The notes under the pieces were generated by a model. That model saw only the letters and a program-made list of their open reading frames with translations, was not told the origin of the DNA and did no database searches. Position numbers and translations under genes: made by a program. A DNA stretch of 40,780 nucleotides, taken from contig NZ_BJDO01000021.1 of NCBI RefSeq assembly GCF_005405185.1, positions 1 through 40,780 on the forward strand, given 5' to 3'. Position 1 is the stretch's first letter, and every line of letters begins with the position of its first letter. Source of the DNA: Secundilactobacillus hailunensis (GTDB lineage Bacteria > Bacillota > Bacilli > Lactobacillales > Lactobacillaceae). This document shows, in pieces, positions 1 to 40,780 of this stretch.

Positions 1-123
1 TATTTTATCACGAAAAAAGCTAAAATCAGTAGGTCTATTTAAGTATGCCCTAATTTCCCTAAACCATCTTATAAAAGGGTTGTCTTTTGGTAGAAAACGC
101 GTTCAAGAACACTGATTCCGGCC

Positions 124-185
124 GTATAAGGACACAAAAACAGGTTTCCCCCAGTTCAGGGAAACCTGTTTTTGTGTCCTTATAC
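124..185. terminator. Long perfect inverted repeat, terminator of the opp operon
   Basis: Arms of 27 bases (124-150 and 159-185) are exact reverse complements around an 8-base loop. The repeat lies 22 bases beyond the oppF stop. The arms contain A-runs and T-runs on both sides, so it can terminate in either direction. To its left, bases 1-123 hold no recognisable gene. Confidence 0.85.
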
Positions 186-207
186 TCTGGAATCAACCCG
201 TGTTCTT

Positions 208-1170
208 TCACGCTCTAACACTTAACCCCATCGCTTTTGCTCTTTCCTGATACATCGGAATCTCATCCGAACTGCACTGGACAAAGTGATGCGGGACAAT
301 TTCAACTAATTCACGCTTCTTAGAGCCATCTTCGTACTTCGGATCATACTTGATCTGCGTCCGCGTGCGCTCGTACTCTGGATCGGGTACCGGCACCGCC
401 GACAGCAGGCTTCTAGTATAGTCATGCAACGGGTGATTATAAACTTCATCCGAAGTCCCAACTTCCAGCATCCGGCCATAATGCAGCACGCCGATGCGGT
501 CCGAAATATACTTCACCATCGACAGATCATGAGCAATGAACAAGAACGTTAATTTACGCTCACGTTGCAGCTTCTTTAACAGGTTGACCACTTGCGCTTG
601 AATCGAAACGTCCAACGCCGAAATTGGTTCGTCAGCAATAATGAATTTCGGCTGAACTGCTAACGCTCGGGCAATCCCGATTCGTTGCCGCTGCCCCCCG
701 GAAAATTCATGGGGATAACGGCTGGCATGGTCGCGGTTCAATCCAACAGTGGCCAGCAAGTCTGCCACTTGCTTACTGCGGTCAGCGTCATTTTTCGCCA
801 AATGATTAATATCGATACCTTCAGCCACAATGTCTTTGACCTTCATCCGCGGATTCAATGAGGCGTATGGATCTTGAAAGATCATCTGCATATCCCGGCG
901 AAACTGCTTCATCTTTTTGTGATCCTTCAGACCAACAATTTCTTGTCCATTAAACTTGATCGACCCGCTAGTTGGCGTGTACAAATGAATGATTGCCCGA
1001 CCAGCAGTGGTCTTACCCGAACCGGATTCGCCAACCAGCCCGAAGGTTTCACCTTCATAAATGTCGAAGGAAATATCGTCAACAGCCTTGACTTCGTCTT
1101 TTTTGCCCATGTTGAAGTACTGTTTCAAATGACTGACTTCCAGCACTTTTTTAGCGTTATCCAGTTCCAT
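208..1170 (-). CDS. oppF: Oligopeptide ABC transporter ATP-binding protein OppF
   Basis: One of the two ATPases that power oligopeptide import through OppBC at the cytoplasmic face of the membrane. The 320-residue protein shows Walker A (GESGSGKT, about 47-54), the signature FSGGQRQRIGIARAL, Walker B with IIADEP, and the C-terminal extension with the HP-x-DYT motif typical of Opp/Dpp ATPases. It is the last gene of the operon. Its ATG overlaps the oppD stop by one base (TAATG), with GGAGG about 10 bases upstream, so translation is probably coupled. The opp terminator follows directly. The family is certain; the exact peptide range cannot be read from the sequence. Confidence 0.95.
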   Translation of the reverse strand: MELDNAKKVLEVSHLKQYFNMGKKDEVKAVDDISFDIYEGETFGLVGESGSGKTTAGRAIIHLYTPTSGSIKFNGQEIVGLKDHKKMKQFRRDMQMIFQDPYASLNPRMKVKDIVAEGIDINHLAKNDADRSKQVADLLATVGLNRDHASRYPHEFSGGQRQRIGIARALAVQPKFIIADEPISALDVSIQAQVVNLLKKLQRERKLTFLFIAHDLSMVKYISDRIGVLHYGRMLEVGTSDEVYNHPLHDYTRSLLSAVPVPDPEYERTRTQIKYDPKYEDGSKKRELVEIVPHHFVQCSSDEIPMYQERAKAMGLSVRA

Positions 1171-2267
1171 TATGGCTGTTCCTCCGTTTCCTCGACTTTA
1201 TGATGCAATTTCTTATTTTCTAATTGCTGCTGCATTTTAGCAAACTTTTTTTGCCGTTCAATAATTTGTTCTGGTGGCGTGACTTTTGGTGCATCCGGAT
1301 GCAAGAGCCAGGTCGCCGCGTAATGGGTATCGGATACCTTGAAGAATGGCGGTTCCTTTTCCGTATCGATCTTCAACGCGTACGGGTTTCGGGGCGCAAA
1401 AGCGTCACCCTTCGGCGGATCCAGCAGATCTGGTGGCGTCCCTGGAATAGACGGCAGTTCGTCACTGTTAGTATCTAGCGTGGGCATTGAGCTTAAAAGT
1501 CCCCACGTGTACGGGTGCTTAGGATTATAGAAAATTTCATCCACGGTCCCAAATTCCACAATTTTACCCGCATACATGACAGCCACGCGGTCTGCCATAC
1601 CGGCAACCACGCCCAAATCATGGGTAATGAAAATGATGGAAGTTGAGATCTTATCCTGCAGTTCACGCATCAAATCCAGAATCTGTGCTTGAATGGTCAC
1701 ATCCAAAGCAGTCGTCGGTTCATCGGCAATCAGGATCTCCGGGTAGTTGATCAGCGCAATGGCGATCACGATTCGTTGCCGCATCCCGCCTGAAAATTGG
1801 TGGGGATAGTCGTTGATGCGGTTCTCTGCATCCGTGATACCGACCAGCTTCATCATTTCCAAAGCCTGTGCCATAGCTTTACTCTTTTTAACGCCTTGAT
1901 GCACCATCAGCGGCTCAGCAATCTGCCGGCCGATCCGCATAGTGGGATCCAGCGACGTCATGGGGTCTTGGAAGATCTGGGCAATTTTCGCCCCACGTAA
2001 GGCTTCCAATTCCTTTTGTGACATCTTCAGCACGTCTTTGCCGTGAAACAAAACGTTACCGCCTGTCACCACAGCGTTATTCGCCAGCAATCCCATGATG
2101 GACCGGGTCGTCACCGTCTTACCAGAACCAGATTCACCAACGATGGCTAAGGTTTCACCCTTTTTTAAATTAAAACTCACGTCTCGAATCGCCTTGACCG
2201 TACCCGCGTAGGTGCTGAAATTGATTTTGAGGTGATTGACCTCTAAAATGTTTTCTTTACTTTGCAT
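1170..2267 (-). CDS. oppD: Oligopeptide ABC transporter ATP-binding protein OppD
   Basis: Second ATPase of the oligopeptide importer, pairing with OppF under the OppBC channel. The 365-residue protein has Walker A GESGSGKT (44-51), signature FSGGMRQRIVIAIAL, Walker B LIADEPTTALD and the switch histidine in ITHDLG. The tail after about residue 320 is charged and longer than the minimum for the family. It starts 13 bases after oppC with GAGG upstream, and its stop overlaps the oppF start. The D-type rather than F-type assignment rests on IRDVSF and VTTRSIMGLL near the N-terminus and on gene order. Confidence 0.95.
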   Translation of the reverse strand: MQSKENILEVNHLKINFSTYAGTVKAIRDVSFNLKKGETLAIVGESGSGKTVTTRSIMGLLANNAVVTGGNVLFHGKDVLKMSQKELEALRGAKIAQIFQDPMTSLDPTMRIGRQIAEPLMVHQGVKKSKAMAQALEMMKLVGITDAENRINDYPHQFSGGMRQRIVIAIALINYPEILIADEPTTALDVTIQAQILDLMRELQDKISTSIIFITHDLGVVAGMADRVAVMYAGKIVEFGTVDEIFYNPKHPYTWGLLSSMPTLDTNSDELPSIPGTPPDLLDPPKGDAFAPRNPYALKIDTEKEPPFFKVSDTHYAATWLLHPDAPKVTPPEQIIERQKKFAKMQQQLENKKLHHKVEETEEQP

Positions 2268-2280
2268 AGTTTAGCCTCAC

Positions 2281-3303
2281 CTACTCTTTCGTCTGCGGAT
2301 CAAAGGCATCCCGCAGCCCATCAGCAAAAATGTTAAAGGCGATCATAATCACTGACAGGACAATCGCTGGATACCACATTTGATAAGGTAAGAATTGAAA
2401 GTTTTTCTGACCATCATTTAACAGCGTCCCTAATGAAGCCTGTGGCGCACTGATCCCAATCCCGACAAAGGATAGGAAGGCTTCAAAGAAGATTGCGCTG
2501 GGAATGGTGAACATCGTTTGAATGATAATGATACTGGACAGGTTAGGCAGTAAGTGTTTGAAGGCGATTTTGATCGAACTTTCACCCAACGTCTGTGCTG
2601 CCAGCACGTACTCCTGTTCCTTTAGTTCCATGGTCTGCGCTCGTATCAGCCGGGCCATGGTCGTCCAGCTTGAAAACGCAATTGCCAAAGTAATCGACAT
2701 CATGCCGGGTTTGAGAATCAAAATCAACAGCACAACGACAACCAGTGTTGGAATCGACATGATGATTTCAATGACCCGTTGCATGAAGTTATCGATCCAG
2801 CCACCCTTCCAGCCGGAAAACAGACCAAAACTAACACCAATCAGTAAATCTACCGCCGTGGCAACCACCGCAACGGTCAACGAGATTCGGGTCCCAAAGA
2901 GGATCCGAGAAAGCATATCTCGGCCAAGATAGTCGGTTCCTAACCAGTAATGCACGCCAGCACCGGCACCAGCAGCTTGATACGCATTGACCCGACTGCC
3001 TGCCTGAACCAGTGTCCCGTTAACGCCATTGATGTTAACACCGGGCCATTTAGGCGGTAAGTTCGCAAATTGCGGGTTCACTGCGTTGGGATTATGCGGT
3101 GAGATAAACGCTGAACCAAACGCCAAAATAAAGAAGATCACAAGGATGATCATCGCAATAATAGCACTTTTATTCTTTTTTAAACGGCGCCAGGCATCTT
3201 GCGTAAAGGTCAGATTAGGCGCTGCAATTTTTTCACTGTCGAGATGTTTTGACTTATCAAGAGGTTCAAAACTATCTGCAGGAAGTTTCACTTCGTCAGC
3301 CAT
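2281..3303 (-). CDS. oppC: Oligopeptide ABC transporter permease OppC
   Basis: Integral membrane half of the peptide channel. The 340-residue protein has a cytoplasmic N-terminus of about 40 residues, a first membrane segment near 44-67, a large extracytoplasmic stretch, then the permease domain. The domain carries the GTDYLGRDMLSRI motif common to OppC/DppC and the EAA loop LAAQTLGESSIKIAFKHLLPN that contacts the ATPases. AGGAGG lies 7 bases before the ATG. It is 15 bases downstream of oppB and 13 upstream of oppD, consistent with one transcript. Confidence 0.94.
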   Translation of the reverse strand: MADEVKLPADSFEPLDKSKHLDSEKIAAPNLTFTQDAWRRLKKNKSAIIAMIILVIFFILAFGSAFISPHNPNAVNPQFANLPPKWPGVNINGVNGTLVQAGSRVNAYQAAGAGAGVHYWLGTDYLGRDMLSRILFGTRISLTVAVVATAVDLLIGVSFGLFSGWKGGWIDNFMQRVIEIIMSIPTLVVVVLLILILKPGMMSITLAIAFSSWTTMARLIRAQTMELKEQEYVLAAQTLGESSIKIAFKHLLPNLSSIIIIQTMFTIPSAIFFEAFLSFVGIGISAPQASLGTLLNDGQKNFQFLPYQMWYPAIVLSVIMIAFNIFADGLRDAFDPQTKE

Positions 3304-3318
3304 TTTTTTACCTCCTAA

Positions 3319-4248
3319 TTAATTACTCTTACCAGAAATTCGAATTCGTGGGTCAATAATGCCGTAAACAATATCGGTAATCAGCAGCACAACCATTAAC
3401 ATGACACTGTACACGATGGTCACGGCCATGATGGTTGGATAATCGTTGGTCAGGATTGACTTAACGAATTGTTCCCCAATCCCTGGAATGGAGAAGATGT
3501 TTTCAATAACCATTGATCCAGTCATAATATTAACGGCCAGTGGTCCAATGATGGTCACAACTGGAATTAAACTATTTCGCAAGGCATGGTGATAGATCAC
3601 GCCCCACTTACTTAATCCTTTGGCTCTGGCCAGTTCAATGTAATCGGAATTTAACACGTCCACCATTTCCGTTCGCGTGAACCGCGCCGTATCCGCAAAC
3701 GGCGACGCGGCCAGCGCAATAGTTGGCAAAACGGTGTAGGCGAACCCGCCCCAATCAGCAATTGGGAACCACTGTAATTTCAGTCCCACAAAGTATTGCA
3801 GTAAGACCGCCAGCACGAAACTGGGGATCGAAATTCCCAGAATTGAAATCACCGTCATACTGGTATCGACCCAGGTGTTCTTCTTGATGGCACCTAATGC
3901 ACCCACTAGAATACCAGGAATAACACCTAAAATCATTGCTTGCGTCCCTAACAGAAGTGACGGTCCGATTCGACTTGAGATCAAGTAAGAAACCGGCTGA
4001 TCACTGAACTGGAAGGACGTCCCGAAGTTACCGTGAAACACACCGGCAACGTAAGTCAAATACTGCTGCCAAACGGGCTTAGTCAGACCGTACTGTTTTA
4101 AAATCAAATGCTGCTCTGTGGGTGATAACTTTTGCTGGTTTTGCAGCGGTGTCCCAGGCAGTAATTTCATCAGAAAAAACGTTACGGTGATGACGATGAA
4201 TAAGGTTAACAGCAGATAAAAAATCCGCTTTAATAAATATTTCGCCAT
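3319..4248 (-). CDS. oppB: Oligopeptide ABC transporter permease OppB
   Basis: The other membrane half of the peptide channel. The 309-residue protein opens with the classic OppB/DppB segment (LLKRIFYLLLTLFIVI, then LPGTP) and has an EAA loop with LARAKGLSKWGVIYHHALRN followed by several membrane helices. An in-frame ATG lies 15 bases further upstream (4261-4263), but AGAGGT is ideally placed, 7 bases away, only for the ATG at 4246-4248, so I use that start. A 123-base gap with a hairpin separates it from oppA, unlike the tight spacing of oppB-C-D-F. Confidence 0.94.
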   Translation of the reverse strand: MAKYLLKRIFYLLLTLFIVITVTFFLMKLLPGTPLQNQQKLSPTEQHLILKQYGLTKPVWQQYLTYVAGVFHGNFGTSFQFSDQPVSYLISSRIGPSLLLGTQAMILGVIPGILVGALGAIKKNTWVDTSMTVISILGISIPSFVLAVLLQYFVGLKLQWFPIADWGGFAYTVLPTIALAASPFADTARFTRTEMVDVLNSDYIELARAKGLSKWGVIYHHALRNSLIPVVTIIGPLAVNIMTGSMVIENIFSIPGIGEQFVKSILTNDYPTIMAVTIVYSVMLMVVLLITDIVYGIIDPRIRISGKSN

Positions 4249-4312
4249 GAAGATACCTCTCATTCTACTTACTAGTTAACATAATGACACGGTTTTTAAA
4301 AATATGTAAAAC

Positions 4313-4339
4313 CAAAGCATGACGTTTTGTCATCCTTTG
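4313..4339 (-). promoter_or_regulatory. Hairpin in the oppA-oppB gap
   Basis: On the leftward transcript CAAAG-G-ATGAC and GTCAT-G-CTTTG form two 5-bp helices separated by a G-G mismatch, with a 5-base AAAAC loop. A broken T-rich stretch follows. This could be a partial terminator or a stabiliser that leaves more oppA message than oppBCDF message. A further 5-bp stem (CTCAC/GTGAG) lies just upstream of it. The role is inferred. Confidence 0.45.
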
Positions 4340-4371
4340 TTCTCACGACTAACTCACTTATCCGGTGAGCT

Positions 4372-6003
4372 TTATTGGTGATCAGAAATATATGCCCGAC
4401 TGAAGTCCCATTGCGCGCCCGTTGGGAAGTACTGCACACCATGCACGTAAGGCTTGAGCATCTGTGCTTGGCTGCGTTGATACAATGGCACGACGCCTTG
4501 CTGCTGCATCAGGATCTTCTCGGCACTTACTAAATCGTTCCAGCGCGCGTCAGGATCATTAGCATCCTTACCCTCAGCATTCTGCACATCCGTATCATAG
4601 CCTTGATTCTGCCAATGACCACGATTATACGCGTTATGGGAAGTGAACAGTGAACTAAACGAGATGGCATCAGGAAAGTCGGCGATCCAAGCACTCACGA
4701 CCATGTTGAACGCACCGGTCGCGGAACGGGATAGCCGCACGTTAAACGGCACGTTGGTGATGGTAATTTTTAACCCTGGCAACTTGGTCAGCTGGCTTTG
4801 AATAAACTCGGTCGTCTTTTTACCAACTGGTGTATCATCTGCCAATATATTCAGCGTGATCCGCGATCTGCCAGACTGTTGCAACGCCTTTTTCCAAAGG
4901 ACCCGTGCCTGCTGCAAATCATAGGTAGTCCCCGATTTAACGTACGCGGCATCCGCGAAATCGGTACCACCCCTTTTGGCTAGTTGAGTAGGAACTAAAC
5001 CCTTCGGTGCCTGTGACCCATCAGCCAAAATATTCTTCGTTAACGCCGGTTGATCAATTGCTAGCGCAACTGCCTTTCTCGCATCAACGTTATTCTTAAA
5101 GAACCCTTGCCGTTGGTTAAACTCCAGGTAAAACATGGAAGCTGAATTGCGGATATGCATTTCAGGCGACTTTTTTAGCTGCCGGTACTGGGTGCCATCG
5201 GTCATCAGTTCATCAACCTTGCCACTTTGATACTGACTGAGCCAAGTGCCTTGATTTTTAATGACCTGAACCTTAACTGCCCGAAGTTTCGTCTGTTTCG
5301 CATTCCAATACCGACGATTCCTTTGTAACGTCCAGTTATCATTGGTCCCCTGCCAGCCGGTCAGCTTAAACGGACCGTTGTACACCGCATCACTAGAGTT
5401 AGTAGCGTATTTAGTGCCGTATCTTTCAACGGTCTGCCGACTCTGCGGTAAAAAGGCCTGGGCAGCTACAAGGTATTTAAAATAGCTCTGGGGTCGTGAT
5501 AGCGTCACGACTAACTGATACGGACCATGAGCCTTGACCCCTAATTGAGTGGGTGCTCGTTTTCCTTTATGAATGGCGTCGTAGTTTTTAACGTGATCAT
5601 AGAGATAAGCAAACTGCGAAGCGGTACTTGGTTTAACGGTCCGACGCCAGCCATAAACAAAGTCAGCGGCGGTTACCGGACGGCCATTACTCCATTTAGA
5701 GTGCCGCAGATCAAAGGTCCAGGTTTTGCCATTCTTGGAGACCTGGTACGTTTTCGCGACACCGGGCCGTAATTGAGACCCCTGACCAATTCTTAGCAGC
5801 CCTTCATCAACGTTATGTAGCGCCCCGCCACTGACAACATCCGTGGATTTTGAAGGATCCATAGTAGGCAGATCGGCACTTTCCACCCAGTGCAGCGTTT
5901 GGCTGCGCGCTAAATGCCGCTTATTTTGAGAACCGCAAGCAGCTAATAATAGCAACGAAGCACCCGAAACAGCGCTTAATGCTAAAATTCGACTCAACCT
6001 CAT
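4372..6003 (-). CDS. oppA: Oligopeptide-binding lipoprotein OppA
   Basis: Extracellular peptide-binding protein of solute-binding family 5, anchored to the membrane by a lipid, which delivers peptides to OppBC. From the chosen start the protein has 543 residues: a basic N-terminus, a hydrophobic core, and the lipobox LLAAC with the lipidated Cys at 23. The mature part carries the family pattern (TMDPSKSTDV, VKTYQVSKNGKTWTFDLR-like stretch, ADFVYGWRRTV). An ATG 45 bases further upstream would add 15 residues ahead of the signal peptide; GGGAGTGA before the ATG at 6001-6003 decides against it. First gene of the operon, with a promoter at 6072-6100. Confidence 0.93.
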   Translation of the reverse strand: MRLSRILALSAVSGASLLLLAACGSQNKRHLARSQTLHWVESADLPTMDPSKSTDVVSGGALHNVDEGLLRIGQGSQLRPGVAKTYQVSKNGKTWTFDLRHSKWSNGRPVTAADFVYGWRRTVKPSTASQFAYLYDHVKNYDAIHKGKRAPTQLGVKAHGPYQLVVTLSRPQSYFKYLVAAQAFLPQSRQTVERYGTKYATNSSDAVYNGPFKLTGWQGTNDNWTLQRNRRYWNAKQTKLRAVKVQVIKNQGTWLSQYQSGKVDELMTDGTQYRQLKKSPEMHIRNSASMFYLEFNQRQGFFKNNVDARKAVALAIDQPALTKNILADGSQAPKGLVPTQLAKRGGTDFADAAYVKSGTTYDLQQARVLWKKALQQSGRSRITLNILADDTPVGKKTTEFIQSQLTKLPGLKITITNVPFNVRLSRSATGAFNMVVSAWIADFPDAISFSSLFTSHNAYNRGHWQNQGYDTDVQNAEGKDANDPDARWNDLVSAEKILMQQQGVVPLYQRSQAQMLKPYVHGVQYFPTGAQWDFSRAYISDHQ

Positions 6004-6071
6004 AATAATGTCACTCCCACAGATTTCCGGAAAAACGTTTAATAACAAGTATGAACGAATTCTTGTATTAA

Positions 6072-6110
6072 ATTGTATATTAGAAAAGGATTAAAATCAA
6101 TGTGATTTTA
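6072..6110 (-). promoter_or_regulatory. opp promoter with overlapping inverted repeat
   Basis: Read leftwards: -35 TTGATT (6095-6100), a 17-base spacer, -10 TACAAT (6072-6077), giving a leader of about 60 bases before oppA. A perfect inverted repeat, TAAAATCA (6092-6099) and TGATTTTA (6103-6110) around 3 bases, covers the -35 and could be an operator. The rest of the 326-base oppA-hflX gap is AT-rich with no gene. Confidence 0.55.
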
Positions 6111-6337
6111 TCATCTTAAGTATCTAACTCAGCTAAACTTGGGGTTATTGGTCACAAAATTTGCATATATTTTCGTTCATTAGAATATCTTTTCGTTTTA
6201 TAAACTATTGTATATCACGTTACCCCTTGCAAAGCTGAATAAAACCCGCTCTTAATTGTAAACTGCCACTTATTTAAATACAATTGTGTAAAATCAATTA
6301 GGCCCCCTCGTCACCTCGTTCTATCTAGTAAGACGTA

Positions 6338-6346
6338 TGTTATACT
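6338..6346 (+). promoter_or_regulatory. hflX promoter, extended -10
   Basis: TG-T-TATACT is an extended -10 element, 28 bases before the hflX ATG. No good -35 is visible 16-18 bases upstream, as expected for an extended -10 promoter. Confidence 0.55.
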
Positions 6347-6374
6347 GGGGCTAAACACTAAGGATGGTGACAAC

Positions 6375-7652
6375 ATGGATAACAGCGAACTTGTGCCGGT
6401 CATCAACATTGGCCTTAATACAGGGCGCTATAACTTTGATTATGCCATGGAAGAGTTAAAAGCATTATCAGAAGCTAATAACATGAACGTGGTCGAAACC
6501 ACCGTACAAAATCTCAGTCAACCAGTTGCCGGAACTTATTTTGGCACTGGTAAAGTTGAAGAACTCCGCGACATTGTCGTCGATACTGGGGCTGAAATCG
6601 TCGTTGCAAACGATGAATTAACCCCTAGCCAAATCAGAAACTTGGAAAAGATCGTCAAGGTGCCAGTGATGGACCGAACTGGTTTGATCCTCGCCATCTT
6701 CGCTAACCGGGCACAATCCCGTGAAGCGAAACTGCAAGTTCAATTGGCTAAATTACAGTATCAAATGCCGCGCTTGCATACGGCCATGAACCAACGACTG
6801 GACCAACAAACGGGTACCAGCTCCGGTGGTGGCTTCACCAACCGTGGTGCCGGTGAAGCGCAGGTTGAATTAAACCGCCGGACGATTCAGCGACAGATCA
6901 ACCATGTCAGACATGAACTAAAGGACGTCGATAAATCCGCAGCGGTCAAACGGCAGCAACGCGAACGCATTCAGTTGCCTAACGTGGCGCTAATTGGTTA
7001 TACCAACGCGGGTAAATCAACCATTATGAACGAATTGGTTAAACGCTACGGCATGAACGAAGACAAACAAGTCATGGTGAAAAATATGCTTTTTGCCACC
7101 TTGGACACTAGTGTTCGCCAGTTGCAGTTTGATGATGCTAAGAAGTTGCTGCTCAGTGATACGGTTGGATTTGTCTCACAGTTACCAACCACTTTAATTG
7201 AAGCGTTCAAGTCCACTTTGTATGAAGCTGCCAACGCTGATCTGTTAGTCCAAGTGGTCGACTATTCCAGTCCCAACCGGATCGATATGATGTCTACGAC
7301 TAAGCAGACATTATCCGAAATTGGGGTTCCTGATCTGCCCATGATCACCGTTTATAACAAGGCTGATTTAACGGATCAGGACTACCCTTCTCGAGCGGGG
7401 GATGAAATCGTGGTTTCCGCCAAGGATCCGGCTTCAATTGACCTTCTGGTTCAAGTGATCCGAGAAAAGGTCTTCAAGAACTACGTGACCGCTACCTTCC
7501 TGATTCCATTTGAAAAGGGCGACATCGTTTCGTATTTGAACGACCATGCCAGCGTCAAATCCACTGACTACCTCGCCAACGGGACAAAGATCACAGCAGA
7601 AGTCACTAGCGTTGATTATCAACGATTTGAAAAATACGTTTTGGAACAGTAA
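6375..7652 (+). CDS. hflX: GTPase HflX
   Basis: Ribosome-associated GTPase that binds the 50S subunit and, in bacteria studied, splits stalled or hibernating ribosomes after stress. The 425-residue protein has the N-terminal HflX domain (GTGKVEELRDIV), a glycine-rich and coiled linker with the TSSGGGFTNRGAGE motif, and a G domain with G1 GYTNAGKST at 208-216, G3 DTVGF and G4 NKAD. AAGGATGG precedes the ATG. It is monocistronic, with its own extended -10 promoter and a terminator shared with the convergent gln operon. Confidence 0.95.
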   Translation: MDNSELVPVINIGLNTGRYNFDYAMEELKALSEANNMNVVETTVQNLSQPVAGTYFGTGKVEELRDIVVDTGAEIVVANDELTPSQIRNLEKIVKVPVMDRTGLILAIFANRAQSREAKLQVQLAKLQYQMPRLHTAMNQRLDQQTGTSSGGGFTNRGAGEAQVELNRRTIQRQINHVRHELKDVDKSAAVKRQQRERIQLPNVALIGYTNAGKSTIMNELVKRYGMNEDKQVMVKNMLFATLDTSVRQLQFDDAKKLLLSDTVGFVSQLPTTLIEAFKSTLYEAANADLLVQVVDYSSPNRIDMMSTTKQTLSEIGVPDLPMITVYNKADLTDQDYPSRAGDEIVVSAKDPASIDLLVQVIREKVFKNYVTATFLIPFEKGDIVSYLNDHASVKSTDYLANGTKITAEVTSVDYQRFEKYVLEQ

Positions 7653-7666
7653 GCGTACAAATAGCC

Positions 7667-7718
7667 AAAAAATAGAAGTCAGTTTTCCTAATTTAAGGAG
7701 AATTGACTTCTATTTTTT
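7667..7718. terminator. Bidirectional terminator between hflX and glnP
   Basis: Perfect 15-base arms, 7667-7681 and 7704-7718, end in runs of A and T on their outer sides, so the structure can stop transcripts arriving from both convergent genes. The 22-base centre can pair only partially. Confidence 0.85.
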
Positions 7719-7736
7719 ACATTAGAATCAGCACCG

Positions 7737-8390
7737 CTAACTCATCCGCCGTTCCAGCGAACGTGACAGTACCGACAAGGCGTAGCAGACAATGAAGTAC
7801 ATAATCGCGATCATTAAGAACATTGGTAAAATGTAGGTTGAATTTTGACCATAAACAATCTGCGCGTTATGCATCAGGTCTGGCAGCACAATGATCGTTG
7901 CCAAAGACGTATCCTTGATCAGTGAAATAAATTGACTGACCAGCGCCGGAATCATCTTTTTCATCGCCTGTGGCAGAATAATATGGTACATGGCTTGACC
8001 ATAAGTTAACCCATTGGCTCGGGCACCTTCCATTTGACCAGGATCAACGGCTGCGATCCCTGACCGCACAATTTCAGCGATCATCGTGGATTCAAACACC
8101 GTCAAAGCGATAATGGTCGCCCAAACACTGCTGGGCCGAAAGCCTAAGTTTGGTAAGCCAAAGTAAGTAAAGAAGATGATCAGCAGTAATGGTAAGTTAC
8201 GAATAATATCAATAATCAAACCAACGACTGGTGAAACGATCTTAATATTCACGTAGCGGATAATTCCTAAAATAGACCCTAAAACGTAGCTGCCGATGAT
8301 GGAAACCACGGATACAGCCACCGTGATCCAAAGGCCTTGAAGCAAGTAATGAATGTTGATCCACGAATAAGCATTAATAAAGTCTTTCAT
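7737..8390 (-). CDS. glnP: Amino acid (glutamine-type) ABC transporter permease GlnP
   Basis: Membrane permease of a polar amino acid importer of the His/Glu/Gln family. The 217-residue protein has about five membrane segments, the N-terminal pattern GLWITVAVSVVSIIGSY and the EAA loop EGARANGLTYGQAMYHIILPQ that docks the ATPase. It starts 12 bases after glnM and is the last gene of the operon, which has the same order as Bacillus subtilis glnQHMP. That order and the two-permease arrangement favour glutamine/glutamate as substrate. Substrate choice within the family is not provable here. Confidence 0.85.
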   Translation of the reverse strand: MKDFINAYSWINIHYLLQGLWITVAVSVVSIIGSYVLGSILGIIRYVNIKIVSPVVGLIIDIIRNLPLLLIIFFTYFGLPNLGFRPSSVWATIIALTVFESTMIAEIVRSGIAAVDPGQMEGARANGLTYGQAMYHIILPQAMKKMIPALVSQFISLIKDTSLATIIVLPDLMHNAQIVYGQNSTYILPMFLMIAIMYFIVCYALSVLSRSLERRMS

Positions 8391-8402
8391 GACTGCACCC
8401 CC

Positions 8403-9041
8403 CTAGGCTAACTTCTTTTCGAGATAACGCATCCAGTAACTCAGCGGTAACGTAATGATTAGGTATAAAATACCGATCACAACGTAGGTGGTCATGGTAT
8501 TCAACGAGTCTGAAGCAATGACGTTACCTTGATACATCAAATCAAACCCAGCCACGAAGGCGAGGACTGATGAATTTTTAACTAGGTTAATAAATTGGTT
8601 ACCCAGTGGTGGAATCACGTAACGAAAGGCCTGTGGTAGAACAATGTGGCGCATTGCTTGCCACCACGATAGCCCATTAGCACGGGCACCTTCCATTTGA
8701 CCAGGATCCACTGACTGGATCCCAGAACGCACCGTTTCAGCGATAAAGGCTGAGGTATAAATCGTTAGACCAACCGTCCCGGCAGCAAACCCGCTGATCT
8801 TCGTCACAAACATGGGAATCACCACGTAAAAGAACATCGTAATAACCAGCAATGGAATGTTCCGAAAAACTTCAATGTAAACTCGGGCGATTACCCTGAG
8901 AGATTTGACCGGTGTGACTTCAAAAATAGCAAACATCGATCCAATGATCAAACTAAAGAGGAGTGCAATAATACTGCACAAAAGCGTCTGACCAAATCCC
9001 TGGAGCAATAGACCGCCATAGTTATGAAAAATAGCTATCAT
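8403..9041 (-). CDS. glnM: Amino acid (glutamine-type) ABC transporter permease GlnM
   Basis: Partner permease of GlnP. The 212-residue protein shares its architecture (LLLQGFGQTLLCSIIALLFSL at the N-terminus and EAA loop EGARANGLSWWQAMRHIVLPQ). The two permeases are clearly paralogous and probably form a heterodimer. Its ATG overlaps the glnH stop by 4 bases (ATGA), so translation should be coupled to the binding protein. The name follows operon position; glnP and glnM could be exchanged. Confidence 0.83.
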   Translation of the reverse strand: MIAIFHNYGGLLLQGFGQTLLCSIIALLFSLIIGSMFAIFEVTPVKSLRVIARVYIEVFRNIPLLVITMFFYVVIPMFVTKISGFAAGTVGLTIYTSAFIAETVRSGIQSVDPGQMEGARANGLSWWQAMRHIVLPQAFRYVIPPLGNQFINLVKNSSVLAFVAGFDLMYQGNVIASDSLNTMTTYVVIGILYLIITLPLSYWMRYLEKKLA

Positions 9042-9871
9042 CGTTCCATCTCCTTCACATTCATCCCAGGCACGTTACCAAACCACTTTTTCAAAATGCG
9101 GTTGTACTCGCCACTCTGTTCAACCCGAGTCAACGCGGAATTAAGGTTCCGTTTAAACTGGGGCTGGTGCTTGTTGATTGCGATTCCGTACGGCTCTTTA
9201 GTAAAGGCACCGCCAGTTAGTACATAGCCTGGATTTTCAACTGCCATCCCACCTAAAATACCGTTATCAGTGGTTAAGGCTTCACCTTGACCGGATTTCA
9301 ATGCCGTCACAGCTTGGGCGTAATCCGAAAGTTGTAACACTTTGGCCTTGGGTGCAAATTTAGCAATGTTTTGAACGGAATTAGAACCAACCACACCGAT
9401 CACTGTGGCCCCGTTTTTGTTCAGATCTTTAACACTTTTAATGGGACTGCCCTTTTTGACCAGCAGTGATTGTCCGGCATCGAAGTATGACCGTGAAAAA
9501 TCAACTTGTTTTTCCCGTTGCGGTGTAATCGTCGTCGTTGCCATAATGGCATCGATATTACCGTTTCTAAGTAACGGCATCCGCGTTGAACTCGTCACCT
9601 GAACGAAATCTGCTTTACCTTTGGGTCCTAAAATTTGTTTGGTGAGCGCTTTGGCCATATCAACTTCAAATCCTTTGATCTGTCCGTTTTTAACGTCCAT
9701 TAAGCCAAACAATTTCGTATCAGCTTTAACACCCCAAGTAATCGTATTAGTCTGCTTAGCACGTGTCATCACGTTTTGATTCGCCAGCGATTTTGAGCCG
9801 CAAGCGGTCAGTACCAGCAGTAACGCAAGACTAGAGACGATAATGCTGACCAATCGGAATACCTTCTTCAT
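9038..9871 (-). CDS. glnH: Glutamine-type amino acid-binding lipoprotein GlnH
   Basis: Membrane-anchored periplasmic-binding-type protein (solute-binding family 3) that captures the amino acid for GlnMP. From the ATG at 9869-9871 it has 277 residues with a lipoprotein signal ending in LTAC, Cys at 24. The mature domain shows IKGFEVDMAKAL and the MATTTITPQREKQVDFS signature of the family. A GTG two codons upstream is in frame but only 2 bases from AGGAG; the ATG has proper 8-base spacing. It lies 18 bases downstream of glnQ. Confidence 0.88.
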   Translation of the reverse strand: MKKVFRLVSIIVSSLALLLVLTACGSKSLANQNVMTRAKQTNTITWGVKADTKLFGLMDVKNGQIKGFEVDMAKALTKQILGPKGKADFVQVTSSTRMPLLRNGNIDAIMATTTITPQREKQVDFSRSYFDAGQSLLVKKGSPIKSVKDLNKNGATVIGVVGSNSVQNIAKFAPKAKVLQLSDYAQAVTALKSGQGEALTTDNGILGGMAVENPGYVLTGGAFTKEPYGIAINKHQPQFKRNLNSALTRVEQSGEYNRILKKWFGNVPGMNVKEMER

Positions 9872-9889
9872 GCTCACATCTCCTGACTT

Positions 9890-10630
9890 TTAATGAGTGA
9901 TAATCTTGCTTAAGAACTGACGGGCACGTTCGTTACTTGGCTGCCCATCAAAGAATTTCTCTTTCGTGTCATCTTCCAGAATATGACCATCCGCCATGAA
10001 GACAACTCGGTTAGCCACTTCACGCGCAAACCCCATTTCGTGGGTTACCACCAGCATGGTCATAGAAGAATCTCTAGCAATGTCTTTCATAACGTTTAGC
10101 ACATCATCGATCATTTCCGGATCCAAGGCACTGGTTGGTTCATCAAATAACAGCGCTTTAGGCCGCATCGCTAGTGAGCGGGCAATCGCAATACGCTGCT
10201 GCTGCCCACCAGAAAGCTGTGCCGGCATCTTTGGTGCTTGATCAGCTAGACCAACTCGATCCAGCATATCCATGGCAATCTTTTTATTTTCCTCTTCTGG
10301 CCGTTTCAAAACTAGTCGCGGTGCCAGCATAATATTTTCCAAAATAGTTTTATTCGCATAGAGATTAAAATGTTGAAACACCATCCCGACGTTCTTCCGA
10401 ATCCGGTTCATGTCCGTTTTCCGGTTAGCTAGATCTTGACCATTGACAATCAGCTGACCTTCCTGAATCCGTTCCAACCCGTTAACTGTCCGAATCAGCG
10501 TTGATTTACCAGAACCAGATGGGCCGATCAGCACCACGGTTTCACCAGCATCAATGGTTAGGTTGATATCATGCAGCGCATGAAAGTCGCCGTAATACTT
10601 TTGAACATTGTGAAATTCAATCATTGACAT
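9890..10630 (-). CDS. glnQ: Amino acid ABC transporter ATP-binding protein GlnQ
   Basis: ATPase of the glutamine-type importer. From the chosen start it has 246 residues with Walker A GPSGSGKST, Q-loop VFQHFNLY, signature LSGGQQQRIAIARSLAM, Walker B LLFDEPTSALDPEM and the switch-histidine VVTHEMGF, all typical of polar amino acid ATPases. The frame is open for another 78 bases upstream, but GGAGGGG sits 6 bases before the ATG at 10628-10630 and the upstream part looks like untranslated leader. First gene of glnQHMP, behind a promoter at 10861-10889 and a leader of about 225 bases. Confidence 0.9.
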   Translation of the reverse strand: MSMIEFHNVQKYYGDFHALHDINLTIDAGETVVLIGPSGSGKSTLIRTVNGLERIQEGQLIVNGQDLANRKTDMNRIRKNVGMVFQHFNLYANKTILENIMLAPRLVLKRPEEENKKIAMDMLDRVGLADQAPKMPAQLSGGQQQRIAIARSLAMRPKALLFDEPTSALDPEMIDDVLNVMKDIARDSSMTMLVVTHEMGFAREVANRVVFMADGHILEDDTKEKFFDGQPSNERARQFLSKIITH

Positions 10631-10855
10631 GTTTTTCCCCTCCACCTTATGAAAATAGCGACTAATTCCTAAAAATAATCTACAACGAGATAAGCGAACA
10701 AGCTGCATGGGTCCGACAGAGGCATACAGCCTGCTCGCTTTGACGGCTGAAAATCATTCGATATTAGGTTCGCTTGAGTTGCGCTTGGTTAAAAATGTAC
10801 GTCCGCGACACTAAAACGTCTCGATTAATTTCATACACTTCTAATTTTAACTCAC
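10631..10855 (-). promoter_or_regulatory. Structured 5' leader of glnQHMP
   Basis: Between the predicted transcription start near 10855 and glnQ lie about 225 untranslated bases. In the leftward RNA AGCGAGCAGGCTG and CAGCTTGTTCGCT pair over 13 bp, two of them G-U pairs, around a 21-base loop (about 10693-10739). The G-U pairs work only in this strand, which favours an RNA structure. No T-box (GGTGGNACC) or known riboswitch core is visible, and no T-run follows the stem, so it is not a simple terminator. Confidence 0.5.
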
Positions 10856-10860
10856 TATAA

Positions 10861-10889
10861 ATATTAAACCATATTCACTCATTGGTCAA
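10861..10889 (-). promoter_or_regulatory. glnQHMP promoter
   Basis: Leftward -35 TTGACC (10884-10889), 17-base spacer, -10 TAATAT (10861-10866). No GlnR/TnrA-type site (TGTNA-N7-TNACA) was found nearby. The stretch 10890-11075 upstream is AT-rich, holds two copies of TCAACCGCTTAA (10896 and 11057) and several ATATTCA(C/T) words, and has no gene. Confidence 0.6.
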
Positions 10890-11075
10890 AGCACTCAACC
10901 GCTTAAAGTCCGTCACATCGGCTTGTGCAGCAACCAAAATACTGTTAAATCAGGTTTATTTGACCGCGATAATTTTTTCATGAGCCGGAAAAATATTCAT
11001 TTATTTTAAAATATTCACTTTACAACCATGAAATTTTCATTAGAGCTTAAAGCATATCAACCGCTTAAGCCCAAC

Positions 11076-11110
11076 AAAAAACAGGCTCCCTAAATTAGGC
11101 AACCTGTTTT
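11076..11110 (-). terminator. Terminator of the 11.1-12.6 kb operon
   Basis: AAAACAGG and CCTGTTTT form the outer stem, CCTAA and TTAGG an inner stem. On the minus strand the hairpin is followed by a T-run, 18 bases past the stop of the membrane protein gene. Confidence 0.75.
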
Positions 11111-11128
11111 GCTGAACTAACTATTCTT

Positions 11129-12076
11129 TTAGTGATATCGTTTCATTCTGGAGGCTGGTTCTCTAGTCGTTAACGTGGACCGAGCAGCACTTGGCTGAGC
11201 CGCCGCTTTTTCACTAGCCTGCGGTGCGTGTGTCTTAGTGTCTCGTTCATAAGCTAATTGAACCCGAATGGTGTATGGTGCCTGCTTTTCAATGGGCTCA
11301 TTGCGTCCCATTACCATGTATGGCCCACCAACTAAGATCACGTTAGCCAGATAAAGTTTCACTTTATCGTAGACATCCGCAATCGGCTGCAGTCCCACCG
11401 TGGTAATTTTACCCATTGGCTGTTTTTGGGCTTGATTCATGCCGGCATACACGATCATTTGCTGACCATCCTGCTTCAGCTCAAAGTAGGGAATGTTTAC
11501 CCCTAAGCCGATGGCATAGACCGGCTTTTTATTTTGCGTGATCTGCTGGGCCAGTTCACGTGATCCCAGTCCGCCGTAGTTAGGCGTCATCAGTTTCATT
11601 TGCTGCAGCTGATTAGCCAGTTGGGAAATGTTTTCGCTCTGTTCTGAATCAACTGCCACTTTACCAGGCAGGATCTTCTTACTGTCGAAATAGCCGTTAG
11701 CTGGGATATTCGCCCCGTTTAAAAGGCTGTTGCCCCGCTGTTCTCTGGTCGATTGCTTGGCATCTTCAGTTTCTTCGGGACTGCCACCAAGTGTCTTACC
11801 CAGAACTTTTTCAATTTTAGGCGAGATATCCAGTGGTGCCTTCTTAGTAGTGAAGTAGTAAAAAATATTCATGATTGAAAAATAGGCCAAAATAATGGCG
11901 ACTAACAGGATCAAACTGCCACGCATCGCGAACCCGTTGCCAATCCAGCGAACTGATACGTACAGCAAGTAGATAACACCAAAGACGCCAAGAATGGTGT
12001 AGATCCGGTTCTTCAGCTTAACGTTTAGGTTTACATATCCCAGGTAGTGGTTGATCATATCTAAGAAACTAAACAA
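11129..12076 (-). CDS. Conserved-type membrane protein of unknown function
   Basis: The 315-residue protein has two membrane segments near residues 24-45 and 53-75, followed by a soluble domain of about 240 residues ending in an Ala/Ser/Thr-rich, basic tail. The central part contains paired patterns (AIGLGVNIPYFELKQ, VILVGGPYMVMGRNEP). I recall similar proteins in lactobacilli carrying a DUF name (possibly DUF6681), but this is from memory. The start is TTG: AGGAGGGG lies 7 bases upstream, and the first in-frame ATG (codon 7) is worse placed. It follows the Ser/Asn/Thr-rich gene by 14 bases and shares its transcript. No enzymatic motif is visible. Confidence 0.75.
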   Translation of the reverse strand: MFSFLDMINHYLGYVNLNVKLKNRIYTILGVFGVIYLLYVSVRWIGNGFAMRGSLILLVAIILAYFSIMNIFYYFTTKKAPLDISPKIEKVLGKTLGGSPEETEDAKQSTREQRGNSLLNGANIPANGYFDSKKILPGKVAVDSEQSENISQLANQLQQMKLMTPNYGGLGSRELAQQITQNKKPVYAIGLGVNIPYFELKQDGQQMIVYAGMNQAQKQPMGKITTVGLQPIADVYDKVKLYLANVILVGGPYMVMGRNEPIEKQAPYTIRVQLAYERDTKTHAPQASEKAAAQPSAARSTLTTREPASRMKRYH

Positions 12077-12090
12077 GTGGTGTCCCCTCC

Positions 12091-12645
12091 TTATTGTCCC
12101 GATGTTTGGTTGGCATTATTCGCGTTGCCCGTAGTATCAGCAGCACCGGTACCACCCGAAGTATTATTGGTCTGCGTATTATTGCTCGTATTCGCAGTGT
12201 TGTTGGTATTATTGGATTGCGGTGTTCTCGTAGTCGATTTAGAACCAGTCGTGTTCCGGTTATTATTATCAGTGTTGCCAGTTGACCGACTGCCAGATTT
12301 CTTTGCCTGCGTACTGGTTTGGTTAGCATTACTAGTCCCCGTTTCTGGGCTGCTAGTCGTACTTGAACTATTTTGATCTGCGTTGCTTTGACTGTCCTGT
12401 GAACTGGAATCCTTTTTCTTGGAACTGTCGCTGCTGGAATCTTTTTTGTTTGAAGACTTGCTATCAGAATTAGATGATTGCTTAGTAGAACCTGAGATGG
12501 CACTATTTGAAACGATTTGGGCGCTCGTTGGTTTTCCTTCTTTAGAATGACTGACTGAGTTAACCACCACGTTGGTCGCACCCAGTGCAATTGCAATCGA
12601 AACGATCGCAAACGGGGTAATAAATGGTGGTGTGCGATATGCCAT
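12091..12645 (-). CDS. Membrane-anchored Ser/Thr/Asn-rich low-complexity protein
   Basis: The 184-residue protein has one N-terminal hydrophobic segment (about 8-30) and then a tail made almost only of Ser, Thr, Asn, Gln, Lys, Asp and Gly, with no aromatic residue beyond the anchor. The segment looks like a signal anchor, which would place the tail outside as a flexible stalk; no LPXTG, lipobox or enzyme motif is seen. AAAGGAGGAATG precedes the ATG with good spacing, which supports translation. A long ORF in another frame of the same DNA is Arg-rich and has no ribosome site. It is the first of two genes with the DUF-type membrane protein. Confidence 0.7.
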   Translation of the reverse strand: MAYRTPPFITPFAIVSIAIALGATNVVVNSVSHSKEGKPTSAQIVSNSAISGSTKQSSNSDSKSSNKKDSSSDSSKKKDSSSQDSQSNADQNSSSTTSSPETGTSNANQTSTQAKKSGSRSTGNTDNNNRNTTGSKSTTRTPQSNNTNNTANTSNNTQTNNTSGGTGAADTTGNANNANQTSGQ

Positions 12646-12676
12646 ACTTCATTCCTCCTTTGAATTACTTATCCTA

Positions 12677-12706
12677 TTAGTATCTCAAATTATTATTAAT
12701 AAACAA
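12677..12706 (-). promoter_or_regulatory. Possible promoter of the two-gene membrane operon
   Basis: Leftward -35 TTGTTT (12701-12706), 18-base spacer, -10 TACTAA (12677-12682), about 30 bases before the ATG at 12645. It lies directly beyond the zur terminator. Confidence 0.35.
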
Positions 12707-12708
12707 CA

Positions 12709-12741
12709 AAACAAACCTTAAATATTAAATAAGGTTTGTTT
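12709..12741 (-). terminator. Terminator of the zur gene
   Basis: Perfect 12-base arms AAACAAACCTTA (12709-12720) and TAAGGTTTGTTT (12730-12741) with a 9-base loop. On the minus strand it ends in a T-rich tract. It lies 9 bases past the stop. Confidence 0.8.
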
Positions 12742-12750
12742 ACAGCTAGA

Positions 12751-13188
12751 TTACTTTGCGAGTAATTTCTGACAATCCGGACAAATCCCATAGAGTTCAA
12801 TTCGATGACCGACAATGTCGTAACCTGGCAATTGTGCCTCGAAAACGTCCATTGGGCATTCTTTTAGTTCCGTAACTTTACCGCAATTTTGACAAATAAA
12901 GTGATGGTGGTGCAGGTGCCGGAAGTCACACTGGTATTTGACCCGTGCGTGATCGCCTTGAACCTGCTGTTCCACCATGCCAGCTTCTTCGAATTCCTTA
13001 ATATTGCGGTAGATCGTATTATGACTCATCCCCGGAAACTGTTTTCTCATGTACTCATCAACGAGGGTCACGTCATGGTAGTGATCTTGGTTTTGAAGTA
13101 AACAGCCTAACAGCGCTTTACGTTGTTTAGTGACCTTCAAATGATTCTTTTTTAGTTCTGATAACGCCTGTGTAAGTTCAGTTTGCAT
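12751..13188 (-). CDS. zur: Fur-family metal regulator, Zur type
   Basis: Metal-dependent repressor of the Fur family. From the ATG at 13186-13188 (AGAGGTG upstream; the 10 codons before it have no ribosome site) it has 145 residues: an N-terminal winged helix with TVDEY..NTIYRNI and a C-terminal metal domain with HHHHFICQNCG and CPDC, giving the two CXXC pairs of the structural zinc site. The stretch ECPMD...GYDIVGHRIELYGICPDC closely resembles B. subtilis Zur and differs from PerR. A Zur-box-like palindrome sits 34 bases upstream of the start, so it probably represses itself. Zinc rather than iron is likely but not proven. Confidence 0.8.
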   Translation of the reverse strand: MQTELTQALSELKKNHLKVTKQRKALLGCLLQNQDHYHDVTLVDEYMRKQFPGMSHNTIYRNIKEFEEAGMVEQQVQGDHARVKYQCDFRHLHHHHFICQNCGKVTELKECPMDVFEAQLPGYDIVGHRIELYGICPDCQKLLAK

Positions 13189-13221
13189 GTTTAGACACCT
13201 CTTTGAGAGCAACTTCATTTT

Positions 13222-13242
13222 AAATAATAATGATTACGCTTA
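13222..13242. promoter_or_regulatory. zur: Zur/Fur-box-like operator upstream of zur
   Basis: The window AAATAATAATGATTACGCTTA matches the Firmicutes Zur box (AAATCGTAAT-N-ATTACGATTT) at all but four positions, with the core TAAT-G-ATTACG intact. It lies immediately before the zur coding region, where binding would block the promoter. A Fur box has a similar core, so the ligand is inferred from the protein. Confidence 0.6.
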
Positions 13243-13291
13243 AGCCAGTGTATCACAAATACATGCGCAATAACACATATGTCCATCTGTT

Positions 13292-13855
13292 TTACAAAGA
13301 AGGTGTTTTTAAGGCCGTTACAATTGCCGCCAATTTATCCTGAGTCTGCTTCCAATCGTCATTTTGAATCACCGTGGCCATCTGCTTCAAAGCCTCAGGC
13401 AGGGTGAGATCCCGGCTGTATTCCTTACTTTTGATCCGCGACTGGATCATTTCTAACTGGTCACCGCGGTCCTTTAGCCGTTCGTGTAAGATCACCGACT
13501 TTCCCACCGTCAAGAACAGAATGAAGGCTTGCTGCTTTAATTCACGGACATAGGTTTCAGCACCCTTCGTATCGAGCACGATACTGACGAGGTCTGACTT
13601 TTCAAAGGCCCGTTCCAATCCCTCATACGATGAGCCGTACTGGTAACCCGCGTAGGTGACTGATTCTAAATAATGATTCTTACTGAAACTGGCATCAGAT
13701 TCAAAATAGTAGTCCACGCCATCTTTTTCACCGAGCCGCATGGGCCGAGTCGTGTGGGTAATGATCCGTGGAATTTGATATTTAGTTTTTAAGTAGGTAC
13801 TGACCGTTGTTTTACCGGTTCCCGTTGCACCCGTAATGACAATGACGTGTTTCAT
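13292..13855 (-). CDS. P-loop nucleotide kinase, guanylate-kinase-like
   Basis: A small P-loop protein of 187 residues with Walker A GATGTGKTT at residues 9-17 and guanylate-kinase-like features: IITHTTRPMRLGEKDGVDYYF matches the GMP-binding stretch (TTRxxRxGExxGxDYxF). It is shorter and more diverged than the housekeeping Gmk and probably a paralogue; its nucleotide is unknown. The frame also has an ATG at 13865-13867 overlapping the stop of the Nudix gene, but GGGGGA fits the ATG at 13853-13855. It is co-transcribed with the Nudix hydrolase. I see no terminator in 13189-13291. Confidence 0.75.
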   Translation of the reverse strand: MKHVIVITGATGTGKTTVSTYLKTKYQIPRIITHTTRPMRLGEKDGVDYYFESDASFSKNHYLESVTYAGYQYGSSYEGLERAFEKSDLVSIVLDTKGAETYVRELKQQAFILFLTVGKSVILHERLKDRGDQLEMIQSRIKSKEYSRDLTLPEALKQMATVIQNDDWKQTQDKLAAIVTALKTPSL

Positions 13856-13866
13856 GTTTTCCCCCA

Positions 13867-14292
13867 TTATTTAGCTGCGATTTTAGCCACGATATACTGG
13901 TGTGCCCGCTTCATTAACTGTTTCAAATTATCATACGTTAACCGGTCAACCGCTTCAGTTTCATTAAACCAGCCATAATCACTGATTTCAATGTCTTGTT
14001 TAGTCACCTTAACATCAGCTGGAACTTCACTGATAAACAGATGAACTTCCTTATGATTGCCATTGGGCAGTTCATACTTCAATTCATCATGATAGTTGGT
14101 ATCGATGGTCACGTGAAGCTGCGTTTCTTCGCGAATTTCGCGGATCGCAGTCCCATCCAGCTTCTCATCGCCTTCAACATGACCCTTAGGGAAGCCCCAA
14201 AAATCACTGGTCGCACTCTTTAATAACAGATACTCTGGCTGACCTTTTTGAACCCGATAAACCACTGCGCCACTAGCTACTTCTGTTGTCAT
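13867..14292 (-). CDS. Nudix hydrolase, Ap4A-hydrolase-like
   Basis: Hydrolase of nucleoside diphosphates linked to another group. The 141-residue protein carries the full Nudix box, G(HVEGD)E(KLDGTAI)REIREETQL, with the catalytic glutamates. The N-terminal SGAVVYRVQKGQPEYLLLKS and FWGFPKGHVEGDE resemble the bis(5'-nucleosyl)-tetraphosphatase (asymmetrical) subgroup. GGGAGGAATG precedes the ATG. Its stop overlaps the start region of the downstream kinase, so the pair probably handles related nucleotides, for example alarmone or GMP turnover; this link is inference. Confidence 0.85.
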   Translation of the reverse strand: MTTEVASGAVVYRVQKGQPEYLLLKSATSDFWGFPKGHVEGDEKLDGTAIREIREETQLHVTIDTNYHDELKYELPNGNHKEVHLFISEVPADVKVTKQDIEISDYGWFNETEAVDRLTYDNLKQLMKRAHQYIVAKIAAK

Positions 14293-14429
14293 TTTTATTC
14301 ATTCCTCCCGAAAATGTTGATACCCCTTATTTTAGCCTAATCAGGGGTGCAAGCAAACTACGAAAAGCCCGTTTTGGCTAAAATTTTCAAAAAATGGCGA
14401 ATTATTCCATTTGGTCTTACTGGCTAGAA

Positions 14430-14458
14430 TTGCTTTTAAAGGTGAACATGGTTAGAAT
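14430..14458 (+). promoter_or_regulatory. Promoter of the APC amino acid permease
   Basis: -35 TTGCTT (14430-14435), exactly 17 bases, -10 TAGAAT (14453-14458), 51 bases before the ATG. Confidence 0.5.
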
Positions 14459-14509
14459 AGATTTAAAATTCTTTTCAATATTTAATTATTTATTTTTGGA
14501 GGAACCAAT

Positions 14510-15919
14510 ATGTCATCATTAGTTTCACGGTTATTTCGTCGAGAAAAGGTCGACCGCTATCTGGAAACCGACAAGAAATTTGTCAAAACCATGTCCGCGG
14601 TCGATTTGATTGCATTGGGAATTGGTGCGGTCATTGGGACCGGGATCTTTATTCTTCCCGGTACCGTTGCCGCGACTAAAGCCGGTCCCGGTATTATTCT
14701 ATCCTTTGTTTTAGCAGCCGTGGTCTGCTCAACCGCTGCCATGTGTTACGCCGAATTTGCTTCCGCCCTACCCGTTGCCGGCAGTGCCTATTCATATGGC
14801 AACCTGGTCTACGGAGAAATCATCGGCTGGATTCTAGGCTGGGCGTTGATCTTGGAATACGTGCTAGCCGTCGCGGCCGTTTCCAGTGCTTGGGGTGCTT
14901 ACTTTAAATCCTTCATGTCAGGTTTCGGAATTGACGTTCCGGCAGCCATCGTGGGACCGTTAGATATTGCTCACGATTCCTACGGTAACTGGATTGCCAT
15001 CATCATCGTGTTAGTTATTTCGTCACTGTTAGCTCACGGGATGAAAACTTCCGTTCGGCTAAACAACATCATTGTTTTTGTTAAAATTGCCATTATTTTA
15101 CTGTTTGTGGTCGTTGGGACGTTCTTTATAAAACCCGGTAACTGGCATCCGTTCATGCCCTTTGGGGTTCACGGGGTGTTAGCCGGTTCTTCAGCGGTCT
15201 TCTTCGCCTACCTTGGTTTTGACGCCGTTTCTTCTTCAGCAGCGGAAGTCAAAAACGCTAAACGCAATATGCCAATTGGCATCATCGGCACCTTGATCAT
15301 TGCCACGCTGCTCTATGTGTTAGTTGCCATCGTGTTGACCGGGATGATCAGCTACACGAAACTCAACGTGGCCGATCCGGTGTCCTTCGCCCTGCAAGTC
15401 GTTCACCAAAACTGGGCTGCCGGGATCATCTCGCTAGGTGCTTTAGCCGGGATGTTTACGATGATGGTCACAATGATCTACAGTTCATCACGGCTGATCT
15501 ATTCCATTGGCCGCGATGGTCTGCTACCTAAGTTCTTGGGTAAAATCGATGCTCATGGTAACCCAATCAACAGTCTACGGACCATTACCGTGATCATTGC
15601 AATCATGGGTGGCTTCGTGCCACTGGATCAACTGACCAACCTAGTCAACATTGGGACCTTAATTGCCTTCCTGTTTGTTTCCTTTGGAATCATTCCCCTT
15701 CGGCACAACAAGGAAATTGAAAACAGCCATGGCTTTCAAGTTCCCTGGTATCCAGTGCTACCAATCGTTTCAGGCTTCTTATGCATGTTCATGCTGACCC
15801 AGCTGCAGGCTGAAACCTGGATTGCTTCTAGTATCTGGTTCTTACTGGGCTTGATCCTCTACTTTAGTTATGGGATGCACCATAGCCGGTTAAATCAACC
15901 GGAAAATGCTGATAAATAA
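14510..15919 (+). CDS. APC-family amino acid permease, cationic amino acid transporter (CAT) type
   Basis: Secondary transporter importing amino acids in symport or exchange across the membrane. The 469-residue protein has about 12 membrane segments, the helix-1 motif GIGAVIGTGIF that binds the amino acid backbone, CYAEFASALPVAGSAYSY in helix 2-3, and FFAYLGFDAVSSSAAEVKNAKRNMPIGI typical of the CAT/YfnA branch. GGAGGAACCAAT precedes the ATG. It is monocistronic, with its own promoter and a terminator shared with the convergent antiporter. The substrate cannot be read from the sequence. Confidence 0.92.
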   Translation: MSSLVSRLFRREKVDRYLETDKKFVKTMSAVDLIALGIGAVIGTGIFILPGTVAATKAGPGIILSFVLAAVVCSTAAMCYAEFASALPVAGSAYSYGNLVYGEIIGWILGWALILEYVLAVAAVSSAWGAYFKSFMSGFGIDVPAAIVGPLDIAHDSYGNWIAIIIVLVISSLLAHGMKTSVRLNNIIVFVKIAIILLFVVVGTFFIKPGNWHPFMPFGVHGVLAGSSAVFFAYLGFDAVSSSAAEVKNAKRNMPIGIIGTLIIATLLYVLVAIVLTGMISYTKLNVADPVSFALQVVHQNWAAGIISLGALAGMFTMMVTMIYSSSRLIYSIGRDGLLPKFLGKIDAHGNPINSLRTITVIIAIMGGFVPLDQLTNLVNIGTLIAFLFVSFGIIPLRHNKEIENSHGFQVPWYPVLPIVSGFLCMFMLTQLQAETWIASSIWFLLGLILYFSYGMHHSRLNQPENADK

Positions 15920-15940
15920 TTGACTTTAATTTTTAACTTC

Positions 15941-15980
15941 AAAAAGCCACAGTAGTCTCAATAGATTACTGCGGCTTTTT
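15941..15980. terminator. Bidirectional terminator between permease and antiporter
   Basis: AAAAAGCC and GGCTTTTT outer stem, continued by CAGTA/TACTG and TCT/AGA with one mismatch and one G-T pair. A and T runs on both sides. Confidence 0.85.
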
Positions 15981-15997
15981 GCGTCCAAATCTACCCG

Positions 15998-17143
15998 CTA
16001 TTCCAACCGGGCAATGGCATGTTTCAGTAACAGCGGTGCGATCACCGTACTTAAAATGATGACCACGATCAGTTCGGAATAGAGTTCTGGTGCTAACAAT
16101 TTAGCCTGATAGCCAATTTGAGCGATAATCAGTGCCATTTCACCACGGGAGACCATGCCGGCCCCCACCACGTAGGCGCTATTAAAGCTGAATCCCAGCA
16201 GTCGGGCACCTAAGCCGCCACCGATCAGTTTAGATAACACCGCTACGATGGTCATCCCAATGATCAACAACAGGTTGCTCCAGAAATGATCAAAACGCAT
16301 TTCCAGCCCGACGCTAACAAAAAAGATGGGCACGAAGAAAGCGTAGCCGATGGGGCTAATATTCGTTTCAACCTCTTCTTTGGCGTGGGTCTGAGCCACC
16401 GCGATCCCCGCAAAAAACGCGCCAATTACAGCGCTTAACCCCGTCAGATCAGCTAGATAAGCCATTCCTAGACAAATAATCAATGACATGATTGGAACAG
16501 CTTGCGGCACTGGCAACTGTTCAAACAGCCGAATCAAAAATGGTGCAATCCAGCGAATCACTACGTAGACCATTACAAAATAAGCGAGCTGTTCCGCAAT
16601 GCTTAACGCTAGATTAGGTCCACTCCCATTACCGCTGGAAAACATACTGACAAAGATACTTAAGATCAGTACCGCCATAATGTCGTCGACCACGGCAGCA
16701 CCAAGGATGGTCGCCCCTTCCTTAGTATTTAATTTACCGAACTCACGCAAAACTTCCACCGAAATTGATACCGAGGTGGCTGCAAAAACGACACCCCAGA
16801 AAATCGCCCGTTCAAAGCTTTGATGCATGAGCACCCCGTAAATATAAAAGCAGACCATGGGCAAGATCACACCCAGCGTGGCCACACTGATTGCTGGTTT
16901 GAAGTACTTTTTGAGCAGTTTCAGATCACTTTCCAGCCCTGCCATAAACATCAAAATAATCACGCCGATTTCAGCTCCAGCAGATAATAGCTCACTGGGC
17001 CTGATCCAGTTCAGTAAAGCAGGCCCCAGCACAATCCCCACTAGCAACTGGCCAATCACACTGGGAATCCCGATGCGCTGGCTAAGAGCGCCTGCAATGG
17101 TGGTGGCAAATAAGATCAGGGCAATTCCGCCGATATAATTCAA
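15998..17143 (-). CDS. CPA2-family cation/proton antiporter
   Basis: Membrane antiporter exchanging Na+ or K+ for protons, of the KefB/NapA type. The 381-residue protein is almost entirely membrane helices, with the family motifs GIPSVIGQLLVGIVLGPALL near the N-terminus, FMAGLESDL, and the ILGAAVVDDIMAVLILS segment whose paired Asp residues carry the ion. It ends after the membrane domain and lacks the TrkA-N domain of full KefB proteins, which points to an unregulated Na+/H+ or K+/H+ antiporter. A leftward extended -10 (TG-A-TACACT, 17187-17195) lies in the gap shared with pepX. Confidence 0.9.
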   Translation of the reverse strand: MNYIGGIALILFATTIAGALSQRIGIPSVIGQLLVGIVLGPALLNWIRPSELLSAGAEIGVIILMFMAGLESDLKLLKKYFKPAISVATLGVILPMVCFYIYGVLMHQSFERAIFWGVVFAATSVSISVEVLREFGKLNTKEGATILGAAVVDDIMAVLILSIFVSMFSSGNGSGPNLALSIAEQLAYFVMVYVVIRWIAPFLIRLFEQLPVPQAVPIMSLIICLGMAYLADLTGLSAVIGAFFAGIAVAQTHAKEEVETNISPIGYAFFVPIFFVSVGLEMRFDHFWSNLLLIIGMTIVAVLSKLIGGGLGARLLGFSFNSAYVVGAGMVSRGEMALIIAQIGYQAKLLAPELYSELIVVIILSTVIAPLLLKHAIARLE

Positions 17144-17246
17144 ATAACCGTTCCCTTCTATTTATGTCCTGTAACAATTTACTTCTAGTGTATCATGACG
17201 AAAACGTTTCTGGCTATCAGCTCGGCTTACGGGAACCACCTTGCGT

Positions 17247-17252
17247 TATAAT
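17247..17252 (+). promoter_or_regulatory. pepX promoter -10
   Basis: A consensus TATAAT 36 bases before the pepX ATG. No convincing -35 is seen 16-18 bases upstream. AAAACGTTT nearby (17200-17208) resembles the centre of a cre site but lacks the outer bases. Confidence 0.45.
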
Positions 17253-17287
17253 GAAGCCATTACTCAACCGTAGGAGGCTATTATTCA

Positions 17288-19696
17288 ATGAAGCTCAATC
17301 AATTCGCCATTGCACCGATGAACTTAGCTGATGAAAAGAAGGAATTACTCGCTATCCATTTTATCAGTCAAGCCGATTTACAGCTGACGCCGCACCGGTT
17401 CTTACACCGGCTGCTGCAGCAGAGTTTTCCGGAGGTCACCAGTACGGAAGCTGCTGATAGTAAACTGGCTAACTTATTGGCAGCCAAACGACTGGATGCC
17501 CGGTCGTTAACCGAAATTAGCGCTGATATTCAGCCGTTACATATTCTCAATCTATATTTACAATTATTAGGCTTCGAAGCAGGCCAAGACTTTCAACTGG
17601 ACGCCCCAGAAAAAATGGCTACCAGTGTTAATCTACCCAAGTTCAACCATGACAGTTTGAACAATTCAGACCTGCTGCATGCTTGGTACCAGCTGCTGAT
17701 TACCCACACCACCACTGGTCAGACTTTTCTAGATCAGCTGGCCAGCCGCGGTTATTATCACCGGTTACAGACCAGCGTCAAATTACCCCAGCCGCTGTTC
17801 TTCAACGGCAAGGCTCAGCCAGTCTTTGATACCACGCAGCTGATTCATGAAGTAGTCTACGTTGAATCCTCTCAGGACAGTGACCACGACGGTTTATTAG
17901 ACCTGTTAAAAGTTGAAATTACACGACCAGCTGAATCTAATCAACAACCGGTGCCTGTACTGTATACCGCTTCACCGTATAATCAGGGTACCAACGATGC
18001 TGCCGGTGATGCCTTGACGCACAACGTTAATGTTCCATTAACTGAAAAAACGGTCACGGCTAATACACTCAGTGACGCTCAAGACCAGCCCGTTCAGTTG
18101 CCCGACCCACGTGTCATCAATGGTCATACTGATCAGGCAGACGAAAGTTTTGGCAACTCGTTTGATTACAGCCTCAATGACTATTTTCTGGCGCGCGGTT
18201 TTGCCGTAGTCTACGCTGCCGGCGTCGGCACCAAGGAATCCGATGGTTTAAGGACTACGGGTGACCCCGAAGAAACGACTTCCACGACGGCCATCATTGA
18301 ATGGCTAAACGGTAAGCGGACGGCTTTCACTAATCGCACCGCTAACATTGCCATTGCTGCTAGCTGGTCCAATCACCACGTGGCCATGACCGGCAGATCA
18401 TATCTGGGCACACTAGCCACCGCTGCAGCTACTACTGGCGTGGATGGGCTCAAAACTATTATTTGTGAAGCCGGCATTTCCAGCTGGTACGATTACTACC
18501 GGGAAAACGGCTTAGTGATTGCCCCCGGCGGCTTCCCAGGTGAAGACGCTGACGTGCTGGCTGAAGAAACCTTCTCCCGCCAGCAGCAAGCCGGTGATTA
18601 CAGCCGTGTAGAGCAAAAATGGCAGCGGCAATTAGCTGCCATCAAGGCTGGTCAAGATCGTGGTACCGGTAACTACAACGATTTTTGGGATGCACGAAAT
18701 TACCGCAAGAACGCTAAAAACATTAAAGCGGACGTCATGATCGTGCATGGTCTCAATGACTGGAACGTCAAACCACGCAATGCTGAAAAGCTGTGGCGAG
18801 CAATCAGTGGTTTACCGATCAGCCATAAGCTCATTTTGCATCAAGGACCGCACATCTACATTAACAATTTCCGTTCGCTGGACTTTACCGACATGGTCAA
18901 TCTCTGGCTGTCACACGAACTTTACGATCTGGATAACCACGCTGAAAAACTCTTACCTGACGTTTTGATTCAAAGTAACACTCAGGCCGAATCTTGGCAG
19001 GCCTATCCCGATTGGGGCGCTGCTTCTAACCCAACCGCCCACTATAACCTGACAACTAAGGGGCTTTCCACTGAAGCTACTAGTCAAGAAACAGTTCAGT
19101 TCAATGATCACTTAGATGACGCGACCTTCCAGCAATACGCCAAAAACAACGCTCAGTGGCAGCAAGACTTAGTCAAATTCCAGTCACCACTGGCTGGTCA
19201 CCGGCAGATCTTCCAAGCACCTGCTCAAACTGACACGCTGGTAATCGACGGCTGTGCCAAACTGCATTTGAGTGTGGCTTCCAACCAGCCAATTGGGCTC
19301 ATCAGTGCGGAATTAGTTGATCTCGGCAGCTTCAAACGGCTGAATCCATTACCCACTACTTTAGCCAACCAAGCCATGGTGCTGGGCTACCACTATCGAA
19401 AAGAAAACTTACGTGAATTTCAATTAGCGAAAAAGGCCACGCCGTATCAATTAATTTCTAAAGCCCACATGAACCTGCAAAATCGGACTTCATTAACACA
19501 AGTCGACGCCATTAAACCAGGCGTGACCTACCCCATCACGCTGGAACTGCAGCCGACTCATTATCATTTGGCAGCCGGCCACCAACTGGCACTGATCGTT
19601 TACGCCACTGACTTTGGCATGACCATCCGCGGTAACCAGCAGATCAGCTATACCTTATCGTTAGCGAATAGCTGGCTAGAACTTCCCCACTTATAG
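17288..19696 (+). CDS. pepX: Xaa-Pro dipeptidyl-peptidase PepX
   Basis: Cytoplasmic serine peptidase of family S15 that removes Xaa-Pro dipeptides from the N-terminus of casein-type and other proline-rich peptides. At 802 residues it has full length. It has an N-terminal helical domain, the alpha/beta hydrolase domain and a C-terminal jelly-roll domain. The nucleophile is Ser371 in GRSYLGT, followed by Asp491 in GLNDWNVK and His522 in GPHIY; the spacings of 120 and 31 match Lactococcus PepX (348, 468, 498). Most PepX proteins have GKSYLG; here it is GRSYLG. TAGGAGG precedes the ATG. The prolyl aminopeptidase follows 50 bases later and acts on related substrates. Confidence 0.96.
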   Translation: MKLNQFAIAPMNLADEKKELLAIHFISQADLQLTPHRFLHRLLQQSFPEVTSTEAADSKLANLLAAKRLDARSLTEISADIQPLHILNLYLQLLGFEAGQDFQLDAPEKMATSVNLPKFNHDSLNNSDLLHAWYQLLITHTTTGQTFLDQLASRGYYHRLQTSVKLPQPLFFNGKAQPVFDTTQLIHEVVYVESSQDSDHDGLLDLLKVEITRPAESNQQPVPVLYTASPYNQGTNDAAGDALTHNVNVPLTEKTVTANTLSDAQDQPVQLPDPRVINGHTDQADESFGNSFDYSLNDYFLARGFAVVYAAGVGTKESDGLRTTGDPEETTSTTAIIEWLNGKRTAFTNRTANIAIAASWSNHHVAMTGRSYLGTLATAAATTGVDGLKTIICEAGISSWYDYYRENGLVIAPGGFPGEDADVLAEETFSRQQQAGDYSRVEQKWQRQLAAIKAGQDRGTGNYNDFWDARNYRKNAKNIKADVMIVHGLNDWNVKPRNAEKLWRAISGLPISHKLILHQGPHIYINNFRSLDFTDMVNLWLSHELYDLDNHAEKLLPDVLIQSNTQAESWQAYPDWGAASNPTAHYNLTTKGLSTEATSQETVQFNDHLDDATFQQYAKNNAQWQQDLVKFQSPLAGHRQIFQAPAQTDTLVIDGCAKLHLSVASNQPIGLISAELVDLGSFKRLNPLPTTLANQAMVLGYHYRKENLREFQLAKKATPYQLISKAHMNLQNRTSLTQVDAIKPGVTYPITLELQPTHYHLAAGHQLALIVYATDFGMTIRGNQQISYTLSLANSWLELPHL

Positions 19697-19746
19697 ACTT
19701 CGTGATATTATGATAGATAACTCCAATTTGAAATGAGGTAATTTTC

Positions 19747-20658
19747 ATGAAACAAGGCACCACGATCATTACGCTAGATAACGGCTACCATCTGTGGACC
19801 AATACCCAAGGTGAAGGCGATATTCATCTGCTGGCATTACACGGTGGCCCCGGTGGCAACCATGAATACTGGGAAGACACCGCCCAACAACTGAAAAAAC
19901 AGGGTCTCAACGTTCAGGTTCATATGTATGACCAACTGGGTTCTTGGTACTCCGACCAACCAGATTACAGTGATCCTGAAATTGCTAAAAAATACCTGAC
20001 TTACGACTATTTCTTAGGCGAAGTTGAAGAAGTCCGTCAAAAGTTAGGCTTGGATCATTTCTATCTGATCGGCCAATCATGGGGTGGCGCGCTGGTGCAA
20101 ATGTATGCTGCCAAGTACGGTCAGCATTTGAAAGGTGCCATCATTTCTTCAATGGTGGATAACATCGACGAATACGTGACGCACATCAACCAGGTCAGAG
20201 AAGAAGCCCTGCCTGCTGATGCCGTGGCTTACATGAAGAAGCAAGAAGCCGCTAACAATTACGATGATCCACAATACCAAAAATATGTGGATGTCTTAAA
20301 TGACGGCTACGTTGACCGTAAAAAGCCAGCTGCCATTTCTCACTTGATTCCAACCATGTCCCGGCCAGTTTACGGTGCTTTCCAGGGTGACAACGAATTC
20401 GTCATCACTGGTAAGTTAAAGGAATGGCAATTTGAATCTCATCTAAAGGAAATCAAAGTGCCAACCTTGCTGACCTTTGGTGAACATGAAACCATGCCGA
20501 TCTCGACCGCTAAACGGATGGCCACTGAGATTCCTCATGCCCGCTTAGTAACCACTCCTGGCGGTGGCCACCATCACATGATCGATAACGCACCCGTTTA
20601 TTACGATCATCTGGCAACCTTTATCCGAGACGTTGAAAGCAACAATTTTAACGACTAA
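19747..20658 (+). CDS. pepI: Proline iminopeptidase PepI (prolyl aminopeptidase)
   Basis: Alpha/beta hydrolase of family S33 that removes N-terminal proline from peptides. The 303-residue protein has the oxyanion motif HGGPGGNHEYW, the nucleophile Ser111 in GQSWGG, an acidic residue in TFGEHETMP and the terminal histidine in GGGHHHM. The HGGPG form is characteristic of prolyl aminopeptidases; other S33 members, such as tripeptidases, remain possible. TGAGG lies 10 bases before the ATG. It probably shares the pepX transcript, and the two enzymes together empty proline-rich peptides imported by Opp. Confidence 0.9.
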   Translation: MKQGTTIITLDNGYHLWTNTQGEGDIHLLALHGGPGGNHEYWEDTAQQLKKQGLNVQVHMYDQLGSWYSDQPDYSDPEIAKKYLTYDYFLGEVEEVRQKLGLDHFYLIGQSWGGALVQMYAAKYGQHLKGAIISSMVDNIDEYVTHINQVREEALPADAVAYMKKQEAANNYDDPQYQKYVDVLNDGYVDRKKPAAISHLIPTMSRPVYGAFQGDNEFVITGKLKEWQFESHLKEIKVPTLLTFGEHETMPISTAKRMATEIPHARLVTTPGGGHHHMIDNAPVYYDHLATFIRDVESNNFND

Positions 20659-20687
20659 TGATTAATCTCTAATCAAATGACTACACG

Positions 20688-20724
20688 AAAAGGCGTCGAA
20701 CTCAACTGAAGTTCGACGCCTTTT
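20688..20724. terminator. Bidirectional terminator after pepI and the L,D-transpeptidase
   Basis: Perfect 15-base arms, 20688-20702 and 20710-20724, around CAACTGA, with T-runs in both directions. Confidence 0.9.
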
Positions 20725-20740
20725 TAGTAACATTTATTAA

Positions 20741-21340
20741 TTAATCAATCACAACTTTGGTGCCATAAGTAACGTTATTGTAAAACCACTGCGCATCCGG
20801 AACCGCTAATCTCACACAGCCATGTGAGTGTGCTGTTCGTCCCAGCGTATTGGCTTCTTTAACGTTAAAGTTGCCGTATTGATCGGTGGGCACTGTATGG
20901 AACAAGTACGTGCCATGATCCTTAAAGGACACCCAATCTTTCGCGCCTTCTTTGGACTCGGCATTATAGAAGAACTTGCCCCGTTCCTCTTGAATGTGGA
21001 AGGTTCCACGTGGCGTTGAATTATTGATGCCAGTCGAGGCGTACATGGTATAAACCGTCTTGCTGCCATCCATAATGAAGACCCGCTGCTGACTCACCGA
21101 AACGTGAATCCAAGGCTTCTTCAGCTGATTCCATTGAGGGTACGGCTGGCTCTCAGAAGGCTTGCGCCAATTGATCTGAACTGGTGCCGCCTTTTTAACA
21201 GCTGGCTTTTTGGTACTTACTTTTTTAGTCGTTTGTGTTGCTGCGTGGTCACTGGCATTCGGTGTCATTAAATGATCGGCCGTGACGCCCAATACCGCAA
21301 TAGCAATAATGACAGCAACTATTTGCAAAACCCGCTTCAT
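20741..21340 (-). CDS. L,D-transpeptidase, YkuD family
   Basis: Extracytoplasmic enzyme that makes or exchanges L,D-crosslinks in peptidoglycan, or attaches amino acids to its stem peptides. From the ATG at 21338-21340 it has 199 residues: an N-terminal membrane anchor (about 5-24), a Thr/Lys/Ala-rich linker, and a YkuD domain with WIHVSVSQQRVFIMDG at its start and the catalytic HSHGCVRL near the C-terminus, with Cys as nucleophile and the upstream His in FHTVPT. Six codons upstream lies another ATG; GGGGATAGG fits the chosen one. It is convergent with pepI and follows the ABC-F gene by about 90 bases without a clear terminator between them. Confidence 0.9.
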   Translation of the reverse strand: MKRVLQIVAVIIAIAVLGVTADHLMTPNASDHAATQTTKKVSTKKPAVKKAAPVQINWRKPSESQPYPQWNQLKKPWIHVSVSQQRVFIMDGSKTVYTMYASTGINNSTPRGTFHIQEERGKFFYNAESKEGAKDWVSFKDHGTYLFHTVPTDQYGNFNVKEANTLGRTAHSHGCVRLAVPDAQWFYNNVTYGTKVVID

Positions 21341-21428
21341 AAACCTATCCCCAAACATGACTTAATAGTTACTATTGTAGCATGCAAATGTTTCAAAAAG
21401 ATAACATTTTATTTAACTAGAGATATTA

Positions 21429-22976
21429 TTACTGATTCTTAAGACTTAGTTTCTCAACGTTCAAAACTTTATCCGCTAAACCATCGTAGAAACTGACCTC
21501 ATGACTAACGACAATGGCATTACCAGGGAACTTATTGATCGCGTCCTTTAAGGCTTCCTTAGTCTCTTCGTCCAAATGGTTCGTTGGTTCGTCTAAGATC
21601 AAGAAGTTGCTGGGTTCAAATTCCATCATGGCTAACTTGACCTTGGTCTGTTCACCACCAGAAAGCTGACCAATGGGCTTCATCGCATTGGCAGCGTCTA
21701 GGCCGCACCTAGCTAACTTCGTCCGGATGGCTTTTTGCGGTAACTTTTCATACTTAGCCTGAATAATCTTCAGTGGCGTTTCCTGGTCGTTTTCCCATTC
21801 CAGATCTTGACTGAAATAGCTAACCTTAGCCGATGGCGAAAATTCAGCCGTACCGCCCTTAGATTTGATCAGACCTAAAATCGTCTTAATCAGCGTTGAT
21901 TTACCAACCCCGTTAAAGCCTTCAAAACCAACCTTTTCATCGGTATTCACGGAAAAGGTGACCGGCTTTAACAGTGGCCGGTTATAGCCCACCGAAAGAT
22001 GATCCACCACTAAGGCGTTTTGCGAACCGGTATCTTCATACGGAAAGTTGAAGGTCGCCTGAATGTTACTCGAAGGCGGATCGACCAAGTCCATATGCGA
22101 AAGCTGTTTCTCACGGGACTTAGCCTGTTTGGACCGGGTCCCAGCCTTAAACTTGGCAATGAACTTTTCGGTTTTTTCGATCTTAACCTGTTGTTTTTCG
22201 TATTCTTTACGCTGGGCTTCTTCACGTTCAGTCCGTTGCCTCATGGCTGACTTAAAGCTCCCACGGTATTTCGTAATTTTACCAAAGGCCACGTTAATAA
22301 TACAGTTGGTGACTTTTTCCAGGAAATCATAATCATGGGAAATGACCATCGCTGCACCATCAAAATTATTCAAATAGTCCACTAACCAAGCAATGTGGGC
22401 TACATCCAAGTAGTTGGTCGGTTCATCCAGTAAAATTACATCTGGATTTTGCAGCAGCAGCTTAGCCAAAATAATTTTAGACCGCTGCCCGCCTGACATT
22501 TGCGCCACTTCATGGTCGCGGCCAATATCATCTAGACCAAGACCCGTAATGATACGTTCGATTTCAGTTTCGATATCATAAAAGTTATTAGCTTCCAGCT
22601 CTTCTTGAATTCGGCCGGCCCGTTCCAGTAATTTATCATCCGCCGTTTCGGCGTAGTCCGTATACAGCTGCGTCATGCGGTCATTTTTATCGTACAGATC
22701 TTGAAACGCGGTATGCAAGAATTCAATCAGCGTCATCCCTTCTGGAATATCAGCGTATTGATCCAAGTAACCCACGTGAACGCCGCGTTGCCACTTAACG
22801 GAACCGGACAATGGCAGTTCATCACCGGTCAGAACTTTGATCAGGGTTGATTTACCAACCCCGTTTTGACCAACGATTCCCATGTGTTCACCCTTGTTTA
22901 GTTGAAAACTCGCGTCATCGTACAGTCGTTTGTCTGCAAAAGCCATACTGAGGTCTTCAACTTCTAGTAAAGACAT
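21429..22976 (-). CDS. ABC-F family ATPase, YfmM-like
   Basis: Soluble ABC-F protein with two ATPase domains and no membrane part; characterised members act on the ribosome in translation or antibiotic protection. The 515 residues hold Walker A GQNGVGKST (36-44), signature MSGGQRSKIILAKLL, Walker B ILLDEPTNYLD, a charged coiled linker rich in Glu/Lys/Arg (about 240-300, the P-site tRNA interaction motif position), then GFNGVGKST, LSGGEQTKVKLA and LILDEPTNHLD. The sequence is nearest, by memory, to B. subtilis YfmM. AAGGAGG lies 11 bases before the ATG. A leader of about 245 bases with a hairpin and a small ORF precedes it. Confidence 0.92.
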   Translation of the reverse strand: MSLLEVEDLSMAFADKRLYDDASFQLNKGEHMGIVGQNGVGKSTLIKVLTGDELPLSGSVKWQRGVHVGYLDQYADIPEGMTLIEFLHTAFQDLYDKNDRMTQLYTDYAETADDKLLERAGRIQEELEANNFYDIETEIERIITGLGLDDIGRDHEVAQMSGGQRSKIILAKLLLQNPDVILLDEPTNYLDVAHIAWLVDYLNNFDGAAMVISHDYDFLEKVTNCIINVAFGKITKYRGSFKSAMRQRTEREEAQRKEYEKQQVKIEKTEKFIAKFKAGTRSKQAKSREKQLSHMDLVDPPSSNIQATFNFPYEDTGSQNALVVDHLSVGYNRPLLKPVTFSVNTDEKVGFEGFNGVGKSTLIKTILGLIKSKGGTAEFSPSAKVSYFSQDLEWENDQETPLKIIQAKYEKLPQKAIRTKLARCGLDAANAMKPIGQLSGGEQTKVKLAMMEFEPSNFLILDEPTNHLDEETKEALKDAINKFPGNAIVVSHEVSFYDGLADKVLNVEKLSLKNQ

Positions 22977-23234
22977 TTTTGTAATATACCTCCTTGAAAA
23001 GGGTGCCCGGACAAATTATTAAGTCTATCTAAGGGACTTTCAGCTTGCCGGGACACCATCATTTAAACCGCCATAAAAGGCTAAATTTACATTTATTTTC
23101 ATTTTTTCACAACACTTTACACTATCACGAAATATTTTTAATAGCAAGAAAACAAGCTAATATCGGGGTTTCTAAAACATCGTTTAGAATTTGTTTAATT
23201 GCCTTGTGAATTAATTGGTCACGCTTACAGTATA
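22977..23234 (-). promoter_or_regulatory. Structured leader of the ABC-F gene
   Basis: A leftward -10 TATACT lies at 23229-23234. Near the gene, GGTG-U-CCCGG-CA pairs with TG-U-CCGGG-CACC (about 22999-23056), 11 bp with two single-U bulges, enclosing AAGTC/GACTT. This helix ends about 20 bases before the ribosome site. A second hairpin, TTCTAAA/TTTAGAA, lies at 23170-23189. No long T-run follows either stem. A 20-codon ORF (23040-23102) runs into the main hairpin. Bases 23235-23290 show nothing else. Confidence 0.5.
23040..23102 (-). CDS. Possible 20-residue leader peptide of the ABC-F gene
   Basis: An ATG at 23100-23102 opens 20 codons (start MKINVNLAFYGG, end GVPAS) and stops at 23040-23042, inside the 5' arm of the leader hairpin. 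Ribosome movement through it would therefore open that stem, as in the attenuators of some ABC-F resistance genes. Against it, there is no Shine-Dalgarno (only GTGTTGTGAAAAA upstream), and 20 open codons can occur by chance. Confidence 0.25.
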   Translation of the reverse strand: MKINVNLAFYGGLNDGVPAS

Positions 23235-23296
23235 TCCAATCCGTTGTCAAAATTGTCGATTATCTGCTGCAGACCAACTGGCCAGTTTCCTCTCTG

Positions 23297-23305
23297 TGGT
23301 ATAAT
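23297..23305 (+). promoter_or_regulatory. Extended -10 promoter of the VOC gene
   Basis: TG-G-TATAAT, with a perfect -10, 38 bases before the TTG start. No clear -35. Confidence 0.6.
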
Positions 23306-23342
23306 TAATTGCCGTAAAATAATCAAATAAAGGATGACAAAC

Positions 23343-23717
23343 TTGAATATTAAAGATATTGATAGTCTGACACTAACCGTCACTGACATCAACCATTCCG
23401 TCCGTTTTTATCACGAAGTGTTTGACCTGCCGATTATTAAGGATGCTAAACATCCCAGCCTGAGACTGGGTCATCACCGTCTGGAATTTCGGACTAAGGA
23501 TGATGGTGCCAAAATTGCTGCTCACGTGGTCATACCTGGGAGTGCTGAAATTGCTTTAGAAACGCACGATCCACTGGAAAACACCCTCTCGCACCTTACT
23601 AACTATGCCGTGGAAATTGACAACGGTCCCACCCCCTATGAAGGTGCTAAAGGGACTGCCACAGCACTGTGGGTGCGTGATCCAGATCATAATCTCATCA
23701 AAATCATTACCTATTAA
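23343..23717 (+). CDS. VOC (glyoxalase/bleomycin resistance) family protein
   Basis: A single-domain VOC protein of 124 residues: IDSLTLTVTDINHSVRFYHEVFDLPI at the start and WVRDPDHNLIKIITY at the end are the two beta-alpha-beta-beta-beta module borders. The usual metal ligands are changed: the first His (DHxxLTV) is Ser, and the final Glu (NLIEI) is Lys, so it may not bind metal in the usual way. AAAGGATG is well spaced for the TTG at 23343; the ATG at 23334 lies too close to it. It is followed by the CPBP gene at 23 bases. The substrate is unknown. Confidence 0.75.
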   Translation: MNIKDIDSLTLTVTDINHSVRFYHEVFDLPIIKDAKHPSLRLGHHRLEFRTKDDGAKIAAHVVIPGSAEIALETHDPLENTLSHLTNYAVEIDNGPTPYEGAKGTATALWVRDPDHNLIKIITY

Positions 23718-23740
23718 ACGTTTGCAATCGAGGTGCTAAA

Positions 23741-24418
23741 ATGATGACCTATATCAGACGCCAAGGCCTGCGCATTGGTGGCTTTATTCTCTTACTGATT
23801 GCATACCTCTCAAATTCAATACTGCTAGAATTTGCCACCAAGTACGCCAGTAAAAACGTAGGACTGGCCAACCGCTTCATCGGTGCCATGCTGATCATGG
23901 TGGCTGCCATTTTAGTCCTGTATACCTGGCTGTACAACCGGCAATTAAAGCGCCATAATCCACGCCAATTTGGTCATCAGCCCTTTAACCGTCATCGACT
24001 TGGCCAACTATTACTGACCTTTGTACTGATGTTAGCCGTTCAAATTGCTTGGTCACAGCTCATTAGCCACCACCTGTTACCCATGCCGACTAACCAATCG
24101 GCGCTTGACGGTCAGATTCAGCAACTGCCCTTTTGGAATACAGTTTATGGCGTGGTGATCGCACCGGTTTTTGAAGAATACCTGTTTCGGGGCTTCTTTT
24201 TCAATTTCTTCTTTTCAAAAAACTCGCCGTGGAGCAACGTTTTTGGCGTTTTTGTCAGCGGATTGATTTTTGGCTACCTGCACACGATGACGTTTTCTGT
24301 AACTACCCTGTTTTATGCGTCATTGGGTTGGGTGTTAGCCGGTGCCTATCTGTACTTCAAAGATATCAGATACAGCATCATACTGCATTTTGTAAACAAT
24401 CTGTGGGCAGTCCTCTAA
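23741..24418 (+). CDS. CPBP-family intramembrane metalloprotease
   Basis: Membrane protein of the CAAX protease/bacteriocin-processing family (Abi). The 225-residue protein has about six membrane segments, and its conserved motifs are all present: EEYLFRG (Glu145, Glu146, Arg150), FGYLH, and HFVNN near the C-terminus. In lactobacilli such proteins often act as bacteriocin self-immunity factors or in surface protein handling, but no bacteriocin gene is seen next to it. GAGGTG precedes the first ATG; the next codon is also ATG. It probably shares the VOC promoter. Confidence 0.85.
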   Translation: MMTYIRRQGLRIGGFILLLIAYLSNSILLEFATKYASKNVGLANRFIGAMLIMVAAILVLYTWLYNRQLKRHNPRQFGHQPFNRHRLGQLLLTFVLMLAVQIAWSQLISHHLLPMPTNQSALDGQIQQLPFWNTVYGVVIAPVFEEYLFRGFFFNFFFSKNSPWSNVFGVFVSGLIFGYLHTMTFSVTTLFYASLGWVLAGAYLYFKDIRYSIILHFVNNLWAVL

Positions 24419-24454
24419 CGTGAAAAAATGTATATTCTTGTTTCTATATTACAA

Positions 24455-24480
24455 ATCATGGTGTATAATGAAACCATGAT
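24455..24480. promoter_or_regulatory. Promoter with flanking palindrome, small-RNA locus
   Basis: A consensus -10 TATAAT (24464-24469) lies between perfect arms ATCATGGT (24455-24462) and ACCATGAT (24473-24480). A dimeric repressor on this site would cover the -10. No strong -35 is visible. Confidence 0.5.
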
Positions 24481-24544
24481 AACTACTAATGTAGCTTATC
24501 AAGCGCGAAGGGACCCAGCCTCAGTAATGAGGTTGGGTCCTTTT
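24476..24544 (+). ncRNA. Candidate small RNA of about 70 bases
   Basis: Starting where the TATAAT at 24464 would direct transcription, the RNA folds into hairpin one (24477-24501; TGATAACTAC and GTAG-C-TTATCA, 10 bp, loop TAAT, one bulged C) and, after a short linker, hairpin two (24511-24540; 13 bp with one G-U pair, loop GTAA) followed by TTTT and then GTTT. The second is a good intrinsic terminator. No ORF of note lies within. It could instead be only the terminator of the CPBP gene 92 bases upstream; the promoter and hairpin one argue for an independent transcript. Confidence 0.5.
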
Positions 24545-24594
24545 GTTTGGTCAAAAATAACAGTTAGCCAGCAATACTGATCCGTAAATGGTAC

Positions 24595-24623
24595 TTGCAC
24601 ATCATAGGTTCGGTCTCTATAAT
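24595..24623 (+). promoter_or_regulatory. Promoter of the tryptophan-transporter leader
   Basis: -35 TTGCAC (24595-24600), exactly 17 bases, -10 TATAAT (24618-24623). Start expected near 24630. One of the best promoters in the window. Confidence 0.75.
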
Positions 24624-24652
24624 AGTAGATATTCTAGTTCGGAGGAATTCAA

Positions 24653-24697
24653 ATGACAAAGTACGCTAACCAATTTAAATCCTGGCAATTCCGGTAA
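24653..24697 (+). CDS. Leader peptide of the trpXYZ-like operon (14 residues, one Trp)
   Basis: GGAGGA at 24641-24646 lies 6 bases before an ATG that opens 14 codons, MTKYANQFKSWQFR, and a TAA. The distance from the promoter is short (about 25 bases). The Trp is codon 11, four codons before the stop. The final bases of the ORF (24691-24698, CCGGTAAG) pair with 24747-24754 in the attenuator, so ribosome position on this ORF should control the fold. Comparable roles are known for TrpL and TnaC leaders; this particular peptide is not one I recognise. Confidence 0.65.
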   Translation: MTKYANQFKSWQFR

Positions 24698-24840
24698 GCA
24701 AACCGCTGTTTTAGACGCGGTTTGGACAACATGTTCATACACGTGTCTTGCCGGTTACTTTGTTATTGAGTGACGCTGCATGACTAACCTTGCACGTCGC
24801 CGATCTTCTTAGACGACTTCTGTGAGGAGTCGCCTTTTTT
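24691..24840 (+). promoter_or_regulatory. Attenuator region with competing stems and terminator
   Basis: Visible pairings: CAAACCGC (24699-24706) with GCGGTTTG (24717-24724), perfect 8 bp; CCGGTAAG (24691-24698, spanning the leader stop) with CTTGCCGG (24747-24754), 8 bp with one U-G; GGTTA (24753-24757) with TAACC (24785-24789) and ACGTG (24741-24745) with CACGT (24793-24797), which compete with the former; terminator CGACTTC (24814-24820) with GGAGTCG (24826-24832), then T6; and GTCG (24796-24799) with CGAC (24814-24817), a weak anti-terminator. No T-box core is present. Confidence 0.6.
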
Positions 24841-24881
24841 ATTTGCACTTAATTATATTTTTAGATAGGGGAATCGAATTC

Positions 24882-25877
24882 ATGAAGCGACTATACGCAT
24901 TGATCGCGATTATTGTTATTTTTCTTGGCTTCGCCTTCGTTGGTGAAGGCGGTACTGGTAAGCCGGCTCAAGTTGCAAAGCCCACCGTTGGTATTTTGCA
25001 GCTGATGTCTCACCCCGCCTTGGATTCCATCCACCACGGCATCATTCATGGTCTGGAAGAAAAGGGCTATCGCCCTGGTAAAAACATCAAAATTGATTTT
25101 CAAAACGCTCAAAATGATCAGAGTAACCTGATGACTATGAGTAACCGCTTTGTCAACGAAGATGCGGATGCCACCATCGGGATTGCTACCCCTTCAGCTC
25201 AGGCGTTAGCAAACGCAACTTCCAAAATTCCGATTGTTTTAGGAGCCGTCACGGATCCTAAGGGTGCTGGCTTAGTTAAGAACAATAACGCACCAGGCCA
25301 CAACATCACCGGAGTTTCTGATCAAGCACCACTAAAAGAACAGCTGGGGCTGATCAAGCAAGTCATGCCTAAGATGAAGACACTGGGGATTTTCTACACG
25401 TCCAGTGATGATTCAGCGGCCGCACAATATAAGCAGTTCAAAGTACTGTGTGCTAAAGAACACATTAAGTTAAAGGCTTACTCAATTTCCAACACGAACG
25501 ACGTGGATCAAGTTTCACAGCAAATGATGCAAAACGTTGATGCTGTTTACGTGCCAACTGATAATACGGTGGCTTCAGCCATGCAAACACTGGTCAAAAA
25601 CTCCAACGCTGCTAAAGTCCCTGTCTTCCCAGCCGTGGATACCATGGTTAAGTCTGGTGGCTTAGCAACCTACAGTATCAATCAATACAAATTAGGCGTG
25701 CTGACTGGCCGGATGACCGCTGATATCTTAAAGGGTAAAAAGCCCGCAACCACACCAATCAAATTCATCCGTCACGGCGATTTGATTTTGAACATGAAAG
25801 AAGCTCAAAAACTGGGGATCACCTTCCCTAGCTCACTGGTTAAAGAAGCTCAAAAGAAAGGGGAGATCATCAAATGA
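24882..25877 (+). CDS. trpX: Tryptophan-type ABC transporter substrate-binding protein TrpX
   Basis: Extracytoplasmic binding protein of the ABC_sub_bind family (COG2984), which includes the TrpX tryptophan binder of streptococci. From the ATG at 24882 (AGGGGA upstream; the frame extends 20 codons further into the terminator) it has 331 residues. It starts with a hydrophobic anchor or signal (about 4-20) with no lipobox Cys, so it appears tethered by an uncleaved helix or is secreted. The family patterns VGILQLMSHPALDSIHHGI, IPIVLGAVTDP and NITGVSDQAP are clear. It overlaps trpY by 4 bases. Tryptophan as the substrate is supported by the Trp codon in the leader. Confidence 0.8.
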   Translation: MKRLYALIAIIVIFLGFAFVGEGGTGKPAQVAKPTVGILQLMSHPALDSIHHGIIHGLEEKGYRPGKNIKIDFQNAQNDQSNLMTMSNRFVNEDADATIGIATPSAQALANATSKIPIVLGAVTDPKGAGLVKNNNAPGHNITGVSDQAPLKEQLGLIKQVMPKMKTLGIFYTSSDDSAAAQYKQFKVLCAKEHIKLKAYSISNTNDVDQVSQQMMQNVDAVYVPTDNTVASAMQTLVKNSNAAKVPVFPAVDTMVKSGGLATYSINQYKLGVLTGRMTADILKGKKPATTPIKFIRHGDLILNMKEAQKLGITFPSSLVKEAQKKGEIIK

Positions 25878-26782
25878 CATTTGGATTAGGCGTTTCTGCT
25901 ATCGGTCAAGGGCTGCTATGGGCAACCCTTGGGCTGGGATTATTTCTAACCTTTAGAATTTTAGACTTCCCCGATATGACGGTTGAAGGCACCTTCCCAA
26001 TGGGTGCGGCTGCCTGTGTGGCCGCTATCAATAACGGCATCAACCCCATCTGGGCAACGTTGATTGCCATTGGGGTCGGCATGCTTTGCGGTCTCGCAAC
26101 CGGCTTGCTGTATACTAAGGGCCGAATTCCGATCCTGTTAGCTGGGATTTTGGTCATGACCGCCGCATACTCCGTTAACTTGCGGATCATGCATGGTCGT
26201 TCCAACCTGACTTTACTGGATAAGCCGTCACTATTGAAGTTACCAATTTTCGCCCATTCACCAATGTATTTTGACAGTGTTTTCCTCGGCTTTACGGTGA
26301 TCGTCATTTTGACCTTAGTCTTAATTTACTTCCTGCAAACCGACCTCGGTCAAGCGTTCATTGCTACTGGTGATAACGAAACCATGGCCCGGTCATTGGG
26401 TATCAAAACCGACAACATGAAGATCATGGGTCTGATGGTCTCTAACGGGGTCATTGGTCTCGGTGGTGCCTTGGTCGCTCAAAACGATGGCTACGCTGAT
26501 GTCAACATGGGAATTGGGGTCATCGTCATTGCCTTAGCCTCTATTATCATCGGTGAAGTCGCCTTTGGTGAACTAACCATGAACCAGCGGCTGGTTGCAG
26601 TCACTTTAGGGTCGATCCTCTACCGCTTTGTTCTACTGGTCGTCCTGAAGTTAGGCTTCAACACCAACGATTTAAAACTGTTCTCATCCGTTGTTCTAGC
26701 ACTTTGCATGATGGTGCCAGTTTTCCGGGACATGTTCAATTTAAAGCGCGTTTGGAAACGGGGGATCTCTACTCATGACTAA
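25874..26782 (+). CDS. trpY: Tryptophan-type ABC transporter permease TrpY
   Basis: Membrane component of the importer, of the COG4120 / branched-chain-type permease family. The 302-residue protein has about nine hydrophobic segments, with FRILDFPDMTVEGTFPMGAA in the N-terminal third and GDNETMARSLGIKTDNMKIMGLMVSNG before the last helices, both characteristic of the family. Its ATG overlaps the trpX stop (ATGA), and its own stop overlaps the trpZ start by 8 bases, so all three are translationally linked. The family also transports other small molecules; tryptophan is inferred from context. Confidence 0.82.
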   Translation: MTFGLGVSAIGQGLLWATLGLGLFLTFRILDFPDMTVEGTFPMGAAACVAAINNGINPIWATLIAIGVGMLCGLATGLLYTKGRIPILLAGILVMTAAYSVNLRIMHGRSNLTLLDKPSLLKLPIFAHSPMYFDSVFLGFTVIVILTLVLIYFLQTDLGQAFIATGDNETMARSLGIKTDNMKIMGLMVSNGVIGLGGALVAQNDGYADVNMGIGVIVIALASIIIGEVAFGELTMNQRLVAVTLGSILYRFVLLVVLKLGFNTNDLKLFSSVVLALCMMVPVFRDMFNLKRVWKRGISTHD

Positions 26783-27548
26783 ACCAATTCTAGAATTACG
26801 TCACGTTGTCACCAAGGTCAATCGTAATACACCAGAAGAGCTCACCCTGCTGAAAGATTTAAATCTGACCATTAATGAAGGTGACTTCATTACCATCTTG
26901 GGTTCTAACGGTGCCGGAAAATCGACGCTGTTCAACACGATTGGCGGTAATCTGTCGATTGATTCTGGTGATATTCTGTTACGCGGCGAATCGATTGCTA
27001 ATGAATCCGAAGAACGGCGCACACGGTTTTTGAGCCGGGTCTTCCAAGATCCTAAACTGGGAACTGCGCCACGAATGACCGTGGCCGAAAACCTTTTACT
27101 GGCCACTAAACGCGGTGAACACCGGCATCTAGTCCCTCGTCATTTAAATCAGCACATGGCTGAATTCAAGAAAATGACCAGTGGTATGGGCAACGGTTTA
27201 AACGAACGGCTAACCACACCAACGGGTAGTCTATCTGGCGGCCAACGACAGGCCCTTAGTTTCTTGATGGCCACGTTGAAGAAACCGGACATTTTATTGC
27301 TGGATGAACATACGGCTGCGCTGGATCCGAAGACTTCACAGGAGTTAATGACCGCTACTAACGACCGGATCATTGCTCAAAAGCTCACCTGCCTAATGAT
27401 CACCCACCATTTGGATGACGCGTTAAAGTACGGTAATCGGCTGATCGTCATTAGTGATGGTAAGATCACCTATGACGTTTCCGGTGAAGAAAAACAGCAA
27501 CTGACACAAGAAAAACTCTTCAGTTTCTTCTCGGATCTGCAAGAGTAA
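26775..27548 (+). CDS. trpZ: Tryptophan-type ABC transporter ATP-binding protein TrpZ
   Basis: ATPase of the importer (COG1101 type). The 257-residue protein has Walker A GSNGAGKST (43-51), Q-loop RVFQDPKLGTAPRMTVAENL, signature LSGGQRQALSFLMA, and Walker B LLLDEHTAALDPK. The His in DEHTAALD where most ABC proteins have Pro is normal for this subfamily and supports the assignment. It overlaps the trpY stop. A strong terminator follows within 8 bases, closing a three-gene operon with its leader. Confidence 0.85.
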   Translation: MTKPILELRHVVTKVNRNTPEELTLLKDLNLTINEGDFITILGSNGAGKSTLFNTIGGNLSIDSGDILLRGESIANESEERRTRFLSRVFQDPKLGTAPRMTVAENLLLATKRGEHRHLVPRHLNQHMAEFKKMTSGMGNGLNERLTTPTGSLSGGQRQALSFLMATLKKPDILLLDEHTAALDPKTSQELMTATNDRIIAQKLTCLMITHHLDDALKYGNRLIVISDGKITYDVSGEEKQQLTQEKLFSFFSDLQE

Positions 27549-27555
27549 GCAATCA

Positions 27556-27592
27556 AAAAGGCTAATGAACAGTGACTGTTCATTAGCCTTTT
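27556..27592. terminator. Bidirectional terminator after trpZ
   Basis: Perfect 17-base arms (27556-27572 and 27576-27592) around TGA, with T-runs at both ends. It is shared with the convergent dehydrogenase operon. Confidence 0.92.
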
Positions 27593-27599
27593 GTGCTAT

Positions 27600-28466
27600 C
27601 TAGAGATTTTCATATAACTTGATCAGCCCTTGAGTTCCATCATTACCGAGACCTTTGTCATCGACCATGGTTTCGTAAAGCTGCTTTGCCAGCTTAGTGG
27701 CCGGCAGATTCAATTTCATTTTATCGGCTTCATCCAGTGCGATTCGCAGATCTTTCAGGAAATGCTTGGCGAAAAAACCAGGCGTGTAATCACCCTTTAA
27801 GATTCTTGGGGCGTAGTTGTCCATGCTCCAGTTGTCCGCACCGCCACTGCTGAGGGTGTCGAGGACGTCATTCATATTGAGGCCAGCATGCTTGGCGTAA
27901 ACCATCATTTCGACAGTCCCAGTCATAGTACCGGCAATCATAATTTGATTAGCCATCTTGGTATGCTGACCCTTGCCGGCTGAGCCAAACAGATGAACTT
28001 TTTGGCCAACTAATTCAAATAACGGTTTCACAGCATCATAGGTGGCCTGATCACCACCGACCATAATCGTTAAAGTAGCATTTTTGGCACCAACATCACC
28101 CCCGGAAACTGGTGCATCTAGCGCATGAGCGTTTAGTGCCTGTGCTTTAGCCGCAATTTTTTCAGCTAGTGTGGGCGTACTGGTGGTCATATCAACCACG
28201 GTCTTACCAGCCGTTAACGTACTAAAAATACCTTGATCATCAAAGTAAATCGACTCCACATCGGTGGGATAGCCCACCATGGAAAAAATGACGTCTGTCT
28301 GCTGAGCAACCTGCGCCGGTGTATCGACCCAAGTGGCACCCTTGGCAACTAACGCATCCGTCTTAGCCTTAGTCCGGTTATAAACGACTAACTCATGACC
28401 AGCATCTAATAAGTGTTCCGCAATGGCACCACCCATGACGCCAGTACCGATAAACCCAATCTTCAT
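27600..28466 (-). CDS. NAD(P)-dependent beta-hydroxyacid dehydrogenase
   Basis: Oxidoreductase of the 3-hydroxyisobutyrate dehydrogenase family. The 288-residue protein starts with the Rossmann motif GFIGTGVMG (residues 4-12) and has DAPVSGGDVGA, the substrate-binding motif, and GKGQHTKMANQIM with the catalytic Lys near 170. Arg in VYNRTKAK suggests NADPH preference. Substrates in this family include 3-hydroxyisobutyrate, tartronate semialdehyde and glyoxylate/succinic semialdehyde; none can be chosen here. GGGGGC precedes the ATG. It follows trxA by 12 bases and ends the terC-trxA operon. Confidence 0.88.
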   Translation of the reverse strand: MKIGFIGTGVMGGAIAEHLLDAGHELVVYNRTKAKTDALVAKGATWVDTPAQVAQQTDVIFSMVGYPTDVESIYFDDQGIFSTLTAGKTVVDMTTSTPTLAEKIAAKAQALNAHALDAPVSGGDVGAKNATLTIMVGGDQATYDAVKPLFELVGQKVHLFGSAGKGQHTKMANQIMIAGTMTGTVEMMVYAKHAGLNMNDVLDTLSSGGADNWSMDNYAPRILKGDYTPGFFAKHFLKDLRIALDEADKMKLNLPATKLAKQLYETMVDDKGLGNDGTQGLIKLYENL

Positions 28467-28478
28467 TATTACTGCCCC

Positions 28479-28799
28479 CTAGTTACTGGCTAACTTTTGA
28501 TCTAAATACTTGGCTAATTTTTCTTTAGGATACAATCCAGTGACTTTTTCAACGGCTTTACCATCCCGGAAAAGGACCAGACTAGGAATACTCATGACCT
28601 TGTAGTTCATCGCCAGATCTTGGTTGTTTTCCACATTCAGCTTGCCAAATTTGATTCGATCCCCATAAGTGGTTTCCAACTGCTCCAGAATGGGATCCAT
28701 CATTTTACACGGTGCGCACCAGTCAGCCCAAAAGTCGACCAGCACTAACCCAGAAGCGGTTTCTTCAGCTAAATTATCCTTGGTTATCGTGACTGCCAT
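28479..28799 (-). CDS. trxA: Thioredoxin
   Basis: Small dithiol reductant of the cytoplasm. The 106 residues form one thioredoxin fold with the active site WCAPCK (Cys28 and Cys31; the common form is WCGPCK), the cis-Pro in SIPSL, and DFWADW before the site. Its ATG lies 26 bases inside the terC gene in another frame, with GGTGG 12 bases upstream, so the two genes are coupled. A TerC-thioredoxin pair suggests metal stress and thiol balance, but this is inference. A second thioredoxin probably exists elsewhere, as is usual. Confidence 0.93.
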   Translation of the reverse strand: MAVTITKDNLAEETASGLVLVDFWADWCAPCKMMDPILEQLETTYGDRIKFGKLNVENNQDLAMNYKVMSIPSLVLFRDGKAVEKVTGLYPKEKLAKYLDQKLASN

Positions 28800-29547
28800 C
28801 TGAAGTCTGTGCCACCTTTCTCTTTTTTCGAATGACGTGAATGATCAGTGTCACCACAACTGCCCCAAGCACGATCAGTCCAAAGGCAGCTGCTGGAATC
28901 TCAATATCGATCATTGGAATACTAATGAATAACTTAATTGCAATTAAAGCAATCAGACCATATGCCATCGGTTCCAGTTCGGGAATGATCCGCATCAGTC
29001 TCATAATCAATTCAGCAACGCCACGCATGGCAAGAATGCCAATCATCCCACCAATTAAAACAATCACTGGATTAGGTGAAATTGCCAAGGAAGCTAACAC
29101 GGAATCGATTGAAAACACGATGTCCATTAATTCAATTTGAATCACAACGGACCAAAACAGCGAAACCGGCCGTTTTTTATCAGAAACTAACTTACGGGTA
29201 TGTTTGACCCGTGATTTGGAAAAAAATTGAATACTTAGAAACAGTAAATAACCCGCGCCTAAAACCTTAATCTCCCAAAAATTAATCAGGTAGACACCCA
29301 TCCCAATAATCAAAAAGCGAAAAATATAGGCACCCCAGATCCCATAGAACAGCGATTTTTCACGCAGCTTTTTGGTCGGCAGTGCTTGAGTTTGGGCAGC
29401 TAGTACCACGGCATTATCCACTGAAAGTAAACATTCGATCAACACCAGCGAAAAGATCACTAGCCAGTCGCTCCCAGAACTGATAACCGTTTCCCAATTA
29501 TGAAGGTCAAAAAATGGCCCATAGAGTTTTCCTATTAGATCAAACAA
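28774..29547 (-). CDS. TerC-family membrane protein
   Basis: Integral membrane protein with seven to eight helices. The TerC family is tied to Mn2+ export and metalation of secreted proteins in Bacillus, and to tellurite resistance elsewhere. The 257 residues show LIECLLSVDNAVVLA and VIQIELMDIVFSIDSVLA, the two acidic motifs of the family, and a hydrophilic basic tail. The start appears to be TTG at 29545-29547 with AGGAG 11-12 bases upstream, a slightly long spacing; there is no ATG near the N-terminus in this frame. No yybP-ykoY manganese riboswitch is visible in the short leader. Confidence 0.85.
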   Translation of the reverse strand: MFDLIGKLYGPFFDLHNWETVISSGSDWLVIFSLVLIECLLSVDNAVVLAAQTQALPTKKLREKSLFYGIWGAYIFRFLIIGMGVYLINFWEIKVLGAGYLLFLSIQFFSKSRVKHTRKLVSDKKRPVSLFWSVVIQIELMDIVFSIDSVLASLAISPNPVIVLIGGMIGILAMRGVAELIMRLMRIIPELEPMAYGLIALIAIKLFISIPMIDIEIPAAAFGLIVLGAVVVTLIIHVIRKKRKVAQTSDGSHDNQG

Positions 29548-29584
29548 TTTTGTACATATCTCCTATCATTGTTTTGATATTCGC

Positions 29585-29610
29585 ATCATACAGAAACCAC
29601 AGTTAGTGGT
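29585..29610 (-). promoter_or_regulatory. Possible terC promoter with small palindrome
   Basis: Leftward -10 TATGAT (29585-29590), preceded in the spacer by a palindrome ACCAC-N5-GTGGT (29596-29610). No clear -35. It lies 38 bases before the TTG start. Confidence 0.35.
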
Positions 29611-29635
29611 ATCGCGTAGGAAATTGCGTTGTATT

Positions 29636-30262
29636 TTAGTAACCATCGAACCGATTTAGACTGTAAGTGTTAATGACGTTGACCAATTTCTTCGCATAAG
29701 ACGGATCCGTTGCATACCCATTTCGCTGTAACAGTGTCGCCGCTCTGTGATAATCAGTCACGTTAGCCGGTAAAAACTGCTGGGCAACCACCGCATCATG
29801 ATCTAAAATCGCCACTTTTAAGTTTGGATAGACCCGAAAGTTAGCGTTGATCCGCTCCTCTTTCCCATTGATGTATTCATTAGTGGGAAACGATTTAGTC
29901 TGCCCGTTATAACTGCCCTTAATACCAAACGGATTGTTAGCCTCTTGATAGAGCTGGGAATGACCCCAATTGGACTCGACGATGGCTTGCGCGATCACGA
30001 TACTGGGTAAAACTTGATGGTTGGCCTTATAGACATTCACCGCGGGTTTCGCTACTGAATCAATAAATTGGTGCTGCTGTCGTTGCTCAGGCGTTTCTGT
30101 TTCAGCTGGCTTACTCGCTTGGGTTCGTTGATTAGCCATGTAATTATTCATTACATAGCGTACACCTATCCCCCCACCGATGACAAATAATGCTAACAGA
30201 AAGACTAATGTCGCAACAGCCTGTGAGTTATTCTTTTTACTACGCCGTCTTTTTTTGGCCAA
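29636..30262 (-). CDS. Membrane-anchored GH73 N-acetylglucosaminidase
   Basis: Autolysin-type enzyme cleaving glycan strands of peptidoglycan. The 208-residue protein has a basic cytoplasmic N-terminus, a membrane anchor (about 17-38), a Glu/Gln/Pro linker, and the GH73 domain with QAIVESNWGHS holding the catalytic Glu, ANNPFGIKGSY, and RVYPNLKVAILDHD. There are no LysM or SH3 repeats; the anchor alone holds it at the membrane. The start is TTG, with GGAG 10 bases upstream. It precedes terC on the same strand, with 88 bases between, and follows the Ntn hydrolase gene by 85 bases. Confidence 0.88.
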   Translation of the reverse strand: MAKKRRRSKKNNSQAVATLVFLLALFVIGGGIGVRYVMNNYMANQRTQASKPAETETPEQRQQHQFIDSVAKPAVNVYKANHQVLPSIVIAQAIVESNWGHSQLYQEANNPFGIKGSYNGQTKSFPTNEYINGKEERINANFRVYPNLKVAILDHDAVVAQQFLPANVTDYHRAATLLQRNGYATDPSYAKKLVNVINTYSLNRFDGY

Positions 30263-30347
30263 AAAATTGTGTCTCCATTCATTAAAGTTATTGTTACGCT
30301 AAGTTCAGTTTACCATGAGATTTAGCTGACACGGAATTAATAATTCA

Positions 30348-31325
30348 TTAATTTAACTCGAATGCCTGCAGCTTATCCGCAACCTGGTAAAACTGCGGTG
30401 TCGTAACTGTCAGCAGTTCTGGCGTCAGTTTCAATTTAACAACTCCTAATCGATTATAGGGTTCATAATAATAGGATAGCGAATCGGTGACGGTGGCGGC
30501 CCGATAAACCGAATAGTTTTGCTGATACTCAGTACTTTTAGGAACACTGACACCATTCAATAAATGCCACATGCTTACAATTCCGGACGTTTCATCCGTT
30601 GGCTGGTCAGTTCTCTCCTTATAATAAGCCGCCCGAATAAAGCGGGAGCCTGGAGTATACGAACCGGCCGGTATCTTCTTACCTGAAAAATTACCTGTGG
30701 TCACCCGGGCTGTATTCAATGGCACTTGGCCAGCTATAAATTCAGGTGTAAAGGTCATATAATTTTTTAACTGGTTAAGCTGACGTTCAAAATTATATGC
30801 GTTAGTGAGTACACCCAATGGATTTTCATAGATTTTAAGTGGCTTTTCCGATGTTTCAATGGCCACGATTCGCCCCGTCCTATCAGTTGCAACGTAGTGC
30901 AGTTCGGGGTAGCCGTACTGTTTAAACGCGCCTTCGCCACTCATGAGCTGAAGGTCGTTCATGTGCGCCTCAATCTCCGCAATTGATTTGAAGTGTCCCA
31001 ATAAATACAGGGGTAATTCAAACGGTGCAATCGAATGTTTATTAATATCTGGCTGCGAATCAAAAAGCGCGCCGTTAGCAAACGTCAGCTTCTGAACACT
31101 CAGACCATGTTCATTAATGCCATCTGAAATATCGATTTCATCATCGTGAGCACCACCGCTGCCAATAATGGCGTAAGGATTTTGATACGCCTGATTATCA
31201 TAAACCGATCGCCAGCGAAACTGACGGGGCACAAAGACTGGTCCAGCCCCTAAGGCGTGCCAATCCATCGTCCGGCCCAGTACGTGGGTACCATCTTGCG
31301 CGATCTGATAAATGCTGGTACACAT
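30348..31325 (-). CDS. Choloylglycine hydrolase family protein (linear amide C-N hydrolase)
   Basis: Ntn hydrolase with an N-terminal nucleophile, of the bile salt hydrolase/penicillin V acylase family. The 325-residue protein begins MCTSIY, so removal of Met exposes Cys2. It keeps Arg18 and Asp21 (RTMDW), the Asn in LTNAYNF near 175, and the Arg in SRFIRAAYY near 228. These are the standard catalytic positions. RTMDW in place of the RTMDF/Y of bile salt hydrolases and the rest of the sequence suggest a diverged, non-bile substrate such as penicillin V or an acyl-homoserine lactone; this is uncertain. AGGAG precedes the ATG. A small gene lies 7 bases upstream. Confidence 0.87.
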   Translation of the reverse strand: MCTSIYQIAQDGTHVLGRTMDWHALGAGPVFVPRQFRWRSVYDNQAYQNPYAIIGSGGAHDDEIDISDGINEHGLSVQKLTFANGALFDSQPDINKHSIAPFELPLYLLGHFKSIAEIEAHMNDLQLMSGEGAFKQYGYPELHYVATDRTGRIVAIETSEKPLKIYENPLGVLTNAYNFERQLNQLKNYMTFTPEFIAGQVPLNTARVTTGNFSGKKIPAGSYTPGSRFIRAAYYKERTDQPTDETSGIVSMWHLLNGVSVPKSTEYQQNYSVYRAATVTDSLSYYYEPYNRLGVVKLKLTPELLTVTTPQFYQVADKLQAFELN

Positions 31326-31332
31326 GACGCGA

Positions 31333-31575
31333 TCACTCCTTTGTATGACTCAATTTTAGCAACGTTTGTTCAAACTGTTCATCAATTTGTTTTTGTGTGG
31401 TTTCAGAAATTTGTTTCGTATTAGTTTTTCTGGTCAAAATTGGTTCGGCCACTTTTAAATAGGTAAATAAAACTTGGCTGACATCTAAATGATAATCAGC
31501 AGCTAATTGATTAGCAATCAAAAACCGCTGATTTGTATTTAATCCAGCATAACGACTCTGATAATGCTCTGACAT
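31333..31575 (-). CDS. Small protein of unknown function
   Basis: I do not recognise this 80-residue protein. It is hydrophilic, without membrane segments, and probably helical. The stretch NQRFLIANQLAADYHLDVSQVLFTYLKVAEP has a regular heptad-like pattern of Leu/Ile/Val, and the C-terminal half is Lys/Gln/Thr-rich. AAGGTGG lies 7 bases before the ATG, which supports translation. It ends 7 bases before the choloylglycine-hydrolase gene and is expected to share its transcript. It could be a small regulatory or accessory protein; a DNA-binding role cannot be read from it. Confidence 0.6.
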   Translation of the reverse strand: MSEHYQSRYAGLNTNQRFLIANQLAADYHLDVSQVLFTYLKVAEPILTRKTNTKQISETTQKQIDEQFEQTLLKLSHTKE

Positions 31576-31688
31576 CCTTTTTCCACCTTCATTTCAGGAA
31601 TGTTTATTATAAGCAACTTTTATCGTAAATCATAGCAATTTGAATTAATTTATCGGTTTTGGTTCAAATCCGCGTAACTTGGCTAATT

Positions 31689-31738
31689 ATTTCAATTTTG
31701 GTAATTGAAATACAATCCTGTATCAGCTATGGTAATAT
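31689..31738 (+). promoter_or_regulatory. MMPL exporter promoter and inverted-repeat operator
   Basis: A perfect palindrome with 9-base arms, ATTTCAATT (31689-31697) and AATTGAAAT (31703-31711) around TTGGT, lies just upstream of an extended -10 TG-G-TAATAT (31730-31738). The palindrome covers the -35 position, so a repressor or MerR-type activator could act here. The divergent small gene starts at 31575. Confidence 0.5.
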
Positions 31739-31790
31739 AGTAGTTATATAGACGCCTGTAACGGCGACATTTTAAGGGAGATATTATTCA

Positions 31791-34505
31791 ATGAAAAAGC
31801 GGATACGTCAGTTACACAATCATCGAATCTTTTCATTGCTGTTTTGGCTCATTGCAATCTTTGTTGCGATCGTCATGATGCCTAACACCTCTGATATGAT
31901 TCAAACAAAGGGTCAGCCGCAATTAGCTAATAACAGTCAGCCCATGGTAGCCCGAAGTATGCAAAACACTTGGGGTCGAAACATTTCCGGTACATATAAT
32001 GTTTCAGCGGTTTTCAACAATCCCAACGGTAAGCTGACCGCCACGCAGCAGTCCAGCATCGATAAGACTGTCTCGCGCTTGACTGAAAAGCAGAAAACCT
32101 ATGGCATTCGGTCAATTCAAACCATGGTCACCAATCCGGCTGCCAAGAGTCAATTCTATTCCAAAGACGGCTCCACGGAAACCGTTCAGCTGGCCATTGA
32201 TCAAAACCAGGGTGATTCACGAGTCCTCGCCAAGCAGTTACGTACTCAAATTCGAACTGCGGGCGTATCGACCTACCTGACTAGTCCAGACCTAGTTAAT
32301 GACGCGGCCAATGAAAATATTAGTCACGTAACGACCTTTGCGGCTATCCTCGGGTTCGTTTTGAGCCTCCTGATCATTGGTGTCATCTTTAAATCACTGA
32401 TTGCCCCATTGATTTCAACATTGTCCATGCTGATGATGTACGTTGTTTCACTAGGGTTGATCAATAATTTAGCTGATCGTACTAGTTTCCCATATTCCGA
32501 GTATCTGCCATTACTCATCTTATTGCTGACACTCGTCTTGGGAACATTGGGACACTACTATCTCTTTAATGCCTTTAAGCAAAACATTGCTGATGGTCAA
32601 GACGCAGCCTCGGCAACAACTCATAGTATTCGCGCTATTCGTAACTTTCTGCTGATTCTCGGCGGAACGTTAACGATTCTCTTTGCTAGTCTTTACGCTT
32701 TTGGCTTCTCAACGATTCGGGCACTTTCCGCTTTAGCCATCGTTACGATCGTGATCACAATTGGGCTTTATACGATTGCACCGATCTTCATGCAGCTCTT
32801 AGGCGAGCGCTTCTTCTGGCCAGCCGTTGAATCAACCTCACGGCCACACCGCTTCTGGAACTGGATGGCGCGTTTCGGCCTCTGGCAGCCGTTCATTGCC
32901 ATCATCGCCGTACTCTACGTTGTTGGGCCATTTGCCATTTTGTACCGGGACAATCTGAACTTCTCGGCCGCCAAAACGGTTGCGCCTAATAATGAGGCCG
33001 TTGCTGGTATGCGAGTGCTCAACGCGCATTTTGGTGAGGGTAAAGCAACTCCCGTAACCGTTTATATCCGCAGTAACAACCGGATCGATAACGAAAAGGC
33101 CCTACTTCAAATTGATAATTTAACAACTAAATTAAAATCTATGCCGGGTGTTTCTGGTGTAACGTCACTGACTCAGCCAAATGGCCAGCTAATGGATGAA
33201 TACTACGTGAACAGCCAGTTGAATCAAATGAATATCACCCTCAAAGGGGCTACTGATCAGCTGTCACAACTTCAGTCAGACCTGAATAGCAACCGCAGTG
33301 ACCTTGGCCAAGTTAAGCTTAACGATACTGCTAAACAGCTAAACAGTCTGGTTTCAAAGGCTAATCAGTTAAGCGATGACACGGGGACGGTTCGTTCTCA
33401 AGTCTCACAAGTGGCTGGTCGAGCAAGTGTATCGCAATCTTCATCAGCTTCCAGACGGGTCAGAAATTATCAACGGTTACTCAGCCTAGTCAGCAGCCAA
33501 CTGCAGACCGTCGCCAGCAATATGCGGGTTTTAAACGATGAAGCTACTTCCGCCGGCAATGATGGTCAAGCTGCTCAAAGTCAGGTCTCAGGCTATTCTT
33601 CACAGGTTTCTGCCGTCCGCAGCAGTTTAAAGAAAACTACTACCAGTTTAAACGGTTTAACCAAATCATATAATAATATTTACAGCTATCTGTCAGCGCT
33701 ACAGGCTTCAGATGCTGCCAAGGTTTATTACATTACACCTGAACAACTAACTGGTATGCAGTTCCAGCAATCATTGATGACTAATACCAGTCAGGATTAC
33801 AAGACAACGCAGCTGCAGATCTATCTGAAAGATTCAGCTGCTAGTCATAACAACTCAGCAACCTTAAAGCAGTTACAATCCGAAGTGAATACCCAACTAC
33901 AGGGGACTTCATTGCAGCACGCTAAAATTGCTTACACCGGCCAACCAGTGGTTCAAAATACAATTGAACATGCTGTCCGGGCTAATCTCGGTTGGCTATT
34001 ATTAACCATTGGTGTACTGACGTTCTTGATCATTGCTTTAATCAGTGGATCCGTCCTGCAGCCAATTTACTGGTTAGCTAGTCTGGCACTTGCCACTATG
34101 GGTGGTGTTCAACTCGCGCAGATGACGAACCACTTCATGTCCGGTGATCCCAGTTTCAACTGGCAAGCACCAATGATCGCGTTCGTACCGCTATTGGTCG
34201 TTAGTGCCAGCCTCTTAATTCAACTCGCCATTAGCTACCGCTTTAAAGAAACCAACTTGACGGATTGGTTATTACCGGGGGTCAGTTCACTGGGACAGAA
34301 TATTCGCCACCAGCTCTTTACGGTCATCATCATTTGCCTCGTCTTGTTCAGTGCTAACTTTGCACCACTGACACAAGCTGGCCTGATCATCTTGTTTGCA
34401 ACGATCATCTTCGACATTATCTTACCAATCGTCACCACTTCAGTTGGTAAGTTAACCGTGACCTTGCCTTCAAAGCGACCGCATCTGAAACGCCATGCAA
34501 AATAG
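31791..34505 (+). CDS. MMPL/RND-family transporter
   Basis: Large membrane exporter of the RND superfamily, in Gram-positives used for lipids, drugs or peptides. The 904 residues hold an N-terminal helix (about 13-31), an extracytoplasmic loop, a block of five or six membrane segments (about 175-390), a second long extracytoplasmic loop with a coiled-coil-like Ser/Gln/Leu-rich stretch (about 475-640), and a final membrane block (about 730-890). AGGGAG precedes the ATG. The two-fold repeat of the fold is visible. The substrate is unknown. It is monocistronic, with a palindromic operator and a terminator shared with the MerR gene. Confidence 0.87.
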   Translation: MKKRIRQLHNHRIFSLLFWLIAIFVAIVMMPNTSDMIQTKGQPQLANNSQPMVARSMQNTWGRNISGTYNVSAVFNNPNGKLTATQQSSIDKTVSRLTEKQKTYGIRSIQTMVTNPAAKSQFYSKDGSTETVQLAIDQNQGDSRVLAKQLRTQIRTAGVSTYLTSPDLVNDAANENISHVTTFAAILGFVLSLLIIGVIFKSLIAPLISTLSMLMMYVVSLGLINNLADRTSFPYSEYLPLLILLLTLVLGTLGHYYLFNAFKQNIADGQDAASATTHSIRAIRNFLLILGGTLTILFASLYAFGFSTIRALSALAIVTIVITIGLYTIAPIFMQLLGERFFWPAVESTSRPHRFWNWMARFGLWQPFIAIIAVLYVVGPFAILYRDNLNFSAAKTVAPNNEAVAGMRVLNAHFGEGKATPVTVYIRSNNRIDNEKALLQIDNLTTKLKSMPGVSGVTSLTQPNGQLMDEYYVNSQLNQMNITLKGATDQLSQLQSDLNSNRSDLGQVKLNDTAKQLNSLVSKANQLSDDTGTVRSQVSQVAGRASVSQSSSASRRVRNYQRLLSLVSSQLQTVASNMRVLNDEATSAGNDGQAAQSQVSGYSSQVSAVRSSLKKTTTSLNGLTKSYNNIYSYLSALQASDAAKVYYITPEQLTGMQFQQSLMTNTSQDYKTTQLQIYLKDSAASHNNSATLKQLQSEVNTQLQGTSLQHAKIAYTGQPVVQNTIEHAVRANLGWLLLTIGVLTFLIIALISGSVLQPIYWLASLALATMGGVQLAQMTNHFMSGDPSFNWQAPMIAFVPLLVVSASLLIQLAISYRFKETNLTDWLLPGVSSLGQNIRHQLFTVIIICLVLFSANFAPLTQAGLIILFATIIFDIILPIVTTSVGKLTVTLPSKRPHLKRHAK

Positions 34506-34521
34506 TTACTAAATAATGACT

Positions 34522-34568
34522 AAAGGGACGACCAGAACAGTTATCAAAACTGTTCTGGTCGTCCCTTT
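34522..34568. terminator. Bidirectional terminator between MMPL and MerR genes
   Basis: Perfect 21-base arms (34522-34542 and 34548-34568) around ATCAA, followed by T7 on the plus strand. Both genes end within 20 bases of it. Confidence 0.95.
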
Positions 34569-34575
34569 TTTTGTC

Positions 34576-35025
34576 TTACTGGTCGTCATTTTCTTCATTG
34601 GCTGGCCGAATCTCATAGCTGATCTCACCGTCTTCGTACAAACCGTACAAGATCTTCGTTTTAGCCTTGTCAAAATAACCCAGATTCAAGAACATTTTGC
34701 CATCGATCACTTCGACACCGTCAAAGGCAACTTGGAAAAATTTACGGGCAAGCGTGGTTTCCTTTTCAATACTACGCATTCTTTCCACAGCCGCCGGTAA
34801 CCGGTAACCTTCGTCCTGTAGCTTCTTAATAATACTGACCTGAATAAAAGTATGAAAATCATAAACGCGTGCTTTATTTTGATCATCCCGGGTAATGGCT
34901 GAAATATAATCACGCTGCTCCCAGTAACGAAGCTGACGCGATGATACACCAGTCATTCGACTCAGTTCACCTATTCGAAACACAAATTGATCGAAATCGA
35001 CTAAATTAGGAATTCGATATTTCAT
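34576..35025 (-). CDS. MerR-family transcriptional regulator
   Basis: One-component regulator. From the ATG at 35023-35025 (AGAGGCGG upstream; the 20 codons before it have no ribosome site) it has 149 residues. FRIGELSRMTGVSSRQLRYWEQRDYI at about 16-41 is the MerR helix-turn-helix and wing start, and DEGYRLPAAVERMRS is the linker helix. The C-terminal part is acidic with no Cys pair, so metal sensing of the MerR/CueR type is unlikely; a small ligand is more probable. It is convergent with the MMPL exporter and could act on it, but its own promoter region is not shared. Confidence 0.85.
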   Translation of the reverse strand: MKYRIPNLVDFDQFVFRIGELSRMTGVSSRQLRYWEQRDYISAITRDDQNKARVYDFHTFIQVSIIKKLQDEGYRLPAAVERMRSIEKETTLARKFFQVAFDGVEVIDGKMFLNLGYFDKAKTKILYGLYEDGEISYEIRPANEENDDQ

Positions 35026-35182
35026 TGAATAACCGCCTCTCAGGTTTTGCAACCTTATTATTCCACATTCTGACCTAATGAGCAAAGCTAGATACCCAGA
35101 TAATCAGCCAATTATCGCCATTTTGCTCCTTTTTGTGAAAATATTACGTAAATTACAGTTTAAAACCGTTTGTTTAACGTCA

Positions 35183-35211
35183 TTGACATTGGTTTGTCAC
35201 ATTACTGAAAT
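35183..35211 (+). promoter_or_regulatory. Possible NlpC/P60 promoter
   Basis: -35 TTGACA (35183-35188), 17 bases, weak -10 TGAAAT (35206-35211). TGACA and TGTCA (35184-35188 and 35195-35199) form a palindrome over the -35. A leader of about 55 bases precedes the ATG. Confidence 0.4.
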
Positions 35212-35272
35212 AATTAAACCGTACACTAAATATTGTACATAAAAAACGGAAAAGTTAGGGGTCTCTAGGTCA

Positions 35273-35761
35273 ATGAAGAATTTAATCACAAAAAGTTTGA
35301 TTGCTATCGTCGCATTCTTTAGTTTTGCAGTTGCCGGTTCACAGGTGACTTCAGCACACGCTGCCAGCACAGACGCATCTTACAGTACCGTTTATAACAC
35401 AGCTAAGCAAAAGTTAGGTCATCCATATGTCTGGGGTGCAACTGGTCCTTACGCATTTGACTGTTCTGGTTTTACCGGCTACGTTTACAAGAAAGCAGCC
35501 AACATTACCATTCCACGTACTGCACAGGCACAATACAATGCTTACAAGCACGTTAGCGGTACTAACGTTCAAAAAGGTGATTTAGTCTTCTTCGGTTATG
35601 GCACCCACAGTATTAGCCACGTTGGCTTATACGTTGGTAACGGCAAAATGATCGATGCCCAAAACCGTGGCGTTGTCACTGAACGCGTTCATGCACCATG
35701 GTGGCACGTTGTTGGTTACGCTCACGTTACTGATTTCAGTGCAGCTGCTAATCAAAAATAA
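35273..35761 (+). CDS. Secreted NlpC/P60 peptidoglycan endopeptidase
   Basis: Secreted cysteine peptidase that cuts gamma-D-Glu-diamino acid bonds in peptidoglycan stem peptides. The 162-residue protein has a cleavable signal peptide (LIAIVAFFSFAVAGS, cleavage probably after AHA near residue 30), and a compact NlpC/P60 domain with the nucleophile Cys64 in AFDCSGFTGYVYKK and the catalytic His in SHVGLYVGNGKMIDA. No cell-wall binding repeats are present, so it is a minimal form. AGGGG lies upstream of the ATG, with a longish spacing. It is monocistronic with its own terminator. Confidence 0.92.
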   Translation: MKNLITKSLIAIVAFFSFAVAGSQVTSAHAASTDASYSTVYNTAKQKLGHPYVWGATGPYAFDCSGFTGYVYKKAANITIPRTAQAQYNAYKHVSGTNVQKGDLVFFGYGTHSISHVGLYVGNGKMIDAQNRGVVTERVHAPWWHVVGYAHVTDFSAAANQK

Positions 35762-35779
35762 TTAACACATATAAATAAC

Positions 35780-35820
35780 AAAAGCTTGATTATCAGTAAT
35801 TAACTGACAATCAAGCTTTT
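35780..35820. terminator. Bidirectional terminator after NlpC/P60 and GNAT genes
   Basis: AAAAGCTTGATT and AATCAAGCTTTT form a 12-bp outer stem; TCAGT/ACTGA continue it past one A-C mismatch. T-runs on both sides. Confidence 0.88.
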
Positions 35821-35834
35821 TTAGTCTGACCTGA

Positions 35835-36257
35835 TCACACGCGCTTAACCATTTTGACGTGCTTAATACCCACTTCTTCAAAGGGGGCACCCGTTTGCTT
35901 AAACCCTAACCGCTCGTATAAACCAATAGCGGTAGCTTGTGCATTGAGTTCAATGAGCGACCCCGTAGCAACATCAGCGATTACCCGTTGCAGCAGTGCC
36001 ATGGCGTAACCATGATGCCGAAACGCCGGTAAAGTCGCGACTCGCTGGATATGCACCGTCTGCCCTTCATGCCGAATTCGCGCTGTCACGACGGGCTGAT
36101 CATCGATGTAGCCAACATAGTGCGTCACTTGATCATCTTGACCATCGAATTCTAACTGTGCTGAAATCCCCTGTTCCGTGACAAATACCGCCTGCCGGAT
36201 ACTTATAGCAGCCGTATAAACTTGATTATGGGTGCCTAACGCTGACTTAATTTTCAT
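35835..36257 (-). CDS. GNAT-family N-acetyltransferase
   Basis: Acetyl-CoA-dependent acetyltransferase of unknown acceptor. The 140-residue protein shows the GNAT core: IRQAVFVTEQGI at the start, VTARIRHEGQTVHIQRVATLPAFRHHGYAMALL with the acetyl-CoA-binding R/Q-x-x-G-x-A element in strand and helix, and LNAQATAIGLYERLGFKQTG near the end. The RQAVFVxEQGI pattern is found in the ElaA/YjcF subgroup. AAGGAGTG precedes the ATG. It is monocistronic. Confidence 0.85.
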   Translation of the reverse strand: MKIKSALGTHNQVYTAAISIRQAVFVTEQGISAQLEFDGQDDQVTHYVGYIDDQPVVTARIRHEGQTVHIQRVATLPAFRHHGYAMALLQRVIADVATGSLIELNAQATAIGLYERLGFKQTGAPFEEVGIKHVKMVKRV

Positions 36258-36329
36258 AACTCACACTCCTTAATCACTTATTATACCCTACATCCAATAG
36301 GCGAAATACACCGGGTTCCGGTAGCGATA

Positions 36330-36338
36330 TGCTATACT
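36330..36338 (+). promoter_or_regulatory. Extended -10 promoter of the dioxygenase gene
   Basis: TG-C-TATACT (36330-36338), 32 bases before the ATG. No good -35 is seen. Confidence 0.5.
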
Positions 36339-36370
36339 GAGGGCAAAATATTACGAAAGCAGGCGCAGTC

Positions 36371-37315
36371 ATGCAAACACATCACATTTCACTTTTGACG
36401 AAGGATGCCAAACAAAATATCCATTTTTACACCCAGGTCTTAGGTTTACGACTCGTTAAGAATTCCGTTAACCAGGAAAATATTCATATTCGTCACTTGT
36501 TTTACGGTGACTATCTAGGAACTCCTGGCTCTGTGATCACCTTCTTTGTGGTTCCATTCTTAGGTCATCGAACTGATGGTAATCACTTTATTAATGGCTT
36601 TCGATTAGCCATTCCAACTGGCAGCAAAGCGTTTTGGAAGGACCGGCTGTTTGATAACGGGATCACAACAATGGAGACTAATAACCAATTGATATTCAAT
36701 GATCCGGATCAAATCCCAATCACCATGGTCGAAACGGATAACCAGTTAACTGAATGGCAGATCGTTCCCCATAATGGTATTGACCCTAAATATCAAATCT
36801 CACGCTTCTTAGGGACTGAATTGCACGTTCCAGATGTAAGCGCTTCACAAGCCTTCTTTGAACAATTATTAAACTTAACCGTCACCGATAACATCGTTGA
36901 ATTAGAGGGTGCTGAACAAATTAAGCTGGTGGCCACCAACGACTTTGAACAAGTTACCCGATTTGGTCGCGGGTCGATCGACCACGTTGCTTTAAGGGTT
37001 ACTGACGAAAAGGAATTGCTGCACTACTATCAACTCGCACAAGACCAGGGCTGGGACATTGAAATGTACCGTGACCGTGGCTGGTTCAAGAGCCTCTATA
37101 TTCGTGAACCCGGCGATAACCGTATCGAACTCGCTACCCCTACCCCTGGATTCAGTCTTGACGAACCCATCTTAACGTTAGGCAACAGTCTTGGTCTGCC
37201 ACCAAAGTTTGAATCACAGCGGCAGACGATCATGGATTACTACGCTAAGCAGGGCGTTGACTTTAGCGATGATGGTGATCTTAGTCAGCGTGATGATTTT
37301 AACGTTGAGCACTAA
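36371..37315 (+). CDS. VOC-family ring-cleaving dioxygenase, MhqO-like
   Basis: Two-module VOC protein resembling MhqA/MhqO of Bacillus, which act in quinone and catechol detoxification. The 314 residues begin with HHISLLTKDAKQNIHFYTQVLGLRLVK (first module, His ligand at 4-5) and carry a second module with GSIDHVALRV and NRIELATP, the His and Glu metal ligands. In contrast to the small VOC protein at 23.3 kb, all expected ligands are present. The ribosome site is weak (AGGCG). Enzymatic activity on aromatic rings is by family similarity only. Confidence 0.85.
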   Translation: MQTHHISLLTKDAKQNIHFYTQVLGLRLVKNSVNQENIHIRHLFYGDYLGTPGSVITFFVVPFLGHRTDGNHFINGFRLAIPTGSKAFWKDRLFDNGITTMETNNQLIFNDPDQIPITMVETDNQLTEWQIVPHNGIDPKYQISRFLGTELHVPDVSASQAFFEQLLNLTVTDNIVELEGAEQIKLVATNDFEQVTRFGRGSIDHVALRVTDEKELLHYYQLAQDQGWDIEMYRDRGWFKSLYIREPGDNRIELATPTPGFSLDEPILTLGNSLGLPPKFESQRQTIMDYYAKQGVDFSDDGDLSQRDDFNVEH

Positions 37316-37317
37316 TT

Positions 37318-37487
37318 GTTATATTGACTAATCGGGCTGCACCAAGCAGAGAGCTGCATATAAGAGAAGCCCATCAGAATTCCTAAGTTCATACGCTTTT
37401 CGGTTATATAGCCTAATCGGGCTGCACCAAGCAGAGAGCTGTATATAAGGGAGCCCCACCAAAATTCCCAAGTTCATGGAATTTCAG
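37318..37487. repeat. Two tandem 85-bp repeat copies
   Basis: Copy one starts at 37318, copy two at 37403, period 85. The first 50 bases are nearly identical (from GTTATAT through TAATCGGGCTGCACCAAGC to CTG-C/T-ATATAAG); the later part diverges but keeps AATTCC-T/C-AAGTTCAT. Copy two runs into a terminator; copy one has lost the matching 3' arm. The unit is not found elsewhere in this window. Confidence 0.8.
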
Positions 37488-37503
37488 TGGGGCTCCCTTA
37501 TAT
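37443..37503. terminator. Terminator hairpin of the histidine phosphatase gene
   Basis: Perfect 17-base arms, 37443-37459 and 37487-37503, with an inner AAATTCC/GGAATTT stem. It lies 30 bases past the stop of the phosphatase gene and also after the dioxygenase gene. Confidence 0.8.
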
Positions 37504-37532
37504 TTCGCTCTCTAAACGCTTGGTTCCACACC

Positions 37533-38189
37533 TTATTGATTATAACTCTCCACGATCACATCATCATCCGTCAGTGTTAGATTGGTCAGACTGCCATTAG
37601 CTGGACGCACCGTGAGATCGTACTTACCGCCACCGTAACGCTCCATTAGACTTAACAGGGTATTGCCGTGACTAATGAGCAACACGTTATCGCCGTCGTT
37701 TAAGTTGGGATTATGGCGAATCAAATCAAAGCCTTGATTCACTCGTGCCCAGTATTCTTCGTTATTTTCAGCTTGATGAAAGGGATCAGCAGCCTTTAAA
37801 TAGTCCTTAGCTTTTCCAATAGAATACTTCGTCACAATGTCCTTAAAAGTCGGCAGGCCATGCGGTGCCCCTGCCAAATACCACGCTTGCGCCATATCAT
37901 TGCCTTCGTAATAGCCATAGAACTCTTCGCGAAAGAACATGGTCGTTTGCGGTTTCTTAATGGCCGAAGCCTGGTTTTCCTTTAGGATCAACTTAGCAGT
38001 GTCCATTGCCCGAGTGGTATCGCTGCAGTAAGCAGCATCGAAGTGAATATCAGCCAGCCGTTTGCCAGTGGTAACTGCACCATCGATTCCCTTTTGAGTC
38101 AATGGTGAATTACTCCACCCCTGTAATTTATTGTAAATATTAAAATAAGTTTGCCCATGACGAACAACGTACAAATTAAGCTTAGTCAT
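37533..38189 (-). CDS. Histidine phosphatase family protein (phosphoglycerate mutase-like)
   Basis: Phosphatase or mutase using a phospho-histidine. From the ATG at 38187-38189 (GAGGTG 7 bases upstream; the upstream ATG five codons earlier has none) it has 218 residues. The RHGQTYFN motif with the nucleophile His, LTQKGIDGAV, the CSDTTRAMDTA element and ISHGNTL with the second His are all present. It is not the glycolytic dPGM, which is longer and has other loops; the substrate is unknown. A leftward extended -10 TG-A-TATAAT is at 38212-38220. Confidence 0.87.
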   Translation of the reverse strand: MTKLNLYVVRHGQTYFNIYNKLQGWSNSPLTQKGIDGAVTTGKRLADIHFDAAYCSDTTRAMDTAKLILKENQASAIKKPQTTMFFREEFYGYYEGNDMAQAWYLAGAPHGLPTFKDIVTKYSIGKAKDYLKAADPFHQAENNEEYWARVNQGFDLIRHNPNLNDGDNVLLISHGNTLLSLMERYGGGKYDLTVRPANGSLTNLTLTDDDVIVESYNQ

Positions 38190-38211
38190 CGATTGACACC
38201 TCATTTCTTGA

Positions 38212-38220
38212 ATTATATCA
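38212..38220 (-). promoter_or_regulatory. Extended -10 promoter of the histidine phosphatase gene
   Basis: Leftward TG-A-TATAAT, a perfect -10 with TG extension, 23 bases before the ATG at 38189. Confidence 0.5.
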
Positions 38221-38257
38221 AGTATATCACCAACTGGCGGAGATATAGCGCGATAAA

Positions 38258-38271
38258 TGAAAGCGTTCTCG
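38258..38271. promoter_or_regulatory. Possible cre site (CcpA)
   Basis: TGAAAGCGTTCTCG fits the consensus TGWNANCGNTNWCA except for the last base. It lies between the divergent histidine phosphatase and ltaS genes. Confidence 0.35.
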
Positions 38272-38334
38272 GCTAATTTTACTTGTTACATTTTGATAAA
38301 TTTTGCATCTAAGCAGGCACAGAACCCGAAAGTC

Positions 38335-38343
38335 TGCTAAACT
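38335..38343 (+). promoter_or_regulatory. ltaS: Possible ltaS promoter, extended -10
   Basis: TG-C-TAAACT, 38 bases before the TTG start. No clear -35. Confidence 0.4.
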
Positions 38344-38381
38344 TATGAACATTAATATGTCGAGTAAAGGAAGTCGTTATT

Positions 38382-40526
38382 TTGCAGTATTTGAAACGTT
38401 TATGGCAAAAAACAAATAGCAGGCTGGGCTTTACAACCCTGTTAATCATTTGTTTCTGGCTAAAAACATTGATTGCGTACTTCGTTGACTTTCACGTTTC
38501 CCTCAACGATCCACTGCAATTCATCCTCTATATTTTAAATCCGATACCCACTGCAATTATATTCTACAGCTTGGCACTTTACATTAAACGTACCCGGCTG
38601 TTTTATACGTCAATCATTGTACTGGATATTTTAAACACCGTTCTGCTTTATTTGAACGTGATCTACTACCGAGAATTCACCGACTTCATGACCGTTGCCA
38701 CCATGTTAGGCTACAACAAAGTCAATGAAGGGCTTAGCGGCAGTTCGGTTGCACTAACCAACTTCCACGATGTTTTCTTCTGGCTCGACCTAGTGATCAT
38801 TGTGATCTTACTGCTGACCAGAAAAATCAAAACTGATAACCGCAAATTAAACTGGCGTGCTGGTTTTGCGGTTACCTCACTGGGCTTTTTAGCTTTTGGA
38901 TTCAATATGGCAATCAGTGAAATGAACCGGCCACAACTGCTGACCAAAACTTTTGACCGGTCATACGTAGTCAAATATCTGGGTATAGACACCTTTACAG
39001 TTTACGATGGTTTAAGTACCCAGCATAATAGCGACGTGCGCGCAACTGCCAAAAAGTCTGAACTCACTGACATCCTCAAATTTGTCCATAAGCATTACGC
39101 CAAACCAAATCAAGTTTACTATGGCAAAGCGAAGGGCAAAAACGTCATTATTCTGCATTTGGAAAGCTTCCAGCAATTTATGATCGATAAAAAGGTCGAT
39201 GGCAGAGAAGTGACGCCGTTCTTGAATCATCTTTATCACAGTCAATCAACCTACTCGTTTGATAATTTCTTCCACCAAGTTGGGCAAGGTAAAACTAGTG
39301 ATGCTGAAAACATGCTGGAAACCAGTACCTATGGTTTACCACAGGGATCATTATTTGCTCAGCTGGGCAATGATAACACCTTCCAGGGTGCCCCATCGAT
39401 TCTGCGACAAAAAGCCGGCTACTCCAGTGCCGTTTTCCACGGTAATGTTGCCAGCTTCTGGAACCGAAATAACACCTATAAGAATCTGGGCTATCAGTAC
39501 TTCTTCGATGCCAGCTACTACGACACCTCAGGCGATAAATCACTGGGATTTGGGCTGAAGGACAAGTTGCTTTTCAATGACTCCGTGAAGTATCTGCAAC
39601 GCCTGCAGCAGCCATTTTACGTCAAATACTTAACCGTCACCAACCACTTCCCATTCTCACTTGATAAGGAAGATGAAGACGATGGCTTCAAGGCGCCGGA
39701 TACCGGTGATAAAGCCGTTGATAACTACTTCAGGACGGCTCACTATTTAGACGAATCCATCAAAGAATTTTACAGCTATCTGCACAAAACCGGCCTGGAT
39801 AAGAAGAGTATCATCGTCTTGTACGGTGACCATTACGGTATTTCCAACTCTGAAAATACTGATCTAGCAAAGGTGTTAGGTAAAAATCCAAGTGACTGGA
39901 ACGACTTTGATAACGCTCAGCTGCAACGCGTGCCATTAATGTTCAATATGCCGGGTACTAAGGGCGGCTTCATTGATCATACGTATGGTGGTGAAATTGA
40001 TGTACTGCCAACCCTACTGCATCTGCTAGGAATCAGCAATAAACAGTACATTCAGTTTGGAACCGACCTACTCTCCAAACAGCATGACACCGTGGTGGCC
40101 TTTCGGAATGAAGATTGGGTCAGTGATAAGTATACTTGTCTGTCTGGCGTCGTCTACGACAATAAAACCGGACAGGAACTGCACCCCAACAAGAAATTGC
40201 AGGCTAAGATCAACAATATGCAAGCCAAGGTTAAGCTGGAATTGAGTTTATCCGATTCGCTCAACCAAAAGAATTTGCTGCGTTTCTATCATCCCAAGGG
40301 ACTCAAGCCGATCGACCCAGAAAAATATAATTATGCTAATGGTTTAAGTAAGGAAATCAATATTGAACGGCGTCTAAAGAATAAATCAACCAGTCTCTAT
40401 AGTGAGAATGGCAATCATTCAACTCAGTCAGATTACAAGACTGATGCGCCAGAATTGCATCATAAATCCACTGATACCAACCGGATCAAGATTACTAACC
40501 CGGATGCCAACAGCGGTGATAAGTAG
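38382..40526 (+). CDS. ltaS: LTA synthase family protein (LtaS-like)
   Basis: Membrane enzyme that polymerises glycerol phosphate from phosphatidylglycerol into lipoteichoic acid outside the cell. The 714-residue protein has five N-terminal membrane helices (to about residue 180), then an extracellular alkaline-phosphatase-like domain with the metal-ligand Glu in HLESFQ, the nucleophile Thr305 in GQGKTSDAE, NHFPF, and YGDHYG with the Asp-His ligands, all conserved with Staphylococcus LtaS. After about residue 640 it has a long hydrophilic, Ser/Asn/Lys-rich tail absent from most LtaS. The start is TTG, with AAAGGAAG 8 bases upstream. It is monocistronic. Confidence 0.9.
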   Translation: MQYLKRLWQKTNSRLGFTTLLIICFWLKTLIAYFVDFHVSLNDPLQFILYILNPIPTAIIFYSLALYIKRTRLFYTSIIVLDILNTVLLYLNVIYYREFTDFMTVATMLGYNKVNEGLSGSSVALTNFHDVFFWLDLVIIVILLLTRKIKTDNRKLNWRAGFAVTSLGFLAFGFNMAISEMNRPQLLTKTFDRSYVVKYLGIDTFTVYDGLSTQHNSDVRATAKKSELTDILKFVHKHYAKPNQVYYGKAKGKNVIILHLESFQQFMIDKKVDGREVTPFLNHLYHSQSTYSFDNFFHQVGQGKTSDAENMLETSTYGLPQGSLFAQLGNDNTFQGAPSILRQKAGYSSAVFHGNVASFWNRNNTYKNLGYQYFFDASYYDTSGDKSLGFGLKDKLLFNDSVKYLQRLQQPFYVKYLTVTNHFPFSLDKEDEDDGFKAPDTGDKAVDNYFRTAHYLDESIKEFYSYLHKTGLDKKSIIVLYGDHYGISNSENTDLAKVLGKNPSDWNDFDNAQLQRVPLMFNMPGTKGGFIDHTYGGEIDVLPTLLHLLGISNKQYIQFGTDLLSKQHDTVVAFRNEDWVSDKYTCLSGVVYDNKTGQELHPNKKLQAKINNMQAKVKLELSLSDSLNQKNLLRFYHPKGLKPIDPEKYNYANGLSKEINIERRLKNKSTSLYSENGNHSTQSDYKTDAPELHHKSTDTNRIKITNPDANSGDK

Positions 40527-40532
40527 CATTAA

Positions 40533-40573
40533 AAAATAGGCTCGCAGTCGTTTCTTAGCTGCGAGCCTATTTT
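40533..40573. terminator. ltaS terminator
   Basis: Perfect 15-base arms (40533-40547 and 40559-40573) with an 11-base loop. The A-run and short T-run make it usable in either direction. Confidence 0.85.
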
Positions 40574-40661
40574 GCATTTTACAGGTGCTATTTTTGTCGA
40601 ATAATCGATGATGAATGTGCTGGTCCTCGTAAGCACACTATAACCGGACGTATTGAAACAC

Positions 40662-40697
40662 AAAACGGACTTCCTCATATTTGAGTTAGTCCGTTTT
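40662..40697 (-). terminator. Terminator of the gene at the right edge
   Basis: AAAACGGACT and AGTCCGTTTT (10 bp), with CTCA/TGAG inside. On the minus strand it lies 7 bases past the stop of the partial gene. Between this and the ltaS terminator (40574-40661) I see only a small palindrome, TGTGCT/AGCACA. Confidence 0.65.
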
Positions 40698-40703
40698 TGT
40701 ATT

Positions 40704-40780
40704 TCATTCAGTTACTAATTGCTGATCAGGTTCATAATTCCACGGTAAACAAGCCTCCAATTGCGCTTCTTTTGGGAAAG
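40704..40780 (-). CDS. C-terminal end of an unidentified protein (partial)
   Basis: The minus strand has an open frame entering from the right edge and stopping at 40704-40706; its last 24 residues end EPDQQLVTE. The terminator directly after it and the coding-like sequence suggest a real gene end. It is too short to name. Confidence 0.4.
   Translation of the reverse strand, partial: FPKEAQLEACLPWNYEPDQQLVTE

Follow-up and report, generated by a model that had tools for sequence, protein, structure and literature searches.

A predicted leader-peptide attenuator upstream of trpX in Secundilactobacillus hailunensis and its relation to the trpB motif (RF04312)

What does the leader RNA in front of trpX in Secundilactobacillus hailunensis sense, and by what means? 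The window analyzed here, a stretch of 40,780 nucleotides from contig NZ_BJDO01000021.1, carries a tryptophan ABC transporter operon preceded by a very short open reading frame (ORF) and several potential hairpins. Relying on computation and in the absence of expression data, we consider it very probable that this leader acts as a ribosome-mediated transcription attenuator, responding to charged tRNA-Trp and governing trpX together with the two following genes, and that it belongs to a wider family, with RF04312 as its RNA half, which has been re-aimed by codon swaps. Established at the level of sequence are the ORF, the conservation of the leader, a set of covarying and mutually exclusive helices, and the match between codons and genes in sister elements. 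Counting against an attenuator are the single Trp codon of the window, six trpX loci that lack the leader, and the absence of a U-run behind hairpin P4 in the window.

The leader and the operon behind it comprise the following features, given in window coordinates:

24595-24623, + strand: sigma-70-type promoter TTGCAC-17-TATAAT, read directly from the sequence (-35 box TTGCAC at 24595-24600, 17-nt spacer, -10 box TATAAT at 24618-24623)
24641-24646, + strand: Shine-Dalgarno sequence GGAGGA of the leader ORF, read directly from the sequence
24653-24697, + strand: leader ORF of 14 codons, MTKYANQFKSWQFR followed by a stop codon, from sequence and conservation before trpX
24656-24663, + strand: strand X, codons 2-4, ACAAAGTA, pairing by eye with X'
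24683-24685, + strand: Trp codon 11, the sole Trp codon of the window leader and proposed stall site
24691-24698, + strand: strand Y, last codons and stop, CCGGTAAG, pairing with Y' (CTTGCCGG, 24747-24754)
24699-24706, + strand: strand 1, CAAACCGC, 5' arm of hairpin 1:2, from sequence and covariation
24713-24724, + strand: strand 2, pairing with strand 1 (through 24717-24724) or with strand 3 (through 24713-24719), from covariation
24742-24754, + strand: strand 3 with Y', pairing with 2 and Y (putative off state) or with 4 (putative on state)
24756-24763, + strand: strand X', TACTTTGT, assigned by eye
24770-24784, + strand: strand 4, 5' arm of hairpin P4, from sequence and covariation
24791-24800, + strand: strand 5, 3' arm of P4, which in many relatives is terminator T1 with a U-run, absent here
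24814-24840, + strand: terminator T2, from a terminator scan (stem 24814-24832, U-run T6 at 24835-24840)
24882-25877, + strand: trpX, tryptophan ABC transporter substrate-binding protein (NF041285, 488 bits against a cut-off of 390)
25874-26782, + strand: permease of the same transporter (trpY-like), named from position, permease families scoring far below their cut-offs
26775-27548, + strand: ATPase of the same transporter (trpZ-like), named from position, ABC ATPase families scoring below cut-off

The initial annotation, made from the letters alone, had proposed a promoter, a GGAGGA and a 14-codon ORF with Trp at codon 11, all of which lie where it placed them, and its identification of trpX is borne out by the family match listed above; the window protein is 98% identical to TrpX of S. 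silagei. The two 8-bp stems that it had seen behind the ORF hold in part, in that hairpin 1:2 has 8 bp (CAAACCGC at 24699-24706 with GCGGTTTG at 24717-24724) and the second stem (about 24725-24747) is imperfect by eye. Similarly, the terminator that it had described as a 7-bp stem with T6 keeps its T6 and its distance, ending 41 bases before the trpX ATG at 24882, but its stem scores 8 pairs. The pairing it had noticed between 24691-24698 and 24747-24754 comprises 8 pairs, one of them G-U, and covaries in relatives. In the window, 3:4 pairs GCATGAC at 24778-24784 with 24745-24751 at six of seven positions, with one mismatch. Pairing of the ribosome-binding site comparable to X:X' is seen by eye in L070 and L048, and Secundilactobacillus pentosiphilus (L041) has TTGCGC-17-TATAAT at the position equivalent to the window promoter. 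Directly before that promoter, at 24508-24543, a strong hairpin is followed by a T-rich stretch and is probably the terminator of the upstream gene. Consensus scans of the window gave three promoter-like sites against 2.2 expected and two terminator-like sites against 0.8 expected, so that these scans alone do not prove the leader beyond chance; what places it beyond chance is its recurrence before trpX and the covariation of its helices.

Alignment of the leader across trpX operons of relatives had been suggested as a check, and it bears the leader out: of 80 named loci, 74 keep the ORF before trpX, its stems carry compensating changes, and the window likewise carries the leader. The leader is also present in L067, from Levilactobacillus brevis. 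In the list of leaders, two (L091 and L094) were added by hand and two (L052 and L041) were accepted by reading and not by the ORF scripts; in L041, at about 3780, CTG stands in place of the leader ATG, and this locus is counted among the 74. The leader is absent upstream of trpX in L059, L065, L077, L092, L097 and L118, and no Rfam regulator reaches its gathering score upstream of trpX in these six loci, where the sole Rfam match is rli28 on the minus strand of L077. The first five of these represent Lactobacillaceae species whose trpX has neither the leader nor an Rfam regulator directly upstream. Elsewhere, L177 carries, from about 460, a Trp leader without trpX, and right behind its terminator lies an ORF that by eye resembles a group II intron reverse transcriptase.

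The Trp codon TGG is present in all 61 distinct leaders (compared as 45-nt stretches), which is no test of its conservation since the pattern used to find leaders demanded TGG; independent support comes from a codon-blind model described below, among whose 147 matches read 85 have Trp leaders. After the Trp codon, Gln occurs in 59, Ser in 51 and Arg in 51 of the 61, encoded by CAA in 56 and CAG in three, by AGC in 48 and by CGG in 48, and this scarcity of silent variation pointed to RNA pairing. In Lacticaseibacillus, GCCGG is replaced by GCCAA in the last leader codons, together with the downstream partner strand. A Leu-Asn pair, whose Leu codon varies at silent positions, recurs at codons -4/-3 before the regulatory codon in leaders of the Trp, Tyr/Phe and Arg types (Leu in 27 and Asn in 36 of the 61 Lactobacillaceae leaders). 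Neither this pair nor the near-fixed CAA after Trp is explained by an attenuator.

To define the helices, 67 Lactobacillaceae leaders were aligned (alignment A1), leaving out the identical L095 and the near-copies L049, L055, L057, L060, L069, L079 and L100. Across the 66-67 leaders, 91.6% of cells are paired in Y:Y', which contains the stop codon, with 20 cells changed on both sides; the corresponding values are 87.6% and 45 for 1:2, 90.3% and 38 for 2:3, 84.2% and 44 for 3:4, and 82.0% and 55 for 4:5, and slid controls, in which the partners were moved by one to three columns, reach at most 56.2%. For each of these five helices the double-changed cells and the covariation score were reached by none of 500 shuffles; by contrast, neither the count of pairs with a double change nor that of pair types exceeded the shuffles for Y:Y', 1:2, 2:3 and 3:4. 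A second alignment (A2, underlying model R2) contains 68 sequences from several families and starts at or just before the leader stop, after the regulatory codons. On these, 80.2% of cells are paired in 1:2 (89 double-changed), 90.9% in 2:3 (90), 92.8% in 3:4 (37) and 92.2% in 4:5 (60), against 67.1% in the highest slid control. As judged from the two alignments, 1:2, 2:3, 3:4 and 4:5 form a chain of mutually exclusive helices, because each helix has a strand in common with the next: strand 2 serves both 1:2 and 2:3, strand 3 both 2:3 and 3:4, and strand 4 both 3:4 and 4:5.

The effect of a translating ribosome on this chain was computed with ViennaRNA by setting a ribosome on each codon in turn, hiding bases up to 12 past the first base of the A-site codon, and reading the probability of 3:4 in a transcript ending just after strand 4, at equilibrium and not co-transcriptionally. 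Over the 67 leaders the mean probability of 3:4 is 0.74 with the ribosome on Trp, 0.30 on the stop codon and 0.15 without a ribosome; on Trp it exceeds the ribosome-free value by more than 0.05 in 57 of 67 leaders and falls below it in none, and relative to the stop it is higher in 50 and lower in five. Along the ORF, 3:4 peaks at codons -1 to +1 around Trp and has its trough at +3 to +5, the stop being +4. The test is not sharp in every respect, given intermediate values of about 0.5 for a ribosome four to eight codons before Trp and of 0.9 beyond the ORF, where strand 2 is hidden as well. In the window the values are 0.63 on Trp, 0.46 on the stop and 0.00 without a ribosome, a small difference between Trp and stop. 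A wider set of 97 leaders, aligned by the codon-blind model, was compared between codon -6 and the stop, over which 3:4 goes from 0.87 to 0.22 in the Trp type (n=51), from 0.80 to 0.16 in the Tyr/Phe type (n=37), from 0.78 to 0.04 in the Ile/Leu/Val type (n=3) and from 0.66 to 0.47 in the Arg type (n=2). The drop exceeds 0.05 in 48 of 51, 35 of 37 and 3 of 3 leaders of the first three types. In one Trp-type leader (L291) 3:4 goes up, opposite to expectation, and the His-type leader gave no 3:4 signal in this alignment; for L374 and L313, listed as 'other', the wrong short ORF was used, and L366 gave no leader. By this calculation, a ribosome on the regulatory codon is predicted to favor 3:4 and one on the stop codon to disfavor it.

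From these data the following mechanism may be proposed. When tryptophan is low, the ribosome would wait with the Trp codon at 24683 in its A site, covering strand Y; hairpin 1:2 could form just ahead of it, and strand 3, barred from both 2 and Y, would pair with 4, breaking P4 and letting transcription continue. With enough tryptophan, the ribosome would reach the stop codon and cover strand 1, so that 2 would pair with 3; after release, Y:Y' and X:X' would close too, strand 4 would be free for the terminator side, and transcription would stop. That the ribosome does stall, which way regulation runs and, for the genus of the window, how 3:4 reaches T2 are matters of inference.

That last step deserves separate treatment. 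Many of 39 rows have 4:5 followed by a U-run (T1) and then the second terminator T2; T1 lacks the U-run in the Secundilactobacillus rows and in most of those from Lentilactobacillus, where T2 alone is terminator-like. In a crude test on the window, the T2 arm is paired upstream with a probability of 0.13 with a stalled ribosome and 0.85 without one, contrary to expectation. Over all 21 sequences of this test, which addressed a proposed coupling of P4 to T2 (5:6), the result went clearly as expected in seven (L043, L044, L046, L075, L076, L085, L087), the opposite way in four (the window, L039, L040, L041) and changed little in ten; in some (L039, L040, L087) the script took another hairpin as T2. 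Since strands 1-4 are kept in the genus, the evidence suggests that the switch may still work in Secundilactobacillus, with its final step unnamed and coupling of 3:4 to T2 not shown.

The reach of the element beyond this genus was explored with covariance models. R1, built from Lactobacillaceae leaders only, matches in 237 of 301 Lactobacillaceae genomes and in 143 of 295 genomes of the order Lactobacillales; the window matches R1 and R2 partly by construction, because it is in both training sets. When eight R1 sites outside the family were scanned with Rfam, RF04312 was found above threshold at the same place in L196, L198, L206 and L210, and below threshold in the other four, L194 (57.1 bits, just below), L197, L204 and L212. 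None of five Lactobacillaceae loci scanned reaches the RF04312 threshold; scores below it were obtained for L104 (Limosilactobacillus; 45 bits), L183 (39) and L176 (38), there is no match at E 1 in L039, L048, L070, L096 and L111, and the window itself has no RF04312 match up to E 10 (gathering score 59 bits). Judged by these models, the window element appears to be related to RF04312 through the intermediate model R1. The RF04312 model starts after the leader and therefore offers a test that is independent of the leader codons. Among 398 genomes of the class Bacilli it has 21 matches in 19 genomes, and the leader ending just before is of the Trp type in 15, Tyr/Phe in two and His in one, with three chance-like cases (by eye); the His leader, ending in ..FHHHHRFKGL-stop, precedes a hisZ-like gene (L224, the same as L243). 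R2, equally blind to the regulatory codons, matches in 176 of 256 Lactobacillales genomes, covering 59 of 66 genera, and in 16 of 259 genomes of the class Bacilli, two of them (G635, G667) chance-like. Rejected as chance or decayed matches were L184 and L186 for R1, L229, L230 and L232 for RF04312, and L249, L250, L347, L358 and perhaps L357 for R2.

Reading 147 R2 matches, the fetched part of all R2 matches listed (with site G353 counted twice, as L300 and L370), we sorted the leaders into 85 Trp, 47 Tyr/Phe, seven Ile/Leu/Val, six Arg-type, one His and one without a type; among the seven Ile/Leu/Val rows, L275 and L276 have a Trp leader in the other listed ORF and L358 is chance-like. Trp leaders precede 78 TrpX-family genes and four trpB genes (one tested, TIGR00263); the rest are L357, a weak match before a PTS IIA-like gene, and L251 and L238, without a long ORF. 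The latter two (in G315 and G328, respectively) have WQNW leaders that look intact, with no start of a long ORF in the 700 bases that follow; the related G335 carries trpB at that place, so the gene may have been lost behind these leaders. Tyr/Phe leaders precede 33 TrpX-family proteins, ten aroE genes (two tested), the prephenate dehydratase gene pheA (188 against 219 bits), an aminotransferase gene behind a leader ending in QYWFSYFRESL and, by eye, a TrpY-like permease (L349, without any NCBIfam family at 1e-15) and a binding protein of another family (L348). Ile/Leu/Val leaders precede two ilvE genes (IISIIR-stop; one tested), one ilvB (LLISVIR-stop) and one ilvA (L359), whose leader stop lies 38 bases before the match, a different spacing. 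Arg-type leaders (LNIRLRSR-stop or LRSQ-stop) precede five polar amino-acid ABC transporters and one oppA-like gene (L289). In these rows (L289, L290, L295, L309, L310 and L311, genus g9) the Trp codon is gone, and one genome, G047, has four element matches. Assignments rest on an NCBIfam run of 18 downstream proteins of the R2 set; the hisZ-like gene (218 against 272 bits), transporter L309 and the oppA-like L289 have these as best families below the curated cut-offs. The remaining aroE, trpB and transporter names come from similarity of the first residues or from phmmer comparison with the window TrpX, and L185 as trpB and L336 as ilvE were named by eye only.

Across these types the ending xxSxxR-stop stays constant while x varies (WQSWRR, YFSYFR, IISIIR), and its Ser and Arg codons fall in the strand that pairs downstream. 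On this comparison the leader codons mostly appear to fit the gene behind: Trp with trpX or trpB, Tyr/Phe with aroE, pheA and a sister transporter clade, Ile/Leu/Val with ilv genes, and His with hisZ. There is no clear fit for the weak match L357 or for the Arg type, including the oppA-like L289; that the Arg codons fit the substrate of those transporters, itself unknown, is a guess. Three leaders (L246, L247 and L248, in G352, G392 and G318) end in ..FYFSYFR-stop or ..YFYSYFR-stop before TrpX-family proteins and belong to genus g43, presumably Streptococcus, a large genus mostly without Trp-type matches.

Leader type agrees with the tree built from 124 TrpX-family binding proteins: a single branch with a support of 100/100 separates 32 Tyr/Phe and one 'other' row from 88 Trp rows, twelve of them chosen from known Trp leaders, and three 'other' rows. 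The 'other' rows have listed ORFs with Phe (L365) or Trp (L275, L276, L316) codons where the script chose another ORF, and if those ORFs are taken the split is exact. The TrpX-family score does not separate the leader types as the tree does, because not only Tyr/Phe-leader proteins (L253 352, L312 319, L354 341) but also two Trp-leader proteins (L316 373, L333 322) fall below the cut-off of 390.

These comparisons bear directly on what the RNA could otherwise be. The filing of RF04312 as a strong riboswitch candidate, with a terminator and covariation, as described in the part of the source available to us (PMC11109978), and the well-conserved pairing of strands 2-5 would accord with an RNA that binds tryptophan or a related metabolite directly, the first proposal of its discoverers, the ORF being incidental. 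Yet a model that starts past the regulatory codons finds, just before its matches, ORFs preceded by Shine-Dalgarno sequences whose codons fit the gene, and does so for several amino acids; the strand sequences vary freely as long as pairing is kept, with a single invariant column in A2, which a binding pocket would hardly allow, and the stop-codon region is itself part of a covarying helix. We therefore hold direct ligand binding to be very improbable.

A nascent-peptide sensor resembling TnaC, which the initial annotation had offered as its second possibility, would have the nascent ..WQSR bind free tryptophan and arrest at the stop, keeping 2:3 and shutting the operon at high tryptophan. The nearly fixed WQSR-stop in Lactobacillaceae, the Leu-Asn before the regulatory codons in several classes and the folding result that a ribosome held at the stop would favor 2:3 are all compatible with it. 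The codons after Trp, however, are almost free of synonymous variation and covary with the downstream strand, as expected for an RNA helix and not for a peptide, and the same scaffold is found with YYFSYFR-stop, IISIIR-stop, HHHHRFKGL-stop or LRSR-stop in place of WQSR-stop, so that Tyr, Ile, His or Arg codons replace Trp. As the main reading it is set aside in view of the codon table and the codon swaps, no invariant residues being independent of RNA pairing, and little credence is left for it.

It is no more plausible that the element is a simple terminator or a general sensor of translation, opened by any slow leader ribosome without amino-acid specificity. The intermediate 3:4 before the Trp codon, the Arg type and the one weak Trp-type match without a clear codon-gene fit would be at home there; the agreement between codons and genes and the way leader type divides with the transporter clade would not. 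A T-box was rejected, in line with the initial annotation, which saw none, since no Rfam family, RF00230 included, reaches its gathering score anywhere in the window and Rfam searches at the leader up to E 10 gave two chance-like matches only; elsewhere the same genome has 40 T-box matches (E <= 0.001), 11 of them over the Rfam cut-off. Attenuation through the supply of charged tRNA-Trp, the first possibility put forward for this leader, thus remains supported by conservation, covarying exclusive helices, ribosome-position folding and, above all, sister leaders whose codons are swapped to fit other downstream genes.

That annotation knew of no description of the leader. This is correct only in part: the RNA half corresponds to RF04312, the trpB motif, described as a riboswitch candidate in other taxa in the accessible part of PMC11109978. 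No paper tying the trpB motif to a leader peptide was found among open-licence PMC papers. Within the scope of those searches, what appears to be new is the inclusion of a leader ORF in the motif, along with strand 1 and the helix at the stop codon, the presence of the element in Lactobacillaceae beyond the reach of RF04312, and codon swaps that follow gene function. More generally, we think it likely, with somewhat less assurance than for the window itself, that, rather than being a riboswitch, the trpB motif forms the RNA half of an attenuator cassette that is programmed through its codons and occurs in Lactobacillales and some other Bacilli, a five-strand scaffold re-aimed in evolution at Trp, Tyr/Phe, Ile/Leu/Val, His and perhaps Arg through the leader codons of xxSxxR-stop. 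If so, it would be a counterpart of T-box specifier swaps that is read by the ribosome rather than by RNA, and the leader codons would predict both a Tyr/Phe substrate for the sister clade of TrpX-like proteins and, in lactic acid bacteria and related organisms, how aroE, pheA and ilv genes are regulated. The question of what the trpB motif senses would thereby receive an answer that can be tested, and leader-peptide attenuation would seem to be common in Lactobacillales beside T-boxes, with one scaffold re-used for several amino acids.

Ribosome-mediated attenuation is a textbook form of regulation, exemplified by trpL of Escherichia coli, a 14-codon leader with two adjacent Trp codons near its end. 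The window resembles trpL in having a 14-codon leader with Trp near its end and, by prediction, a stalled ribosome that selects between exclusive helices before a terminator. It differs in having one Trp codon instead of two adjacent ones, five strands, with 1:2 ahead of the stalled ribosome promoting the antiterminator, and a stop-codon region that pairs downstream.

In its 2024 description the trpB motif comprised over 900 representatives from Firmicutes and Fusobacteria and was counted among ten strong riboswitch candidates without a proven ligand; in the portion available to us its authors could exclude neither a protein factor nor a classic attenuator (PMC11109978). Its P1 corresponds to strands 2:3 and its P2 to terminator 4:5, its antiterminator is located in the right shoulder of P1, and it lies, as here, upstream of trpB or amino-acid ABC transporter genes (PMC11109978, same portion). 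Unlike the element described here, it is presented there without strand 1 or codon swaps, and the passages on trpB, tryptophan and uORFs name no uORF for it (PMC11109978). Leader-peptide attenuation in Firmicutes is also proposed, in the sections accessible to us, for His leader peptides upstream of hisZ and hisS* in bacilli (PMC2965389) and for his operons of the B. cereus group, Eubacteriales and Erysipelotrichales (PMC9413887); those sections connect them neither with the trpB motif nor with versions for Trp, Tyr or Ile, and in our data one RF04312/R2 match has a His leader before a hisZ-like gene. For the Staphylococcus aureus ilv leader, Leu-rich and upstream of ilvD, the same kind of attenuation is supported by mutants, according to the part of the paper at hand (PMC5794164). 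The same transporter as that of the window, which has no T-box, is encoded by trpXYZ of Streptococcus suis; there, as the available part of the report describes, the operon has a T-box, in which the RNA reads the tRNA directly, and is induced at low tryptophan (PMC9382623).
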